From assembly GCF_001542905.1 (NCBI RefSeq), contig NZ_LOAJ01000001.1:1426001-1490000 (forward strand): a DNA stretch of 64,000 nucleotides, in the 5' to 3' direction. Shown here one piece after another: positions 1-64,000 of this stretch. The position numbers were made by a program, and so were the translations under genes. The stretch's first letter is position 1. The number at the start of each line of letters is the position of its first letter. Source of the DNA: Halorubrum aethiopicum. GTDB taxonomy: Archaea; Halobacteriota; Halobacteria; Halobacteriales; Haloferacaceae. The notes under the pieces are model-generated. The model was given only the letters and a program-made list of their open reading frames with translations. It was not told where the DNA came from and did not search any database.

Positions 1-1
1 G

Positions 2-1429
2 AACCGCGGCTCGGACGCGATGATCCCGAACCTGCTCGTGAACAACGCGGACACGAAGTCCGCGCCGTTCCGCGACGCGACGGGCGCACACGCCGGCGCG
101 CTGCTCGGCGACGTCCGGCACGACCCGTTCCAGTCCGGCGGGATGGAGACGCCGAGCCACGACCGCGTCGAGGCCGGCGCGATCCACAAGGCGAACAAGG
201 GCGTGCTGTTCATCGACGAGATCAACACGCTCGACATCCGCTCACAGCAGCACCTCATGACGGCGATCCAGGAGGGCGAGTTCTCGATCACGGGCCAGTC
301 CGAGCGCTCCTCGGGCGCGATGGTCCAGACCGAGCCCGTCCCGACGGACTTCGTCATGATCGCGGCCGGGAACCTCGACGCGATGGAGAACATGCACCCG
401 GCGCTGCGCTCCCGGATCAAGGGGTACGGCTACGAGGTGTACATGGAGGACACCATCGAGGACACCCCGAAGATGCGCCGCCAGTACGTGCGCTTCATCG
501 CCCAGGAGGTCGCGAAGGACGGCCGGCTGCCGGAGTTCACGGCGGAGGCGATAGAGGAGGTCATCCTCGAGGCCAAGCGCCGCTCCGGCCGGAAGGGCCA
601 CCTGACGCTTCACTTCCGGAACCTCGGCGGGCTCGTGCGGGTCGCCGGCGACATCGCCCGCGGCGAGGACGCCGACTTCACCACCCGCGACCACGTGTTA
701 CAGGCGAAAGGACGCTCCCGCTCCATCGAACAGCAGCTCGCCGACGACTTCATCGAGCGCCGGAAGGACTACGAGCTGCAGGTCTCGGACGGCTACGTCG
801 TCGGCCGCGTCAACGGCCTCGCCGTGATGGGCGAGGACTCCGGGATCATGCTCCCGGTGATGGCCGAGGTCGCGCCCTCGCAGGGGCCGGGCGAGGTCAT
901 CGCCACGGGTCAGCTGAAGGAGATGGCCCAGGAGTCGGTCTCGAACGTCTCGGCGATCATCAAGAAGTTCTCCGACGAGAACATCTCCGAGATGGACATC
1001 CACATCCAGTTCGTCCAGGCGGGCCAGCAGGGCGTCGACGGGGACAGCGCGTCGATCACGGTCGCGACTGCCGTGATAAGCGCGTTGGAGGACGTCGGCG
1101 TCGACCAGAGCCTCGCGATGACCGGCTCGCTGTCGGTGCGGGGCGACGTGCTCCCCGTCGGCGGCGTCACCCACAAGATCGAGGCGGCCGCGAAGGCCGG
1201 CTGTACCCGGGTGATCATCCCGCAGGCCAACGAGCAGGACGTGATGATCGAGGAGGAGTACGAGGAGATGATCGAGGTCATCCCCGTCTCGCACATCAGC
1301 GAGGTGCTCGACATCGCTCTGGAGGGCGAAGCCGAGAAGGACTCGCTCGTCTCCCGGCTCAAGTCGATCACCGGCTCGGCGCTCAAAGACCAGGGAGTCT
1401 CGAGTCCCTCCAGCCCGAGCCCGCAGTAG
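2..1429 (+). CDS. lonB: Archaeal LonB membrane-type ATP-dependent protease (5' partial)
   Basis: ATP-dependent Lon protease of the archaeal LonB class. It degrades regulatory and damaged proteins and in haloarchaea is membrane-anchored and essential. The window opens inside the gene, in frame from base 2, so the N-terminal start, Walker A and probably the membrane segments are missing. What remains, counting from the first ATG at 20, is the AAA+ Walker B region (LFIDEIN, about residues 60-66), the sensor and lid region, and the C-terminal protease domain. The Ser-Lys dyad is visible: Ser343 in GDSAS and Lys386 in [11 protein letters not shown]. Their 43-residue spacing matches known archaeal Lon enzymes. 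The tail is Ser/Pro rich. No neighbour overlaps it; an oligo-T tract follows the stop. Identification is very secure; only the true start is out of view. Confidence 0.97.
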
Positions 1430-1449
1430 CGCCCTCGCGCGGCGTCGGT

Positions 1450-1466
1450 CGGTCCCGCCCCTTTTT
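1450..1466 (+). terminator. Oligo-T terminator after lonB
   Basis: A GC-rich stretch ends in five T residues (1462-1466), 33 bases past the lonB stop and before the next start at 1493. Haloarchaea commonly terminate at oligo-T tracts. No strong hairpin is evident, so this is an inference from position and composition. Confidence 0.3.
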
Positions 1467-1492
1467 GTACGGTCGAGGACGTACCCACCTCC

Positions 1493-2275
1493 ATGTCCGG
1501 AAAGCCGACGGTCGGCGAGTACATGACCCGGGACGTCGAGACCGTCAGCCCCGACGACACCGTGGCGTCGGTCGCGAAGCGGATGGTCGAGACGGCCGGT
1601 CACAAGGGGTTTCCCGTCACTCAGGGGCGGACCGTCGAGGGGTTCGTCTCGGCGGGCGACCTGCTCTTGGCCGACGACGACGCCCCCGTGTTCACGGTGA
1701 TGTCCGAGGACCTGATCGTCGCCCATCCCGACATGAAGGTCACCGACGCCGCCCGCGTCATCCTCCGGTCGGGGATCCAGAAGCTCCCGGTCGTCGACGA
1801 CGCCGACAACCTCGTCGGGATCATCTCGAACACGGACGTCGTTCGCTCGCAGATCGAGCGGGCGACCCCCGGGAAGGTCGGGAAGCTGATGCGCACGCTC
1901 GAGCAGATCCACGGCGTCGCACTCGACGAGGAGCGCCGCGAGGTCCGCCTCGACGACCTCACGCCCACGCAGGCGCGGGTGTACGCCGACGAGCTGGAGG
2001 GCAGACAGTACGAGCTGGACCGGGGGCTCGCCGAGCCGCTCGTCGTCATCGACAACGACGGCGTCCTCCACCTCGCGGACGGCCACCACCGCGTGATGGC
2101 CGCCCACGAGATGGGGATCGAGACGATGGACGCGTACGTCATCGTCACGCGGAGCCCGGTCGACCTCGGGATGGCCAAGACCGCGGAGAAGGAGGGACTG
2201 GAGTCGATCGCCGACATCGAGGTGGTCGACTACGCGCGCCACCCGCTCGTGGAGACGACGAAGCGGCTCCAGTGA
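1493..2275 (+). CDS. CBS-domain protein with ParB-like nuclease-type domain
   Basis: A 260-residue cytoplasmic protein. Residues 1-125 form two CBS motifs (GEYMTRDVETVSPDD and VMSEDLIVAHPDMKV starts), a module that binds adenine nucleotides and usually senses energy state. Residues about 140-235 form a ParB/sulfiredoxin-type domain with the signature LADGHHR, the fold used for nucleotide or DNA handling in ParB-N and related enzymes. The pairing suggests a nucleotide-gated regulator or kinase-like enzyme, but the substrate cannot be told from sequence. It stands alone, co-oriented with lonB and the deiminase-like gene downstream (43-base gap with its own T-run at about 2291). Domain calls are strong, function unknown. 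Confidence 0.85.
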   Translation: MSGKPTVGEYMTRDVETVSPDDTVASVAKRMVETAGHKGFPVTQGRTVEGFVSAGDLLLADDDAPVFTVMSEDLIVAHPDMKVTDAARVILRSGIQKLPVVDDADNLVGIISNTDVVRSQIERATPGKVGKLMRTLEQIHGVALDEERREVRLDDLTPTQARVYADELEGRQYELDRGLAEPLVVIDNDGVLHLADGHHRVMAAHEMGIETMDAYVIVTRSPVDLGMAKTAEKEGLESIADIEVVDYARHPLVETTKRLQ

Positions 2276-2318
2276 CCGGGGGCGGGAGCTTTTTCGCCGC
2301 CGCCCGCGACTCGGAGGT

Positions 2319-3512
2319 ATGTCCGAGTATTCGGTCCGTGCGGAGTGGGAACGGCTCTCCGCCGTCAGGGTCCACACGCCGGGCCTCGAACTGTGGTCGG
2401 GGAGCCTCGCGCCCGAGGCGAACCTGTTCGAGGACCACGTCCCGCCCGAGCAGGCGCGACGCGAGCACGAACGGCTCGTCGAGACGCTCGAATCGACGCA
2501 CGTCGAGGTCCACCGCCTGGCCGAGGACCTCGCCGGCGACGCGCTCGACGAGTTGACGCGGGACGCCCTCGAGACGGGTGACGTCGATCGCGTCGACGAC
2601 GTGCTCGCCGCCTTCTCGCCGCGCGAGAAGCTCCAGGTCGTTCTCTCGCGGCCGAGCCTCACGCCCGAGACGACCGCCGACGGCGGGACCGACGGGGCGT
2701 CGGTGACGCTCGATTCGCCGATCTCGAACGTCTACTTCCAGCGCGACACGACGATCGTCGGGGACCGGGGACCGATCCTCTGTCACATGTCGAAGCCGAT
2801 CCGGCGGCGCGAGGAGCCGATCGTCAAACGCGCCTGGGAGTCGATCGGGGCGGACCTCCGCTACGAGATGACGGGCGAGCCGCTCGAGGGCGGCGAGTTC
2901 ATGCCTGCGGGCGAGTTCGCGCTGCTCGGCGTCTCCGCCGAGGTCGACGGCGAGGAGCACGTCATCAGGACCAGCTACGAGGCGGGCGAGCGACTGATGC
3001 GCGAGGGCGCGGTCGGCTACGACGAGTTCGGGCTGGTGCGCGCCCCGCTGGAGGCCGACCGAACGCACCGGGTCGACCGCGGGCTCGGCTCCCGGGTGAT
3101 GCATCTGCTCGGCTGGTTCAACATCGCCGCGGAGGGGCTGGCCGTGCTCGACGCCGATCTGGCCGAGGCGGCCGACGTCGACGTCTATCGTAAACGGGGC
3201 GATATCTACGAGCACAGCCACACCACCTCGACGCTGGAGTACGTGCGCGACGAGAGGGGGTTCGACGTGATCGACGTCGCCGCCGGGGAGCGGTGGCCGA
3301 CCAACTTCCTCGCGATCGACGACGGCACCGTGATCCCGCTGTACGAGCCGGACGAGGACGGGGAGTATCGACCCGAGAACAATCCGACCATCGAGGCGCT
3401 CCGGGACCGCGGCGTGACGATCCTCCCCGATGGAGTCGGGATCCCGCGGGCCGCGCTCACGAACGGGGCCGGCGGGCTCCACTGTATGACGACGCCGATC
3501 GCTCGCGAGTAG
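2319..3512 (+). CDS. arcA: Arginine deiminase-family protein
   Basis: A 397-residue member of the guanidino-group modifying superfamily, closest in layout to arginine deiminase, which hydrolyses arginine to citrulline and ammonia. Visible landmarks are the N-terminal RVHTPG, the YFQRDTTIV segment (equivalent to the family's FTRD), LEGGEF (residues about 190-195), the active-site His262 in VMHLLGW, and the nucleophile Cys389 in GGLHCMTTPI near the C-terminus. Oddity: the family normally reads His-Leu-Asp after the catalytic His, and the guanidinium-binding Asp is here Leu264. It may be a divergent or altered-specificity deiminase. No arcB, arcC or arcD neighbours are present, so a fermentation arc operon is not supported. 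Confidence 0.8.
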   Translation: MSEYSVRAEWERLSAVRVHTPGLELWSGSLAPEANLFEDHVPPEQARREHERLVETLESTHVEVHRLAEDLAGDALDELTRDALETGDVDRVDDVLAAFSPREKLQVVLSRPSLTPETTADGGTDGASVTLDSPISNVYFQRDTTIVGDRGPILCHMSKPIRRREEPIVKRAWESIGADLRYEMTGEPLEGGEFMPAGEFALLGVSAEVDGEEHVIRTSYEAGERLMREGAVGYDEFGLVRAPLEADRTHRVDRGLGSRVMHLLGWFNIAAEGLAVLDADLAEAADVDVYRKRGDIYEHSHTTSTLEYVRDERGFDVIDVAAGERWPTNFLAIDDGTVIPLYEPDEDGEYRPENNPTIEALRDRGVTILPDGVGIPRAALTNGAGGLHCMTTPIARE

Positions 3513-3523
3513 CACCGGGATAT

Positions 3524-3580
3524 CGGATCGCTTCGCACCGAGGATCGGACCACTTCGCACCGAGGGGTCGGATCACTCCG
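3524..3580. repeat. Short degenerate tandem repeat
   Basis: About 2.5 copies of a 22-23 base unit with core CTTCGCACCGAGG occupy 3524-3545, 3546-3568 and 3569-3580, directly after the deiminase-like gene. This is probably replication slippage; no function is apparent. Confidence 0.6.
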
Positions 3581-3638
3581 TTCCGCGCCGCGACCCTCCG
3601 ACGGCACCTTTTTGTAAACGAACCGAGTAGTTCCGGGC

Positions 3639-3899
3639 ATGGGACGAATCAGAACCGCGATCTCACGGGCGAAGTACGCCGCCGTCGGCGCGGCCCTCGG
3701 GGCCGCGGTCGGCGGGTTGATGAACCGCAACGCGGCGAGCACCGGCGGCGCGCTCGGCGGCCTCGCCGGCGCGACGGTCGGGGAGATCCGGGTCGGCGAG
3801 TGTGACCTCTTCGACGGCTTCCGGCCCGGAGGCGGCGGCGACGCGACGGACGGTGACTCGACGGACGGCGACGCCGAAGCGACCGGATCGGCCGCCTGA
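3639..3899 (+). CDS. Small glycine-zipper-like hypothetical protein
   Basis: An 86-residue protein. A basic start (MGRIRTAISRAKY) is followed by a Gly/Ala-rich hydrophobic stretch (residues about 14-50, repeated Gly spacing as in glycine-zipper membrane helices), then an acidic Asp/Thr/Gly tail. It is preceded by a T-rich element at 3609-3616 and is not overlapped by a neighbour. No family recognised. The basic-hydrophobic-acidic layout suggests a small membrane-associated protein, but this is inference. Confidence 0.6.
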   Translation: MGRIRTAISRAKYAAVGAALGAAVGGLMNRNAASTGGALGGLAGATVGEIRVGECDLFDGFRPGGGGDATDGDSTDGDAEATGSAA

Positions 3900-3994
3900 G
3901 GCGGGCGAACGGAACGGCCCTTTCCGCCGATCGCCGGTGCTCCTCGATCGACACACCGGGACGCATATACGAGTTCGCGCGCAGTTCTCCGAGT

Positions 3995-4879
3995 ATGACC
4001 ACCGACGGGAGCGACGCGGGCTGGTTCGAGTCCGTTCCGCCGGACGACCTCGGCGCCGCCCGCGACGCGATCGAGGGCGGGAGCGTCGAGTCGCCCGCGG
4101 ACTGGCCGCGCCTCGCGGTTGAGTCCGGCTTCGCGGACGACGCCGACGACTACTACGACCGGCTCCGAGAGGCCACGCTCCACGCGACCCGCGAGGCCGT
4201 CGCGGAGCGCGAGCGCGCGGACGACCGACAACTGATCCACGCCGTCCGCGCGATGGACGACTGCGAGCGCGTCGCGAACGAGCTCGCGGAGCGGGCCGTC
4301 GAGTGGGCGGGGAGTCGATTCGACGACGTCGACGCCGGGATCGCGGGGGCCCGCGCGATCGCCGACCGGAAGCCCGACGACGGGATCGACCGGCGGGTGA
4401 TCTCGCTGGCCTCGCGTGCGGCCGCGCTCGCGGACGAGCGGGACGAACTCGCGGCGACGATCGACCGGGTCGCACCCGTGGTCGCGCCGAACCTCGCCGA
4501 CATGGCCGGCCCGGAGCTCGCGGCGCGGCTGATCGCGCTCGCGGGCGGGCTGGAGTCGCTGGCGAAGAAGCCCTCGGGGACCGTCCAGGTGCTCGGCGCG
4601 GAGGACGCGCTGTTCGCGCACCTCTCCGGCCGCGCGCCCTCGCCGAAACACGGGATCATCTACACCCACGAGTTCGTCCGCGGGACCCGGCCCGAGGACC
4701 GCGGGTCGGCAGCGCGGGCGCTCGCGGGGAAGCTGGCGCTCGCGGCGCGCGCGGACCACTACTCGGGGGAGTACCGCGAGGTGCTCCACGAGGACCTCCG
4801 CGAGCGGATGGCGACGATCCGGGCGCGGGCGGACGCGGACGAGGACACGGACGGCGGCACGGAGGTCGACGATGAGTGA
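3995..4879 (+). CDS. nop5: Nop5/Nop56-family C/D box RNP protein
   Basis: Core scaffold of the archaeal C/D box ribonucleoprotein that guides 2'-O-methylation of rRNA and tRNA. At 294 residues it is shorter than many Nop5 proteins. The Nop domain is clear: VVAPNLADMAGPELAARLI (about residues 162-180) and the signature GAEDALFAH followed by PKHGIIYTHEFV. The central coiled region (about 60-150) is alpha-helical and would bind fibrillarin and dimerise. The tail is acidic, typical of halophiles, and lacks a long Lys-rich extension. Its stop overlaps the fibrillarin start by 8 bases, so the two subunits are translationally coupled. L7Ae is not in this window. Confidence 0.95.
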   Translation: MTTDGSDAGWFESVPPDDLGAARDAIEGGSVESPADWPRLAVESGFADDADDYYDRLREATLHATREAVAERERADDRQLIHAVRAMDDCERVANELAERAVEWAGSRFDDVDAGIAGARAIADRKPDDGIDRRVISLASRAAALADERDELAATIDRVAPVVAPNLADMAGPELAARLIALAGGLESLAKKPSGTVQVLGAEDALFAHLSGRAPSPKHGIIYTHEFVRGTRPEDRGSAARALAGKLALAARADHYSGEYREVLHEDLRERMATIRARADADEDTDGGTEVDDE

Positions 4880-5507
4880 CTCGCTTCCCGCCGGCGTCGA
4901 GCGCCGCGAGATCGACGGCGAGACGCGGCTCGCGACCCGCGGCCCGCCGGTCTACGGCGAGCCGACCGACGGCGAGTGGCGCGCGTGGGACCCCGAGCGG
5001 TCGAAGCTCGGCGGGATGTTCGAACTCGGCTTCGACACGGGCCTTTCGGGCGGCGAGACGGTGCTGTACCTCGGCGCGGCCTCGGGGACGACCGCGAGCC
5101 ACGTCGCCGACTTCGCCGGCCCGACGTACGCCGTGGAGTTCGCGCCGCGGCCGACGCGGGACCTCCTCGAGGTCGCCGAACCCCGCGACCGGCTGTTCCC
5201 CCTCCTGAAGGACGCCCGGAAGCCGGAGACGTACGCCCACGTCGTCGAGAGCGGCGTCGACGCGGTCGTCCAGGACGTCGCGACGCGCGGACAGGCGGCG
5301 GTGGCGACGCGGAACGCGCGCTTTCTCGCCGACGACGGACGCCTGCTGCTGGCGGTGAAAGCGCGCAGCGAGGACGTGACCGCCGAGCCGGACGACGTGT
5401 TCGCCGAGGTGCTCGCGGAACTCGAGGGAACCTACGAGGTGCTCGAGACCCGCCGGCTCGACCGCTTCCACGAGGACCACCTCGGCGTCGTGGCGACGCC
5501 GCGGTGA
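4872..5507 (+). CDS. flpA: Fibrillarin-like rRNA/tRNA 2'-O-methyltransferase
   Basis: The catalytic subunit of the C/D box RNP, using S-adenosylmethionine to methylate ribose 2'-OH at guide-selected sites. The 211-residue protein shows the archaeal fibrillarin N-terminal strand region, then the Rossmann SAM-binding loop VLYLGAASGTTASHVAD (about residues 64-80), YAVEF (motif II), LKDARKPETY, and VVQDVATRGQ, ending in FHEDHLGVVATP. The start ATG lies inside the nop5 3' end (8-base overlap), the usual archaeal arrangement. Spacing and orientation make a two-gene operon certain in practice. It is convergent with the XRE gene downstream. Confidence 0.96.
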   Translation: MSDSLPAGVERREIDGETRLATRGPPVYGEPTDGEWRAWDPERSKLGGMFELGFDTGLSGGETVLYLGAASGTTASHVADFAGPTYAVEFAPRPTRDLLEVAEPRDRLFPLLKDARKPETYAHVVESGVDAVVQDVATRGQAAVATRNARFLADDGRLLLAVKARSEDVTAEPDDVFAEVLAELEGTYEVLETRRLDRFHEDHLGVVATPR

Positions 5508-5536
5508 GGAGGCGGCGACCGTTCCGAGGGCGGGCC

Positions 5537-5731
5537 TCACGCCTCCGGGTCGAACAGGTCCTCGATCGCGCAGTCGAAGTGATCGGCCAGCGCGAACGCC
5601 AACTCGAGGGAGGGATCGTACCGCTCGCGCTCGATCGAGTTTATCGTCTGGCGGCTGACGCCGACGGCGGCCGCCAGGTCAGCCTGGCTCTCGCCGGTGT
5701 CCTCGCGCCGTTCGGCCAGGTCGTTTCTCAT
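5537..5731 (-). CDS. XRE-family HTH regulator
   Basis: A 64-residue single-domain Cro/C1-type DNA-binding protein. The whole chain is the HTH fold: LAERREDTGESQADLAAAVG, then VSRQTINSIERERYDPSLEL as recognition helix, ending DLFDPEA. The start MRNDLAERR is chosen because it gives a 4-base ATGA overlap with the upstream membrane protein; a longer frame start at 5794 would run into that gene. It is the second gene of a two-gene operon. Tandem 16-base palindromes in front of the operon (6165-6197) are the obvious candidate operator, implying autoregulation. Family known, target inferred. Confidence 0.92.
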   Translation of the reverse strand: MRNDLAERREDTGESQADLAAAVGVSRQTINSIERERYDPSLELAFALADHFDCAIEDLFDPEA

Positions 5732-6144
5732 GTCCGCCCGCGGAGGACGGTGTAGATCACGCCGAAGACCGCGTACAGCGCGACGAGCGCCCACATCGCG
5801 CCGGAGAACGCGCCCGGCAGGTCGACGACGCCGCCCTCCTCCAAGACGAGCCCGCCCGGCCCGCCGAGGACGAGGACGAACGCGAAGACGTTGAGGGTGT
5901 ACTCGCTGGCCTTCCGCTCTATCGCCGCGTCGCGTTCGTCGTACAGGTCGACCGGGCTCGCGCGCCAGACGGCGAAGACGCCGAAGAAGCCGGCCCAGTA
6001 GACGAGGACGCCGAGCACGAACCGGTCGACGGCGATGCCGGCGAAGAGGCCGAGCATGCCCGCGATCAGGGAGCCGTACATCAGCCGTCTGTAGCGCCGT
6101 CGCGTGGAGAGCGGGTCGGTCGTGGTGTGGGTGTTCCGTGTCAT
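5728..6144 (-). CDS. DUF2178-like membrane protein paired with XRE regulator
   Basis: A 138-residue integral membrane protein with about four hydrophobic segments: residues about 20-38 (LMYGSLIAGMLGLFAGIAV), 41-58, 85-105 and 115-133. Between TM2 and TM3 is a charged loop (YDERDAAIERKASEYT). This layout matches small membrane proteins of the DUF2178 type, which are often encoded beside small XRE regulators. The start at 6144 (MTRNTHTTTD) sits 21 bases after the palindromic operator. Because its stop overlaps the regulator's start, the two are made together. A likely role is membrane sensing that modulates the regulator; this is inferred from context only. Confidence 0.8.
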   Translation of the reverse strand: MTRNTHTTTDPLSTRRRYRRLMYGSLIAGMLGLFAGIAVDRFVLGVLVYWAGFFGVFAVWRASPVDLYDERDAAIERKASEYTLNVFAFVLVLGGPGGLVLEEGGVVDLPGAFSGAMWALVALYAVFGVIYTVLRGRT

Positions 6145-6164
6145 GAGCGGGGATCCGAATTTGT

Positions 6165-6197
6165 GTAAAGCTCGCTTTACAGTAAAGGAGACTTTAC
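6165..6197. promoter_or_regulatory. Two tandem perfect 16-bp palindromes, candidate XRE operator
   Basis: GTAAAG-N4-CTTTAC occurs twice: 6165-6180 and 6182-6197, one base apart, with identical arms and different 4-base spacers (ctcg and gaga). The centre-to-centre distance is 17 bp. It lies between a TATA-like box (6205-6210, minus strand) and the start codon at 6144 of the membrane-protein/XRE operon, so it would cover the predicted transcription start. Dimeric HTH proteins bind such sites. The sequence is plainly visible; the regulator assignment is inferred. Confidence 0.85.
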
Positions 6198-6204
6198 ACA
6201 CGGA

Positions 6205-6210
6205 TTTAAA
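6205..6210 (-). promoter_or_regulatory. TATA-like box for membrane-protein/XRE operon
   Basis: TTTAAA (inside the palindrome CGGATTTAAATCCG) about 25-30 bases upstream of the tandem operator centre on the minus strand. The predicted start of transcription near 6180 falls within the operator, so a bound regulator would block initiation. Confidence 0.55.
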
Positions 6211-6251
6211 TCCGTCGCTCGGATGGACCCGTCGATCGGGCATCGGTCGGC

Positions 6252-6560
6252 TCACCACGTCGGCGGCGAGAAGCCGGCGTTCTCGAGGAGGGGTTTCCAG
6301 CGCTTCTGGACGGAGAGCCGCGAGACGTCCATGGCGTCGGCAACGGCGGACTGGGGTCGTTCCTGGCCGCGGATCAGCGCGGCGGCGTAGAGGCTGGCGG
6401 CGGCGGCGGCGGGTTTCGAGCGCTCCTCGTCGGGGATCTCCGAGAGGAAGAGGTCGGTCGCGGTCGAGCAGGCGTCGTCGTCGAGACCGAGGTCGGCGCA
6501 GGCGTCCTCGATGCGGTCGATCCACTCGGCGTTGTCGACGCGGTCACTCGCCCGGTACAT
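6252..6560 (-). CDS. Mini TFB-like (cyclin-fold) protein
   Basis: A 102-residue protein that looks like one cyclin-type repeat of transcription factor B with its terminal HTH: AACADLGL-type helix, SKPAAAAASLYAAALI (the TFB KSPxGLAAAAxYxA equivalent), then SAVADAMDVSRLSVQKRWK (recognition helix) and a short end. It lacks the N-terminal zinc ribbon and B-finger, so it cannot be a full initiation factor. It may modulate promoter choice or bind TBP/DNA. The start MYRASDRVDN at 6560 is the first ATG in a plausible position; longer upstream frames run antisense through tRNA-Leu. It is divergent from the tRNA gene. Confidence 0.8.
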   Translation of the reverse strand: MYRASDRVDNAEWIDRIEDACADLGLDDDACSTATDLFLSEIPDEERSKPAAAAASLYAAALIRGQERPQSAVADAMDVSRLSVQKRWKPLLENAGFSPPTW

Positions 6561-6671
6561 GCCTCGTGGTTGGCGGCCGGGATACAAAAAGGGGTCGCGG
6601 GCTCCGCGGTCGGCGAGGGTCGGGCCGGCGGTCGTCAGGTTCTTGAATCGGTTTCGCCTACGTGCTGTCGC

Positions 6672-6756
6672 GCGCGGGTTGCCGAGCCAGGCCAAAGGCG
6701 TAGCGCTTAGGACGCTATCCCGTAGGGGTCCGCCGGTTCGAATCCGGTCCCGCGCA
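6672..6756 (+). tRNA. tRNA-Leu (anticodon TAG)
   Basis: An 85-nt class II tRNA. The acceptor stem GCGCGGG (6672-6678) pairs with CCCGCGC (6749-6755), with discriminator A at 6756. The D arm has GCC/GGC. The anticodon stem-loop is TAGCG-CTTAGGA-CGCTA with anticodon TAG. The long variable arm has the CCC-GTA-GGG stem, and the T arm is GCCGG-TTCGAAT-CCGGT. CCA is not encoded. It decodes CUA/CUG-type leucine codons. Confidence 0.96.
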
Positions 6757-6808
6757 TACTGCCTCGAGCGAACGTGAGAGGCATGTATGCGCGCAGGATT
6801 CGAATCCG
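6752..6808. repeat. Inverted partial copy of the tRNA-Leu 3' end
   Basis: The tRNA 3' end plus trailer (GCGCATAC and TGCCTC, 6752-6765) is repeated in inverted form (GAGGCA 6778-6783 and GTATGCGC 6785-6792), with a 12-base loop and one bulged T. Beyond the stem, the inverted copy continues with a second T-loop-like TTCGAATCC (on the minus strand, to 6808). It could act as a strong hairpin terminator, or be the scar of an integration or recombination event at the tRNA end. Confidence 0.7.
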
Positions 6809-6863
6809 TTCCCTCTCGTTTCGGGCCACAAACCGTATTCCGGCGCGAATCCTGGGTGAGCGT

Positions 6864-7100
6864 ATGGCCCGTGAAGTCACACACGAGGCGGACGAACCGG
6901 TGCGGCTCGACGAGACGGACATGGGGGACGACGGCCTGATCTACGTCTGTCGATGCGGGCTCTCGAGGTCGAAACCGCTCTGTGACGGCTCGCACAAGGC
7001 CGCCGCCGACGAGGAGGAGGGCGTCCTCTACAAGTACGAGAACGACGATCCGGACGGACCGCGACGGGAGGTGGCCGAGATCGTCTACGCGGATGAGTGA
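6864..7100 (+). CDS. CDGSH iron-sulfur domain protein
   Basis: A 78-residue protein whose centre is the CDGSH zinc-finger-like motif YVCRCGLSRSKPLCDGSHK: three Cys and one His that would coordinate a 2Fe-2S cluster. Flanks are acidic. The start MAREVTHEADEP (6864) is preferred because the longer frame upstream runs into the tRNA 3' repeat. CDGSH proteins serve in redox sensing or electron and cluster transfer; the specific partner here is unknown. Single gene, followed by a repeat-rich spacer. Confidence 0.9.
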   Translation: MAREVTHEADEPVRLDETDMGDDGLIYVCRCGLSRSKPLCDGSHKAAADEEEGVLYKYENDDPDGPRREVAEIVYADE

Positions 7101-7513
7101 CGGGCTTCCGAAGCCCCAGCGGCTCGGTCGTACGTCGTTGCTAACGCGGTGACCGTCTCCAAAGCCCCAACTGCTCGGCTGTACGAAGTGAGACAGACGA
7201 CTGCGAAGAGCACCTCCAAAGCCCCAGCCGGCTCCGGTCGAGGGCCTCGCTGTGCTCCTCGTCGCTCACTACGTTCGCTCCTGTGGTGCTTGCGTCGGCC
7301 GTCTTCCCGGAGCCGGCTGCCCCTTTGAGTCCCCCGACCGCAACCGTCCCGCACCTCACGCCTCCCCAGCCTCGCGGCTCCTTTCAGTCGCCGCGTCCCT
7401 CGCGGGCTCCTCGCGCCCCTCCGGGGCACTCGGAGGCGCGCCACCGCTTGGTTTGGGTCGTCCACGTGCCGGGGACGGTTTCAAGTACTCGCTGCCCCCA
7501 CCCACGAGCAGTG
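7101..7513. repeat. Repeat-rich non-coding spacer (CCAAAGCCCCAGC family)
   Basis: A gene-free stretch of about 410 bases. Three near-copies of a 22-23 base motif, roughly CTCCAAAGCCCCAGCNGCTCGG, sit at 7105-7127, 7157-7178 and 7214-7236. They are followed by a stretch with alternating CTCGC/CTCC and GCTC words (CTCCTCGTCGCTCACTACGTTCGCTCCTG and on). No convincing coding region: the apparent frames have Arg/Pro/Ser shadow composition. It looks like a dispersed intergenic repeat family rather than an IS, since no terminal repeats or transposase are present. Confidence 0.65.
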
Positions 7514-9958
7514 ATGGAGCCGCCCGACATCGAGCGGTTGGACGAGCGGACGATCCAGCGGATCGCGGCGGGCGAGGTCGTCGAGCGGCCGGCCAGCGTC
7601 GTGAAGGAACTGGTCGAGAACAGCCTCGACGCGGGCGCGAGCCGGGTCGCCGTCTCGGTCGAAGCGGGCGGCACCGAGGGGATCCGCGTCCGCGACGACG
7701 GCGTCGGGATCCCGGAAGACCAGCTCGAGGCCGCGGTCGCCGAACACGCCACCTCGAAGATCGCCGACATCGACGACCTGGAGGCCGGCGTCGGGACGCT
7801 CGGGTTCCGCGGCGAGGCGTTATACACCGTCGGAGCCGTCTCGCGGCTCACGGTCCGGTCGCGCCCGCCCGACGCCGAGGCGGGCGCGGAGATAACGGTC
7901 GAGGGCGGCGACGTCGGCGAGGTGCGTCCCGCGGGGTGTCCGACGGGGACGACCGTCGAGGTCGAGGACCTCTTCTACAACACGCCCGCCCGCAAGAAGT
8001 TCCTCAAGCGGGTGACAACGGAGTTCGACCACGTCAACACGGTCGTCACGGGGTACGCGCTCGCGAACCCCGAGGTGGCCGTCTCGCTCGAACACGACGG
8101 CCGCGAGACGTTCGCGACCGAGGGGAACGGCGACCTCCGGTCGGCGGTGCTGGCGGTGTACGGCCGCGAGGTCGCGGAGTCGATGCTCGCGGTCGACTGG
8201 GAACCCGACCCGTCGACGGCGGGCGGAGAACACCCCGTGAAACGCGTCACCGGTCTCGTCTCGCACCCGGAGACGACCCGGTCGGCCCGCGACTACCTCG
8301 CGACGTACGTCAACGACCGCTTCGTCACGGCCGGCGCGCTCCGCGAGGCGGTGCTGGAGGCGTACGGCGGCCAGCTCGCGCCCGACCGCTACCCCTTCGC
8401 GGTGCTCTTCGTCGAGGTCCCGCCCGACGAGGTGGACGTGAACGTCCATCCGCGGAAGCTCGAGGTTCGATTCGACCGCGAGGCCGGCGTGAGGGCCGCG
8501 GTCGAGTCGGCCGTCGAGTCAGCCCTGCTCGATCACGGCCTGATCCGGTCGACCGCGCCACGCGGACGGTCCGCTCCCGACGAGGTCGACGTCGTCCCCG
8601 AGAGCGCGGACGGCGAGGTCGTCGGCGGCACGGGCGTCGGGGGCGGGCGAAGCGGACGCAAATCGGACGAACCAGAAGTGAACGAACGCGAGGTGAACGA
8701 AGCCGATCCGAGCGGGGACGGAAGCGCCGATCCCGAACCCGCGTCGGCGACCGACTCGAACCCCGCATCGGCGACGGAACTCGATCCGGACGACGAGGAC
8801 GCCTGGTCGGTGGAGGATCTCGCGGGGGAGTCGGAAGGCGACGCGACTGCGGACCGCGACGCCGACGCCGACTCGGATCGATCCTCGGGCGGGGACAGGG
8901 ACGCGGACCGTCCGGCGTCCGACCGCCCCTCCCCGCGGAGCTGGCAGGCCGACGACGCCGAGGCGGGAGCCGGGACCGCCGGAGACGAGCCCACCGACGC
9001 GGTCGACGGATCGCTCGCGGACGTCTCCGGCCCCGCCGACCGCGACGCGGAGACCGACTCCGACTCCGCCGTCGACACGGACTTCGGGTCCGCCGCTGAC
9101 CCGGACTCCGAAGCCGTCTCCGACGCTCCCGGCCTCGCGTCCGACGTCGACGCGGAACCCGCCGCCGACGCCGCCGACGCCGCCGACGCCGGTGCCGATC
9201 CGACGCCCCGACGCGCCGCGACGAACCAGCGGACCCTCGCCGGCGAAGAGACGAGCGCCGAGCGCGCGTACGACTCGCTGCCGTCGCTCCGCGTGCTCGG
9301 CCAGCTCCACGACACCTACGTCGTCGCCGAGGCACCCGACGGACTGGTGTTGATCGACCAGCACGCGGCCGACGAGCGGGTGAACTACGAGCGACTCAAA
9401 CGGGAGTTCGCCGAGGGCCCGCCCGCTCAGGCGCTCGCGGAGCCGGTGACGATCGAGTTGACGGCGCGGGAGGCGGCGCTGTTCGGCGACTTCCTCGAGG
9501 AGCTGTCGGGGATCGGCTTCCGCGCCGAGCGCGCGGGCGAACGCGAAGTCGTCGTCGAGGCGGTTCCCGCGGTCTTCGACGCCGCGCTTGACCCCGAACG
9601 CCTCCGGGACGTGCTCACGGAGTTCGTCGCGGACGCGGCTCGGACCGCGGAATCCGCCGACGGAAGCGAAGCGGACGCCGATGCCGCCGCACCCGACGCC
9701 GCCGGCGCGACGGGGTCGAACTCCGTGACCGACGCGGTCGACGAGCTGCTCGCCGACCTCGCGTGTTACCCCTCCGTGACGGGGAACACGTCGCTCACGG
9801 AGGGGAGGGTCGTCGACCTCCTCGACCGGCTCGACGCGTGTGAGAACCCCTACGCCTGTCCGCACGGCCGGCCGGTGGTGATCCGGCTCGACCGCGAGGA
9901 GCTGTCGTCCCGTTTCGAGCGCGACTACCCGGGCCACGCCGGTCGCCGCGCGGAGTGA
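7514..9958 (+). CDS. mutL: DNA mismatch repair protein MutL (endonuclease-type)
   Basis: An 814-residue MutL. Residues 1-340 are the GHKL ATPase and transducer domains: ERIAAGEVVERPASVVKEL-type start (here IQRIAAGEVVERPASVVK), ENSLDAGA, DDGVGI, ATSKI and GFRGEAL. Residues about 350-580 are a very acidic low-complexity linker of Asp/Ser/Ala/Glu, much longer than usual. The C-terminal domain has the latent endonuclease motif DQHAADERVNYE at 615-626 (consensus DQHAx2Ex4E) and the supporting ACYPSVTGNT and CPHGRP motifs, so it should nick DNA itself. The start at 7514 is chosen because everything upstream is the repeat spacer. mutS is not adjacent. Confidence 0.96.
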   Translation: MEPPDIERLDERTIQRIAAGEVVERPASVVKELVENSLDAGASRVAVSVEAGGTEGIRVRDDGVGIPEDQLEAAVAEHATSKIADIDDLEAGVGTLGFRGEALYTVGAVSRLTVRSRPPDAEAGAEITVEGGDVGEVRPAGCPTGTTVEVEDLFYNTPARKKFLKRVTTEFDHVNTVVTGYALANPEVAVSLEHDGRETFATEGNGDLRSAVLAVYGREVAESMLAVDWEPDPSTAGGEHPVKRVTGLVSHPETTRSARDYLATYVNDRFVTAGALREAVLEAYGGQLAPDRYPFAVLFVEVPPDEVDVNVHPRKLEVRFDREAGVRAAVESAVESALLDHGLIRSTAPRGRSAPDEVDVVPESADGEVVGGTGVGGGRSGRKSDEPEVNEREVNEADPSGDGSADPEPASATDSNPASATELDPDDEDAWSVEDLAGESEGDATADRDADADSDRSSGGDRDADRPASDRPSPRSWQADDAEAGAGTAGDEPTDAVDGSLADVSGPADRDAETDSDSAVDTDFGSAADPDSEAVSDAPGLASDVDAEPAADAADAADAGADPTPRRAATNQRTLAGEETSAERAYDSLPSLRVLGQLHDTYVVAEAPDGLVLIDQHAADERVNYERLKREFAEGPPAQALAEPVTIELTAREAALFGDFLEELSGIGFRAERAGEREVVVEAVPAVFDAALDPERLRDVLTEFVADAARTAESADGSEADADAAAPDAAGATGSNSVTDAVDELLADLACYPSVTGNTSLTEGRVVDLLDRLDACENPYACPHGRPVVIRLDREELSSRFERDYPGHAGRRAE

Positions 9959-10071
9959 GCGCGGCCGGCGAATCGGTTCCGATCGCCGTCGACGGCGGCG
10001 GGCGCGCCGCGGCCGGCGGGGCATAGCTCGCGGAGAGGCACGCTTTTGGTGTACCGGTCGCACCCCGACGT

Positions 10072-11231
10072 ATGGAACGCGTAGCGATAATCGGCGCGTC
10101 GATGACCCGGTTCGGGCAGCGCGACGCGTGGGTACGGGAGTTGCTCGCCGAGGCCGGGGAGGCGGCGCTCGCGGACGCCGGCGTCGACGGCGACGACCTC
10201 GATCACCTGTACGTCTCGAACATGGCCAGCGGCGAGTTCGAGGGACAGACCGGCGTCCCGAACGCGCTCGCACACGATCTCGCGGCACAACCCGCCTACA
10301 CCGCCCGGATCGACCAGACCTCCTCCTCGGGCGGCGCGGGCGTCTACGCCGCCTGGCAGTCGGTCGCCTCCGGGGCGTCGGACCTCACCATGCTCGTCGG
10401 CGGCGAGAAGATGACCCACCGAAGCACCGCGGAGGCGACCGACGTGATCGCCTCGCTCACGCACCCCGTCGAGTACAAACACGGCGTCACGCTCCCCTCG
10501 TTCGCGGGACTCACCGCGCGGCTCTACCTCGACACCTACGACGCCCCGCGCGAGAGCCTCGGGAAGGTCGCCGTGAAGAACCACCGAAACGGGGTCGACA
10601 ACCCCCACGCGCAGTTCCGCAAGGAGGTCGACCTCGAGACGGTCCTCGACTCTCCGGTCGTTGCCGACCCCTCCGGCTGTACGACTTCTGTCCGATCACC
10701 GACGGCTCCGCGGCGCTCGTCTTCTGTCCCGAATCGGTCGCCGCGGAGTACGTCCCCGAAGACGAGTACGCCGTGATCAGCGGGATCGGCGGCGCGACCG
10801 ACACCCACGTCGTCCACGAGCGCGCGGACCCGACCACGATGGGCGGCGTCGTCGACTCCTCGGCGATCGCCTACGAGATGGCCGGGATCGGTCCCGACGA
10901 CGTCGACGTCGCGGAGCTACACGACATGTTCACCATCCTCGAGTTCCTCCAGTCGGAGGACCTCGGCTTCTTCGAGAAGGGCGAGGGGTGGAAGGCGGTC
11001 GAGGAGGGAGTCACCGACCGCGACGGCGACCTCCCGATCAACACCTCCGGCGGGCTCAAATCGAAGGGCCACCCGCTCGGCGCGAGCGGCGTCGCACAGG
11101 TGTACGAGATAGTCAAACAGGTCACCGGCGACGCGGGCCCGCGGCAGGTCGACGCCGACACCGGCCTCGCGTGTAACGTCGGCGGGTTCGGGAACTGCGT
11201 GACCACCGCGATCCTGGAGGGAAGCCAATGA
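10072..11231 (+). pseudogene. Thiolase / acetyl-CoA acetyltransferase-family gene with -1 frameshift
   Basis: A thiolase-superfamily protein (about 386 residues if repaired) of the archaeal type that works with a DUF35 partner, related to acetyl-CoA C-acetyltransferases and SCP-x thiolases. The N-terminal half reads RVAIIGASMTRFGQR, SSSGGAGVYAAW and GGEKMTHR. After VVADP the frame breaks at a run of four C (10668-10671). One extra C restores LRLYDFCPITDGSAAL and the rest, including VAELHDMFT, GGLKSKGHPLGASG and CNVGGFGNC. The total length is one base short of a multiple of three. It may be a sequencing error rather than a dead gene. The stop overlaps the DUF35 start (ATGA). Confidence 0.85.
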
Positions 11232-11710
11232 GCGAGAACGACACGACGACGGAAGCGAACACGGCGGAATCGGACGACGGAGGCGACGGGAACGACGGAA
11301 ACGACGCGGAGCCGGCCTTCGAGGCGGCGGAGTACGCCGACGGGACGGTCACCTACCCGCCGCACCCGGTCGGACCGAACGGCGCGGAGCGGGTCGGGAG
11401 CGTGGACCTCCGCGACCGCGAGGCGCGCGTCGTGACGTGGACCACCTCCACGGCGACCCCGCCCGGCGTCCGCGAGCCGAACACGCTCGCCATCGTCGAG
11501 TTCGAACTGGACGAACACGACGGCCCGCCGGTTCGCGCGCTCGGACAGGTCGCGGCCGACCCCGACGACCCCGACGGCGGGACGTTCGACGTCGCGATCG
11601 GCGACCGCGTCGAGCCCGTGTACGCGGACGAGCTCCGCGAGCCCGGCGCGGGGATCCGCGAGCCGGAGAGCCAGTCGTGGGACGGGTTCCGGTTCCGGCC
11701 GATCGAGTAG
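11228..11710 (+). CDS. DUF35-type OB-fold thiolase partner protein
   Basis: A 160-residue protein. After a 45-residue acidic leader, residues about 55-160 resemble the DUF35 OB-fold protein that is cotranscribed with archaeal thiolases and bridges thiolase to HMG-CoA synthase or binds acyl-CoA. The usual upstream rubredoxin-like zinc ribbon has no Cys here, so it is either lost or replaced by the acidic leader. The core reads GSVDLRDREARVVTWTT, LAIVEFELDE and IGDRVEPVYADELRE. ATGA overlap with the thiolase argues for a stoichiometric pair. Family by context and pattern. Confidence 0.75.
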   Translation: MSENDTTTEANTAESDDGGDGNDGNDAEPAFEAAEYADGTVTYPPHPVGPNGAERVGSVDLRDREARVVTWTTSTATPPGVREPNTLAIVEFELDEHDGPPVRALGQVAADPDDPDGGTFDVAIGDRVEPVYADELREPGAGIREPESQSWDGFRFRPIE

Positions 11711-11752
11711 CGGCCGAGTCGTCGGTGCGGCTGCGGCGAGAGGTCCGGCCGG

Positions 11753-12772
11753 TCACCGGAGCGTGTGGACGCCGAGCGTCGAGGTCACGATCCCGCCGAG
11801 CACGACCGGCATCCAGTAGGTCCCGCCCCGGAACACGAGCACTGCGGCCGTGATCGCGGAGGCGTCGATCCCGGTGATCGGCACGAGCAGCGCCACGTAG
11901 GCGGCCTCGATCCCGCCGAGGCCGCCCGGCATCGGCGTCGCGCCGGCGAGGTTCGCGAGCGGGATGGCGAAGAGCACCACGTACGGCGGGATCGCGTGGC
12001 CGACCGCGGCGAACGCCGCCGTCAGCGCGACCGCCTGCGCGAGCCAGCCGAGAAGCGACAGCGCGACGACGACGGACAGCCGCCACCGGTCGGTTCCGAC
12101 GCGTTCGATGTCGTCGAAGAAGCGGGTCAACCGCCCGGTGAGGTCGGTCTCCAGCGCCGCGGCGTCGTACCGTCCCCGGCCGAGCCGACCGACCCACGGG
12201 CTGACGAGCGCCGGGAGCCGGGCGGTGAGCGTCTCGCGGTACCGCCAGACGATCGCGATCGCGACCACGACGCCGCCGACCAGCGCGACGGCCGAGGCGA
12301 CCGCGGTCCCGAGGCGGTCGCCGACGGCGGCGGTGGTGGCGTAGTAGCCGACGCCGACGAAGACGAGCGAGAGCGAGGGGACGACGTTGAGGACGTCGAC
12401 GCTCGCGATGCCCGCGAGGCCGGTCTCGTACCGGCAGTCGGAGACCTTCGAGATGAGCAGCGCGGCGACGGGCTCGCCGCCGGCCTGTCCGAACGGGGTC
12501 ACGTTGTTGGCGAAGACGGCCCCCACGTAGACGAGCACCGACGTGTGGACGGGCACGGAGACGTCGAGCGAGCCGAGCACGGTCCGGAGCATCAGCCCCC
12601 AGGCGGCCAGCCAGCAGAGCGTGAACGCCACGGTCGCCGCCACGAACCGCGGCTCGGCGGCGAGAAGGGTGTCGAGGACCTCTCCCGCGCCGACGAGGAA
12701 GAACAGCACCGCGAGGACGCCGACCGCCGCGAGCGACCCGAGAAGCAGCGCGCGGCGGTTTCCGTCGGCCAT
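11753..12772 (-). CDS. LPG-synthase-TM / UPF0104 family membrane protein (AglD-like flippase domain)
   Basis: A 339-residue membrane protein with about eight hydrophobic helices. It carries hallmarks of the lysylphosphatidylglycerol-synthetase TM family: NNVTPFGQAGGEPVAALLI (about residues 90-108) and PMPGGLGGIEAAYVALLVP (about 280-298). In haloarchaea the same domain forms the C-terminal half of AglD, the dolichyl-phosphate sugar enzyme whose TM part acts in flipping or final sugar addition. Here it stands alone without a GT2 domain. It is divergent from an AlkP-superfamily gene and close to two GT4 genes, consistent with a surface glycan pathway. Exact substrate unknown. Confidence 0.85.
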   Translation of the reverse strand: MADGNRRALLLGSLAAVGVLAVLFFLVGAGEVLDTLLAAEPRFVAATVAFTLCWLAAWGLMLRTVLGSLDVSVPVHTSVLVYVGAVFANNVTPFGQAGGEPVAALLISKVSDCRYETGLAGIASVDVLNVVPSLSLVFVGVGYYATTAAVGDRLGTAVASAVALVGGVVVAIAIVWRYRETLTARLPALVSPWVGRLGRGRYDAAALETDLTGRLTRFFDDIERVGTDRWRLSVVVALSLLGWLAQAVALTAAFAAVGHAIPPYVVLFAIPLANLAGATPMPGGLGGIEAAYVALLVPITGIDASAITAAVLVFRGGTYWMPVVLGGIVTSTLGVHTLR

Positions 12773-12876
12773 GCCCGGACCTATCGCGGTAGCGAACTTG
12801 AAACGTCTGATTGGTCCCGGCGACGGGTCCGGATCAATAAGAATACAACGTTCGATCCGAAACGTACCCGCAACCG

Positions 12877-13749
12877 ATGGAAGACCAGCGTTTCCTCGAA
12901 TCGGAGTGGGACTACTGTCTGGTGCTCGACGCCTGCCGATACGACGTGTTCCGGGACGTCTACGACGACTACCTCGAGGGCGACCTGGAGAAGCGCTGGA
13001 GCGTCGGCTCCTCGACGCCCGAGTGGGCCTACCGAACGTTCACCGGCGACCACGACATCGCGTACTTCTCCGGGAACCCCTTCATCAACGACCTGGGGAT
13101 CCCGCTGAACGAGCTCAAGTGGGGCGCGAGCTGTGACTACGAGTGGACCGCCTCCGACCACATCAGCGACATCCACGACGTCTGGAAGACCGGCTGGGAC
13201 GACGACCTCGGCACCGTCCCGCCGGAGGGGATCGCGGAGGCGTTTCACGACAACCAGGGGGCCGTCGAGGCCGCCGACCGCACCGTGCTCCACTACATGC
13301 AGCCGCACGCGCCGTACCTCTCGCGCGGCACGGGCCAGAAGCTCAAACAGATCCAGAAGGGGATCAAACGCCAGGAGGAGGAAGCAAACGACGACGGGGA
13401 CGGCGACGACGGGAGCGACGGACTCCTCTCCTCGCTGAGCGACTCGATCCGACCGAAGATCGAGAGCCGGCTGGACGACAGCGAGTTCGCCCAGAAGGCC
13501 GGGCTGTGGCTGGAGCTCGATCCGGCCGACCTCGTGACGGACGGCACGCGCGTGACCGCGCTCCGGCTCTACGAGGAGAACCTGCGGATCGCCTTGGAGT
13601 CCGTCGCCGACCTGGTCGAGGAGCTCGACGGGACGGTCGTCGTCACCGCCGACCACGGGGAGGCGTTCGGCGAGGAGGGCGTCTGGGAACACCACATCGA
13701 GACCCACATTCCGCCGCTGATGGAGGTGCCGTGGCTCGAAGTGACGTGA
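12877..13749 (+). CDS. AlkP/sulfatase-superfamily protein of glycosylation loci
   Basis: A 290-residue protein. Its N-terminus YCLVLDACRYDVF carries the metal-binding Asp region of the alkaline phosphatase/sulfatase superfamily, and VVVTADHGEAFGEEG (about residues 248-262) plus the following HHIETHIPPLMEVPW form the second metal site. No signal peptide or TM, so it is probably cytosolic. Such genes recur in haloarchaeal surface-glycan clusters (a broken homologue lies at 55777-56158), pointing to phosphate, phosphoglycerol or sulfate transfer on glycan precursors. A GT4 gene begins 10 bases after the stop, so it heads a three-gene operon. Confidence 0.8.
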   Translation: MEDQRFLESEWDYCLVLDACRYDVFRDVYDDYLEGDLEKRWSVGSSTPEWAYRTFTGDHDIAYFSGNPFINDLGIPLNELKWGASCDYEWTASDHISDIHDVWKTGWDDDLGTVPPEGIAEAFHDNQGAVEAADRTVLHYMQPHAPYLSRGTGQKLKQIQKGIKRQEEEANDDGDGDDGSDGLLSSLSDSIRPKIESRLDDSEFAQKAGLWLELDPADLVTDGTRVTALRLYEENLRIALESVADLVEELDGTVVVTADHGEAFGEEGVWEHHIETHIPPLMEVPWLEVT

Positions 13750-13759
13750 CCGCCGGACG

Positions 13760-14745
13760 ATGAAGGTGAGCCACTACTTCGAGTTCGAGTCGCGGGTCAC
13801 GGGGGGATCCGCGAGTCCGTCGCCCACCAGCGGAAGATGCTCGACCGGCTCGGGATCGAGTACACGACGGAGCCGACGCTCGAGGCCGACGTGTTCCACT
13901 GTAACCTCCTCGGCCCCCGGTCGGCGTGGTACGCGCGACGCGCGGCCCGCCGGGGCGTGCCGGTCGTCGCGAACACCCACGTCACCGCCGAGGACTTCGG
14001 CGACAGCTTCCGGTTCACGAACGCGCTCGCGCGGCCGCTCCGGCCGTACCTCGAGTGGGCCTACGGGCTCGCGGACGCGCTCGTCTGCCCCTCCGAGTAC
14101 AACCGCGGCGTGATCGAGTCATACGCCGACGTCCCGACGACGGTCATCTCGAACGGGGTCGACCGCGAGAAGCTCGCCGGCTTCGAGGGGCTTGAGGCGA
14201 CCTACCGCGAGCGGTACGACCTGGAGGAGCCGGTCGTCTTCCTCGTCGGCCACGTGATCAAACGCAAGGGCCTCGAGACGTTCGTCGAGGCGGCCCGCCG
14301 GCTGCCCGACGTCGACTTCGCGTGGTTCGGCCCGCTCGATCTCTCCCTGAAGGGGCGCGAGACGACGGCGCTTATCGAGGAGGCACCCGATAACTGTACG
14401 TTCACCGGCTACGTCGACGATATTCGGGGAGCCTACGCCGCCGGCGACGTGTTCTGCTTCCCGACCCACGAGGAGAACGAGGGGATCGCCCTCCTCGAGG
14501 CGATGGCGGCCGGGAAGCCGGTCGTCGTCCGCGACATCGAGACGTTCGCGTGGCTCGAGGACGGCCGGGAGTGTCTCAAGACCGCGGCGGACGCGGGCGT
14601 CGACGCCTTCGTCGAGGCGATAGAGCGGCTCGCCGACCCCGACCTGCGGGGACGACTCGGCGCGAACGCGGCCGACCGGAGCGAGGAGTTCGCGCTCGAG
14701 ACGGTCGCGGAGCGCTACCGGTCGCTGTACGAGGAGGTGGTCTGA
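13760..14745 (+). pseudogene. GT4 glycosyltransferase with -1 frameshift near start
   Basis: A GT4-family (GT-B fold) glycosyltransferase, about 328 residues if repaired. The first frame gives MKVSHYFEFESRVTGG and then breaks at a run of six G (13800-13805). Adding one G continues as IRESVAHQRKMLDRLGIEY and onward through the donor-site region PTHEENEGIALLEAMAAGKPVVV (about 245-270). ISNGVDREKL and HVIKRKGLETFVEAARRL are also typical. Without repair, an ATG at 13837 would give a 302-residue protein lacking the first beta-strand of the acceptor domain. Its stop abuts the next GT4 start. Either phase-variable, mutated or mis-sequenced. Confidence 0.82.
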
Positions 14746-15840
14746 GTGCGGATCGGCTTCTTCACCGACAGCTACTTCCCCGGGATCGACGGCGTCACCT
14801 ACACCATCGACCTCTGGCGCGAGGAGCTGGAGGCCAAGGGCCACGAGGTGTACGTGATATACCCGGACGGCGACTACGAGCCCGGCGACCGGGAGATCCC
14901 GGTCAGATCGCTCCCGAACCCGTTCTACGAGGGATACCGGATCCCGACGTACCGCCGCCTCTCGACGCTGCCGGAACTCGACGTGGTCCACTGTCACGGC
15001 CCCGCGCCGGTCGGGATGCTCGGCCGGTACTACGCCCGGAAACACGACCTCCCGTCGGTGTACACCCACCACACGCCGCTCGAGGAGTACTTCCACCAGA
15101 GCGTCGGGTCCGAGGCGGTCGCGTCGGCGCTCTCGCGGCTGTACGTCCCCCTCGAGAACGCGTTCCTCCGGACGTTCGACGTCGTGACTGCCTCGACGAA
15201 GCGGATCGACCGCGACGTCGAGCACGTCCCGCTGCCGGTCGGCATCGACATGGACTTCTTCGAGCCGACCGCGGAGGACTGGTACCCCGACGATACCGTG
15301 ATCGGGTACAGCGGCCGGCTGAGCATGGAGAAGAACGTCGAGGACGTGTTGGCGGTCGCGGAGCGGCTCCCGGAGTACCGCTTCGTCGTCGTCGGCGAGG
15401 GACCGCGCCGGGAGGCGCTGGAGCGCGCCGCCCCGGAGAACGCGACGATCCGGGACTTCCTGCCGCGCGAGGAGTTGCCGACGTTCTACTCCTCCGTCGA
15501 CGCGTTCGTCACCGCCTCCACCGGCGACACGCTGGGGCTGTCCACGCTCGAGGCGAACGCCTGCGGGACCCCCGTCGCCGCGGCCGACGTCCCGCCGTTC
15601 GATCAGACGATCGGCTCCGAAAACGGCGAGCGGTTCGAACGCGGCGACCTCGACGGGATGGCGGACGCCATCGAGGCGTGTCTCTCGGTCGATCGCGACA
15701 CGCGCGGCGCGGTCGAGCGGTTCGACGTCGACCGCACGCTGGAGAACCTCGAACACCTCTACCGCAACGCGCGAACGCCGACGGACCACATCGCGACGGT
15801 CGAGGACGACTGGCCGCTCTCGGACGACCCCGTCGAGTGA
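14746..15840 (+). CDS. GT4 glycosyltransferase
   Basis: A 364-residue GT-B enzyme of the mannosyl/galactosyl GT4 type. It shows the N-terminal glycine loop DSYFPGIDGVTY, HCHGPAPVGMLGRYYAR, the linker VPLPVGIDMDFF, IGYSGRLSMEKNVEDVL and the donor-binding E-x7-E region STGDTLGLSTLEANACGTPV. No TM segments, so it acts at the inner membrane face on a lipid-linked glycan or on a glycolipid (related to diglycosyldiacylglycerol synthases). It uses a GTG start that directly follows the previous gene's TGA, so it is translationally coupled to it. Confidence 0.92.
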   Translation: MRIGFFTDSYFPGIDGVTYTIDLWREELEAKGHEVYVIYPDGDYEPGDREIPVRSLPNPFYEGYRIPTYRRLSTLPELDVVHCHGPAPVGMLGRYYARKHDLPSVYTHHTPLEEYFHQSVGSEAVASALSRLYVPLENAFLRTFDVVTASTKRIDRDVEHVPLPVGIDMDFFEPTAEDWYPDDTVIGYSGRLSMEKNVEDVLAVAERLPEYRFVVVGEGPRREALERAAPENATIRDFLPREELPTFYSSVDAFVTASTGDTLGLSTLEANACGTPVAAADVPPFDQTIGSENGERFERGDLDGMADAIEACLSVDRDTRGAVERFDVDRTLENLEHLYRNARTPTDHIATVEDDWPLSDDPVE

Positions 15841-15876
15841 GGTCGGTGAAGTCGGTGAGATCGGTGAGGTCGGGGC

Positions 15877-16674
15877 CTATATCCGTCGGAAATCGCCGAG
15901 CCGCGTCCCGTCGAGGAGGTACGCGTCGCCGGCGGCGAGCCCGTCCGGGAGGAACGGCGCGAGGAACGATCCGCCCTCGACGTTGATCCACGTGCCGCCG
16001 GAGCGCTCGTTGAACGCCGGGAACACGACGAGTTCGGGGCCTGAATCGCTCGGGTCGCGGTCGCCGCCCTCCGTGTCCCCCTCGCCGTCGAAGACGGACG
16101 GTCTCAGCGGGCCGCGAAGCCACGCGCGCTCGGTCCGCGACCCGCCGACGGCGTCCTCGAGTCTGACCTGCGGGTGTTCGTGGCCCATACAGATCACCGC
16201 GGCGGACCGGAGCGACGGGTCCGGCCGGGTGTGGCCGTGGAGGGCGGCGACGCCGGACGCGTCGGGGCCCTCGCCGTTCCCGCTCAGAGCCCCGCCTCCG
16301 GGGCCGATCACGTCGAGGTCGTCGGCGAACGCCTCCGCGACGCCGGCGTCGTGGTTCCCCTCGACCAGCGTCAGCGGGACGCGCTCCGTGACCGCCGCCA
16401 CGAGCGCCTCGAGTTCCGCCCGCTCGTCGCCCTCGGGCGCGCCGACGCGGTGGGCGAGGTCGCCGAGGACGACGAGCCGGTCGACGCCGGTCTCGTCGAT
16501 CAGCGAACACAGCCGGTCACGACGCTCGTCGGCGCGGCTCTCGAGTTCCACCCCGCGCTCGTAGCGGAGGCCAACCTCGATGCCGGCGTGGACGTCCGCG
16601 ACGAGCAGCGCCCGCTCCCCGTCCAGATCCGCGACGGCCGCCGGCTCGCCGACGACCGGCTCGACCGCGGCCAT
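15877..16674 (-). CDS. rpe1: RPA-associated calcineurin-like phosphoesterase (Rpe)
   Basis: A 265-residue metallophosphoesterase with all five metal motifs: DVHAG, GDLAH, GNHD, HGH and GHEH. It is the third gene of the single-stranded-DNA-binding operon and corresponds to the RPA-associated phosphoesterase known from Haloferax volcanii. Its in-vivo substrate is unknown; a nucleic-acid phosphodiester or phosphate end is plausible. The start MAAVEPVVGEP at 16674 shares its A with the stop of the upstream rpap gene (TGATG), which fixes the start over a longer frame beginning at 16713. A run of near-identical GGTCGGTGA words (15841-15875) separates it from the convergent GT4 gene. Confidence 0.92.
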   Translation of the reverse strand: MAAVEPVVGEPAAVADLDGERALLVADVHAGIEVGLRYERGVELESRADERRDRLCSLIDETGVDRLVVLGDLAHRVGAPEGDERAELEALVAAVTERVPLTLVEGNHDAGVAEAFADDLDVIGPGGGALSGNGEGPDASGVAALHGHTRPDPSLRSAAVICMGHEHPQVRLEDAVGGSRTERAWLRGPLRPSVFDGEGDTEGGDRDPSDSGPELVVFPAFNERSGGTWINVEGGSFLAPFLPDGLAAGDAYLLDGTRLGDFRRI

Positions 16675-18314
16675 CAGATCGCTTTGAGGAGCCCGTCTCC
16701 CGGCTCGTAACACTTCCCGCCCATCAGCGCGTCCTGGACGGCGTCCTCGACGTCGTCGGGGTCGACGCCGTACTCGGACGCGACCGCCTCGACGACCGCC
16801 TCGCGGTCCGCCCCGTCGCCGTCGTCGAGCGCCTCCATCTTCGCGACCGCCGCGGCCTCGAGGTCAACGTCGACGTCGTCGGATCCGCCGTCGTCGGTGT
16901 CGACCTCGCCGTCGGGACCGTCCGTGGCGTCCGCGGCGTCGTCCCCGGCGGCGCTTCCGGTGTCCGCCGTCTCCGCGTCGTCCGCGGACTCGACCCCGCT
17001 CGCACCGTCGGCCTCGCCCGGTTCGTCGGGCTCGGGCACGTCGATGTCGGCCTCTCCCGGCTCGTCGACCTCGGATCCGGTCGAGAAGTCGGTGCCGAAC
17101 TCGGCTTCGATCTCCTCGCGCTCCTCGTCGTCGAGCTCGTACATCTCGTCGGTCCCGCCGTCGTCGAAGTCGCCGAGACCGGGTTCGTCGTCGTCCCCGT
17201 CGTCCGCGGAGCCGACGGGATCGGCGGGGGCGTCGGTGTCGCCGGCGTCATCGACGGCGTCGGCGTCGTCGAGGCCCCCGGAGCCGTCGAAATCGCCGAG
17301 ACCGTCGGGACCGTCCGCGGCGTCGGCGTCCTCCGGTCCGTCGTCGAGCGTCGCGGCCGGGGCGGACTCGCCCGATCGAGACTCCTCCGAGGCGGACTCG
17401 TCCGCAGCGTCGAGGGTCGACTCGTCAGTCGTTTCCGTCGGTTCGTCGGTCGGATCCGCCGCCTCGTCGGTCGTTTCCGCCGCTTCGTCCGTCGGTGCCG
17501 TCGATTCAGCCGATCCCGTCGACCCCTCCGACCCGGTCGGTTCGGCCGTCGTCGCCGCGTCCGCTCCGGCCGTTGCCGTCTCGACCCGCACGTCGGTGTC
17601 GGGAAGCGGGCCGATGGTCGCGTCGCCGCCGGCGTCGGGCGCGACGTCGGGGGCGCGGACCTCGTCGCGCTCGCCCGCGATCAGCTCCAGCGCGTCGACG
17701 GCCATCCGGCGGACCGCCTCGACGTACGCGGGCGAGGTGTCGTAGTGGGCGAGCGCCTTGGGGATCCCCGCCGCGAGCGACGCGGAGGCCCCGCCGGCCT
17801 CGAGCGCGCCCCGCAACTCCTCGCCGCGGAGATCGGACGCGAGCGCCCGCTCGAGGACCGCGAGACGGTCGAGCGTCCGCTCGGCCGCGGAGACGACCCA
17901 GCGGTCGCGGACCTCGGCGTCGACCTCGTTGAGGCTCTCCGGGCGGACGGAGGTGAACACTCGGTTGGAATCCTCCGGCTCGAACGTCCGGGCCTTGCCG
18001 GTCAGCGCGACGAACGCGGGCGGGTCGGCCCGCTCGAGGAACGCCTGCTCGTCCGGCTGGTACTGCCCGGCGTACGTCACGAACGCGCCGGAGGGGTCGA
18101 CGACCCGGCCGCGGCTCGTCTGGTCGTTGACGCGCTCGACCTCGGTGAGCACGCCGGCGACGAACAGCCGGTTGACCCGCGCGCCCGTCGGCGTCACGAC
18201 GTAGTTCGGGGCGCGCTCCTCGTCGCTCTCGGAGTACGACAGCGAGGCGTCGTCGAACTCCGCCGCGAACAGCCGGTGGGCGACCTCGCGGGTTCCCGGG
18301 CCGTCGTCGCTCAT
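16674..18314 (-). CDS. rpap1: RPA-associated protein (Rpap, COG3390) with long acidic tail
   Basis: A 546-residue partner of RPA. Residues 1-215 form the conserved OB-fold-containing Rpap domain (REVAHRLFAAEFDDASLSY, NYVVTPTGARVNRLFVAGVL, GQYQPDEQAFLERADPPAFVAL). Residues about 225-480 are an extreme Asp/Glu/Ser/Thr-rich low-complexity region. The final about 60 residues form a compact helical domain (AVVEAVASEYGVDPDDVEDAVQ...GKCYEPGDGLLKAI) that looks like a winged helix, as in eukaryotic RPA32. ATGA overlap with rpa1 upstream and one-base overlap with rpe downstream show a tight operon. Haloferax counterparts act with RPA in DNA repair. Confidence 0.93.
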   Translation of the reverse strand: MSDDGPGTREVAHRLFAAEFDDASLSYSESDEERAPNYVVTPTGARVNRLFVAGVLTEVERVNDQTSRGRVVDPSGAFVTYAGQYQPDEQAFLERADPPAFVALTGKARTFEPEDSNRVFTSVRPESLNEVDAEVRDRWVVSAAERTLDRLAVLERALASDLRGEELRGALEAGGASASLAAGIPKALAHYDTSPAYVEAVRRMAVDALELIAGERDEVRAPDVAPDAGGDATIGPLPDTDVRVETATAGADAATTAEPTGSEGSTGSAESTAPTDEAAETTDEAADPTDEPTETTDESTLDAADESASEESRSGESAPAATLDDGPEDADAADGPDGLGDFDGSGGLDDADAVDDAGDTDAPADPVGSADDGDDDEPGLGDFDDGGTDEMYELDDEEREEIEAEFGTDFSTGSEVDEPGEADIDVPEPDEPGEADGASGVESADDAETADTGSAAGDDAADATDGPDGEVDTDDGGSDDVDVDLEAAAVAKMEALDDGDGADREAVVEAVASEYGVDPDDVEDAVQDALMGGKCYEPGDGLLKAI

Positions 18315-19585
18315 GCGCGCACCTCCGCGAGCGTCTCGCGGGCCGCGTCGGCGGGGTCGTCGTCGGCCGTCTCGAACGCGGTCGCGTCGAGCGTCGCGCC
18401 GTACTCGTCGACGGAGAGGCTCCCGCGGACCCGGTAGGCCCCGCCCTCGAGCGCGTCGGCTATCGACTCCGCGACCACGTCCTTGTCCATCGCGTCGGTC
18501 GCGGCCGCGAGCGCCTCCTCGAGCCCGCCGCCGTACACCTCGGCGGTGAGGTCGGAGTCGAGGACGACGGTGACGGTGTCGGTGCCGTCGTCGAGGATCG
18601 CCTTCACGCGGAGGTCGTCCTCGCCGTCGACCTCGCCGTGGCTCCGACACTGGCCGTTCTGGATCACGCGGCCGCACTCCGGACAGCGCTCGATGAGCCC
18701 CGAGCCGTCCCGAACCTCGAGAACGTTCCCGACGAGCTCGACGTCGAACATGCCGCCCGAGCCGACCGCCTCCGCGACCGACAGCCGCGGCGCGCTCTCG
18801 GCGACCTCGACGGGGTCGGGGAGGGGGGTCACCGTCGTGAACTCGGTGAGGTTGATCGAGGGGACGCCGCGGAACTCGCGGGCGTACACGTCCTCGATCC
18901 GGAGGCTCGCGCCCGCTTCCACCTCCGGACGCGGGTCCCAGTCGGTGAAGGGGAGCCTCGCGGTCGCGTCGCCGACGACGCCCTCGCGGATCTCCGTCTC
19001 CCCGTCCCGGCCCGATATCGTCTTCTCTTCGACCTCCAGCACTCGGACCTCCACGTTGCGGCCGCGGTCGCCGGCCGCGATCTCCACGAGGTCGCGGTCG
19101 CCGCCCACCTCGCGGTCGACGTCGACGGGCTCGTCGGCGATCGCGACCGTCGTCGACTCGTTGAGGTTGAGCTCGGGCTCGCCGTCCCACTCGCGCACGC
19201 CGGCGTTGCCGATCGTCAGCGAGTCGCCCGGCTCGAAGCCGAAGTCCTGCCAGGCGGTGTAGGAGATCGTTCCCGTCCCGTCGGCGAGTTCACCCTCCCG
19301 GATCGTGAAGTCGTCGCCCTGATACCGGATCGTTCGGGTGCCCCGCGTGAGCACCCGGACGGTGACCGTGACGTTCCCGTGGTCGGTCGTGATCTCGGCG
19401 AGGTCGACGGACTCGGGGGTCGGGCTCGACCCGCCGCCACCGCCGCCGTGTTTCCGCCGGACGCTCTGTTTGGCCTCGTCGATCGGGACGCTGTACTCGA
19501 GTAGGTTCTCCAGGTCCGCTTTGACCTCCGCCTTGTCTACGCCGAGGTCGGAGGCGAGCTCCTCGGCATGGCTGTTGACGTCCAT
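18311..19585 (-). CDS. rpa1: Replication protein A, RPA1-type ssDNA-binding protein
   Basis: A 424-residue ssDNA-binding protein for replication, repair and recombination. A helical N-terminus (residues 1-45) and a poly-Gly stretch precede three OB folds (about 65-155, 165-265, 275-400). A zinc finger CPECGRVIQNGQCRSHG, with Cys-x2-Cys and distal Cys/His, lies inside the third. Three OB folds plus the downstream rpap and rpe genes match the rpa1 operon rather than the shorter rpa3 type. The start at 19585 gives MDVNSHAEEL, a conserved-looking beginning, and no earlier in-frame ATG is plausible. Confidence 0.95.
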   Translation of the reverse strand: MDVNSHAEELASDLGVDKAEVKADLENLLEYSVPIDEAKQSVRRKHGGGGGGSSPTPESVDLAEITTDHGNVTVTVRVLTRGTRTIRYQGDDFTIREGELADGTGTISYTAWQDFGFEPGDSLTIGNAGVREWDGEPELNLNESTTVAIADEPVDVDREVGGDRDLVEIAAGDRGRNVEVRVLEVEEKTISGRDGETEIREGVVGDATARLPFTDWDPRPEVEAGASLRIEDVYAREFRGVPSINLTEFTTVTPLPDPVEVAESAPRLSVAEAVGSGGMFDVELVGNVLEVRDGSGLIERCPECGRVIQNGQCRSHGEVDGEDDLRVKAILDDGTDTVTVVLDSDLTAEVYGGGLEEALAAATDAMDKDVVAESIADALEGGAYRVRGSLSVDEYGATLDATAFETADDDPADAARETLAEVRA

Positions 19586-19671
19586 CGCCCGCGAGTTCGA
19601 CGCGACCGCACAAAAGGGTTCACCCCCTCCCGTCCGGCACAGCTAAACCGCTCCCGTCCGCAGGGGGGAAC

Positions 19672-20016
19672 ATGGCCGACATCGAGGCGAGCGAGGTCGG
19701 GATCGACACGCGCGTCACGGCGGAACGAACCGTCATCGACGTGACCGGGACGCGGGACGCGGCCGTCGTGGTTCGATCGGCGAGCGGTGAGCGGATCTAC
19801 CTCCCGCCCGAAGGCTTCGACGACCCCGTCTCGGAGTCGTCGTACGGCTCCCCGTACACCTCGCCGTATCAGGACGCGAGGGCCCGCGAGGACGACGACG
19901 GGACCCCCTACCGCGGGGCCGTCGAGAGCACCCGAGGCGTGATCGAGACGGCGGACGGCTTCCGGATCCGGCACCCGGAGCCGGTGACCGAGTTCGACGT
20001 GTATCGGGCGGAGTAG
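19672..20016 (+). CDS. Conserved haloarchaeal hypothetical protein
   Basis: A 114-residue soluble protein, divergent from rpa1. Beta-rich start (TVIDVTGTRDAAVVVRSASGERIYLPPEGF, in parts) is followed by a Ser/Tyr-rich linker and a second beta segment (RGVIETADGFRIRHPEPVTEFDVYRAE). No known domain or catalytic motif recognised. Haloarchaeal codon use and acidic character support a real gene. Its position next to rpa1 might mean a DNA-metabolism link but nothing in the sequence shows it. Confidence 0.7.
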   Translation: MADIEASEVGIDTRVTAERTVIDVTGTRDAAVVVRSASGERIYLPPEGFDDPVSESSYGSPYTSPYQDARAREDDDGTPYRGAVESTRGVIETADGFRIRHPEPVTEFDVYRAE

Positions 20017-20048
20017 ACGGCGTCAGCGGTCGGCGGTCGGGATACCGC

Positions 20049-21095
20049 CTACGCGACGTCCTCGTACACCGCGAGCGTGTCCTCGGCGACCGCCGACCAG
20101 TCGCGGCGCTCGTACGCCGGCGGCGACTCTCGGTCGAGCGCGGCGGCGAGCCCGTCGACGATCGACTCCGAGTCCGGCGTGACCTCGATCAGACAGCCCT
20201 CCGGCAGGATCTCGGCCGCGCCACACCGCGTCGAGACGACCTGCGTGCCCGCCTCCAGCGCCTCCGTGATCGTGATCCCGAACGGCTCGGAGAAGGAGGG
20301 GGAGACGAACGCGTCGCTCGCGGCGTAGTAGTCGCCCAGCTCCGCCTCGGGGACGTAGCCCACGAACTCCACCTTCTCCTCTATTCCCACGAGCTCCACG
20401 AACCGCTTCAGCTGTTCGGTCTGGTGGCCGGAGCCGCCCACGACGAGCGTGACGTCGCGGCCGCGGAGCTTCTTCATCGCGTACAGCAGATGGGAGATCC
20501 CCTTCTGGTCGGTGTGTCGCCCGACGAAGAACAGCATCTCGCCGTCGATCCCGAGGTCCTCCCGCACGTCCTTCCCCGAGAACTTCGGCGTCGAGAAGCC
20601 GTTGTAGACGACGCGCGAGTCGGCCCCGTACAGCTCCCGGATGTCCTCGCGGACGATCTCGCTCACGGCGATGTTGACGTCCGCGGCGTTCGCGAGCCGG
20701 CGCTCCGTCTCGACCTCGCGCGTCGGCGGGTCGATGTTGCGGTCGCTGGCCAGCGAGTGGAACGAGGAGACCCACGTCGCGTCCGAGGCCCGCGACGCCT
20801 CCCGGCCCGGTCCGTACCCGAACCAGTCGTGGGTGTGGATCACGTCGTAGTCGGGCGCGAGTTCGACGAAGCGGTCGCTGAGGCGACCCACGCGGGTCGC
20901 CACGTCGCCCTCGCCGGTCTCGACGCCCTCCAGCCCCGGCTCGTCGTCGGGTGCCAACTCGGCGGGCAACACCAGCTTCGCGTCAACGTCGAACTCGTCG
21001 CGCAGCCCGGAGAACAGCTCCCCGACGTGGACGTCCAACCCGCCGGTGACGTTCGGCGGATACCCCCAACCTAACATGAGTACACTCGGCGGCAT
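20049..21095 (-). CDS. GT4 glycosyltransferase (glycogen-synthase-like)
   Basis: A 348-residue GT-B enzyme. The N-terminus SVLMLGWGYPPNVTGGLDVHVGEL (in parts) with the GG loop is typical of the GT4/GT5 group acting with activated nucleotide sugars. It also shows DVIHTHDWFGYGPG, AVSEIVREDI, VVYNGF, FFVGRHTDQKGISHLLYAM and the donor site SPSFSEPFGITITEALEAGTQVV. The HTHDW and NGF motifs recall starch/glycogen synthase-like GT4 enzymes. No TM segments. It is a single gene on the edge of the accessory island, convergent with the hypothetical gene at 19672. Confidence 0.9.
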   Translation of the reverse strand: MPPSVLMLGWGYPPNVTGGLDVHVGELFSGLRDEFDVDAKLVLPAELAPDDEPGLEGVETGEGDVATRVGRLSDRFVELAPDYDVIHTHDWFGYGPGREASRASDATWVSSFHSLASDRNIDPPTREVETERRLANAADVNIAVSEIVREDIRELYGADSRVVYNGFSTPKFSGKDVREDLGIDGEMLFFVGRHTDQKGISHLLYAMKKLRGRDVTLVVGGSGHQTEQLKRFVELVGIEEKVEFVGYVPEAELGDYYAASDAFVSPSFSEPFGITITEALEAGTQVVSTRCGAAEILPEGCLIEVTPDSESIVDGLAAALDRESPPAYERRDWSAVAEDTLAVYEDVA

Positions 21096-21198
21096 ACGCC
21101 CACGAACGGGGAGTCGCCACTTAGCTATGGTCCCTCCCGGTCGACGGAAACGACATCGATCGTATCATCGGATCGGATCCGATGCGTTTTCTCACCGG

Positions 21199-21443
21199 TC
21201 AGACGTTTCGGTCGATCCACTTACAGAACTCGTCGAAGTCGAGCGCACCACACTGGTCGGCGACGTTCCGGAGCGTTCCCGTTCGGATCTCGTCGTGGAG
21301 CGGGACGCTAACGACTCTGATCTCATCCGTCTCCGGATGTTCGTATCTGAGCTTCAGATGGTTCCCGTCCGATCGACCGGTCGGTAGCCGTTCTCGATCA
21401 GCACGGAAGCGACCTCCTCACCGGAGAACTACCGGCGAGTCAT
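21199..21443 (-). pseudogene. hicA: HicA toxin pseudogene
   Basis: A decayed HicA-type mRNA interferase. From ATG at 21443 the frame reads MTRR, then an in-frame TAG, then FSGEEVASVLIENGYRPVDRTG; a frameshift follows, after which GNHLKLRYEH and RVVSVPLHDEIRTGTLRNVADQCG run to the end. HicA's typical active-site His (GNH) and the C-terminal VSVPLHDE-TLRNI block are recognisable, so the origin is certain. One nonsense codon and one frameshift mean no functional toxin. It overlaps the antitoxin stop by the ATGA arrangement, as in intact hicBA operons of haloarchaea. Confidence 0.85.
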
Positions 21444-21739
21444 TCCTCGTCCGCGTTGAACCACGGCACGTCCGGGACGCCGACCTCGTTCTCGACGGTC
21501 TCGGGATCGATCCCCCACTCGCGGAGATCGCCGTCGGTGACGGGCGTCCCCGTCTCACCCTTGTGAAGCGTGACCGCCTCGTCGATCATCTCCAATGCGT
21601 GCTCGCGGGTCTCTCCCTGCGTCGTCACCCCCGTCTCTTCGTCGGTGACGATCCACGTCTCGCCGTCCTCCGACAGTTCGAGCGTGATATGTGTCGCGGG
21701 CGACGGATCCTCGTCGTTTCCGCCCGTATCCGTGCTCAT
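21440..21739 (-). CDS. hicB: HicB-family antitoxin
   Basis: A 99-residue HicB-like protein, intact. The partially degraded RNase H-like fold is visible: HITLELSEDGETWIVTDEETGVTTQGETREHALEMIDEAVTLH, in parts, which is the typical TxxGxTxEEALxNLxEAV pattern. The start MSTDTGGND at 21739 fits a 99-residue antitoxin; the longer frame to 21817 reads into the IS end. It precedes the dead hicA with a 4-base overlap. With the toxin dead, the antitoxin may persist as a regulator or anti-addiction factor. The IS6 element begins 53 bases upstream, so its promoter region is compressed or supplied by the IS. Confidence 0.88.
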   Translation of the reverse strand: MSTDTGGNDEDPSPATHITLELSEDGETWIVTDEETGVTTQGETREHALEMIDEAVTLHKGETGTPVTDGDLREWGIDPETVENEVGVPDVPWFNADEE

Positions 21740-21791
21740 ACCGCCGAATACGCCGGACCACATCAAAAGAGTTCGGACGGTTCCCGGGGTC

Positions 21792-22480
21792 GTGTTTAGT
21801 TTGGGGCATTGAGCCAAACAGCAAATGCTTGGAGCCGTGTTTCTGCGGTTTGAGGCTCAACATGGCTGAAACAGTTTGAGAACGAAGATGTGCGGCGTTT
21901 GAGTTCTCGAAAGATACGTTCGATGGCATTCCGATTTCCGTGGCGTTCTGTCTGAAATCGGAGTCCAGCTCTGGTAAGCGCAGTTTGGAGGTGGTGAGCG
22001 CCATCGACGAGAAACACTGCAGTTTCAAGCTCGTGTCTTTCTCGGAGTTCTCGGAGAAACATCCCGGTTACTGCGGTCGTTGTCGTCGAAAATAATCGGA
22101 GGTGTAGCAGCGCGTTCGTCTCAGGATCGACAGCAGCGTACAGCCAGAACTGCTGATCATTGATTCGAATCACGGTCTCGTCAATCGCAACTTGATTCGG
22201 GCGTCGGCCTTCCGTGGGCTGTAGACCGGCTTTCTGTATCCAATCGTGGATTGCCTTACACGAGCGCTCGACACCCAACTCTTTGAGCAGAGACGCGGTA
22301 TTCGACAGTGAAAGCCCCGTTAACTGGAATTGAATACCAAGCTTCATCGCACGCTCGGGTGCCCGTTGGCGCTCCACAAAATCCAAATCAATCCACTCGA
22401 TACATCCGCTGAGGCGGGCGATTCCTGCCATAGACCAGCAAGAAATCACTCCGCCTCACTCTTCACCCTTAATTAAACAC
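21792..22480 (-). mobile_element. IS6-family ISH element, intact transposase
   Basis: A 689-bp element carrying one transposase. Imperfect terminal inverted repeats are GTGTTTAGTTTGGGG at 21792 and CCCTTAATTAAACAC ending at 22480 (11 of 15 matching). No 8-bp target duplication is visible (flanks ccggggtc and gacctgtc). The right end abuts the 3' remnant of another IS6 transposase, so it sits inside or recombined with an older copy. Confidence 0.9.
21796..22431 (-). CDS. IS6-family transposase
   Basis: A 211-residue DDE transposase of the haloarchaeal ISH group. An N-terminal HTH (IARLSGCIEWIDLDFVER; SLSNTASLLKELGVERS) precedes the catalytic residues in VAIDETVIRIND, VFLVDGAHHLQTAL and RNAIERIFRELKRR. 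Full length with no internal stops, so potentially active by replicative transposition. The start MAGIARLSGC is preferred over an upstream ATG at 22449 because related proteins begin at this point. The C-terminus runs to the terminal repeat, overlapping it by the stop codon. Confidence 0.93.
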   Translation of the reverse strand: MAGIARLSGCIEWIDLDFVERQRAPERAMKLGIQFQLTGLSLSNTASLLKELGVERSCKAIHDWIQKAGLQPTEGRRPNQVAIDETVIRINDQQFWLYAAVDPETNALLHLRLFSTTTTAVTGMFLRELRERHELETAVFLVDGAHHLQTALTRAGLRFQTERHGNRNAIERIFRELKRRTSSFSNCFSHVEPQTAETRLQAFAVWLNAPN

Positions 22481-22555
22481 GACCTGTCGAACCGAGTACC
22501 GCCGAAAACGGGTTACAAGCGTTCGCCTTCGCATGGAATCAGCTTATCTAAACAC
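22481..22555 (+). mobile_element. 3' end relict of a second IS6 element
   Basis: On the plus strand, bases to 22553 encode the last residues of an IS6 transposase (VEPSTAENGLQAFAFAWNQL and so on, then TAA), and the segment ends with CTTATCTAAACAC, matching the terminal repeat of the copies at 30961 and 53795. The rest of this copy is gone. It directly follows the 21792-22480 element and is oriented opposite to it. Confidence 0.85.
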
Positions 22556-22649
22556 TACCCTTGGATACAAGATGTGATTCGGGAGCGTCAAGTACTTGTA
22601 ATAGAGAGCGTCAAATGCTTATAATAGAGTGAGTATTCACACGTAATTC

Positions 22650-23463
22650 ATGAGTCTTCCTTATTGGGCGTATCGACAGTTCCATTCGGAGGGACCGAAG
22701 ACTGTCGTGACTGACGCTGGAAATAAATTCATTAGTTACTTCGATACAATATACCAGCGGATCAAACTCGAATACAAGTCGTACTCGGTTGGGGATGCGA
22801 GTGCAGAGTTTGACATGTCTCGTCGCACATTGAACCAATACGACTTTGTGGACAATTTTCGTTCCGGACGTCCCCTTATTGAACGTGTTCTGTCGACGGT
22901 TAACCAGGATGATGTGTTTTACGATATTAGTGCCAACGTCGGGGGGCATTCCTGTCATATAAATAATAAATAAAATCAGATTTAGTTGTCGATTTTGTAC
23001 CGAATACTGACATTTTGAATACTTGAAGCACAACATCTAACGGAACAATATTAATGGCGAATTATTCAATGTCGAACTGCTGAATACTAATAACAGTACA
23101 GGGATGTTGGTAAACGGACAAACAGGGCACCAGTTCTCCGATGACTACGATGGCATGCTCGAAATCGATACGCGACGTGCTGACGATCTAATCGGAGACA
23201 ACAACTACCAACCGCCAGATGTTTGTAAAATCGACATGGAGGGGGCAGAATATATCACACTTGATGAATTTCGAGGCACCTTCGCTGACTCGACGTACCG
23301 CTGTTTCTTTTGTGGAATACACACCGAGAAAATAGCAGATATCGGTGACTCTGTCGGGGAAGTCAAAAGACTTCTCCGAAGCCTAGGATTTGAAATCCAG
23401 TATCTCGGCTATTGGCAGGAGAACTACCTCATCGAGGCCATCCCTCCCTCACTAACTGATTGA
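22650..23463 (+). pseudogene. FkbM-family methyltransferase pseudogene
   Basis: Remains of a SAM-dependent FkbM-type methyltransferase that would O-methylate a surface glycan. The first open part (22650-22973) ends just after motif I (VFYDISANVGG). The middle (about 22970-23104) can be read as SDLVVDFVPNTD, EYLKHNI, stop, RNNINGELFNVELLNTNNST, but only across at least two frameshifts and one stop. The last part (23104-23463) holds VCKIDMEGAEYITLDEF and the C-terminus. The stretch is clearly AT-richer than its surroundings, implying recent import followed by decay. It lies between the IS6 relict and the glycosyltransferase operon. Confidence 0.85.
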
Positions 23464-23465
23464 AC

Positions 23466-24590
23466 ATGAAAACCGCCCTCGTCACGCCCCGCTATCCGCC
23501 GACTCACGCCGGTGGCGGCGAAATAAGCGCTCGCCTACTCGCCGAACAGTTACAAGAGCACAACGTGGCCGACGTGACAGTGTACGCCTTCGACGGGGAA
23601 AAAGAGGAGACGGTCGGTGGCGTTCCGGTTCGTCGTCTCGCCGACGTGCCCCAATACCCTTACACGCTCCCGAACGAGATCGCCTATCGAAAACTCCGTG
23701 AAGAAGATCTCGACTGCGACGTGCTTCACGCGTACAACATGCACCTCCATCCTACAGTCGGTCGGCTCTCAGCGCATCTCGGTGTCCCGGCCGTCGCGAC
23801 GCTGAACGCCTACCCGCTCATCGACTGGGGCGACATTAGCATCACGCCGTCACTCCAGCGGAAGGTGTATGAGCGGACCGTTCTTCGTTTTGAACGGCCA
23901 CGACTGAAGCGACAGATGCGAAACATCGATCTGTTTCTCCCGCTCAGTAGTGCGGTGGAGCAGGTCTATCGGAAACACGGCTTCGCCGACGCCGACTACG
24001 AGGTAGTGCCGAACATGCTGGATCCCTCCTTTGAGGTTCCCGAACGGACCTCAGGCGATTCGGAGCGCACCCAACTGCTGTACGTCGGCTATCTCCGTGA
24101 TTCGAAGGGTGTTCGTCATCTCATCGACGCGATGGACCACCTGTGCTCCGCATACGAACTAAAAATCGTTGGTGACGGACCGGAGAAGGAATCCCTAGAG
24201 CGACGAGCTGCCGCGAGCGAGGCTAACGAGCGAATCGATCTCACGGGTGAAATCCCCTACGAACGGGTCACGAAGGCTTACACGAGCGCGGACGTGTTCG
24301 TCCACCCTGGCGTCTGGCCGGAGCCGTTTGGCCGGACGATACTAGAGGCGATGCAGGCGGGACTACCCGTCGTCGCGACGGACGTGGGAGGGCCTGCGGA
24401 GACGGTGCCGCAACCTGCGCTACGCTGTGAGCCCGCCGACTCCTCCGGACTGGCAGTGTGTATCGAGCATGCCAGCAAACATCGTGACCGAATCGGTGTC
24501 GAAAACGCACACCTGGTCCGGGAGCGCTACAGCTCTGACACCGTTGTACCCCAGTTCGAAGCCGCCTACGAGCGCGTTCTTGGCGAATGA
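23466..24590 (+). CDS. GT4 glycosyltransferase
   Basis: A 374-residue GT-B enzyme. It has the N-terminal loop TPRYPPTHAGGGEISARLL, VLHAYNMHLHPTVG, VVPNMLDPSFEVPER, LLYVGYLRDSKGVRHLIDAM, IVGDGPEKESLERRA and the donor site HPGVWPEPFGRTILEAMQAGLPVV. No membrane segments, so it extends a dolichol-linked glycan at the cytosolic face. The start ATG at 23466 is used; a TTG six bases earlier is in frame. Base composition is less GC-rich than the core genes, suggesting import with the neighbouring island. Part of the aglB-linked glycosylation cluster. Confidence 0.92.
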   Translation: MKTALVTPRYPPTHAGGGEISARLLAEQLQEHNVADVTVYAFDGEKEETVGGVPVRRLADVPQYPYTLPNEIAYRKLREEDLDCDVLHAYNMHLHPTVGRLSAHLGVPAVATLNAYPLIDWGDISITPSLQRKVYERTVLRFERPRLKRQMRNIDLFLPLSSAVEQVYRKHGFADADYEVVPNMLDPSFEVPERTSGDSERTQLLYVGYLRDSKGVRHLIDAMDHLCSAYELKIVGDGPEKESLERRAAASEANERIDLTGEIPYERVTKAYTSADVFVHPGVWPEPFGRTILEAMQAGLPVVATDVGGPAETVPQPALRCEPADSSGLAVCIEHASKHRDRIGVENAHLVRERYSSDTVVPQFEAAYERVLGE

Positions 24591-24663
24591 ACACAGGTCG
24601 TTCGAGACAATCGGCAGTCCACGAGGCGTGAACAATATGCCTATGGGGTGTCGAAAACAAGTG

Positions 24664-25827
24664 ATGACTGACGACGGCAGGCGAGCAAGGGACGCGACGA
24701 ACGGAAGTCTTGCCGTTGCCCACTGGGGCGAACACGCTAACGGCGGCGGCGACCGACTCGCCTGGGAACTCTCTCGTGTCTTCGAGAACGCTCCATTCTT
24801 CGTTGGCTGGCGCGATGAGGATGTTGAACCCGATGACATCGAATCCGAACAACTCATCGAAGGACGCTTCTTGGCTTGGGCACTGGAGCGTGACGGCCTC
24901 GCCAAACAGTTCGCTCACCTGCTCGGGTGGCAGATCGCCGAGCCTCTCCGTGTGTATGATGTGCTCGTCACTAGCGGGAACGAACCGCTGTTCTACGTTC
25001 CACCCGACGACCAGACCTGGATCGCCTATATCCACCACACAAATCGTCGGCAATCGGACCAGATCGACGAGGTCACGTCCGCTCGATTCGCGTCGCCGAA
25101 GCTTCTGCTCTACTACGCGATGCGAGTCGCCTACGATCACAACACACACAAACCGGACCTGTTCGTCGTGAACTCCGAGGTCGTGAAACGCCGTGTCGTC
25201 CGCTACTGGGGTGTCGACGAGGACCGGATCCGAGTTGTCTATCCACCCGTCAACACGTCCGCGTACTCCCCTGACGACGCCAAGACGGAGGACTACTACC
25301 TCACGCTCTCGCGTCTCGACTGGCACAAGGACGTCGACGGAATCGTGAAGGCGTTCAACGGGCTGGATCAGCAGTTGATCGTCGCCGGCGATGGACCAGA
25401 ACGAGATTCGCTGGAGGAAATGGCCGGAAAGAACGTCGAATTCGCTGGATTTGTCCCCGAGGAACGGAAGCGAGAATTGCTCGCAGGCGCGAAGGCGTTC
25501 GTGTTCAACGGACGCGACGAGGATTTCGGTATTGCTCCTGTCGAGGCACTCGCCGCCGGAACACCGCTGCTGGGAATCGACGAGGGTATGACGCGTTACC
25601 AAGTCGTTCCCGGAAAGAACGGTTATCGCCACTCACGCGACGGCAGTCCGTCGATCGATGAAGCGGTCGTACGGTTCGAGACGGACGGGATCGAGTGGTC
25701 TCCAGACGAGATCGCGTCGTTCGCGGACCGGTTTTCAGTCTCGGCGTTTCACGAGGGGATGACAAACGCGGTCACCGAGGCAGTCGAGCGTTCTCGAATA
25801 GTTCCGGACTGGTACGAACAGTACTGA
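24664..25827 (+). CDS. GT4 glycosyltransferase
   Basis: A GT-B enzyme of about 387 residues. The N-terminal domain is divergent (SLAVAHWGEHANGGGDRLAWEL with a GGG loop; WIAYIHHTNRR). The C-terminal donor domain is standard: VVNSEVVKRRVVRYWGVDEDRI, VYPPVNTSAYS, YLTLSRLDWHKDVDGIVKAF, VAGDGPERDSLEEMA and FVFNGRDEDFGIAPVEALAAGTPLL. Start uncertain: ATG at 24664 (MTDDGRR) or 24637. It follows the previous GT4 by about 70 bases in the same direction and converges on the GT2 gene, 3 bases apart. It probably adds one sugar of the N-glycan. Confidence 0.9.
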   Translation: MTDDGRRARDATNGSLAVAHWGEHANGGGDRLAWELSRVFENAPFFVGWRDEDVEPDDIESEQLIEGRFLAWALERDGLAKQFAHLLGWQIAEPLRVYDVLVTSGNEPLFYVPPDDQTWIAYIHHTNRRQSDQIDEVTSARFASPKLLLYYAMRVAYDHNTHKPDLFVVNSEVVKRRVVRYWGVDEDRIRVVYPPVNTSAYSPDDAKTEDYYLTLSRLDWHKDVDGIVKAFNGLDQQLIVAGDGPERDSLEEMAGKNVEFAGFVPEERKRELLAGAKAFVFNGRDEDFGIAPVEALAAGTPLLGIDEGMTRYQVVPGKNGYRHSRDGSPSIDEAVVRFETDGIEWSPDEIASFADRFSVSAFHEGMTNAVTEAVERSRIVPDWYEQY

Positions 25828-25830
25828 TAA

Positions 25831-26769
25831 TTACCGATTCGCCTTCTCAACGAGGTTCGGCGTCACCACCGCGTACAAGTATCCCAACCCGACCGCTCCG
25901 GTGAACGCGCCGATCGCCGCCAGCTGCGTCACTGCGGCCATGGAAGGAGACCGGATCAATCCCTCCACCCGGCGTGGTACCCTGTCCGTCAGCAACCATT
26001 TCAGATAATCTCCCTTGTCGTCGGGCGCATCGGGGTACAACAGATCCATCACGCGCTTCGAATACCCCTGCCAGAACGACCGGAACAATAGCCAACGGAA
26101 TTCCCCTCGATACTCGAACAGGGTGTGGTGGACGACCGCGCCCTCGGTGAACACCATCCCCCTCCCGAACTCCTCTAACAGACGAATCCCCACCGGCGCT
26201 TCGTGCGCTTGGAGGTGTTTGTCACCCTTCCGTCCGGTGTTCGGATCGTAGCCGCCGACCTCCAGGAACTTCCCGCGGCGGTACGAGATGTTCGACCCGT
26301 ACGTGTTCCGGACCTCCTCGCCGTCCTCGGCGAAGTCGGGCTCGACGCAGCCGACGAGCCAGTAGAACTCCTCGGGAAAGAAGTTCGGACGGTCACCCTG
26401 CCAGTTCGGTCGCACGTCACCGCCGACCGCGATCGCGTCGGTCGTCTCGTACACCTCGACGAGCGACTCGATCCAGTCGCTCTCCGCCACGCCGTCGTCG
26501 TCGATGAACGCGACGATCTCTCCGGATGCCAACTCCGCGCCCTTCGTCCGGCTGTAGGAGATCCCGCGGTTCTCCTCGTTGTCGTGGATCACGACGTTCT
26601 CGCGGTCGCCGAAGTCCGCGACCGCCCGCTCGTACACCTCGGGATTCCCGTCGATCACCAACACGACCTCGATCGGGTCGTACGTCTGAGAAAGCGCGCT
26701 CTCGACGGCCTCCGTGAACACGTCGTAGCGGTCCATCGTGTACGTACAGACGACGACGGAGACCTTCAT
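25831..26769 (-). CDS. GT2 glycosyltransferase (AglG/AglI-like)
   Basis: A 312-residue family-2 (GT-A fold) enzyme. It shows the SVVVCTYTMDRYDVFTEAVESAL start, VLVIDGNPEVYERAV, NRGISYSRTKGAELASGEIVAFIDDDG (with the metal-binding DDD), and a C-terminal hydrophobic segment (about residues 282-303) that would tether it to the membrane. The YTMDR start and size resemble AglG/AglI/AglE-type enzymes that add hexuronic acids to dolichyl phosphate glycans in Haloferax and lie beside aglB. It is divergent from aglB with a 100-base promoter gap. Exact sugar unknown. Confidence 0.9.
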   Translation of the reverse strand: MKVSVVVCTYTMDRYDVFTEAVESALSQTYDPIEVVLVIDGNPEVYERAVADFGDRENVVIHDNEENRGISYSRTKGAELASGEIVAFIDDDGVAESDWIESLVEVYETTDAIAVGGDVRPNWQGDRPNFFPEEFYWLVGCVEPDFAEDGEEVRNTYGSNISYRRGKFLEVGGYDPNTGRKGDKHLQAHEAPVGIRLLEEFGRGMVFTEGAVVHHTLFEYRGEFRWLLFRSFWQGYSKRVMDLLYPDAPDDKGDYLKWLLTDRVPRRVEGLIRSPSMAAVTQLAAIGAFTGAVGLGYLYAVVTPNLVEKANR

Positions 26770-26871
26770 CGGTCGATGGTTTCGGAGGTGGACGAATAAA
26801 CATTCTGACCTCCCGTCGTCGTCGACCAGTTATAACAAGGCTTATGGACGTTTTCGGAGTGTTCCCGTGTA

Positions 26872-29800
26872 ATGAGCGAACGAACGGATACCGCCGAGGA
26901 GGACGGGCGCTCCCCGCGCGATCTGCTCCAACAGTGGTATCACGTCCCGGCCCTCCTCGGGATACTGGTCTTCATGCTGTGGACACGGCTCCGCTCGTAC
27001 GGGAACTTCATCATCGACGGCGAGGTGTACTTCCGCGGGAACGACCCATGGTACCACCTCCGCGAGACAAGTTATCTCCTCGAGAACTGGCCGAACACGC
27101 TCCCGTACGACGTGTGGACCGGATTCCCGTTCGGACGGTCGGCCGGACAGTTCGGCACCCTCTGGGACCACATCATGGCCGTGAGCATCTGGATCGCCGG
27201 TCCGATCATGGGCGGCCCCGAGGAGGTCATGCTGATCATGGCACCCATCGCGGGATCCCTCGTCGCGGTTCCCACGTTCTTCATCGCGCGCCGGTTCGTC
27301 GACCGTCCGGCCGCCCTCGTGTCGTCCGGCGTGCTCGCGCTCCTCCCGGGCACGTTCTTCAGCTACTCGCTGGTCGGGTTCCCCGACCACAGCGCCGCCG
27401 AGGTGTTCTTCCAGTCGGTCGCCGTCCTCGGGTTCCTCGTCGCCTTCGCGGTCGCGGAGCGCGAGGCACCCGTCTGGGAGCTCGTCGTCGACCGCGACTG
27501 GGACGCCCTCCGCCGACCCGCCGCGTACGCCGCGGCCGCGGGCGTCGCGCTCGGCCTCTACATCTGGACGTGGCAGCCGGGGATCCTGATGGTCGGGTTC
27601 ACCGGCGTCTACCTCGCGGTCAAGATCACGAGCGACGTGTATCACGAGAAGACTCCCGAACCGATCGCCTTCGCGGGCGGGATCGCGATGGGCGTCGCCG
27701 GCCTGATGCAGCTGATACCCATCGACACGTTCTCGTTCGACGTGACGGGCTACTCGCTGCTCCAGGTCGTACTCCCGCTCGGCGTCGCCGCGGGAGCGGT
27801 CTTCCTCGCGTGGCTCGCCCGCCAGTGGGAGGCGCGCGACGACCTGACTCCCGACACCTATCCGGCGGCCGTCGGCGGCCTGATCGTCGCCTCCGCCGGC
27901 TTCCTCTGGCTGGCGCTCCCGTCGCTGTGGTCGATGCTCTCGAGCAACCTCCTGAACTTCGTCGGGTTCAGCGCCCGCGCCACGTTCCAGACGATCGGCG
28001 AGGGCCAGCCGCCGCTTCAGAACGCCTCCTTCGCCGACTTCGTTCTCGGCCAGTACGGCCTCGCCTTCTTCCTCGCGCTCGCGGCGGTCCTCTACGTCGT
28101 CGCGCGTCCGCTCTACCGCTCCGACGATCCGAACCACACGCTGTACATCCCCGCGGCGCTCGCCGTCGTCGGCTCCGTCTACGCGGTGCCCCAACTGTAC
28201 GACGCGATCGGCGGCGTCGTCGGCGTGAGCTGGCAGGTAGTCGGGCTCGTGGTCGCGGCGGGGTTCCTCGTCGGCGCGACGTTCCTCGTCGAGTACGACG
28301 CCGAGGAGCTGTACTTCGTCGTGTGGGCGGCGTTCATCGGGAGCGCCGCGTTCACCCAGAGCCGCTTCAACTACTACCTCGCGGTGGTCGTCGCGGTGGG
28401 CGCGGCGTACTTCCTCCAGGTCACCTTCGACGCGATCGACCTGGACTCGCTCGACGCCCTCCGCGAGATCGAGGGGTGGCAGGTGTTGACCGCGCTCGCG
28501 GTGCTCGCCGTCCTCCTCGTGCCGCTCGTGGGCGTCGCCACGCCGGTGTGGACCGCGGGCAACTCGACCGGGCCGGGCAGCGTCGTCGAGTGGGACGAGA
28601 GCCTCCAGTGGATGAACGAGGAGACGCCGCACCCGGGCGAACTCGAGGGTGCCGACAACCCGATGGAGTACTACGGCACCTACGAGCGTCCCGCCGACGG
28701 CGACTTCGAGTACCCGGAGGGCGCGTACGGTGTCCAGTCGTGGTGGGACTACGGGCACTGGATCACGACCCGCGCGGAGCGGATCCCGAACGCCAACCCG
28801 TTCCAGCAGAACGCCGACGAAGCGGCGAACTACCTGCTCGCGCCGAGCGAGGAGGCCGCGCGGGAGGTGCTCGCGAGCCAGAGCACGGAGGGCGAACACA
28901 CCCGGTACGTGATGGTCGACCGCCAGATGGCCTCGCCGAACTCCAAGTTCGGCGCGCCGGTCACGTTCTACGACGAGGGGAACGTGACGCGGGAGGACTT
29001 CAACCGACCCCTCTATCGGCCGACAGATCAGGGTGGATTCCAGAGCCTGATGTACGTGAACACCCAGCGCTATCATGAGAGCCAGATGATCCGGCTGTAC
29101 GAGCACTACGGCAGTGCGGTCGAGCCTCGCCCCGTCGTTGTCAACTGGGACACACGAACAGCCCAAACCGCGGACGGTGAACAGGTCGAACTCGCCGTGG
29201 TCCCGGAGAACCCGCGTACGATGATCCGGCAGTTCGAGAACGTCTCCGCAGCGCGTGCGTTCGTCGAGGAGGATGGCAGCGCGCAGGTCGGCGGCGTCGG
29301 TGGGCTTCCCGCTGAACGCGTTGATGCGCTGGAACACCATCGGCTCGTCCACGCCACCGAGTCGCAGGGACAGTCTGCCTCGGCACGACAGGTGAGCGTT
29401 CTCCAGCAGCTCGGCTTGAATTTCGAAGAAGTTCTCGGCGAGTCTGTGCTCGCCGCGTTCCAAGACGACTGGGTGAAGACGTTCGAGCGCGTCCCCGGCG
29501 CGACGATCGAGGGAAGTGGCGCAGAGCCGGGTGAAGAAGTTCGCGCAGCCGTCGAAATGGAGAAGCCATCCGGCGAGACGTTCGTCTACCAGCAGTATAC
29601 GGAGGCAGACGATGACGGGAACTTCGAGTTCACAGTGCCGTACTCGACAACCGGATACGACGAGTTCGGGCCCGAAGAGGGGTACACCAACACGAGCGTA
29701 CGGGCGACCGGCCCCTACGAGATCACGACGGGTGTGGCGTCGGGAGGCGGCGACGTGACCCCGCAGGCCGGACAGGTGAACGTTACCGAGGGCCAAGTGA

Positions 29801-29949
29801 TCGGCGAGAACGATGCCGCTGCGACCGTTGAACTCCAACCGGTTCTGTCGGGAGGAAACAGCGGAGGCGATGACGGTACGACCGACGGCAGGACGAACGA
29901 GTCGAGCGGCTCGCTCGCCGCGCCCGACCGCGTCGCCGTGGCGGCCTGA
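26872..29949 (+). CDS. aglB: Dolichyl-(phospho)oligosaccharide-protein glycotransferase AglB
   Basis: Oligosaccharyltransferase (STT3 family), 1025 residues, which moves the glycan from dolichyl phosphate to Asn-x-Ser/Thr of S-layer and archaellum proteins on the outer membrane face. An N-terminal region of about 13 TMs (residues about 25-560) carries the first acidic motif GNDPWYH (Asp58) and GFPDHSAAEVFF. The soluble domain has WWDYGHW at 624-630. VDRQMASPNSKF may be the local DxxK-type motif. From about 29010 onward (residue about 713) codon use shifts toward lower GC, suggesting a mosaic C-terminus. It heads an operon with the DUF368 gene, 5 bases away. Confidence 0.97.
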   Translation: MSERTDTAEEDGRSPRDLLQQWYHVPALLGILVFMLWTRLRSYGNFIIDGEVYFRGNDPWYHLRETSYLLENWPNTLPYDVWTGFPFGRSAGQFGTLWDHIMAVSIWIAGPIMGGPEEVMLIMAPIAGSLVAVPTFFIARRFVDRPAALVSSGVLALLPGTFFSYSLVGFPDHSAAEVFFQSVAVLGFLVAFAVAEREAPVWELVVDRDWDALRRPAAYAAAAGVALGLYIWTWQPGILMVGFTGVYLAVKITSDVYHEKTPEPIAFAGGIAMGVAGLMQLIPIDTFSFDVTGYSLLQVVLPLGVAAGAVFLAWLARQWEARDDLTPDTYPAAVGGLIVASAGFLWLALPSLWSMLSSNLLNFVGFSARATFQTIGEGQPPLQNASFADFVLGQYGLAFFLALAAVLYVVARPLYRSDDPNHTLYIPAALAVVGSVYAVPQLYDAIGGVVGVSWQVVGLVVAAGFLVGATFLVEYDAEELYFVVWAAFIGSAAFTQSRFNYYLAVVVAVGAAYFLQVTFDAIDLDSLDALREIEGWQVLTALAVLAVLLVPLVGVATPVWTAGNSTGPGSVVEWDESLQWMNEETPHPGELEGADNPMEYYGTYERPADGDFEYPEGAYGVQSWWDYGHWITTRAERIPNANPFQQNADEAANYLLAPSEEAAREVLASQSTEGEHTRYVMVDRQMASPNSKFGAPVTFYDEGNVTREDFNRPLYRPTDQGGFQSLMYVNTQRYHESQMIRLYEHYGSAVEPRPVVVNWDTRTAQTADGEQVELAVVPENPRTMIRQFENVSAARAFVEEDGSAQVGGVGGLPAERVDALEHHRLVHATESQGQSASARQVSVLQQLGLNFEEVLGESVLAAFQDDWVKTFERVPGATIEGSGAEPGEEVRAAVEMEKPSGETFVYQQYTEADDDGNFEFTVPYSTTGYDEFGPEEGYTNTSVRATGPYEITTGVASGGGDVTPQAGQVNVTEGQVIGENDAAATVELQPVLSGGNSGGDDGTTDGRTNESSGSLAAPDRVAVAA

Positions 29950-29954
29950 TCGGG

Positions 29955-30899
<945 letters not shown>

Positions 30900-30960
30900 G
30901 TTCGGGCGGGCTCGGGAACGCTCGCTCCGCGGACTTCGAGCGCGTTCGCCGTGCGTCGTA

Positions 30961-31649
30961 GTGTTCAGATAAGCTGATTCCATGCGAAGCTGAACGATCT
31001 GATCCAATCGTCGGCGGTTTCTGCTTTGGCGTTGCTGAAACAGTTTGAGAAACAGACAGTTCGACGTTTTATTTCTCTAAAGACACGTTCAACGCTGTTC
31101 CGATTTCCATGTTTTTCGTATCTGAAATCGAAGCCGTGACGATGACACGCGTCTTGTAACGAGTGCGATCCATCGACGAGAAACACGGCGTCGGAGACGT
31201 CGTGTTTCTCGGAGAGTTCCGTCAGAAACGAATGTGCGAACACCTTTGTTGTCGTCGGCTCAAGCTTCGTATGGAGTAATTCGTTTGTCTCGGGATCGAC
31301 GGCGGCATACAGCCAATATTGCTCATCGTTGAGCCGGATCACAGTCTCGTCAACCGCAACGTGATCCGGGCACCGCCCAGTTTCGGGCTGTAAATCGGCC
31401 TTGTGAACCCAATTATGAACGGTTGATCGAGCACGTTTGACACCGAATATCTCAAGAATAGAAACGGTATTCGAAAGTGATAACACAGCGAGATGGAGCT
31501 GAATACCGAGCTTCATCAGCAATCTCGGTGTCGCTTCTCGTTCCACAAAACCTAATTCGATCTGGTCGATACTACCGGTGAGGCGTGTGTTTTCGGGCAT
31601 CAACCACTCAGAAAACACACCGCCTCACTCTTCACCCTTATCTGAACAC
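30961..31649 (-). mobile_element. IS6-family ISH element with perfect 13-bp ends
   Basis: A 689-bp element. GTGTTCAGATAAG at 30961 and its exact complement CTTATCTGAACAC ending at 31649 form the terminal inverted repeats. The immediate flanks do not give an 8-bp duplication. It lies 61 bases after the DUF368 stop and 53 bases before the methylmalonyl-CoA mutase start. Confidence 0.95.
30965..31600 (-). CDS. IS6-family transposase
   Basis: A 211-residue DDE transposase related to, but distinct from, the one at 21796. The N-terminal HTH reads SLSNTVSILEIFGVKRARS. Catalytic residues lie in VAVDETVIRLND, VFLVDGSHSLQDA and RNSVERVFREIKRR. It ends WNQLI inside the terminal repeat. Intact, so the element may be mobile. 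The start MPENTRLTGS at 31600 matches the usual N-terminus; an ATG at 31618 is also in frame. Confidence 0.93.
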   Translation of the reverse strand: MPENTRLTGSIDQIELGFVEREATPRLLMKLGIQLHLAVLSLSNTVSILEIFGVKRARSTVHNWVHKADLQPETGRCPDHVAVDETVIRLNDEQYWLYAAVDPETNELLHTKLEPTTTKVFAHSFLTELSEKHDVSDAVFLVDGSHSLQDACHRHGFDFRYEKHGNRNSVERVFREIKRRTVCFSNCFSNAKAETADDWIRSFSFAWNQLI

Positions 31650-31702
31650 CGCCCCGTGCGTCGGGTCAACCGTTAAGTCGCGGTCGGTCGACCGTGTAGG
31701 TA

Positions 31703-33378
31703 ATGTACGACCCCGAGGAGCTTGCCGAGATCCGGGAGGCGAAGGAGTCCTGGGAGGAGGGAACCTACGGCGACACCGTCGACCGATTCGGGGAGCGCGA
31801 AGCGGAGTTCACGACCGACACCGGCGGCCAGTCGGTCGATCCGCTGTACACCCCCGCCGACGTCGCCGATCACGACTACCGCGAGGACGCCGGCTTCCCC
31901 GGCGAAGAACCGTACACGCGCGGCGTCTACTCGACGATGCACCGCGGCCGGCTCTGGACGATGCGGCAGTACGCCGGAATGGGAACGGCCGCCGAGACCA
32001 ACGAACGGTTCCGCTACCTCATCGACGAGGGCTCCTCGGGGCTCTCGATGGCGTTCGATCTCCCGACGCAGATGGGATACGACTCCGACGCCGCGATGGC
32101 CGAGGGCGAGGTCGGTCGCTCGGGAGTCGCCATCGACACGCTCGACGACTTCGAGACCGTCTTCTCCGGCATCCCCCTCGACGAGGTCTCCACGTCGATG
32201 ACGATCAACGCGCCCGCCGCCGTGTTGCTCGCGATGTACGTCGCGATGGGCGACCAGCAGGGAGTCCCGCGCGAGGAGCTCCGCGGGACGATCCAGAACG
32301 ACATCATGAAGGAGTACGTCGCGCGGAACCTCTACATCTACCCGCCGGAGCCGTCGATGCGGCTCATCACCGACATCTTCGCGTTCTGTGCCGAGGAGGT
32401 GCCGGGGTTCAACACCATCTCCATCTCGGGGTACCACATCCGCGAGGCGGGCTCGACGGCCGCCCAGGAGGTGGCGTTCACGCTCGCGAACGGGATCGAG
32501 TACGTGGAGGCCGCCCTCGACGCCGGCCTCGACGTCGACGAGTTCGCTCCGCAACTCAGTTTCTTCTTCAACGCCCACAACAACGTCTTCGAGGAGGCGG
32601 CGAAGTTCCGGGCGGCACGCCGGATGTGGGCGCAGATCATGGACGAGCGGTTCGACGCCGAGAACCCCAAGTCGAAACAGCTCAAGTTCCACACCCAGAC
32701 CGGCGGCTCCACGCTGACCGCCCAACAGATCGAGAACAACGTCGTTCGAGTGGCGTACCAGGCGCTCGCTGCGGTGTTGGGGGGACCCAGAGCCTCCACA
32801 CGAACGGGAAGGACGAGGCGCTCGCGCTCCCCACGGAGAAGTCGGTTCGGACCGCCCTGCGCACCCAGCAGATCCTCGCACACGAGTCGGGCGCGGCCGA
32901 CACGATCGACCCCCTCGCCGGGAGCTACTACGTCGAGAGCCTCACCGACGGGATCGAGGAGGAGGCGTTCGAGATCATCGAGGAGATCGACCGCCGCGGC
33001 GGGGCCCTGGAGGCGGTCGAGAGCCAGTGGGTCCAACGGCAGATCCAGGACGTGGCCTTCGAGCGCCAGCGCGAGATCGAGGAGGGCGAACGCGTGATCG
33101 TCGGCGTCAACGAGTTCCAGGTGGACGAGGAGCCGGAGATGGACTTAGAGGAGGTCGACCCCGAACAGGAGGCCGAACAGCGCGAGCGGCTCGCGGCGGT
33201 GAAGGCCGACCGCGACGACGAGGCAGTCAACGCCGCGCTCGCCGCGGTCCGGGAGGCCGCACGGAGCGAGGAGAACGTCATGCCCCCGATCGTCGACGCG
33301 GTGAAGGCGTACGCGACCGTCCAAGAGATATCGGACGTGTTCCGCGAGGAATTCGGCGAGTACAGCCCGACTCGGTGA
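31703..33378 (+). pseudogene. mcmA: Methylmalonyl-CoA mutase large (catalytic) subunit with -1 frameshift
   Basis: The substrate-binding subunit of the B12-dependent mutase converting methylmalonyl-CoA and succinyl-CoA (558 residues if repaired). It shows RPxLW-equivalent [55 protein letters not shown] and [11 protein letters not shown]. The reading frame breaks at a run of six G (32779-32784), where the family motif GGTQSLHTN should be. One added G gives [20 protein letters not shown] and an intact C-terminus. The cobalamin-binding domain is absent, as usual for the archaeal split enzyme (mcmB elsewhere). Length is one base short of 3n. Sequencing error is a serious alternative. Confidence 0.9.
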
Positions 33379-33391
33379 GGTCGACTCGCGG

Positions 33392-33461
33392 TCGGACGGG
33401 GCGGCGAACCCCGCGATCGGACGGGGCGTCGAATCCCGCGATCGGAGGGACGCCGAGCCCC
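33392..33461. repeat. 25-bp tandem repeat, about 2.7 copies
   Basis: Units at 33392-33416 and 33417-33441 (TCGGACGGGGCGNCGAAYCC core) and a diverged third at 33442-33461, in the gap between the convergent mutase and transporter genes. Possibly slippage; it may also act in bidirectional termination. Confidence 0.75.
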
Positions 33462-33462
33462 C

Positions 33463-34299
33463 TCAGTTCGCGCCGCGGACGACGTGGCCGTACTTCAACA
33501 GCGCGACGAACACCGCGCCGCCGAAGGCGTTTCCGACCGTCGCCAGAACAAGGAATCCGACGTAGTCGGCCGGGGTGATCGCGGGCGACATGAACAGCCC
33601 GAACAACACCTCCACGTTGCCCGCGATCGAGTGCGGAAGGTGGAGGAGACCGATGGTCCCGGTGACGACCAACACGAGGATCAGCCGGCTCGTCGTCTCC
33701 TGGGCCGCCGCGATCAGCCACGCCAGGAGGCCCATCAGCCACCCGGCGAAGACGCCGCCAACGAACAGCCACGGGAGGTCGTGGGTGACGAGTTTCAACG
33801 CGATCGTCTCGAACGCCGCCGGCGTCACGACGCCGAGCTCCGGCATCAACAGGATCACGAGCAGGGTGAAACAGAGCCCGCCGACGAGGTTGCCGACGTA
33901 CACCAGCCCCCACAGCCGGCCCAGATCGCGGATCGACGCCTGGCCGTCGAGGACGGGGATCACGGCCAGCGTGGTGTGTTCGGTGAACAGCTCCGACCGG
34001 CCCAGGATCACGAACATGAACCCGATGGAGTAGACGCTCGCCAACAGCAGCTCGGTGGTGAGGTCGCCGAACCCGCCGGGCGAGAGCGTCAACACCACCG
34101 CCATCATCAGCGGACCGAAGCCGATGTCGAGGCCCGCGGACAGCCCCGAGAGCAGCAGTCCCGACCGCTCGCGGTTCATCTCGTGGAGCGCGCCCTCGAG
34201 GATCGTATCGAGGATGGTCCGGGAGGTCTTCTGCTCCGTCTGCGCGTCGGGGTTCTGGTCGGACACGACTCGTTCGATCTCTCGTTGCGCGGCACCCAA
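33463..34299 (-). CDS. Formate/nitrite transporter (FNT)-family membrane protein
   Basis: A 278-residue protein with a hydrophilic N-terminus (about 45 residues) and six TM segments. FNT features are the internal repeat, VYSIGFMFVILGRSELFTEHTTLAVIPVL (like FocA/NirC/YfdC LFTGN), GNLVGGLCFTLLVILL and NAFGGAVFVALLKYGHV. It would move small monovalent anions such as formate, nitrite or acetate. The NxGG second repeat motif is present. It lies between the mutase and epimerase genes on the opposite strand, so no operon with them. YfdC-like subgroup likely. Confidence 0.88.
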   Translation of the reverse strand: MGAAQREIERVVSDQNPDAQTEQKTSRTILDTILEGALHEMNRERSGLLLSGLSAGLDIGFGPLMMAVVLTLSPGGFGDLTTELLLASVYSIGFMFVILGRSELFTEHTTLAVIPVLDGQASIRDLGRLWGLVYVGNLVGGLCFTLLVILLMPELGVVTPAAFETIALKLVTHDLPWLFVGGVFAGWLMGLLAWLIAAAQETTSRLILVLVVTGTIGLLHLPHSIAGNVEVLFGLFMSPAITPADYVGFLVLATVGNAFGGAVFVALLKYGHVVRGAN

Positions 34300-34401
34300 A
34301 CCTTTCCCTCGGGGCGGGCCCTGCCGATGGGGTCCGCCCTACACCCCGCCGATCCGACTCGCGCCGCTCGATTATAAGTCGGCGACGCCCGACCGTCCGG
34401 C

Positions 34402-34794
34402 ATGCGCTTCGATCACGTCGGCGTCGCCACGCGAGACGCCGCCGACCTCGCCGACCTGTTCGCCGACCTCCTCGACGCCCCCGTCGCCCACGAGGAGACG
34501 TTCGACGGGATGCGCGTCGTCTTCCTCGAGTTCGCCGACGGCGGATACTTCGAACTGCTGGAGCCGGCCGCGGAGGGGACGATACGCGACTACCTCGACC
34601 GCGAGGGGCCGGGGATCCACCACGTCGCGCTCGCGACCGACGACCTCCCCGCGGCGCTCGACCGCGCGCGCGAGTTCGGCGTCGACCTCGTCGACGAGGA
34701 GCCGCGTCCCGGCGCGTGGGGTCACGAGGTGGCGTTCCTCCACCCGCGGTCGACCGGCGGCGTGCTCGTGGAGTTCGTCGGGTCGAGCGAGTGA
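34402..34794 (+). CDS. mce: Methylmalonyl-CoA epimerase
   Basis: A 130-residue vicinal-oxygen-chelate enzyme interconverting the (S) and (R) epimers of methylmalonyl-CoA, feeding the mutase encoded 1 kb upstream. Two beta-alpha-beta-beta-beta modules are visible: FDHVGVATRDAADLADLFADLL with the first metal His4-region, FLEFADGGYFELLEP with Glu, GPGIHHVALATDDL with His, and GVLVEFV with Glu. A TATA-like GATTATAAG at 34369-34377, about 28 bases ahead of the ATG, implies a leaderless mRNA. Identification is secure. Confidence 0.95.
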   Translation: MRFDHVGVATRDAADLADLFADLLDAPVAHEETFDGMRVVFLEFADGGYFELLEPAAEGTIRDYLDREGPGIHHVALATDDLPAALDRAREFGVDLVDEEPRPGAWGHEVAFLHPRSTGGVLVEFVGSSE

Positions 34795-34813
34795 GTCCGG
34801 CGGAGCCGCGGAC

Positions 34814-35461
34814 TCACCCGCCGCTCCGGCCGCGGCCGAGGAGGCCGACCGCCATCCGCCGGGCGACGTACGCGACCGCGTTTGACGCGTGGAGGACGAC
34901 GACGAGCCCACAGAGCGCGACCGGCACCGCCAGGGCCGCCTCCGGGAGGGTATCGATCGCCCACGTGACCGGCTCGCCGTTGACGGTCCCGAACTCGACC
35001 GTGTACGGGTACCGGACCGGGGCGGCGACGAGCGAGAGCGCCGTCGCGATCCCGAACAGGAGGAACACCGCGGGGACGGCGATCCAGACCTTCAACGAGA
35101 GGAATCCCAGTCCCCCCCACGTCGACGACGCGTCGACGTACCCTTTCGCGAGCGGGAGCAACCCGTCGGCGTCGTCGGGGACGTCGTCCGGAGGCCGGAG
35201 GTCGAGCGACCACGCGGCGTTCGCCAGCCGGCGTTCGATCCCGGCGAGGAGCCGGGACCCGATCAGGGTCGCGAACAGGACCGCGACCCCGACGCCGACG
35301 AGCGAGAGGAGGGTCCCGAACACGACCCCGGAGGTGAGAAGCATCGAGTAGGCGATACCGAGCGGCGCGCCGACGAGCAGGTACGCCAGGTTCGCGTACG
35401 TCCGACGGTCGGCGACGACGCCGACGATCGGAACGGAGGAGGGCTCACGGAGGGAGACCAT
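34814..35461 (-). CDS. Putative-sensor (PF13796-like) membrane protein
   Basis: A 215-residue protein with four hydrophobic segments (about residues 20-45, 46-70, 120-142 and 175-200) around a soluble loop. The pattern ANLAYLLVGAPLGIAYSMLLTSGVVFGTLLSLVGVGV, in parts, and DPRTWGG-like STWGGLGFLSLKVWIAVPAVFLL match the 'putative sensor' domain found alone or fused to histidine kinases. No kinase domain here. It is convergent with the epimerase gene and separated from purB by about 55 bases. Function not known. Confidence 0.75.
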   Translation of the reverse strand: MVSLREPSSVPIVGVVADRRTYANLAYLLVGAPLGIAYSMLLTSGVVFGTLLSLVGVGVAVLFATLIGSRLLAGIERRLANAAWSLDLRPPDDVPDDADGLLPLAKGYVDASSTWGGLGFLSLKVWIAVPAVFLLFGIATALSLVAAPVRYPYTVEFGTVNGEPVTWAIDTLPEAALAVPVALCGLVVVLHASNAVAYVARRMAVGLLGRGRSGG

Positions 35462-35518
35462 GGGTGTCCGGCCGGCGGCTCGCGAAAAAACGGTTACGCT
35501 CTCGGTTCGGAGAACGGG

Positions 35519-37042
35519 CTACTCTCGACGCTCGTCGCGTGTGTCGGCGTCCGCGTCGGAACCGTCTCCCGCCCCGTCGACGGTCTCGGCCGCCTCGGCG
35601 CCCTCCGTGGCCACGCCGTCCGCGAGGTCGGCCGCGATCCCGGTGTAACCGGCCGGCGTGAGCGCCCGCAGCTCCTCGCGGACGGCCGGGTCGACGTCGA
35701 GGTCGTCGAACAGCGCCCGGAAGTCCTCGAGGGTCACCCGCGAGCCGCGGGTGAGCTCCTTGACGCGCTCGTAGGCGTCGGTGTCCCCCTCGCGCCGGAG
35801 GATCGTCTGGACCGCCTCGCCGATCACCTCGGGGGTCGCCTCCAGCTCCTCGCGCATGACGACCTCGTTCGGCACCACCTTCGCGAGCCCGTCGGCGGTC
35901 TTCGAGTAGCCGATCAGGCAGTGCGCGAACGCGGCCCCCACGTTGCGTTTCACGGTCGAGTCCGAGAGGTCGCGCTGGAGCCGGGAGGTGGTGACGTAGT
36001 CGGCGAGGAAGACCAGATCGGCGTTCGCCTTCGAGAGGTTCCCCTCGGCGTTCTCGAAGTCGATCGGGTTCACCTTGTGCGGCATCGTCGACGATCCGGT
36101 CTCGCCCTCGACGGCGCGCTGCCCGAGGTAGCGGTCGGAGACGTACAGCCACGCGTCCAGGTCCAGATCCAGGAGGACGTTGTTCACGCCCCGGAGCGCG
36201 TCGAACAGCGCCGCGAGGTCGTCACACGGGTTCACCTGCGTCGCGAGCGACGCGTGGTCGAGCCCGAGCCCCCACACCACGGAGCGGGAGACGCCCCGCC
36301 AGTCCACGTCGGGGTAGGCGGCGACGTGGGCGGCGTAGGTGCCGGACGCGCCGGCGAGCTTGCCCGAGAGTCCGTCCACCGCGGCGTCGACGCGGCCGAG
36401 CGCGCGACCGAGCCGCGCGGCGTAGACGGCCATCTCCTTGCCGAAGGTCGTCGGCGTCGCCGGCTGGCCGTGCGTCCGCGCGAGCATCGGCGTGTCGCGG
36501 TGCTCGTGAGCCAGCTCGACGAGCGCGTCGCGCACCTCCCGGACCGCGGGCACGAGCACCTCGCTGACCGCCGGCCCGACGAGCAGCCGGTGTGCGAGGT
36601 TGTTGACGTCCTCGCTCGTGAGGCCGAAGTGGATCCACGGGAACAGCGCCTCGGGCTCCGCGATCGAGCCGGACTCGCCCAGCTCCGCCAGGCGCACCCG
36701 CAGGAAGTACTCGATCGCCTTCACGTCGTGGTTGGTGGCGGCGTATCCGGCCGCGCCCTCGACCTCCAGGTCCTTGATCAGCCGGGCGTCCTCCGCGGAG
36801 AAGGACTCGTGGAGGTCGCGCAGGGCCGCGGCCTCCGCCCCGTCGAGCGCGACGGGCGTCGCCTCGAGTTCGGCCAGCTCGATCAGGTACTCCACCTCCA
36901 CGCGGGTCCGCGCCCGCATGAGCGCCGCCTCGCTCGCGTACGGCGAGAGCGGCGCGGTTCGGCCGGCGTACCGCCCGTCGAGCGGGGAGACGGCCGCGAG
37001 GGGGTCCGAACGGGAGAGTCCGGGGATCGGGTCGTCGATCAT
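35519..37042 (-). CDS. purB: Adenylosuccinate lyase
   Basis: A 507-residue lyase that cleaves SAICAR and adenylosuccinate in purine synthesis. It shows SPLDGRYAGRTAPLSPYASE, HEVKAIE-equivalent NHDVKAIEYFL, the His block FGLTSEDVNNLAH, ARTHGQPATPTTFGKEMAVY, and the superfamily signature GSSTMPHKVNPIDFENAEG. The C-terminus carries an extra about 35 acidic residues. The start MIDDPIPGLS at 37042 is preferred over an upstream ATG at 37093. It is divergently oriented to the purN-purH fusion, 168 bases apart, so the two purine genes may share control in that gap. Confidence 0.96.
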   Translation of the reverse strand: MIDDPIPGLSRSDPLAAVSPLDGRYAGRTAPLSPYASEAALMRARTRVEVEYLIELAELEATPVALDGAEAAALRDLHESFSAEDARLIKDLEVEGAAGYAATNHDVKAIEYFLRVRLAELGESGSIAEPEALFPWIHFGLTSEDVNNLAHRLLVGPAVSEVLVPAVREVRDALVELAHEHRDTPMLARTHGQPATPTTFGKEMAVYAARLGRALGRVDAAVDGLSGKLAGASGTYAAHVAAYPDVDWRGVSRSVVWGLGLDHASLATQVNPCDDLAALFDALRGVNNVLLDLDLDAWLYVSDRYLGQRAVEGETGSSTMPHKVNPIDFENAEGNLSKANADLVFLADYVTTSRLQRDLSDSTVKRNVGAAFAHCLIGYSKTADGLAKVVPNEVVMREELEATPEVIGEAVQTILRREGDTDAYERVKELTRGSRVTLEDFRALFDDLDVDPAVREELRALTPAGYTGIAADLADGVATEGAEAAETVDGAGDGSDADADTRDERRE

Positions 37043-37210
37043 GTCCGCGAGTGCCCACGGCGCGCGCAAAAGCGTGTCGATGACGCTACCCACGGAAGTG
37101 TATACTCTCGCCCCGGTATCGGCGATCGTTCCATCGTCTTATCCTCGATCGTGTATATTCGCCCGGCGACGACCGTAACGGATAAACGCGGGCGGTCGGA
37201 GGGATCGGAC

Positions 37211-38815
37211 ATGAAGATCGCCGGACTCGCCAGCAACCGGGGACGGAACCTGCGACACATCGCCGACGTCGCGCCGGGCGGCGCGGAGCTGTCGGTCGCC
37301 CTGACGAACCGCGAGGGCGCGCCGATCATCGAGGCGGCCGCCGAGCGGCGGATCCCGACCGAGGTCGTCGTCCGCGAGGAGGGCGAGTCGCGCGAGAGCC
37401 ACGAGCGACGGATCCTCGACCGGCTCTCGGGGTACGACTTCGACGTCGTCTGTCTGGACGGCTACATGCGCGTGCTCACGGAGGAGTTCCTCACGGCCGC
37501 CCCGACGACGCTGAACGTCCACCCCTCGTTGCTGCCGGCGTTCCCCGGCACCGACGCCCACGAACAGGTTCTCGAGGCGGGCGTCAGGACGACCGGCTGT
37601 ACCGTCCACCTCGTCACCGAGGCGGTCGACGACGGCCCGATCCTCACCCAGGAGCCGGTCCCGGTCTACGCCGACGACGACGCCGCGTCGCTGAAACGGC
37701 GGGTGCTCCAGGAGGCGGAGTTCACCGCGTACCCGCGGGCGGTCCGGTGGTTCGCGGAGGGGAACGTCGAGATAGAGACCGACGACGACGGGATCCCGCG
37801 ATCGGTCCGCGTCGACGGCGACACCGGCGGTTCCTTCCCGGCCCGGCGGTTCGTCTCGGAGGACCGCGCCGACTCGCTGCGCTACGGCGAGAACCCCCAC
37901 CAGGACGCCGCGCTGTACGCCGATCCCGCCTGCGAGGAGGCGAGCGTCGTCGGGGCCGAGGCGCTGAACCCCGGATCGAAGGGGATGGGGTACAACAACT
38001 ACAACGACGCCGACGCCGCGCTCGGGCTGATAAAGGAGTTCGACGAGCCGGCCGCCGCCGTGATCAAACACACCAACCCCGCCGGCTGCGCGACGAGCGA
38101 CACGCTCGCCGACGCGTACGACCGCGCGCTCCGGACCGACGCCAAGTCGGCGTTCGGGGGGATCGTCGCCCTGAACCGCCGGTGTGACGCCGACACCGCC
38201 GAGGCGATCGCGGAGTCGTTCAAGGAGGTCGTCGTCGCGCCCGGCTACACCGACAGCGCGCTCGACGTGCTCACGGAGAAGAAGAACCTCCGCGTGCTCG
38301 ACGTGGGGCCGCTCGGCGAGGGGGAGGACCGCTTCTCCGAGCGGTTCGTCGAGAAGCCGATCGTCGGGGGGCGGCTCGTCCAGGAGCGCGACCGCCAGTC
38401 GCCGACCGCCGACGACCTCGAGGTCGTCACCGAGCGCGAGCCCTCCGCGGAGGAGATCGAGACGATGCTGTTCGCCTGGCGGACGCTCAAACACGTCAAG
38501 TCCAACGGCATCCTGTTCGCGACGGGCACCGAGACGGTCGGCGTCGGCATGGGGCAGGTCTCCCGCGTCGACGCCGTCACGCTCGCGGCGATGAAGGCGG
38601 AGAAGGACGCGGAGGGGAAGTCGGCCGAGGGCGCGGTGATGGCCTCCGACGCGTTCTTCCCGTTCCCGGACGCGATCGAGGAGGCGGCCGACGCCGGCAT
38701 CGAGGCCGTGATCCAACCCGGCGGCTCCGTCAACGACGAGGACGTGATCGCCGCCGCCGACGAACACGACATGGCGATGGCCTTCACCGGATCGCGCTGT
38801 TTCCGCCACGACTGA
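37211..38815 (+). CDS. PurN-PurH fusion: GAR transformylase + AICAR transformylase, no IMP cyclohydrolase
   Basis: A 534-residue two-domain enzyme. Residues 1-190 are a PurN-type glycinamide ribonucleotide formyltransferase: GLASNRGRNLRHI, then NVHPSLLPAFPGTDAHEQ with the catalytic Asn and His, and TEAVDDGPILTQ with the Asp. Residues about 200-534 are the AICAR formyltransferase domain of PurH: LRYGENPHQDAALY, GSKGMGYNNYNDADAAL and KHTNPAGCA with the catalytic Lys-His. The N-terminal MGS-like IMP cyclohydrolase domain of bacterial PurH is missing, so that step must be done by another protein such as archaeal PurO. One polypeptide thus holds both folate-dependent formyl transfers. The long frame upstream of 37211 is antisense to purB. 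Confidence 0.95.
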   Translation: MKIAGLASNRGRNLRHIADVAPGGAELSVALTNREGAPIIEAAAERRIPTEVVVREEGESRESHERRILDRLSGYDFDVVCLDGYMRVLTEEFLTAAPTTLNVHPSLLPAFPGTDAHEQVLEAGVRTTGCTVHLVTEAVDDGPILTQEPVPVYADDDAASLKRRVLQEAEFTAYPRAVRWFAEGNVEIETDDDGIPRSVRVDGDTGGSFPARRFVSEDRADSLRYGENPHQDAALYADPACEEASVVGAEALNPGSKGMGYNNYNDADAALGLIKEFDEPAAAVIKHTNPAGCATSDTLADAYDRALRTDAKSAFGGIVALNRRCDADTAEAIAESFKEVVVAPGYTDSALDVLTEKKNLRVLDVGPLGEGEDRFSERFVEKPIVGGRLVQERDRQSPTADDLEVVTEREPSAEEIETMLFAWRTLKHVKSNGILFATGTETVGVGMGQVSRVDAVTLAAMKAEKDAEGKSAEGAVMASDAFFPFPDAIEEAADAGIEAVIQPGGSVNDEDVIAAADEHDMAMAFTGSRCFRHD

Positions 38816-38856
38816 GCCGGCTACCGTCCCGTCTCGCTCTACCGCTTCGACCCCGT

Positions 38857-39573
38857 CTACCGTCCCGTTCCCGATTCGTCTCCCTCCTCCCGCAACCCGT
38901 CGACCAGGTCGCGGAGCGTCGCGAGCGGGTACTGGCCGGGTGCGGTCGCGTCCGCCGCGTCGACCGGCGCGTACCCGATCCGCGAGCCGTACAGCGGGGC
39001 CACGGCGCGGGTGTGTCGACCGGGTTCGCCCATACACATCGTCGCGACCCGGTGGCCCGCGGCGGTCGCCTCGTGGGTCGCGCGCAGCATCGCGAGCGCG
39101 TCCTCGCGACCGTTGGCGGTGGTCGCCAGCTTCCCCACGTCGCCCTCGTTCGCCGCGTCCGCGAGAAGGTCGACGAGCGTGCCGACCTCGGGGGTGGACT
39201 CGAAGTCGTGGACGGAGGCGATCACCTCGACGCCCGCCTCGCGGGCGCTCGAGCGGAGCGCGGTCGCGTGCGAGCGCTCGCCGGCGGGCGCGTTCCCCCG
39301 GAGCGCGGCGAGCTCGACGTCGACGGCGACGACCGCGTCGTGGGCGAGCGCCTCCGCGAGCGCGTCGTACCGCCCGAGGTCGTCGGCCTCGCCTCCCTCC
39401 CAGTCCGCGCGGTTCGTGACGACGAGCGGGAGTTCGCCGTCGTAGGCCGCGAGCTGCTCGAGCGGATTGTCGGCCAGATCCATGCGGAACTCCACGGCGT
39501 CGGCCGCCCCGCGGGCACGTGGCTCCGCGGACAGGTCGGCGGTGCTCGCCGCGAGAACGAACTCCTCGAACAT
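38857..39573 (-). CDS. aroD: 3-dehydroquinate dehydratase, type I
   Basis: A 238-residue shikimate-pathway enzyme forming 3-dehydroshikimate through a Schiff base. It shows DAVEFRMDL, VTNRADWEGG, VDVELA, the catalytic His in SVHDFE, the Schiff-base Lys in DVGKLATTA, and the end GSRIGYAPVDAADATAPGQ (substrate-binding Gln). Size fits the class. The first residues FVLAAST are the family's first strand. Followed on the same strand side by an unrelated small membrane protein gene further upstream; no operon evidence. Confidence 0.95.
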   Translation of the reverse strand: MFEEFVLAASTADLSAEPRARGAADAVEFRMDLADNPLEQLAAYDGELPLVVTNRADWEGGEADDLGRYDALAEALAHDAVVAVDVELAALRGNAPAGERSHATALRSSAREAGVEVIASVHDFESTPEVGTLVDLLADAANEGDVGKLATTANGREDALAMLRATHEATAAGHRVATMCMGEPGRHTRAVAPLYGSRIGYAPVDAADATAPGQYPLATLRDLVDGLREEGDESGTGR

Positions 39574-39598
39574 GCCCGGAGCTTCGGCGGTGGGGAAG

Positions 39599-39997
39599 TT
39601 AACTCTCCCCGTCCGGCCCCGACTCCGGTGGGACGCCCTCGACGCGTCCGGCGCGGACGGCCCGGAGCCAGCCGGCGGCGACCGCGAGGAGGCCGCCGCA
39701 GAGCAGGACGACGGAGAGCGCGTCGAGGCCGTCGGCGACGCCGTCGAGCCCGAGCGCGACGATCGACCCCCCGAGCGCGACGATCGCCAGCGCGCGGAAG
39801 CGGTCGGGCGTGAGGTCGCGGCCGGCGACGGCCTCGACGTCCGCTCCGGCGAGCAGGTACGCGACGCCGGCGAGCCCGCAGCCGACGCCGGCGACGACGA
39901 GCGCCGCGCGGCCGCCGCCCGCGCCCGTGGTGACGAGGAACCAGCCGGCGACGAGGACGAGCGAGCCGCCGGAGAGCAGGTCGCGGGAGCGGGACAT
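39599..39997 (-). CDS. Small membrane protein, hypothetical
   Basis: A 132-residue protein with four predicted TM helices (about residues 10-27, 31-50, 67-87, 91-110), short loops and an acidic tail. No known family recognised. The start MSRSRDLLSGG at 39997 gives a compact four-TM protein; the upstream frame reads antisense-like Arg/Pro-rich sequence over TFB. It lies between TFB and aroD on the same strand. Confidence 0.7.
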   Translation of the reverse strand: MSRSRDLLSGGSLVLVAGWFLVTTGAGGGRAALVVAGVGCGLAGVAYLLAGADVEAVAGRDLTPDRFRALAIVALGGSIVALGLDGVADGLDALSVVLLCGGLLAVAAGWLRAVRAGRVEGVPPESGPDGES

Positions 39998-40038
39998 GTC
40001 GTGTGGTCGGAGTGGTGAAAACGAGCGAGTCGTCCGCG

Positions 40039-41010
40039 CTACGCGACGAGGCCGTCCTCGGCCTCGAGCAGCTCGTGGTAGCGGTTGCGGATGGTGACCT
40101 CGGAGATGTCGGCGACCTCCGAGACCGCGGCCTGCGTCGTCTTCTCGTTGGTGAGGAGGGCGGCGGCGTAGACGGCGGCGGCCGCGAGGCCGACCGGCGA
40201 CTTCCCGGAGTGGACGCCCTTCTCCTTCGCGTTCTTCAACAGGCCCTTCGCGCGCATCTCCGACTCCTCGGAGAGCTCGAGATCGGAGGCGAACCGCGGC
40301 ACGTACTGCTCGGGGTCGGCGGGCTTGACCTCGAGTTTGAGCTCGCGGACGACGTAGCGGTACGTCCGGGCGATCTCCGCCTTCTCCACGCGGGAGACGT
40401 CGGCGATCTCGTCGAGGCTGCGCGGGACGCCCGCCATCCGGGCGGCGGCGTACACACAGGAGGTGGAGACACCCTCGATGGATCGGCCGGGGAGCAGGTC
40501 CTCGTCGAGCGCTCGGCGGTAGATGACCGAGGCGGTCTCGCGGACGTTGTCCGGCAGCCCTAACGCCGAGGCCATCCGGTCGATCTCGCCGAGCGCCTGT
40601 TTCAGGTTCCGTTCCTTCGAGTCGCGCGTCCGGAACCGCTCGTTCCACTTGCGGAGCCGCTGCATCTTCTGGCGCTGGCGCGCGCCGAGCGACCGGCCGT
40701 ACGCGTCCTTGTCGCGCCAGTCGATGTTGGTCGACAGGCCCTTGTCGTGCATCGTGTTCGTCGTCGGGGCTCCGACGCGGGACTTCTCGTCCTTCTCGCG
40801 GGAGTCGAACGCGCGCCACTCCGGCCCGCGGTCGACCGAGTCCGCCTCGACGACGAGTCCGCAGTCCGCACACACCGTCTCGCCGTGCTCCTCGTCGTTG
40901 ATGACCTGGCCGTCACACTCCGGACAGCGCAGCGTCTCGTCGGTGCTTTCCGATTCCTCCTCCGTCTCCCCGCGGGTGCGACTCCCTCGGGTATGTAGTC
41001 GTTCGGTCAT
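40039..41010 (-). CDS. tfb: Transcription initiation factor TFB
   Basis: A 323-residue general transcription factor that recruits RNA polymerase to TBP-bound promoters and reads the BRE. The N-terminal zinc ribbon CPECDGQVINDEEHGETVCADCG has four Cys. The B-finger region is SVDRGPEWRAFDSREKDEKSRVGAPTT (in parts). Two cyclin repeats follow (about residues 130-215 and 225-320), ending with HTH VSEVADISEVTIRNRYHEL. Complete. A TATA-like CTTTTAAG (minus strand, about 41078-41085) gives a short leader. Haloarchaea carry several TFBs, so the number cannot be assigned. Confidence 0.96.
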   Translation of the reverse strand: MTERLHTRGSRTRGETEEESESTDETLRCPECDGQVINDEEHGETVCADCGLVVEADSVDRGPEWRAFDSREKDEKSRVGAPTTNTMHDKGLSTNIDWRDKDAYGRSLGARQRQKMQRLRKWNERFRTRDSKERNLKQALGEIDRMASALGLPDNVRETASVIYRRALDEDLLPGRSIEGVSTSCVYAAARMAGVPRSLDEIADVSRVEKAEIARTYRYVVRELKLEVKPADPEQYVPRFASDLELSEESEMRAKGLLKNAKEKGVHSGKSPVGLAAAAVYAAALLTNEKTTQAAVSEVADISEVTIRNRYHELLEAEDGLVA

Positions 41011-41263
41011 AGCTCTCTGTCCCCCGGTGTAATCGAGAACGCTCGGGAGCAGTCTTGTCCGGTAGACGGGCGAACGTAACTTAAAAGACCCGGAACGTGT
41101 CGCCGCGCCGGCGACGAATGAACACGATCGATGACGATGTATCCTCACGGGAGCGTCGACGAGCGTCGACGAGCGTTCGTCGGTCCGGCGGCCGACGAAC
41201 CCGCCCGCCGGATCCGCCGTGCGATCCGAACGTTTTCGAGCGACGGGGGAGAACCCGCCACCG

Positions 41264-42055
41264 ATGAGCAACCCCCGTGTCGTCTCGCTCGCGCCGAGCG
41301 CGACCGCGACCCTCTCGGCGCTCGACGCGGCCGAGTGCCTGGTGGGCGTCACTCACCACTGCGAGCCGCCGCCGACCGCCGGGTCGGCACACGACACCGA
41401 TCCCGTCGCCGTCGGCGGGTGGACGACCCCGTCTCTCGACCGCGTCGCCGAACTCGACCCGGACGTGGTGTTCACGAGCGACGGCCTCCAGGCCGGGATC
41501 GCGGAGGAGTGTCGCGAGCGAGGGCTCGCCGTCGACCACCGCGAGCCGGCCACGCTCGCGGACGTGCTCGAGGGGTTCCGCGGGATCGCGGACGCGGTCG
41601 GCCGCCCGGGCGCGGGCGCGGAACTGGCCGCCGAGGCCCGCGAGCGGATCGAGGCGATCGGCGACGCGGCTGCCGGCACGGGCGGCGACGCGACCGACAC
41701 GGCCGCGGACCGCCCCGTCGTCTACTGCGAGGAGTGGTCGGACCCGCCGATGGCCGCGGGCAACTGGGTCCCCGACGCGGTCCGGGCGGCCGGCGGCCGC
41801 TACCCGTTCGTCGACGCCGGCGAGCGCTCCCGCGAGGTCGACCCGGAGGCCGTCGCGGCCGCCGATCCGGATCAGGTCGTCGTCCACGTCTGCGGCCGCG
41901 GCGACCGGGTCGACCCCGCGACCGTCGCCGACCGGGAGTGGATCGACGCGCCGGTCCACGTGATCGACGACTCGCTCTTGAACCAGCCGAGCCCCGCGCT
42001 GATCGACGGGATCGAGCGGCTCGCGGGGCTGTTCGCCGACGAGGGGGAGCCGTGA
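41264..42055 (+). CDS. BtuF-like cobalamin/metal-chelate binding protein, no signal peptide
   Basis: A 263-residue class III periplasmic-binding-fold protein. SLAPSATATLSALDAAECLVGVTHHCEPP and TPSLDRVAELDPDVVFTSDG are typical of the BtuF/haemin group. VVYCEEWSDPPMAAGNWVPD follows. It begins directly with the mature domain: no Tat or Sec signal and no lipobox, so it is probably cytosolic, unlike ABC transporter lipoproteins. Such cytosolic versions occur in haloarchaea and may handle corrinoids or chelates inside the cell. GTGA overlap with the DUF84 gene downstream makes a two-gene operon. Confidence 0.88.
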   Translation: MSNPRVVSLAPSATATLSALDAAECLVGVTHHCEPPPTAGSAHDTDPVAVGGWTTPSLDRVAELDPDVVFTSDGLQAGIAEECRERGLAVDHREPATLADVLEGFRGIADAVGRPGAGAELAAEARERIEAIGDAAAGTGGDATDTAADRPVVYCEEWSDPPMAAGNWVPDAVRAAGGRYPFVDAGERSREVDPEAVAAADPDQVVVHVCGRGDRVDPATVADREWIDAPVHVIDDSLLNQPSPALIDGIERLAGLFADEGEP

Positions 42056-42660
42056 CGACGGACCGGGGCCTGCGGCTCGGCGTCGGCAGCGGCAACCCCG
42101 CCAAGCGGCGGGCGGTCGAGCGGGCGCTCGAGGCGGTCGGGGCGGACGGCTCCACCGAGGCGGTCGGGGCGGACGGCTCCACCGAGGCGGACGGAGCCGC
42201 CGGATCGCCCGGCGCGGTCGAGTCGATCGAGGCGGTCCCGGTCGACTCCGGCGTGAGCGAGCAGCCGACCGGCCACGCCGAGACGGTCGCGGGCGCGGAG
42301 AACCGGGCGGCGGCGGTCCTCGAGCAAGGCGCGTACGACCTCGGCGTCGGCCTCGAGGGCGGCGTCGCCCGGTTCGATGGCATCGACGGCCTCTTCCTCG
42401 TGATGTGGGCGGCCGTCGACGACGGCGACCGCGCCGGCCGCGGCGCGGGGCCGAGCCTCCGGCTCCCCGACGGCGTCGCCGCCCGGATCGAGGGTGGAGC
42501 CGAACTGGGACCGGTGATGGACGACGTGCTCGACACCACGGGCGTCGCGCGACGCGGCGGGGCCGCCGGCGCCCTGACGAACGGAAGCCTCGACCGCGAC
42601 GAGGCGCTCGCCGCCGCGGTCGCCGGGGCGCTCGGCCCCTTCGTCTCCGACCTGTACTGA
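42052..42660 (+). CDS. DUF84-family non-canonical purine NTP phosphatase (YjjX-like)
   Basis: A 202-residue NTPase that would hydrolyse ITP and XTP to keep damaged purines out of nucleic acids. Family landmarks are GVGSGNPAKRRAVERAL, VPVDSGVSEQPTGHAETVAGAENRA, GVGLEGGVARF and TTGVARRGGAAGALTNGSLDR. The GTG start at 42052 overlaps the upstream stop by 4 bases. Oddity: an internal expansion after the first helix, caused by a 27-bp tandem duplication (42130-42156 and 42157-42183), lengthens a surface loop with the repeated AVGADGSTE. Confidence 0.9.
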   Translation: MTTDRGLRLGVGSGNPAKRRAVERALEAVGADGSTEAVGADGSTEADGAAGSPGAVESIEAVPVDSGVSEQPTGHAETVAGAENRAAAVLEQGAYDLGVGLEGGVARFDGIDGLFLVMWAAVDDGDRAGRGAGPSLRLPDGVAARIEGGAELGPVMDDVLDTTGVARRGGAAGALTNGSLDRDEALAAAVAGALGPFVSDLY

Positions 42661-42843
42661 CACGGGACCGATCCGGGCCCGTCTCCCGGAGGGGTCGGTT
42701 CGGGGTTCGAGATTCGGAGTTCGTACCGGAACGGCCCGTCGGCGGAGGGCGGACGAGCCGATATCGCGTCGAAACCGCACGACGTGGCGGTGTTAACCCG
42801 GTCTACCAACCGCCTTTTGAGGGTAGCCTTCCTGTGTGGTGAC

Positions 42844-43098
42844 ATGAGCACGGCACGCGCGGAGCCCGTCGCGGTCGAACCGACCGGCCTCTCCGAGAAA
42901 CAGACGCGGATCCTCGAGTACCTCCGAGCCAACGCGGACGACAAGACCTACTTCAAGTCGCGGCTGATCGCCGACGAGCTCGGCCTCTCCGCGAAGGAGG
43001 TCGGCGCGAACATGGGCGCGGTCGCCGACGCGGCCGGCGACGTCGATGTCGAGAAGTGGGGCTACTCCTCGGGCACGACGTGGATGGTGACGGCCTAG
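42844..43098 (+). CDS. Small winged-helix haloarchaeal protein (DUF7123-like)
   Basis: An 84-residue protein with one winged-helix DNA-binding domain: LSEKQTRILEYLRANADDKTYF, SRLIADELGLSAKEVGANMGAVADAAG (recognition helix) and a short wing ending SSGTTWMVTA. Widely seen in haloarchaea, function unknown. The start at 42844 is preferred over 42784 because of composition. It is convergent with the HTH gene at 43105, 6 bases apart. Confidence 0.82.
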   Translation: MSTARAEPVAVEPTGLSEKQTRILEYLRANADDKTYFKSRLIADELGLSAKEVGANMGAVADAAGDVDVEKWGYSSGTTWMVTA

Positions 43099-43104
43099 CG
43101 GCGA

Positions 43105-43707
43105 TCACGGGTCGTAGCTGACGAGCGAGGCCGCCTCGTCGGCGAGCGCGACCGCGTCGGCGTCGAAGGAGTCCGCGTACCGCACGACGAGCGTCAGGAG
43201 TCGCTCCGGCTCGGTCAGCTCGTAGCCCTCGCTGCGGTCGAGGAGGCCGGCGGTGGCCAGATCGCCCGCCGCGGCGCTTATCGTCGGCCGGGAGACGCCG
43301 AGCACGTCGGCGAGCTCCGCGCCGGTCGAGTCGGGATCGGATAACAGCGCGAGGATCATCCCGCGCGGCGTCTCCCGGCGGAGGTAGCCGAGCGCCCGCT
43401 TGTCGAGGTCGTCGAACCGGCCGGCCGGGAAGTACCGGCGGTAGTCGGCGTCCTTCGCCGACTCGATCTCGCCGTCCGCCTCGAGCTTCCGGAGGTGGTG
43501 CTGGGCCTCGCCCGTACCGAGCCGGAGGTCGTCGCGGAGCTTCGAGAAGTGCGCGCCCGGGGTGGCGGGGACGTACCCCCGGATCGCCTCCCGCGTCTCG
43601 TTGGTGTCGTCCGCGGCCCTCGCGGTTCCGACGAACGGGGCGGCCGCTCCGACGGCGGCGAACCGCCGCAGCGTCCGACGTTTCCGCTCGTCGACCTCTT
43701 CGGTCAC
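43105..43707 (-). CDS. Winged-helix regulator with Tat-like N-terminus
   Basis: About 200 residues from a GTG start (an ATG at 43734 is also in frame). Two wHTH modules are visible: AHFSKLRDDLRLGTGEAQHHLRKLEADGEI (ArsR/MarR style) and ILALLSDPDSTGAELADVLGVSRPTISAAAGDLATAGLL. The N-terminus RKRRTLRRFAAVGAAAPFVGTARAAD looks like a twin-arginine signal with a cleavable Ala-x-Ala end, which is odd for a DNA-binding protein. It may instead be a signal-anchor for a membrane-bound regulator, as known for other haloarchaeal wHTH proteins. Targets unknown. Confidence 0.82.
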   Translation of the reverse strand: MTEEVDERKRRTLRRFAAVGAAAPFVGTARAADDTNETREAIRGYVPATPGAHFSKLRDDLRLGTGEAQHHLRKLEADGEIESAKDADYRRYFPAGRFDDLDKRALGYLRRETPRGMILALLSDPDSTGAELADVLGVSRPTISAAAGDLATAGLLDRSEGYELTEPERLLTLVVRYADSFDADAVALADEAASLVSYDP

Positions 43708-43772
43708 GCTCCGTGGTACGCGATCGCCCGGCAAAAGCGCTTCGTTCGGGTCGGAAACGGCCGAATCCCGCC

Positions 43773-44909
43773 TCAGCTCTCCTCTGCCGGCTCGACCTCG
43801 CCGTCGGGGACCTCCTCGTCCATCTCCTGGATGACCTCGTCGGCCGACTTGATGTTCGCGCCGGCGTCGCCGGTCTTGACCGCCTCGGCCTCCTTCTCGA
43901 GCTCCTCGACGTCCATCTGGGCCGCCTCGTCGATCTGCCCGAGGATCTCGTCGATGTCGTCGAGCCCGAGCATCTTGCGGGTGTCCCCGTCGAACTCGAG
44001 CCCCTCGAGACCCTCCATCTCCTGGACGTCGGATCCGGAGAGCGCCTTGCCGTAGCGGCCGACGAGGCTCGTGAGCTCCTGCGGGAGCACGAACGTCGTC
44101 GACTCGCCCTTCCCGATCTCCTCGAGCGTCTCCATGCCGCGCTCGATGATCGCGCGCTCGCCCATCGACTCCGCCGAGCGCGCGCGAAGCACCGTCGAGA
44201 TCGAGTCGCCCTGCGCCTCGAGGATCTGGCTCTGTTTCTCCCCTTGCGCGCGGATGATGTTCGACTGCTTGTCACCCTCCGCCTGCTCGACCGCCGAGCG
44301 CCGTTCCCCCTGCGCCTCGAGGATCATCGCGCGGCGGCGGCGCTCCGCGGAGGTCTGTTGCTCCATCGCCTGCTGGACGTCCTTCGAGGGGTTGACCTCG
44401 CGGACCTCGACGCTCTCGACGCGGATCCCCCACTCGTCGGTCGGCTCGTCCAGCTCGCGGCGGATCTTGGCGTTGATCTCCTGGCGTTTGTTCAGGGTGT
44501 CGTCGAGCTCCATGTCGCCGAGGACGGCCCGGAGCGTCGTCTGAGCCAGGTTCGAGACGGCGTTCTTGTAGTCGTCGACCTCGAGGAACGCCTTCTTCGC
44601 GTCCATCACCTTGATGTAGACGACCGCGTCCGCCGTCACCGGCGAGTTGTCCCGCGTGATCGCCTCCTGGCGGGGCACGTCCAGCGTCTGCGTCCGCATG
44701 TCGAACGCGTACGTCCGCGAGACGAACGGCGGGATGAAGTTGATGCCCGGCTCGAGCAGCTTCCGGAACTCGCCGAACACCGTCAACGCCTCCTTGTCGT
44801 AGGCGTCGACGATCTCGACGGACTGCCAGAGCGTGACGACCACCAGCATGAGAAACAGGAGGCCGACGCTCACCAGTCCGAAACCGGTTTGGAGGGGAAG
44901 TGGGTCCAT
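43773..44909 (-). CDS. Stomatin/prohibitin (SPFH-band 7) protein
   Basis: A 378-residue membrane-anchored scaffold. One TM at residues about 9-28 is followed by the SPFH domain (about 35-215: FGEFRKLLEPGINFIPPFVSRTYAFDMR and so on), a long coiled coil rich in Glu/Ala/Arg/Gln (about 190-265: RRRRAMILEAQGERRSAVEQAEG), a C-terminal PxxQE-type segment TFVLPQELTSLV, and an acidic tail. Organises membrane microdomains; often paired with NfeD but no nfeD gene is adjacent. A TATA-like box about 27 bases before the start suggests a leaderless transcript. Confidence 0.93.
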   Translation of the reverse strand: MDPLPLQTGFGLVSVGLLFLMLVVVTLWQSVEIVDAYDKEALTVFGEFRKLLEPGINFIPPFVSRTYAFDMRTQTLDVPRQEAITRDNSPVTADAVVYIKVMDAKKAFLEVDDYKNAVSNLAQTTLRAVLGDMELDDTLNKRQEINAKIRRELDEPTDEWGIRVESVEVREVNPSKDVQQAMEQQTSAERRRRAMILEAQGERRSAVEQAEGDKQSNIIRAQGEKQSQILEAQGDSISTVLRARSAESMGERAIIERGMETLEEIGKGESTTFVLPQELTSLVGRYGKALSGSDVQEMEGLEGLEFDGDTRKMLGLDDIDEILGQIDEAAQMDVEELEKEAEAVKTGDAGANIKSADEVIQEMDEEVPDGEVEPAEES

Positions 44910-44932
44910 ACCGTGGGTTAGGCCATCGGACG

Positions 44933-44940
44933 CTTAATAG
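44933..44940 (-). promoter_or_regulatory. TATA box of the stomatin gene
   Basis: CTATTAAG on the minus strand, centred about 27 bases upstream of the ATG at 44909. This is the spacing expected for leaderless transcription in haloarchaea. Confidence 0.55.
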
Positions 44941-45017
44941 TTCGCCCGCGGACCGGCCTCGGGCGTCCGGATCGGAGCCGTCGGACCGAGTCCGCGCCGC
45001 CGAGCGGATAACAAACC

Positions 45018-45024
45018 CTAAAAG
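45018..45024 (+). promoter_or_regulatory. TATA box of pssA
   Basis: CTAAAAG centred about 26 bases before the ATG at 45047, again implying a leaderless mRNA. It forms the other half of a divergent promoter region with the stomatin gene. Confidence 0.5.
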
Positions 45025-45046
45025 CGGGGTCGTCGACCGATCCGGT

Positions 45047-45790
45047 ATGTCTCTGCGGGTCGGTCGGCTGGGCCTCGCCGACGCGGTCACCGTGGCCAAC
45101 GCCGCGGTCGGCTTCCTCGCGGTCGTCGCCGCCACCGTCGACGCCGCCCTGGCGGCCCGGCTGATCCTGCTGGCCGCCATCGCCGACGGCCTCGACGGCG
45201 TGGTCGCCAGACACCGGGGGTCGACGCCGGCGGGGCCGTACCTCGACTCGCTGGCGGACGTCGCCTCCTTCGGCGTCGCGCCCGCCGCCCTCGTGGCCGC
45301 CATCGTCCTCGGCGACGACCCGGCCGCCGCGGGTCCGCTCCTCGTCGCCGGCGGCCTCGGGGCCGCGGCGCTCTTCGTCGCGATGGCGGTCGCCCGGCTC
45401 GGGCTGTACACGGCCTACGACAGCGGGAGCCGCGAGACCGTCGGCGTCCCGACGACGCTCGCGGCGACGGTCCTCGCCGCCGCGGTGCTGGCGGGCTACA
45501 CCGCGGCGGTCCCGCTCGTCGTCGCGACCGCGGCCTTCGCGGTGCTCATGGGGTCGACGGTGACGTACCCCGACCTCCACGCCCAGGACGCTCTCGTGAT
45601 GGGGTTCGTCCAGGCGGCGGTGGTGGTGACGCCGGTCGCGCACGCGCTCACGGCCGCGCTTCCCCCGTGGATCGGCGAGGGGTTCGCGTTCGCGCTGTTG
45701 TTCCTCTCCGGCGGCTACCTCCTCCTGGGTCCGCACTTCTACTGGGGCGACGGCATCCGACCGCCCGAGGAGGACGTCGAGCGGGCTTAA
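45047..45790 (+). CDS. pssA: CDP-alcohol phosphatidyltransferase, archaetidylserine synthase type
   Basis: A 247-residue membrane enzyme with six or more TMs. It joins CDP-archaeol to an alcohol, most likely L-serine. The full signature D-G-x2-D-G-x2-A-R-x8-G-x3-D-x3-D is present in AIADGLDGVVARHRGSTPAGPYLDSLADVASFG, with all catalytic Asp residues. The GVAPAAL and archaeal N-terminus VGRLGLADAVTVANAAVGFLAV are typical of PssA. Convergent with the proteasome gene. The serine specificity is from family resemblance. Confidence 0.9.
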   Translation: MSLRVGRLGLADAVTVANAAVGFLAVVAATVDAALAARLILLAAIADGLDGVVARHRGSTPAGPYLDSLADVASFGVAPAALVAAIVLGDDPAAAGPLLVAGGLGAAALFVAMAVARLGLYTAYDSGSRETVGVPTTLAATVLAAAVLAGYTAAVPLVVATAAFAVLMGSTVTYPDLHAQDALVMGFVQAAVVVTPVAHALTAALPPWIGEGFAFALLFLSGGYLLLGPHFYWGDGIRPPEEDVERA

Positions 45791-45854
45791 AACCGACGTG
45801 AGAGCCACTCGCGGCGGAAGCGAGATAGCGAAAAAAGGATCCCGGCGGAGCCGT

Positions 45855-46586
45855 CTACAGCAGCTCGTCGAAGTCCTTGTGGCGGGTGATGTCGACGCCC
45901 TCCTCGGTGACGACGGCGACGTTGATCCCGTTGCCCGAGGCGAGGTCGCGCTCGACGGCGGACTGGATCGCCTTCGCGGCGATGCCCTTCGCCTCGTCGA
46001 CGGTGACGTCGTCGTGGTACTCCTGTTCGAGGACACCCAGGGCGTACTGCGAGCCGGAGCCGGTGACGGTGTACTCCTCCTCGGTGGTGCCGCCGAGGGC
46101 GTCGATGGAGTAGATGTGGGCTCCCTCGTCGTCGACGCCGCCCAGGATCGGCTGGACGATGAAGAACGCGCCCGTCCGGAGGAGGTTGCCGGTGAGCGTC
46201 GAGAGCGCCTCCATCGACATGTCCTTGCCGCGGCGGGCCTCGTAGAGGTTGGTCTCCGCCTTGAGCGTGGAGATGAGGTTCTGGGCGGCGGAGACGGAGC
46301 CGGCGATGGTGAGCGCGCCGCGGGGGTGGACCTCCTCGACCTTCTGGACGTCCTTCGAGGAGACCATCCCGCCGAGGGAGGCGCGCATGTCCGTCGCCAT
46401 CACCACGCCGTCGGCGGTGCGGATGCCGACCGTCGTCGTGCCGGTCTTCATCTCGCCCTCGCCGTCGGCCTGTGCGGCGCGGCGCTCGCTGTGTTCGAAC
46501 TCGCCGAGCTCCGGGCCGAAGACCGGCTGGTCGCGGCCGAGTTCGAGGGACGCCCCGTCGGAGAGATCGTCGGTCGGTGTTCGCAT
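45855..46586 (-). CDS. psmB: Proteasome beta subunit
   Basis: A 243-residue catalytic subunit of the 20S proteasome. A 49-residue acidic propeptide ends ...MKTG and autocleavage before Thr50 (GTTTVG) exposes the nucleophile. Asp66 and Lys82 fall at the expected positions (mature D17 and K33). SGSGSQYALG and GNGINVAVVTEEGV complete the fold. The start at 46586 matches the known haloarchaeal propeptide length. The alpha subunit and PAN are not nearby. Confidence 0.97.
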   Translation of the reverse strand: MRTPTDDLSDGASLELGRDQPVFGPELGEFEHSERRAAQADGEGEMKTGTTTVGIRTADGVVMATDMRASLGGMVSSKDVQKVEEVHPRGALTIAGSVSAAQNLISTLKAETNLYEARRGKDMSMEALSTLTGNLLRTGAFFIVQPILGGVDDEGAHIYSIDALGGTTEEEYTVTGSGSQYALGVLEQEYHDDVTVDEAKGIAAKAIQSAVERDLASGNGINVAVVTEEGVDITRHKDFDELL

Positions 46587-46801
46587 TACCGCCTCGTTGG
46601 CCCCTCGCGCTGATAAAGGCAACCCTTCGGGGACCGGCCGCCGGTTCCGACGACCATTTCCGGGGTGGAAACCGGTCGGGAGGAGAGCGGCCGGAACGGG
46701 CCGAAACCCGGCGGACGATCGGAGAGTCGAGGGAGCGGACGACCGCAGCGGCGGCTCGCGGGTGTCGGGTCGGACGGACCTCGAAGAAGCGTTCGCTCGG
46801 A

Positions 46802-46975
46802 TTACTCCTCGGCGGCCTCGATCGCCTCGGTGGTGGTCTCGACGAGCCGGTGGACCGGGATGTTGATGCCGAGTCGCTTGCGGGCGAAGACGGCCACGGG
46901 GAACGCGGAGATCCCGATGGCGACGGTCGCCTGGTGGAGCCCGAAGAGGGCCGCCGTGCGGATGCGGTCGAACAT
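46802..46975 (-). CDS. Small haloarchaeal membrane-associated protein
   Basis: A 57-residue protein: amphipathic start MFDRIRTAALFGLHQATVAI, a hydrophobic helix (about residues 15-30), a basic turn ARKRLG, then an acidic helix VHRLVETTTEAIEAAEE. Start at 46975 is preferred over 47035, which gives a basic shadow-like leader. A TATATATA-type box lies about 35 bases upstream. No family assigned; length, composition and promoter support a genuine small gene. Confidence 0.65.
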   Translation of the reverse strand: MFDRIRTAALFGLHQATVAIGISAFPVAVFARKRLGINIPVHRLVETTTEAIEAAEE

Positions 46976-47365
46976 GGGTCTTCGATGGTCCGCAGTCGAG
47001 GGTCGTATATATACTTTGTGACCGACGCGCCACACCTACCCCGGCGCAGTCTAGCGATTCTCTCGAACGTTTCGGATCCGTTGAACGTCCGCCGTCGGAT
47101 CGCGATCGAGGCGTATCCCAAGCCCGTCGAACCCGACTCGTTTCCATAAGTTATGAGAATCCCTCGGTGCGCATGCGCCTACCTGCACCGGCTCTCGGCG
47201 GGGGGTCGTCGTGGGCGTCGACGGGCGCTCGCCGTGGCCGTCGGCGGACGCCCACGGTCGGCGTCGGCGGACACTCACGATCGGCGTCGACGCCGCAGCA
47301 CGGCCGTCCGTCGGCACGGTCCGGTATCGAACGGGCTATTACGGGTCGCGTTCCTACCGGATTCC
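46976..47365. other. Non-coding gap between small membrane gene and UDG-family gene
   Basis: About 390 bases without a convincing gene. The left part holds an A/T box (GTATATATAC, about 47008-47017) that suits the minus-strand gene. The right part has GGCGTCGRCG-type words repeated irregularly (47210-47290). An in-frame extension of the downstream gene to 47153 exists but its Arg-rich composition is unlike a haloarchaeal protein. Confidence 0.5.
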
Positions 47366-48034
47366 GTGAAGAACGTCACCGACCGCACGCGCAACCCGTT
47401 CGGGATGCGGCCGGACTGTGCCGCGTTCGTGCCGGGGTACGGCGACGCCAACGCCGACTTCCACGTGATCGGCGACCACCCCGGCGTCCACGGCGGTCTC
47501 GAGGAGCGGATCCCCTTCACCGGCGAGCCGTGGTCGCCGGCGTTCCTCGGCGCGCTGACCGACGCCGGCCTCCTCGCGGGGATCGACGAGGGCGACGGCC
47601 CGGCCGGAACGGGAGACGACGATCCCGGCCGGGTGTCGACGGACCGGACGTACCTCTCGTACCTCCACATGTGTCTGGCCGACGGGGAGCCGACCGCGGC
47701 CTCCTACGACGACATGGACCGGTACTTCGACGCGGAGCTCCGGGCCATCGCCGCACACGTCCTCCTCCCGGTCGGCGCGAAGGCCACGGACCACGTCCTC
47801 CGGCAGTACACCGCCCGCGCGTGGAAGACCGAGGTCGACATGGACGCGCTCCACGGCGAGGAGCTGCTCGGGTCCGGATGGCTCGTCCTCCCGATCAAAG
47901 ACCCCGCGGAGTGGGACGACGGGGACGCCGACGAGCTGGTCGAGGGGCTCCGGCGGCTCCGCTCGACCGACTTCCGGCGCGAGACCGACCTCGGCCGGTT
48001 CATCGCCGGCAGCGACCCGTACCTCGTCAGGTGA
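47366..48034 (+). CDS. Uracil-DNA-glycosylase-superfamily protein
   Basis: A 222-residue protein starting with GTG. NPFGMRPDCAAFVPGYGDANADFHVIGDHPGVHGG (in parts) resembles the N-terminal motif GEAPGxxE of family 4/5-type uracil glycosylases, and RTYLSYLHMCLADGEPTAASYDDMDRYFDAEL followed by VLLPVGAKATDHVL matches the second half. The four Cys of the Fe-S type are absent. It belongs to a haloarchaeal subgroup that is annotated as UDG family; activity is unproven. Single gene. Confidence 0.75.
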   Translation: MKNVTDRTRNPFGMRPDCAAFVPGYGDANADFHVIGDHPGVHGGLEERIPFTGEPWSPAFLGALTDAGLLAGIDEGDGPAGTGDDDPGRVSTDRTYLSYLHMCLADGEPTAASYDDMDRYFDAELRAIAAHVLLPVGAKATDHVLRQYTARAWKTEVDMDALHGEELLGSGWLVLPIKDPAEWDDGDADELVEGLRRLRSTDFRRETDLGRFIAGSDPYLVR

Positions 48035-48253
48035 TCGGAGACGGGGCGACGGGTGGAGGCTGGGGCGGCATCCTCGCGCCACGGGCGCGCCGTCGCGGAA
48101 GCGTCGAATTCCGACCCGAGTACGGGGACGAGATCTGACGTTCGTCCCGAAATAGACGCGTTCACCCCGAGGATCGGTGAGATTCACTCGCTCGGGGCGG
48201 TCATATTTGTCGCCACTGCTCGAATTTTATACGATACCCGGCTTTCGTTTTCG

Positions 48254-48340
48254 TGACGCCCGGATCGATCGGGCGTCGGCCGCAGGACTGGTACTCCAAC
48301 GTGCGGCTTGGTCAGGACCGGCCCGCACGGGCCGGTTTTC
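48254..48340 (+). ncRNA. Candidate small RNA with own promoter and terminator
   Basis: A TATA-like TTTATA at 48225-48230 is followed about 25 bases later by a perfect hairpin (GACGCCCG 48255-48262 pairing with CGGGCGTC 48270-48277). The unit ends in a strong stem CCGGCCC-GCAC-GGGCCGG (48318-48335) plus TTTT. No open frame with haloarchaeal composition spans it. Promoter, structured body and terminator over about 87 nt suggest a stand-alone sRNA; no family recognised. Confidence 0.45.
48318..48339 (+). terminator. Hairpin-plus-T4 terminator
   Basis: Perfect 7-bp GC stem, 4-base loop (GCAC), then TTTT at 48336-48339. It is T-followed on the plus strand only, so it ends a rightward transcript, not the leftward asnB-like gene. 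Confidence 0.65.
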
Positions 48341-48384
48341 GACGCAAGCCGGTATTTCGACGTAAGGCCGTGTTTCGGCGCGAA
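48331..48384. repeat. Three degenerate about 18-bp tandem repeats
   Basis: GCCGGTTTTCGACGCAA (48331-48347), a 19-base variant (48348-48366) and an 18-base variant (48367-48384) follow one another at the end of the sRNA candidate. The first overlaps the terminator arm. Confidence 0.6.
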
Positions 48385-48390
48385 CCGGAC

Positions 48391-49587
48391 TCAGGCGTCG
48401 CCCTCGATCAGCGCGTCGACGTACCGCCCGACGTGGTCCTCCATCCGCCGCTTGAACCCGTTTTGCCGCGCGAGTCGATCGATCTCCCGCGAGACGTACG
48501 TGCCGTACTGGACCGCCTTCTTGTCGGCCGTTCGCGCCGACTCGGGGACGCGCCCGGCCGCGGCGCGTCGGAGCGCCACCTTCCGCTCGTCGGGGGTCGC
48601 GAGCAGCTCGCCCGGCAGCCGGAGCGCGGCGTCGACGACGCGGTCGTCGAGCAGCGGCGCGACGGGCTCGACTCCCGCGGCCCGCAGCGCCGGCACGTCG
48701 CGCTCGAGCTGGTCGGGCAGCGTCCGGACCGTCTCGGTCCGCGCCCCTCGGACCGTGTCGGCGTCGACCCGGTCGTCGTCCGCGGGGTCGACGATCTTGC
48801 TGTAGCCGCCGAACAGCTCGTCCGCCCCCTGGCCGACCGCCAGCCGGTCGACCCCGTCGGCCGCGGCCGCCTCCGCGGTCAGGTATAACGGAACGGCGAT
48901 GTTGAGGTCCATGGGGTTCCGGCGGCCGGTCGCGGACGCGATCTCGGGGATCGCCCGCCGGAGGTCGTCGTGCGAGAGCGACACCACCCGCAGGTCTAGA
49001 CCCATCTCGGCCGCGGTCTCGCGCGCGGCCGCGACGTCGTGACACCCCTCGAACCCCGCGACGTAACACGGCGCGTCCGGGACCGCGCTCGCGACGAGCG
49101 CCGAGTCGACGCCGCCGGAGAACGCGACGGCGACCCGGCCCGTCGAGGGGTCGGCCGTCTCGGCGGCGAACGCGTCGAGGGCCCCCTCGATCGCGTCGTC
49201 GACGGCGGCCTGGGCGGTTTCCGGCCCCGAGGGAGCCGGCGTCGGGAGCGGCCAGCGGCGGTCGGTTCCCGACGCCGAGACGACCGACCCGGCCGGGACC
49301 GGCTCCGGGCTCCGGAGGTCGCGCCGGTCGAAGCTCCACGACCTCGGCTCGGTGGGGTCGGTCGCGTCGGCCTCGACGAACAGCGGCTGGCGGCCGAGGA
49401 CGTCGCGGACGAGGACGGGTCCGCCGGCGACGGTCCGGTCCGTCTCGTCGACCGCCGCGGGGGGATCCGCCAGCAACCCGGCGAATCCACGGGTCCCGGG
49501 GAGCGGGTCGCGGTCGCGGATCGCGTCGGCGACGAGGCTCGGGGACGCGCCCCGGAGACGACTCGCGTCGGATCGGTCGTCGGTCAT
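48391..49587 (-). CDS. Asparagine-synthetase-like amidotransferase domain protein
   Basis: About 398 residues. The C-terminal half (residues about 145-395) is the asparagine synthetase ATP-pyrophosphatase domain with the PP-loop FSGGVDSALVAS, then GQGADELFGGYSKIV and a DKK segment. The N-terminal part is short and has no Cys2, so it lacks the glutaminase active site and would have to use ammonia or another donor. It is preceded by a PHP gene on the same strand with a 37-base gap, suggesting an operon. The true product may be asparagine or another adenylated amide. Start MTDDRSDA at 49587; 49596 also possible. Confidence 0.85.
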   Translation of the reverse strand: MTDDRSDASRLRGASPSLVADAIRDRDPLPGTRGFAGLLADPPAAVDETDRTVAGGPVLVRDVLGRQPLFVEADATDPTEPRSWSFDRRDLRSPEPVPAGSVVSASGTDRRWPLPTPAPSGPETAQAAVDDAIEGALDAFAAETADPSTGRVAVAFSGGVDSALVASAVPDAPCYVAGFEGCHDVAAARETAAEMGLDLRVVSLSHDDLRRAIPEIASATGRRNPMDLNIAVPLYLTAEAAAADGVDRLAVGQGADELFGGYSKIVDPADDDRVDADTVRGARTETVRTLPDQLERDVPALRAAGVEPVAPLLDDRVVDAALRLPGELLATPDERKVALRRAAAGRVPESARTADKKAVQYGTYVSREIDRLARQNGFKRRMEDHVGRYVDALIEGDA

Positions 49588-49624
49588 CGGAGCCACCCCG
49601 GCGCGGCGCGAGTCGTTCGCACGG

Positions 49625-50308
49625 TCACCGGAGCCCGTCGATCGTTCGGAGGGCCCGGCGTTTCGCCCCGCCGGCGAACTGCCGGAGCGAGACGCGCCAC
49701 GGCGTGCGTTTCCCGACGACGCTGGTCCGACCGTCGGCGACGGCCTCGAGGATCGCGTCGGCCGAGCGCTCGTCCGCGCCGACCTCGGTGACCGCCTGCC
49801 CGACCATCTCGGAGATGTGCGCGTCGCTGCCGGCGGTCATCGGGAGGTTCCGTCGGACGGCGAACGTCTCCGCCTGGCGGTTCGCGCGGCCGGTGAAGAG
49901 CCGGGAGTTGTACACCTCGATCGCGTCGGCGCTCGCGAGCTGCTCGTCCGAGACGTGCGCGGCGACGCCGTGGCGGGTCTTCTGGAACGGGTGGGGGACG
50001 ACCGCGATCCCGCCGGCCTCGCGGATCCGGTCGAGCGTCTCGTCGAAGGGGAGCCCGCTCGGGACGAGCTCGTCGATCCCGAACGCGAGCACGTGGCCCG
50101 CGGCGGAGGTCACCTCCATGCCGACGATCCCGACGAGCCCGTAGTCGGCGGCCTTCTCGGCCGCCTCGATGCTCGCGTCGATCTCGTCGTGGTCCGTGAC
50201 GGCGAGCGCGTCGAGCCCGACCGCGGCGGCCTGCTCCAAGAGGAGGTCGACCGGGTCGCGCCCGTCGTGGGACAGCGCCGAGTGGGAGTGCAGCTCGACC
50301 GATAACAC
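49625..50308 (-). CDS. PHP-domain metal-dependent phosphoesterase
   Basis: A 227-residue PHP protein with all four motifs of the trinuclear metal site: ELHSHSALSHDGRD (I), VTDHDEID (II), VVPHPFQ (III) and GSDAH (IV). It is related to YciV/RNase AM-type phosphoesterases that act on nucleotides or 5' RNA ends. No extra domain. Start MLSVELHSHS at 50308. First gene of the probable operon with the asnB-like gene; its upstream gap faces the structured rpsO leader. Confidence 0.9.
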   Translation of the reverse strand: MLSVELHSHSALSHDGRDPVDLLLEQAAAVGLDALAVTDHDEIDASIEAAEKAADYGLVGIVGMEVTSAAGHVLAFGIDELVPSGLPFDETLDRIREAGGIAVVPHPFQKTRHGVAAHVSDEQLASADAIEVYNSRLFTGRANRQAETFAVRRNLPMTAGSDAHISEMVGQAVTEVGADERSADAILEAVADGRTSVVGKRTPWRVSLRQFAGGAKRRALRTIDGLR

Positions 50309-50404
50309 GGCCGAACCTTCGGGAGTCGATTAAAAAAACTCCCCGGTACGGGGTGTCCGGACGCTCCCGCGCCGCCGCGCTCCCGGCGGCTCGACAAGAA
50401 CACG

Positions 50405-50620
50405 CTTAAGCGTTCGGGCGTCGACCGGTCGAACGGGAACAGCACAGCTGCGGATCCGACGCGCCGGGGCCTCTTCGCCCACGGCTTGGGAACGTAGCGG
50501 TGCACCGCCGCCCGGCGGCGCGGTAGCGGCCCGTCTCGGGCCCGTCGGACCCGCTCGCGTCCGCGAGCGCTCCGAGAGTCGCGTCACGCGGGCGGCGGTC
50601 ACGTACTCGCGGTTGTGCCG
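50405..50620 (+). ncRNA. Highly structured leader or ncRNA upstream of rpsO
   Basis: The 326-base gap before rpsO is gene-free but dense in perfect hairpins: GGCCCG-TCT-CGGGCC (50528-50542), CGCTCGC-GTCC-GCGAGCG (50552-50569), GCGGTGCACCGC (about 50497-50508) and a GGGC-CTCTTC-GCCC loop (about 50467-50480). A TATA-like CTTAAG is at 50405-50410. It may be a stand-alone RNA (an H/ACA-type guide is one possibility) or an autoregulatory leader. The family is not recognised and the boundaries are approximate. Confidence 0.4.
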
Positions 50621-50634
50621 TTCCAACTCAACCA

Positions 50635-51102
50635 ATGGCACGAATGCACACGCGCCGTCGCGGTTCGTCCGGTTCGGACAAGCCGGCGACGGACGAGAAC
50701 CCGGAGTGGAGCGACGTCGACGCCGAGGACATCGAGTCCCGCGTCGTCGAACTGGCGGAGCAGGGCGACGACCCGAGCGTCATCGGCATCAAGCTGCGCG
50801 ACGAGGGCGTCAAGGGCGTCCCGGTGCCCGACGTCAAACTCGCCACCGGCAAGAAGGTCACCGAGATCCTCGAGGAGCACGACGCCGAGCCCGACCTGCC
50901 CGAGGACCTGCGGAACCTGCTCGCCCGCGCGGTCCGCCTGCGCGAGCACATGGCCGAGAACGGACAGGACTACCAGAACAAGCGCGCGCTCCAGAACACG
51001 GAGTCGAAGATCCGCCGGCTGGTGAACTACTACCGCGGCGACGAGATCGACGAGGACTTCGTCTACACCTACGAGAACGCCGCCGAACTCCTCGAGGAGT
51101 AG
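50635..51102 (+). CDS. rpsO: Ribosomal protein S15 (uS15)
   Basis: A 155-residue archaeal/eukaryal-type small-subunit protein, longer than the bacterial 89. N-terminal extension MARMHTRRRGSSGSDKPATDE, WSDVDAEDIESRVVELAEQGDDPSVIGIKLRDEGVKGVP (in parts), then the conserved helical S15 core with NKRALQNTESKIRRLVNYYR. It starts the cluster S15 - RecJ-like - Pcc1 - S3Ae, all on the plus strand. ATG at 50635 is the only start with this family N-terminus. Confidence 0.97.
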   Translation: MARMHTRRRGSSGSDKPATDENPEWSDVDAEDIESRVVELAEQGDDPSVIGIKLRDEGVKGVPVPDVKLATGKKVTEILEEHDAEPDLPEDLRNLLARAVRLREHMAENGQDYQNKRALQNTESKIRRLVNYYRGDEIDEDFVYTYENAAELLEE

Positions 51103-51171
51103 CCGCCGCACCGACACCGACACCGAACCGACCCGTAACCCACCACGCCGACCCACCGAACCGACCACACC

Positions 51172-52332
51172 GTGACCGAAACGACCGCCGACTCCGCGCA
51201 CGCCCCCGACGCGCTCGCCAGCGTCCTCGCCGACGCGCCGTTCGTCCGGCTCGTCGCGACCGACGACGGCGACGCGCTCGCGGCCGCCGGCACGCTGGCT
51301 CGCGCCCTTCGCGAGCGCGGCGTACCGTTCCAGGTCCGGGTCGCCCGCGACCCGGTCCCGGACGCCGACGGCGACGACGTCGCGGTGGTCCTCGGGGCCG
51401 ACCGGGGACCACGCGCGGTGCCCGGCGCGCGACGCCCCGCGAGCACGACCGCCTTCGCGGCCGCCCGCAAGCTGGGCGTCGAGCCCGATCCGGTGGTCGC
51501 GCTGGCCGGCGTCGTCGCCGCGGGCTCCGTGCCCGGCACCGACGGCTCGGGCGACGCGCTCGAGGCCGCCGAACGCGCCGGACTCGTCTCGCGACGACCC
51601 GGCGTGGCGGTGCCGACCGCGGATCTCGCGGACGGTATCGCGGCCTCGACGCTGCTCCGGACGCCGTACTCCGGCGACGTCGAGGCGACGCGGGCCGCGA
51701 TCGCGGCGCTCGACCTTCCCGCGGGGCTCGACGAGGACGACCACCGCCGGTTGGCCTCGCTCGTCGCCGTCGACGTCGCCGCCGCCGAGGGCGCGAGCGC
51801 GCGGAGCGCGTCGGCGGTCGAGCGCGCGCTCCGACCGTACGCGCTCGACGCGGACGCGGCCCCGTTCGAGACGGTCGGCGGCTACGCCGACGTCCTCGAG
51901 GCCCTCGCGCGCGAGGAGCCGGGGACCGGCGTCGCGCTCGCGCTCGCCACCGATCCCGGGGACGACCTCCGGACGGCCGCCGTCGACGCCTGGCGCTCCC
52001 ACGGCACCGCCGCCCACCGCGCGATCGACGCCGCGACGACCGGCCGGTACGACGGCTGTCTCGTCGCCCGCGTCGACGCGCCGGCGAGCGTGCTCCCCAC
52101 GGTCGCCCGGGTCGTCCGGGACTTCCGGTCGCCGGAGCCGGTCGCGGTCGTCCTCGACGAGTCGTCGGGGCGGATCGCGGTCGCGGCGACCGAAGACCGG
52201 GAGATCGGCGACGCCTGCCGGTCGGCCGCCCGCGAGGCGGGCGGCGAGGGCTGGGGGGACGGAACCCGCGGCGGACTCGCCGTCGACGGGGACCCGACGG
52301 ACGCGCTGGCCGCGCTCCGGGGGGCGCTATGA
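51172..52332 (+). CDS. DHH/RecJ-like protein with degenerate motif, KEOPS-linked
   Basis: A 386-residue haloarchaeal protein placed between S15 and Pcc1, usually labelled RecJ-like exonuclease. The N-terminus VRLVATDDGDALAAAGTLARAL looks like the RecJ motif I region (HxDxDG...A), but the leading His and the later DHH triad are not evident, so nuclease activity is doubtful. Central beta-alpha segments (VVALAGVVAAGSVPG; SLVAVDVAAAEG) and a C-terminal domain VLPTVARVVRDFRSPEPVAVVLDESSGRIAVAA resemble DHHA1. GTG start; ATGA overlap with pcc1. Confidence 0.72.
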   Translation: MTETTADSAHAPDALASVLADAPFVRLVATDDGDALAAAGTLARALRERGVPFQVRVARDPVPDADGDDVAVVLGADRGPRAVPGARRPASTTAFAAARKLGVEPDPVVALAGVVAAGSVPGTDGSGDALEAAERAGLVSRRPGVAVPTADLADGIAASTLLRTPYSGDVEATRAAIAALDLPAGLDEDDHRRLASLVAVDVAAAEGASARSASAVERALRPYALDADAAPFETVGGYADVLEALAREEPGTGVALALATDPGDDLRTAAVDAWRSHGTAAHRAIDAATTGRYDGCLVARVDAPASVLPTVARVVRDFRSPEPVAVVLDESSGRIAVAATEDREIGDACRSAAREAGGEGWGDGTRGGLAVDGDPTDALAALRGAL

Positions 52333-52751
52333 GCGACGACCCGGTCGCGGACGGATCGGCGGTCGCGACCGACGAGGAGGCCCCGGCCGCCGAGGCGGAC
52401 GGGAGCCGGACCGCGGCGGTCCGGACGACCCATGCCGACGCCGACCTCGTCGCCGCCGCGCTCGCGCCCGACGACACCGACTCGATGGCGGTCCGCGTCG
52501 ACGGCGGCGCGATCGACTGCCGGATCGAGCGGCCGACGACGGGCGGGCTGCGGTCGACCGTCGACGACTACGTGGTGAACCTGCGGGTCGCGGAGCGGGT
52601 CATCGAACGGGCGCGCGAACACCGAACCGCCGGCGAGACGACCGACGGCGAAACGGTCGCTGACGGTGAGACGGCCGGCGACGAGACGACCGCCGACGCG
52701 GCGGAGACACGAGACAGCGACACGGACACACACACCGACACCAACACATGA
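52329..52751 (+). CDS. pcc1: KEOPS complex subunit Pcc1
   Basis: A 140-residue protein. Residues about 27-97 are the Pcc1 fold: AAVRTTHADADLVAAALAPDDTDSMAVRV, IDCRIERPTTGGLRSTVDDYVVNLRVAERV. Pcc1 dimerises the KEOPS complex that makes t6A37 in tRNA with Kae1, Bud32 and Cgi121. Both ends carry extra halophilic acidic, Thr-rich tails (C-terminal about 40 residues). It overlaps both neighbours by 4 bases (ATGA), so RecJ-like, Pcc1 and S3Ae are cotranslated. Confidence 0.93.
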   Translation: MSDDPVADGSAVATDEEAPAAEADGSRTAAVRTTHADADLVAAALAPDDTDSMAVRVDGGAIDCRIERPTTGGLRSTVDDYVVNLRVAERVIERAREHRTAGETTDGETVADGETAGDETTADAAETRDSDTDTHTDTNT

Positions 52752-53389
52752 GCGAACGATCAGTATCCAAGAGCAGAGAACAGAAACGCTGGTACGACGT
52801 GCTGGCTCCCGAACAGTTCGACCGCGCGGAGCTCGGCGAGACGCTCGCCGACGAGCCCGACCAGGTGGTCGGCCGCACGATCACGACCACGCTGGGCGAG
52901 CTCACCGGCGACTCCAGCGCGAACAACACGAAGCTCACGTTCAAGATCACGGACGTGGGTAGCGACACGGCCTACACCGAGTTCATCAAGTACGAGCTGA
53001 CGCGCGATTACCTGCGCTCTCTCGTCCGCCGTGGTGCCTCGAAGGTCGAGGCGTCGATCACGGTCGTGACGACCGACGACCACCGGATCCGCGTCCAGCC
53101 GGTCGCGCTGACGACGAAGAAGGCCGACCGCTCCCAGGAGAAGGCGATCCGCCGCGTCATGATCGACAAGGTCCACGCCGCCGCCGAGGAGCGCACCTTC
53201 GAGTCGTTCGTCGACGCGATCGTCGACGGCAACCTCTCGTCGGCGATCTACGCCGACGCGAAGACGATCTACCCGCTGCGCCGCGTCGAGGTCCAGAAGC
53301 TGACCCTCGAGGCGCGCCCCGAGGAGATCGCCGCCGAGGAGGAGGCCGCCGTCGACGTCGACGCCGACGACGTCGCGGTCGACGAGTAG
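52748..53389 (+). CDS. rps3ae: Ribosomal protein S3Ae (eS1)
   Basis: A 213-residue archaeal/eukaryal ribosomal protein of the small-subunit platform. It shows KRWYDVLAPEQFDRAELGET, VVGRTITTTLGELTGD, IKYELTRDYLRSLVRRGASKVEA and IYPLRRVEVQKLTLEARPEE. Complete, with an acidic C-terminus. Start overlaps pcc1 stop. Last gene of the S15-led operon. Confidence 0.97.
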   Translation: MSERSVSKSREQKRWYDVLAPEQFDRAELGETLADEPDQVVGRTITTTLGELTGDSSANNTKLTFKITDVGSDTAYTEFIKYELTRDYLRSLVRRGASKVEASITVVTTDDHRIRVQPVALTTKKADRSQEKAIRRVMIDKVHAAAEERTFESFVDAIVDGNLSSAIYADAKTIYPLRRVEVQKLTLEARPEEIAAEEEAAVDVDADDVAVDE

Positions 53390-53494
53390 CTTCCGGAGGA
53401 CGCCGTTCCCTTTTCGATCGCCGCGCGACCGCCACGAGGAGCGACGATATCCGGGAGACGAAACGTTGAAACGCCACTCGGGCGAATCGCGGGT

Positions 53495-53773
53495 ATGGAA
53501 CTGCGGGTCATCGAGAAGACCGACACGGAACTCCGCATCGAGATCGCCGGCGAGGACCACACGTTCATGAACGTGCTGAAGGGCGCGCTGTTGGAGACCG
53601 AGGACGTCGCCGCCGCGACCTACGACATGAACCCCGAGCAGTCCGGCGGCCAGACCGACCCCGTGCTCACGGTGAAATCCGAGTCGGGCGATCCCCTCGA
53701 CGCCGTTGAGGCCGCGGCGGCGTCGATCACGGACCGCACGGCCGCGCTTCGCGACGCCGTTTCGGCCGCCTGA
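53495..53773 (+). CDS. rpoL: DNA-directed RNA polymerase subunit L (Rpo11)
   Basis: A 92-residue subunit (Rpb11/AC19 homologue) that pairs with RpoD in polymerase assembly. The dimerisation motif is clear: [27 protein letters not shown]. Short acidic N-terminal strand [17 protein letters not shown]. It stands 105 bases after S3Ae with room for its own promoter. An IS6 relict starts 21 bases after its stop. Confidence 0.96.
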
Positions 53774-53794
53774 ATTCGATATCCGGCGCGGGTT

Positions 53795-54472
53795 GTGTTT
53801 AGATAAGCTGATTCTATGCGAAGGCAAACGCTCGTAACCAACTTTTAGTCGGCTCAACATGGCTGAACGTATTTTGTAAACTGTTTGTTCGTCGTTTTAC
53901 TTCACGAAAGACACGTTCGACGGCATTCCGAGTCCCATGTGTGACGTGTTGAAATCGGAGCCCGTGACGATGAAGGGTCGCCTGTGACCACGGAGCACCA
54001 TTGACCAGAAAGGTCGCATGATCAACCCGATGGCTTTCACGGAGTTCTGAGAGAAACATCGAGGATATTGCGTTCTTGTCGGATACTGTCGAGCGTAGAG
54101 TAGACGGTTCGTGTCGGAATCGACGGCAGCGTACAGCCAATATCACTCAGAGTTGACCTAGATCACGGTTTCACCGACCGCGACGTGATTCGAGTCAGAA
54201 CCGTCTGTCGGCTGTAGATTGGCCTTCTGTACCCATCGACGGACGGTGGTTCGATGACGATCGACACTCAAAATTTCAAGAATTGAGACTATGTCAGAAA
54301 GTTATAGTTCAGCCAAATGGAGTCGGATATCGAATTTCATCGCCGGCTCGGGTGTCGCTCTCGCTTCAGAAAATCTAACTCGATATTATCGTTATCGCCG
54401 CAGAGGTGGTCGAACGAGAGTATGAACCACTCGATCTTTTGACCGCCTCATCCTTCGATCTTATCTCAACAT
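53795..54472 (-). mobile_element. Decayed IS6-family element
   Basis: About 678 bp. Left terminal repeat GTGTTTAGATAAG at 53795; right end CTTATCTCAACAT near 54460-54472 (10 of 13 matching the left). The transposase frame (minus strand) is broken by several stops and shifts, but RNAVERVFREVKRRTN, HLAEL and WVQKANLQPTDG segments are recognisable. Non-functional. Its right end lies 4 bases from the GT61 stop codon. Confidence 0.88.
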
Positions 54473-54475
54473 CGC

Positions 54476-55642
54476 CTACAATCTTCGTCTCTTCCAGCCG
54501 TCGTCGACAAGTTGAGAGATTCGCCTCTCAAGCTGCTCGGTGTCGACAATGATATCGGCCGAATCGGCCTGACAGTACATTGGCTCGTACCCTACGCCAA
54601 GCGTGTCGGCCAGCAATTCGTACGGATCTTTGATCTTCTCCCCGAACAATTCTAGAAGCGTACAGTTTTTGGCGAAGATGATGTCAGTGAGTCCGGCTCC
54701 GTGCGGACCGACGACGATATCTGCTCTATTAAAGAGCCGAGCATTCTCGGAAAGCGACCGGTTCTCGAGACAGTATCGTTCGAAACCGTAGTCAGACAGT
54801 ACATCCATTACCTCGCCTTCGTTGAGGACTCTACGCTCGACGGCGTTCGCTCGGGAGACGTAGACGTTGTCTCTCTCATCCGGTTCAGATTCGGTTAGTG
54901 CGGTCTCAAGAATCTCCCGTCGAATCCATTTGAAATCCGAGGCATGTCGCTCGGGATAGGACGGCACGATCAGATTGTGGACAATGTACTCCGGTTCCGT
55001 CGCACACACAATTTTCGACTGTGGCCACTCAAGCAGACGGAGCGTCTCCGCTACGAAGGGTGGCGCGTCGACTGGGATAAGAACCGTCACGTCTTTGCCG
55101 GTCACATCCTCGAATTCTCTTAAATACCGGATTTTCGGGACCGTCTCTACCATCCAATGGTAGTAGTTCGGATAGCGTGGCACGAGCGGCGCAACGATAT
55201 TAAGAGTCACTGACGGGTCGTTAGTTTCGTACCATCGTAACAGTCGCCGAATTGGCACGTCACCGTAGAACAACTCTCGTGAAAGCATCTCCATCATCGC
55301 CTGCTGTACATGGTCTGGTGCCGCCGCAGTCTCCTCAACAATTTCGAAGCGGTCGGTCAGCGCCAATCCTGTTTCGGAGAGGATTCGACCTGCTCCAACA
55401 AGCGCGACGAACGATTTCGTATCTTCATTTATCACTATCGGAACTGTTCTACGCGCGCTGGCTCGGAGTTCATTCCGTGAAATCGTTCGAACGATGTTTC
55501 GTTCCACCAGAGGGTCAAAGACGGGACGACCGAGTCGTTTCCGAGTTAGTAAGTCGCTGGCCGCAACGAGCGTATCTCTGAGTCCGTCTGATTGGATTTT
55601 GCGCTTCAGTTTTCTGTACGCAAACTCGCTCGATCTCATCAC
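54476..55642 (-). CDS. Glycosyltransferase family 61 protein
   Basis: A 388-residue enzyme of the GT61/DUF563 family, which adds xylose, arabinose or GlcNAc in other organisms. The family core is visible: YPNYYHWMVETVPKIRYLREF, DVTVLIPVDAPPF, VSRANAVERRVLNEGEVMDVL, and DIVVGPHGAGLTDIIFAKNCTLLELF. No TM. Codon use is AT-richer than the core genome, so acquired. The IS relict ends 4 bases past its stop, so the native C-terminus may have been altered (ends KRRRL). Confidence 0.9.
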   Translation of the reverse strand: MMRSSEFAYRKLKRKIQSDGLRDTLVAASDLLTRKRLGRPVFDPLVERNIVRTISRNELRASARRTVPIVINEDTKSFVALVGAGRILSETGLALTDRFEIVEETAAAPDHVQQAMMEMLSRELFYGDVPIRRLLRWYETNDPSVTLNIVAPLVPRYPNYYHWMVETVPKIRYLREFEDVTGKDVTVLIPVDAPPFVAETLRLLEWPQSKIVCATEPEYIVHNLIVPSYPERHASDFKWIRREILETALTESEPDERDNVYVSRANAVERRVLNEGEVMDVLSDYGFERYCLENRSLSENARLFNRADIVVGPHGAGLTDIIFAKNCTLLELFGEKIKDPYELLADTLGVGYEPMYCQADSADIIVDTEQLERRISQLVDDGWKRRRL

Positions 55643-55776
55643 TGTGTCTGTCTTCGGTTCTTGCTCATCGATATACCTTTCACCATCTGGGGATCTACTA
55701 TCTCTTCAGAGGTACTCTCTCGATCCACGGATGGGCCTATTTACAACTCTCTATGCTCCGTTCTGTCGATAACGAA

Positions 55777-56158
55777 CTAGATAGGTTCGTCGACTTCTGC
55801 TAGTACCATATCGAGGTTCGATCGAAGAATGTACGCGTTGGCGTTGATATAAACAGTGCCGTGGGACTCTTCGCATCCGAAGTTCTGCTCCAGAAACTCC
55901 ACGCTGCTGGAGCCGACCGAGTCGCGATTCGGTGGTACTGTCGAGACCAACTCGTTCCCAGAACATGTCGTAGCGGCAAGCGTCAAGGACGAGAAGGTTA
56001 CCGCAGTCTTCATCCATTACTCGCGTACCGTTCCCGTGGCGCAGTCTGAACAGGACGTTATTCACTTCACTGGGGACATATCGGAGCGCGCTCTTTATCG
56101 TCTTGATTGAGCCTCCGCTGACGTATATCTGTCTCGCTTTGCGGGGATGGTGGCGCAT
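55777..56158 (-). pseudogene. Truncated, frameshifted AlkP/sulfatase-superfamily gene
   Basis: N-terminal remnant of the same family as the gene at 12877. The first frame (start 56158) gives TIKSALRYVPSEVNNVLFRL and GNLLVLDACRYDMFWERVG with the metal-site Asp. After about VGLDSTTESRLGRL the frame shifts to SVEFLEQNFGCEESHGTVYINANAYI and soon stops at 55777. The catalytic C-terminal two-thirds are missing. It lies between the GT61 gene and the IS relicts, so the island once carried a complete set. Confidence 0.82.
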
Positions 56159-56279
56159 AGTATGGGGGGTCAGGCCGAAACAATAATACTGTGATTCTGG
56201 GAGTGTAGAACAGTCTCCAACTGTCGTTTTTAGATGGTCACGTTAATTTTGACGTGAATTGTGGTAGACAGGGATGGCT

Positions 56280-56790
56280 TTGAGCAGTCTTGAGCTGTCT
56301 ATACCGCGACATTGCTAAAATTATTCGCAAATGATGATGGTCGTCGTTCTATTTCTTAAAACACACATTCAGTAGCATTTCGATTTCCATGTTGAATAAC
56401 TTGAAATCGATAGCTGTCTTCAACGAGAATTGATCCAAGATAGTCTGCGTCGTCGACGAGAAATCCGATGTTATTCAGCTGATGGCGCCGGTGTAGTTCG
56501 GTTAGTAACCATCGTGTCGTCTGTTTATTTGTGGTTGGATAGAGGCTCAGGTGAATGATCTCGTTCGTCTGTGGATCAACCACGCCGTACAGCCAGAACT
56601 TCTGGCCGTGGAGGCGGATCATCTTTTCGTCAACCACGAGTTGATCCTCTGAAATGGTCGAGATCAGCTGTAGATCGGCTTTATGAACCTAGTTATGGAT
56701 AGCGACATGACTCCGATCGATCTCAAATATCTCGAGATGCTTACTTACCTCACGTAGTTACATACCGATAAATGATATTAGATCCCTATT
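56280..56790 (-). mobile_element. IS6-type transposase relict (divergent type)
   Basis: A partial transposase (56356-56637 open) with VDEKMIRLHGQKFWLYGVVDPQTNEI, FLVDDADYLG and GNRNATECVF, i.e. the DDE core of an IS6 relative distinct from the other copies. Both ends are degraded (stop codons up to 56790, C-terminal remnant to 56280) and no terminal repeats are evident. Confidence 0.78.
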
Positions 56791-56804
56791 TCAATCGCCT
56801 ATCG

Positions 56805-57174
56805 CGCGTTCGTCTCAGGATCGACAGCAGCCTACAGCCAATATCGCTCAGAGTTGAGCTGAATCACGGTCTCATCAACCACAACGTGATTCGGGTTGAC
56901 ACCATCTGTCGGCTGTAGATCGGCCTTCTGTACCCACCGATGAACGGTGGTTCGATGGCGATCGACACCTACCTTTTCAAGAATTGAGACTATATCTGAA
57001 AGTAATAGTTCAGCTAAATGGAGTCGGATACCGAGCTTCATCGCCGGCTCGGGTATCGCCTCTTGCTCCAGAAAATCTAACTCGATACAACCGCTATCGC
57101 CGCTGAGGCGATCGAACGAGAGCATGAACTACTCGATCTTTTGACCGCCTCATCCTTCGACCTTATCTCAACAC
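56805..57174 (-). mobile_element. 5' half of an IS6-family element
   Basis: Holds the N-terminal half of a transposase (start 57125: SFDRLSGDSGCIELDFLEQ, SDIVSILEKVGVDRHRTT, VVVDETVIQLNSERYWL) and the right terminal repeat CTTATCTCAACAC ending at 57174. The C-terminal half is missing at the junction with the previous relict, near 56805. Its sequence is close to the copy at 53795. Confidence 0.82.
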
Positions 57175-57268
57175 CGGCTATTGGATGATGCGAATGGTTT
57201 TACGAATCCATTGCAAAGAGACAAACAAGAGTAGCTCAAATGAGTTTACCTAGGTAGATAGACACAAT

Positions 57269-58717
57269 ATGCGTCTCGGACAAACCTCGCTACTCTATTT
57301 CTCATCGAAAATATTCGCTTCATTTCTTGGCGCCCTAGCTACGGTATATATTGCTAGAATCCTCGGATCAGAACCCCTCGGCGTCTATAATTTAGTAATT
57401 GGTCTCGTGTCTTGGTTCGCCATTCTGGGACGCGTCGGCGTTTCGAAAGCAATCGCAAAGCGCGTGTCTGAGGGCTCTGATAAAGGAGAATACGTCGTGG
57501 CGGGTACGATCGTGATCTTGTTCATGTTTTTATTCGCAACGGCTGTACTCGTTTTCTTTCGCGATCAAATCGTTGGATACGTTGGGTATCCTGCTACTGG
57601 ATACATTATTTTCATATTGTTTGTTGTACTGTTAAATGGGCTTGTGGACTCTTTACTTACTGGACTTCATCTCGTTCATATAAGTGGTGTCTTGTCACCT
57701 CTGCGGACGGGAGGACGCGCACTTGCTCAAGTTTCGCTTATTATTGCTGGGGTTAGTACTGCCAGCTTGTTTATTGGACATATTGTTGGTTACCTCGCGG
57801 CAATCGGAATTGGTTCCTACTATGTCATGCGAAACATTCCAGATCTCTCTCGACCAGATCAGGATCATTTTGGGGATTTGTTTGACTTTGCAAAATTCTC
57901 TTGGCTTGGGAGCCTCCAATCCCGAATGTTCAGTTATACCGACATTATCGTCCTCGGATTTTTTGTTTCATCTGGACTTGTCGGTGTTTATGCCGTAGCC
58001 TGGAACGTGGCGCACTTTTTTATTCTCTTTAGCGGTGCGCTTAGCACGACGTTGTTCCCCGAAATGAGTTCAATATCTACGCAGAATGATTCGCAGGCGG
58101 TAGGGCGTATCGTTGAACAATCACTTTCGTTCGGAGGGCTCTTTCTTATTCCTGGGTTTCTCGGCGGGGCCATTATCGGAGAACGTGTGCTGCGGATCTA
58201 CGGTCCCGAATTTCCAAAAGGTGTGACAATTCTGACTCTCCTGATATTAGCAAATCTCTTTATGGGCTATCAGGACCAACTTCTGAACACACTGAACGCT
58301 GTCAACCATCCGGAACTCGCTTTTCGGGTCAATATTGTCTTTGTTGGTTCCAACCTCTCGCTCAACGTTGTGCTCGTATATTTATATGGGTGGATCGGTG
58401 CTGCTATTGCGACAACAGTTTCAGTTGCGATCAGTTTGGCTCTCGCTTATTGGCACGTTAATTCGGTCATCGAATTTAATCTCCCCGTAGATGAGATCTC
58501 AAAACAGTGGTTCGCTGCAATTCTCATGTCAGGAGTAGTCTACGGGGGACTCTGGATCGAAAGTACGTATCGTATTCTACATCATAACGTCGCTACTGTT
58601 CTATTATTAGTTGGTATTGGTGCTAGTGTGTATCTCATCTGTTTATTTGGTATATCGGCAGAATTCCGTGAAACAGTGAAACGTAATGTTCCTATTGACA
58701 TGTCTGTTTCTCGGTGA
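57269..58717 (+). CDS. Wzx/MATE-like polysaccharide flippase (AglR-type)
   Basis: A 482-residue membrane protein with about 14 TM helices of the polysaccharide transporter (MOP) superfamily. It shows the start LLYFSSKIFASFLGALATVYIARILGSEPLGVYNLV (in parts), SRMFSYTDIIVLGFF, GALSTTLFPEMSSIS and a repeated second half. It would flip dolichol-linked glycan outward. Notably AT-rich for this genome, with T-rich wobble positions, pointing to transfer with the GT61 gene. Flanked on the left by IS6 relicts and on the right by a gene-poor region. Confidence 0.93.
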   Translation: MRLGQTSLLYFSSKIFASFLGALATVYIARILGSEPLGVYNLVIGLVSWFAILGRVGVSKAIAKRVSEGSDKGEYVVAGTIVILFMFLFATAVLVFFRDQIVGYVGYPATGYIIFILFVVLLNGLVDSLLTGLHLVHISGVLSPLRTGGRALAQVSLIIAGVSTASLFIGHIVGYLAAIGIGSYYVMRNIPDLSRPDQDHFGDLFDFAKFSWLGSLQSRMFSYTDIIVLGFFVSSGLVGVYAVAWNVAHFFILFSGALSTTLFPEMSSISTQNDSQAVGRIVEQSLSFGGLFLIPGFLGGAIIGERVLRIYGPEFPKGVTILTLLILANLFMGYQDQLLNTLNAVNHPELAFRVNIVFVGSNLSLNVVLVYLYGWIGAAIATTVSVAISLALAYWHVNSVIEFNLPVDEISKQWFAAILMSGVVYGGLWIESTYRILHHNVATVLLLVGIGASVYLICLFGISAEFRETVKRNVPIDMSVSR

Positions 58718-59301
58718 TTTACCAATACTACCACTAACAGAATTCAGCCAGTAGAATAATTAAACAAAGCGACTCTCAATTCGAAGCCCCTATTTTGTTT
58801 CTAGCGAATATATTCGCTGAGGAACAAAATACTGACATGTAACTGTATTCGCCGCGAGTAAGGACACTACGCTTCCGATTGTTTATCGACGACAAGCTGG
58901 ACGGCGGGGAGATATTCGTCGGCTTGACCGACTCCGTCACCACGAAACTAATCGCCGTCAACTACAGGACCAGACGACCATTAATCGATACGAATATATA
59001 TTTAACGACATCGGTGGAGTCGGCAGTACACCCGCGTCGCGATCGACCACTCCATTGATTGTTGTCACATACATCGGAGTGAACATACTCTTGAATAGAT
59101 GAGATACGGCCGTTTTCCGTCGCCTCACCGATCGTTTAGTCGCTCGCTCTCGTGATCGTCTCACCGGCGATCTCTGTATTTGATAGAGGGAAGACTGTTT
59201 TATATGAAAATCGGACACTTCTCGGAGCGAGCAAGTTCCCAGAAGCAGTAGCCTTCGAAGTCGACTCAGCCGGCCTCAGCTTCGTCCATGAACGTCTGGG
59301 T
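58718..59301. other. AT-rich gene-poor gap after flippase
   Basis: About 580 bases with no convincing gene. One plus-strand stretch (about 58878-59000) reads as RLFIDDKLDGGEIFVGLTDS and continues coherently, with haloarchaeal-like composition, but has no start and is probably a relict of an unknown gene. Small ORFs at 58776-58961 and 58958-59218 (minus) have no recognisable family. The gap marks the right edge of the imported island. Confidence 0.5.
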
Positions 59302-60138
59302 TCAGTTGAGGAGTTCCGAACGGATCGCCTCTAGCGTTCGATCCCTGCTCTTTCGGACGACCAACTGGTGCCGCTCCCGGAGGAACGCCTCGAACGCCCG
59401 CTCCGTGAGCGCGTCGACCGTGAGCGGGCCGCCGCGGTTCTCGATCCGGGTCGCGATCCGTCGGAGGCGCTCGCGACTCCCGTAGCTCTCGGCCGCGGCC
59501 GTGGGGGAGACGTCGTCGGTGCCGGCGCCACCGTCCCGTTCGACGACGGCGTCACCGTCTCGTCGTGGATCGAACTCGTGCCGGATCACGCCCCGGCCGT
59601 CCGTCTTGTTCCGAACGACGACGCCCGCTGCGGGCCCGTCGTACCACGCCGACGACGGAACCGGTACGACTCGGGATCGAAGTCGCGGGCGCGGCGCTCG
59701 CGTTCGACGGCGTTCACCGGATCGAGACCGAGTCGCTCGAAGATCGCCTCCGCGGCGTCCGGCGGCCGGAACGATCCCGCGGTTTCGGACCACACGTCGT
59801 GGCCGAGAAACGAGGGAAGCCGCTCCCAGTCGTACTCGATCGCTCGCCGATGGGTGGCCACGCCGAAGAAGACGACGTCAGTTACGTCGTCGACCGCGCT
59901 CCGGAGCGCCTCCCGGGTCGAATCGCTCCCGGACGTGTTGGACCGCGTGGCCGTACGCGTCCGGGAGTTCGTCGGGATCGTCGTAGACGGCCCCGCGGTC
60001 GCCGAACCGGATGAGCCCGGAGTCGGCCATCCGGAACCGGAGGTGCCAGCCGTCGATCAGTTCGAGGAGCCAGAGGTGGCCGGTGAGGAGATCATCGGAC
60101 GCGTCGGCTACGGCCGGGATCGGTGGGTAGCGTTTCAT
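59302..60138 (-). pseudogene. RNA-ligase-like protein gene with two compensating frameshifts
   Basis: A haloarchaeal nucleotidyltransferase-fold (RNA ligase-like) protein, 278 residues if both shifts are repaired. The first part (60138 leftward) is MKRYPPIPAVADASDDLL, HLWLLELIDGWHLRFRM. After RERFD the frame shifts by an extra base at CCCGGG (about 59912-59917) into EALRSAVDDVTDVVFFGVATHRRAIEYDW. Near 59655-59668 it returns to the first frame at PSSAWYDGPAAGVVVRNKTDG. The AGVVVRNK block matches ligase motif IV. The motif I Lys of KxDG is Leu here (LIDG), so adenylation is doubtful. The shifts may be sequencing errors. Confidence 0.65.
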
Positions 60139-60261
60139 GTCGTGTGGACGCGATCGATCGTCGGTACCGTCTCCGCGGCGGACCCGGATGGTTCTTGTGG
60201 CGTCACGGCGACCCCGGCCGATGAGGAAACACTCATGGCATCAGTCTGACTAGTGTTCGAC

Positions 60262-62955
60262 ATGACGGGACCCGACGGGTCGGGGACGAGTCGCGCTCGG
60301 GACGGTGCCGGCGAGTCGGCGGTCCGGGATCGCCCCGCCAGGCGGTCCGTGCTCCGCGGGACGGCCGGCGTGTTGTCGGCGGTCGGAGCCTCGACGTGGG
60401 GGCTCGCCGAGGGGCCGTCGACGGCGTCGGCGACGAACCACGTCCCCGACCGGATCGTCTGTGTCGGCTCCGACGACGGGTCGCTGTACGGGATCGACGC
60501 CGCGACCGGCGACTCCGTCTGGCGCTTCGAGGAGCCGAGCGACGCGGTCTCCTCGTCGCCGACGGCCGTCGACGGCGCGGCCTACGTGGGCTCCGCGGAC
60601 GGGTCGCTGTACGCGGTCGACGCGACGGACGGGTCGTCCGTGTGGTCCTTCCAGGCCGGCGACGGCGAGGACGGCGGGATCGTCTCCTCGCCGACCGTGA
60701 TCAACGATCGAGTGTTCGTCGGCGCCAGCGCCGGCGCGGTCGTCGCGCTCGATCGGAGCGAGGGAACGGAGGAGTGGCGCGTCGACGACTCCGTGAGCGC
60801 CGTGGTCTCCTCGCCGGCCGTCGACGGGGAGACGCTCTACGTCGGCACGGAGACTGGAGAGATTCTCGCGCTCGCGACGGCGGACGGGACGGAGCGGTGG
60901 CGGATCTCGGATCCCGAGGACGGCCTCTCCTCCTCACCGGCCGTCGTGGACGGGACGCTCTACGTCGGCTCGTTCGACAACCGGCTGTACGCGGTCGACC
61001 TCGAGGCCGGCGAGACGACCTGGAGCACCGACCTCGAGGACGTCGTCTTCTCCTCACCGACGGTCGTCGACGGGACCGTCTACGTCGGCAGCGTCGGGGT
61101 CGGCGTCGGGCTCCACGCGCTCGACGCCGAGACTGGCGAACGGCGGTGGACGAGCGACGGGATCGCGGGCGTCGTCTCCTCGCCGACGGTCGTCGACGGA
61201 ACGGTCTACGTCGGCTCCGTCGACGGGTCGCTGTACGCGCTCGACGCCGAGGGCGGCGATCCGGAGTGGTCGGAGAGCACCGGCGATCAGGTCAACTCCT
61301 CGCCGACGGTCCTACAGGGGACGGTCTTCGTCGGGAACGCCGCCGGAGAGGTGTACGGCTTCGACGCCGAAAGCGGCGAACGGCGGTGGCTGTTCGACGA
61401 CCCCGAGGACCCGATCTTCTCCTCGCCGACCGTCGTCGACCTCGCGGGCGACGGCCACGGCGTCGGGTCGCGAGCGTCGCTCGGGACGCTCGGACACCAC
61501 CACGCGGCGGCGGGCGTCGAGTTCCGGGGAGGAGGCGGCTCCTCGAGCGGGTCGACCGACACGTCCGGGTCAACCGACACGTCCGGATCGACGGAATCGA
61601 GCGACTCGTCGGACGCCGGCGGGTCCGCCGACGGGACCGATGGCGGGGAGTCGGGAGCGGCGGACGGGGGCGTCGACGGGGGTTCCGGCGGGAGCTCCCC
61701 CTCCGTGGGCGGTTCGGGCTCCTCCGGCTGGACGAGCCGGGCTCCGGCGATCGGGATCCTCGGCGCGGCCGGCGGACTCACGGTCGGCGCGCTCGCGGCG
61801 TATCGGTTCCTGGGAGGGAGCTCCGAGGACGCGTCCGCGGAGACGGAGACATCGGAGCCGTCGAGCGTCTCGGGAGCCGCCGCGCCGGAGATGGGGAGCG
61901 ACACGGGGACGCGGAGCAACACGGAAACGGGGAGCGCCGGGATCGATTCCTCGGGGACCGCAGAGCCCGCGGAGCCCGCCGAGACCACCGGGGCCGTCGG
62001 GGCCGACGACGACGCCGGGTCGTCCGCCGCGTCGTCGAGCGATTCCCCGGCCGCGTCGTCGAACCTCTCTTCCGCCTCCTCTCCTCCTTCCGAGCCGAAC
62101 GAGGGCTCGGGAGGAACTGGGGGCGCCGGAGACGAAGCCGGAACGGCCGTCGGGGCCGGCGGATCGGACGGGGACGCGTTGCTCTCGGCGGTCGACGAGC
62201 TCTCGTCGATCGAACCGCTCGGGTCCGTCGGCCCCCTCGCCGCGTACGCCGTCACCGACGAGCGGATCGACGGCGGCGACGGACGGGTCCTGGCGCTTCC
62301 CGACGCCGCGGGAGGGGAAGACCTCGCGGAGCGGTTCCGCTCCGTCGCCACCGACTGGGGCAGCGTCAGCCACTACGACGGGATCGTCACGGTGTACGGG
62401 TCGGGAACCGAGCCCTATCCGTGGGTGCTCACCGACCGGATCCGGGACGCCTCCACGCTCGGCGAGCACCTCGATGATCCGCCCGGAGAGCCCGCGGCCC
62501 GGCTGTCGCCGGTCGTCGACGCGGCCGAGGCGATGTCGCAGGCCAGCCGCTACACGGTCAGACACTACTACCTCTCGCCCGAGACGGTCCGCGTCGTCGG
62601 GTCGGCGGGAGATCCGACCGGACTCGTCGACGATTGGGGCCTCTCGGCGGTGCGGGACACGCCCGAACACGGCACGCGTGCGCCCTCCCCGTACACCGCG
62701 CCCGAGCAGCTACCCGACTCGGAGGAGCCGCTCTGGCGGGGCAAGCCCGACACGTACGCGCTCGGCGCGCTCGCGTACCACGCCGCGACCGGGAGCCCGC
62801 CAGCGGACCACCGGCCCGCGAAGCCGAGCGAGCACGCCGGCGTGCCGTCGGCGCTCGACCGACCGATAACCCGCGCCATCGACCCGGACCCGGACGAGCG
62901 GTACGACTCGATCGGCGAGTTCGCGCGGGTGCTCAGGCTGGCGGCCTTCGACTGA
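60262..62955 (+). CDS. Tat-exported PQQ-propeller receptor with TM and pseudokinase-like domain
   Basis: A 897-residue three-part receptor. N-terminal Tat signal (RPARRSVLRGTAGVLSAVGA), then eight PQQ/BamB-type propeller blades (about residues 55-405, each with SSPTVVDGTVYVGS-like strands and a D-x-G-W end) outside the cell, a Ser/Gly/Thr-rich stalk, one TM (494-518) and a further acidic Ser-rich stretch. The cytosolic end (about 645-897) resembles a Ser/Thr kinase: HYYLSPET at 768-775 in place of HRDLKPEN, DWG at 791-793 and APE at 813-815. The catalytic Asp (HRD) and the usual VAxK Lys are missing, so a pseudokinase is likely. Start ATG at 60262; GTG at 60253 is alternative. Confidence 0.85.
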   Translation: MTGPDGSGTSRARDGAGESAVRDRPARRSVLRGTAGVLSAVGASTWGLAEGPSTASATNHVPDRIVCVGSDDGSLYGIDAATGDSVWRFEEPSDAVSSSPTAVDGAAYVGSADGSLYAVDATDGSSVWSFQAGDGEDGGIVSSPTVINDRVFVGASAGAVVALDRSEGTEEWRVDDSVSAVVSSPAVDGETLYVGTETGEILALATADGTERWRISDPEDGLSSSPAVVDGTLYVGSFDNRLYAVDLEAGETTWSTDLEDVVFSSPTVVDGTVYVGSVGVGVGLHALDAETGERRWTSDGIAGVVSSPTVVDGTVYVGSVDGSLYALDAEGGDPEWSESTGDQVNSSPTVLQGTVFVGNAAGEVYGFDAESGERRWLFDDPEDPIFSSPTVVDLAGDGHGVGSRASLGTLGHHHAAAGVEFRGGGGSSSGSTDTSGSTDTSGSTESSDSSDAGGSADGTDGGESGAADGGVDGGSGGSSPSVGGSGSSGWTSRAPAIGILGAAGGLTVGALAAYRFLGGSSEDASAETETSEPSSVSGAAAPEMGSDTGTRSNTETGSAGIDSSGTAEPAEPAETTGAVGADDDAGSSAASSSDSPAASSNLSSASSPPSEPNEGSGGTGGAGDEAGTAVGAGGSDGDALLSAVDELSSIEPLGSVGPLAAYAVTDERIDGGDGRVLALPDAAGGEDLAERFRSVATDWGSVSHYDGIVTVYGSGTEPYPWVLTDRIRDASTLGEHLDDPPGEPAARLSPVVDAAEAMSQASRYTVRHYYLSPETVRVVGSAGDPTGLVDDWGLSAVRDTPEHGTRAPSPYTAPEQLPDSEEPLWRGKPDTYALGALAYHAATGSPPADHRPAKPSEHAGVPSALDRPITRAIDPDPDERYDSIGEFARVLRLAAFD

Positions 62956-63058
62956 GCCCCCCACGTCGACGGAACGGTCCCGAACCGGTTCCGTTCGATA
63001 TCGACGATGAGAATAGATGGACAAGTGATATATCTGCCGCCGGAGAACGTGTCACCGT

Positions 63059-63727
63059 ATGTCATCACGTCGTCGATTCCTGGTTGCGGGGGCCACGGCG
63101 GGGACGATCGCCCTGAGCGGCTGTACCGACGCGGTCGAGATCGCGACACAGGAGGAGATCGAGCGGTCCGCGGAGCCGGCCGAGCCGGCGGAATCGAGCG
63201 TCGAGGAGACCGGCTTCGAGGAGGTTCGAAACGAGACGGTCGTCGTCGAGGAGGAGTTCGAGGAGTTCGGCCAGCGGCGGGAGTTCACCGCGCGCACCGA
63301 GGTCCGCGCGTACCTCCGTGAGATCGAGTCGGAGCTGACCGGCCAGGAGCAGTCGGTGTTCGCGGTCGTGAGCACGCCCGGCGTCTCCGCGGCCGGCCAA
63401 CAGCTCAGCCCGCTCGCGAACATGGACGAGGAGGAGCTGATCGACGAGGCGCGCGGCGAGATCAGCGCCGAGTACGAGGGCGAGATCCGCGACCCCGAAC
63501 TCGACGAGACGATCGAACAGGAGGTGTTCGGCAAGACCACCGAGGTGAGCGTCTACGAGGCGACCGTCGTCCTCCCCGACGGCACCGAGGAGCGAGGGTA
63601 CATTCACCTCACCATCGTCGAGCGCGGCGAGGACGTGGTCCTCGTCGCCGGCGCGTACCCTGCGGGCGTCGAGGGCGAACGCGAGCGGATCGAGCGGCTG
63701 TTCGAATCGTTGGAGGGAGACGAATAG
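63059..63727 (+). CDS. Tat lipoprotein, DUF6517-like
   Basis: A 222-residue exported lipoprotein. Twin-arginine start SSRRRFLVAGATAGTIALSGC with lipobox LSGC (Cys21 after MSSRRRF...), a short acidic linker, then a conserved haloarchaeal domain (about 50-220): RNETVVVEEEFEEFGQRREFTARTEV, FAVVSTPGVSAAGQQLSPL, RGYIHLTIVERGEDVVLVAGAYP. It matches the DUF6517 family of unknown function. It follows the propeller receptor by about 100 bases on the same strand and may be its ligand-side partner. Confidence 0.85.
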   Translation: MSSRRRFLVAGATAGTIALSGCTDAVEIATQEEIERSAEPAEPAESSVEETGFEEVRNETVVVEEEFEEFGQRREFTARTEVRAYLREIESELTGQEQSVFAVVSTPGVSAAGQQLSPLANMDEEELIDEARGEISAEYEGEIRDPELDETIEQEVFGKTTEVSVYEATVVLPDGTEERGYIHLTIVERGEDVVLVAGAYPAGVEGERERIERLFESLEGDE

Positions 63728-63756
63728 AGCTGTTCAGCGATCAAAGGAATGCCGCT

Positions 63757-64000
63757 TCAAGTGGTGGCCTCTGAACTCGACTGCTCGAATTCGCCGGGAA
63801 CGCATTCGACGGCGACCCACGGCTTGCGACCGATCTCCCAGTCGACGAGCGTTCTGACGGTCTCGGGACCGGAGACGTTCCGCTACTGTGCCGCGAGCGA
63901 GTCGAACCGGTCGTACTCGGCCTCCGGAATTCGGCCACGAGGCACTCTTATCGCGACGGGATCGCTGCCGTCGGCGGTTCGTCCGTCGAACGTCTCCCAG
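63757..64000 (-). pseudogene. Kinase-like gene relict at window edge, with internal stop
   Basis: Reading leftward from the edge, one frame gives ETFDGRTADGSDPVAIRVPRGRIPEAEYDRFDSLAAQ, a stop (TAG, probably TGG originally), then RNVSGPETVRTLVDWEIGRKPWVAVECVPGEFEQ and a final stop at 63757. VAIRVPRG resembles the kinase VAIK strand and VDWEIGRKPWVAVECVPG the hinge. It looks like the N-lobe of a haloarchaeal kinase or pseudokinase, truncated before the C-lobe. The upstream part is outside the window. Confidence 0.5.

Follow-up and report, generated by a model that had tools for sequence, protein, structure and literature searches.

A conserved haloarchaeal small RNA gene with a loop predicted to mask the start codon of a winged-helix regulator mRNA

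Among the described archaeal small RNAs (sRNAs), SHOxi of Haloferax volcanii is a trans-acting sRNA that destabilises its mRNA target by base pairing (PMC12482152), and sRNA162 of Methanosarcina mazei targets the trans-encoded mRNA of a transcription factor and is furnished with two target domains, cis and trans (PMC3510493). Conservation among haloarchaeal sRNAs is reportedly poor: the intergenic sRNAs of the H. volcanii deletion collection are, for 22 of the 27 studied, confined to that species, with sRNAH225.2R (HVO_1727s2), hts10 (HVO_2213s) and htsf359 as conserved members, and general target predictors are said to fail (PMC3956466). The window analysed here is a stretch of 64,000 nucleotides from Halorubrum aethiopicum, in which an sRNA of about 85 nt is predicted at 48254-48339 (+). 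It resembles SHOxi as a haloarchaeal sRNA that would base pair with a trans-encoded mRNA; however, the SHOxi target is malic enzyme and the target proposed here is a winged-helix regulator, a separation made by description, and the present RNA further differs in its hairpin-loop seed on the first codons, its family-wide conservation and its covariation with the mRNA. With sRNA162 it shares an archaeal setting and a trans-encoded target mRNA for a transcription factor, whereas sRNA162 belongs to another lineage and uses two domains, in place of a single loop directed at the start of an apparently leaderless mRNA. The sRNAs of the deletion collection are likewise intergenic, haloarchaeal and around 100 nt long, but they are mostly one-species RNAs, while the RNA described here occurs in 20 genera; the main texts of four papers (PMC3956466, PMC5892119, PMC12482152, PMC10927574) give no sequence link between its Haloferax copy and sRNAH225.2R, hts10 or htsf359.

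The sRNA gene is situated between a uracil-DNA-glycosylase (UDG)-superfamily gene (47366-48034, +; PF03167, E 2e-7) and a convergent asparagine-synthase-like gene (48391-49596, -). In the original prediction, this gap was proposed to hold an independent sRNA gene, about 85 nt long and equipped with a promoter, hairpins and a rightward terminator; comparative evidence supports that proposal, and at the sequence level 48254-48339 (+) is a real RNA gene. The TATA-like box on which the prediction was built is present as TTTTATA at 48225-48231 (+), where it is invariant in all 35 Halorubrum copies, and the predicted start near 48254 falls 24-27 nt past this box, in agreement with the claimed gap of about 25 bases; in other genera, a TTTTTA-type box stands in register and stem 1 begins about 25 nt later. 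Upstream of the box, the promoter element ATATTTGTCRCYACT (48203-48217, +) is conserved in nearly all 35 Halorubrum copies, and a related ATATTGG-type element (ATATTGG..TAAC) is found at the same place before the RNA in other genera. A dedicated transcription factor may bind this element; its exact sequence has a single match in the whole genome, so that a genome-wide search for a regulon showed none. At the 3' end, the GC hairpin ACCGGCCC/GGGCCGGT (48317-48324 / 48329-48336) and the T4 run at 48336-48339 were found as predicted, forming a predicted terminator at 48317-48339 (+); most relatives retain a hairpin with a T- or CT-rich tail at this position. A simple terminator scan does not list this hairpin, because the scan requires 5 T in 8. 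In the genera read, the TATA box in register and the terminator hairpin together point, at the sequence level, to an independent transcription unit.

As the prediction also held, the only rightward neighbour runs leftward, with the asparagine-synthase-like gene ending at 48391 on the minus strand; since the next gene rightward is convergent here and in Haloferax, a cis-acting mRNA leader is not indicated. The absence of a credible ORF in the gap was borne out as well: no gene-like ORF lies over the RNA, and the ORFs that run through it are not conserved because of 1-nt indels in stem 1 among relatives, which exclude a conserved reading frame in the Halorubrum alignment. The tandem 18-bp repeats reported at the end of the transcript do exist behind the terminator, in three imperfect copies at 48337-48390 (+) of which the second and third are 78% and 72% identical to the first, but they are absent from the nearest relatives and are therefore not part of the RNA gene.

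The 89-nt body folds at -53 kcal/mol, compared with -37.4 +/- 3.3 kcal/mol for shuffled sequences (z = -4.7; 0 of 200 shuffles). The perfect 8-bp hairpin recognised earlier at the 5' end corresponds to stem-loop 1 (48255-48277, +), formed by GACGCCCG/CGGGCGTC at 48255-48262 / 48270-48277; 99.5% of its cells are paired, its changes are one-sided only, and other genera carry a GACGCGC/GCGCGTC version. The two hairpins listed in the original prediction are thus both present, but the middle hairpin, which bears the putatively functional loop, was missing from that inventory. This stem-loop 2 (GCCGCA/TGCGGC, 48279-48307, +), whose 3' arm is displaced by 3 nt in the clade to which the window belongs, shows the conservation of stem pairs that had been singled out for checking: within Halorubrum, U-A is replaced by C-G in 12 of 27 distinct sequences and C-G by U-A in one, further compensatory changes occur between genera, and the covariation score was equalled by none of 500 shuffles and by no slid register. 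Together, the frame-breaking indels and the compensatory stem changes characterise a non-coding, structured and conserved RNA. Across the Halorubrum alignment, the conserved upstream element and the invariant TTTTATA are followed by three stems, by the loop GGACUGGUACUCC, which does not vary, and by the linker CUUGGUCAG. The seed loop, GGACTGGTACTC in the DNA, is located at 48285-48296 (+), and the linker, CTTGGTCAG in the DNA, at 48307-48315 (+); the latter is nearly invariant over all genera and is kept even in those in which the seed has changed. RNAalifold suggested that loop GACUG may form a pseudoknot with linker UGGUC: all cells pair in alignment A4, but the pairing is GU-rich and is broken or shifted in g35 and in genome G083.

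A 141-base query matched strongly in all 35 Halorubrum genomes but in none of 24 genomes from outside the genus, and a first covariance model reached other genera of the same family. A second covariance model placed the RNA in 75 of the family genomes searched, from 19 genera including Halorubrum; with the addition of g25, detected by pattern search, the count for the family rises to 20 genera, Halorubrum, Haloferax and Halobellus among them. A pattern scan of named genomes gave matches in Haloferax, Halobellus, Halogeometricum, Haloprofundus, Halogranum, Halobium, Salinigranum and Halegenticoccus, and the layout shared by the other genera consists of the TATA box, stem 1, stem 2 with its loop, CUUGGUCAG and the terminator; in H. 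volcanii the place follows a DUF5793/UDG-like gene pair. Outside the family, the covariance model returned no reliable match, only marginal ones (E about 0.006-0.008); two loci, L036 and L067, and four marginal matches outside the family were taken as chance. Within the family, g29 has neither the RNA nor an orthologue of the regulator in five of five genomes searched, and neither covariance model nor pattern found the RNA in g27 and g31. The g25 RNA (G247:C27:1051061-1051115, L323 / L325) occupies a different locus in one genome, with 22 bits and E 0.03, and was not found in the 400 kb read of a second g25 genome. At this locus, the RNA is flanked by two genes whose N-termini, judged by eye, indicate an S-adenosylmethionine synthetase on one side and a TFB-like protein on the other.

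Searches of collections led to no known family. Rfam 15 has none above its gathering threshold at the RNA, and at a relaxed threshold only chance-level matches appeared, of which the best, nhaA-II, lay on the wrong strand with 20.8 of 70.4 bits. The only passing Rfam match in the window is an S15-Halobacteria ribosomal protein leader elsewhere (RF03143, 50433-50503, +, 66.6 bits, above the gathering threshold), which is likewise a structured haloarchaeal regulatory RNA but is a cis-acting leader of a ribosomal protein mRNA, while the RNA here leads no downstream gene. For box C/D and H/ACA guide RNAs, no RUGAUGA was seen by reading and no Rfam guide match was obtained, the ACA architecture being judged by eye; plasmid and phage collections contained no match. 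The RNA would be a new family of an already known kind, the trans-encoded antisense sRNAs.

Complements of the loop and of the linker were sought in one genome, that of the window. Ten exact GAGTACCAGTC sites (11 nt) were obtained, namely the RNA gene itself and nine others including the proposed target, and the exact seed sites other than the target are mostly within coding regions. One GAGTACCAGTC site starts at nucleotide 3 of the coding sequence ATG AGT ACC AGT CCC, and the loop GGACUGGUACUC (48285-48296) is a perfect 12-nt complement to codons 1-5 (AUGAGUACCAGUCC) of this mRNA. The gene, outside the window at G000:C1:1217129-1217398 (minus strand), encodes a 90-aa winged-helix protein (HTH_24 E 3e-5, MarR_2 E 2e-4) with orthologues in nearly all of the family; paralogues of this regulator are without the seed site. 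A conserved AACCTTTACCA-type TATA-like element is found 29-33 nt before the regulator ATG, which is the position of the haloarchaeal TATA box for leaderless or nearly leaderless mRNAs, so that a leader would be absent or nearly so and the regulator mRNA is apparently leaderless or close to it. The promoter block ATATGTAGCCAACCTTTACCA upstream of the regulator (L243-L272) is strongly conserved and exceeds the length that a TATA box requires, so it may contain an operator, which could be autoregulatory.

Loop and mRNA start vary together among genera, with the pairs GUA/AGT in Halorubrum, CUAG/ACTAG in five genera and CGAG/ACTCG in a sixth, g25. In 10 Halorubrum genomes, loop GGACUGGUACUC (...GGUACUC) is accompanied by AGT ACC AGT C(C), giving 11-16 nt of complementarity; in g30, g32, g33, g34 and g88, loop GGACUAGUGCUC is accompanied by AGC ACT AGT CC (12-13 nt); and in Halobellus, Halobium and most other genera, loop ACUGGUGCUC is accompanied by AGC ACC AGT (10-11 nt). 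Since the g25 mRNA reads AGC ACT CGT, an ACGAG loop was expected there before the g25 RNA was located; the RNA of genome G247 has the loop GGACGAGUGCUC and its own mRNA has AGCACTCGTTCC, so that CGAG meets AGC ACT CGT over 10 nt plus G-U. The exceptions are Haloferax and, likewise, Haloprofundus, Halogeometricum and g35, in which the seeds are only 7-9 nt long, the g35 match being 7 nt. Over 16 genera, the own loop-mRNA pairings sum to 168 nt, while 20,000 reshuffles averaged 123 nt and never exceeded 157 nt, in a test that ignores kinship and for which the loops were verified against their loci; on the gene tree, which is weakly resolved, the site has probably changed independently only some three or four times. 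The AGT/AGC and ACC/ACT changes at the target site are synonymous, and the codons concerned are rare, AGT making up 1.8% of Ser and ACT 1.9% of Thr in the window's genes. Orthologues outside the family begin with AGT ACG TCG or AGC ACG TCC, in which the same serine is TCG or TCC. The mRNAs of g27 and g31 retain AUGAGCACCAGU while no RNA was detected, that of g37 retains the ACTAG form, and that of g39 has ACG AGT or GCG AGT; where a site stands without a detected RNA, either the search missed an RNA there or some other cause partly maintains the site. An exposed seed that is complementary to the mRNA and kept by covariation was found in this way, and the pairing of the loop with the regulator mRNA is strongly supported by these comparisons.

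In the reading that we regard as very likely, the RNA encoded at 48254-48339 acts in trans as an antisense sRNA and masks the regulator mRNA at its start codon. Its transcription would begin at a dedicated promoter and stop at a dedicated terminator, and stem-loop 2 would present a seed loop of 10-12 nt that could form a duplex in the cell with the coding region (AUGAGYACYAGUCC) over nucleotides 3-14. With a leader that is absent or nearly so, such pairing would lie over the site at which the ribosome has to begin, and the outcome would most likely be blocked initiation and less regulator. Because the loop matches the start of the regulator mRNA and has changed in step with it, the RNA probably controls the amount of the winged-helix regulator that is made. 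The same pairing might have the opposite effect, the RNA protecting or activating the mRNA, or the mRNA start titrating the RNA away from other targets. Archaeal sRNAs that stabilise do occur, sRNA154 of M. mazei being cited as one (PMC13286277), and further seed matches exist in the genome, but this outcome seems unlikely, as inhibition is the simplest consequence of pairing from nucleotide 3 when the mRNA is apparently leaderless, and no second conserved target was found in the one genome screened.

A somewhat less probable alternative is a conserved structural or protein-binding RNA, in which a protein partner recognises the loop together with CUUGGUCAG and the match to the mRNA is a coincidence of Met-Ser-Thr-Ser coding. 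Such an RNA would suit an invariant linker that is without an explained partner, MST(S) N-termini are common, and the sites kept in g27 and g31 as well as the short match in g35 are in keeping with it; unlike a protein-binding loop, however, the loop here varies together with synonymous and rare mRNA codons, and none of the 20,000 reshuffles equalled the genera's own pairs, which makes this explanation improbable. It is very improbable that the UDG-like gene, which does lie upstream on the same strand at a distance of about 150-250 nt in most genera examined, has this RNA as its 3' UTR and terminator, either processed or structured: in the genera read, a TATA box and an upstream element are conserved ahead of stem 1 and stand in register, and the g25 RNA has the same layout at a different locus.

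Beyond start-codon masking by an antisense sRNA, the comparisons may be extended, tentatively and with rather less than even confidence, to a family-wide, co-evolving sRNA-regulator pair in which the hairpin loop of one dedicated sRNA, lying over the first codons, silences an apparently leaderless mRNA, the RNA holds the codon choice of that mRNA, and the linker and the upstream element mark a shared protein partner and a dedicated circuit. An RNA kept across the family, with a single strong target that covaries with it and an orthologue throughout Haloferax, where genetics is easy, makes two matters testable, namely how an archaeal sRNA acts on a leaderless mRNA and which processes the small winged-helix regulator governs; in addition, the approach by covariation may find the targets of other archaeal sRNAs.

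For the linker, a second pairing with regulator codons 8-11 (CTGACCAAG, in some Halorubrum) was considered and rejected as general, because it is missing in other genera despite the invariant linker. The same 9-mer, CTGACCAAG, which is complementary to the invariant linker, occurs 7 times in the G000 genome, compared with 38 occurrences of the same letters reversed, a low count that possibly reflects avoidance or composition.
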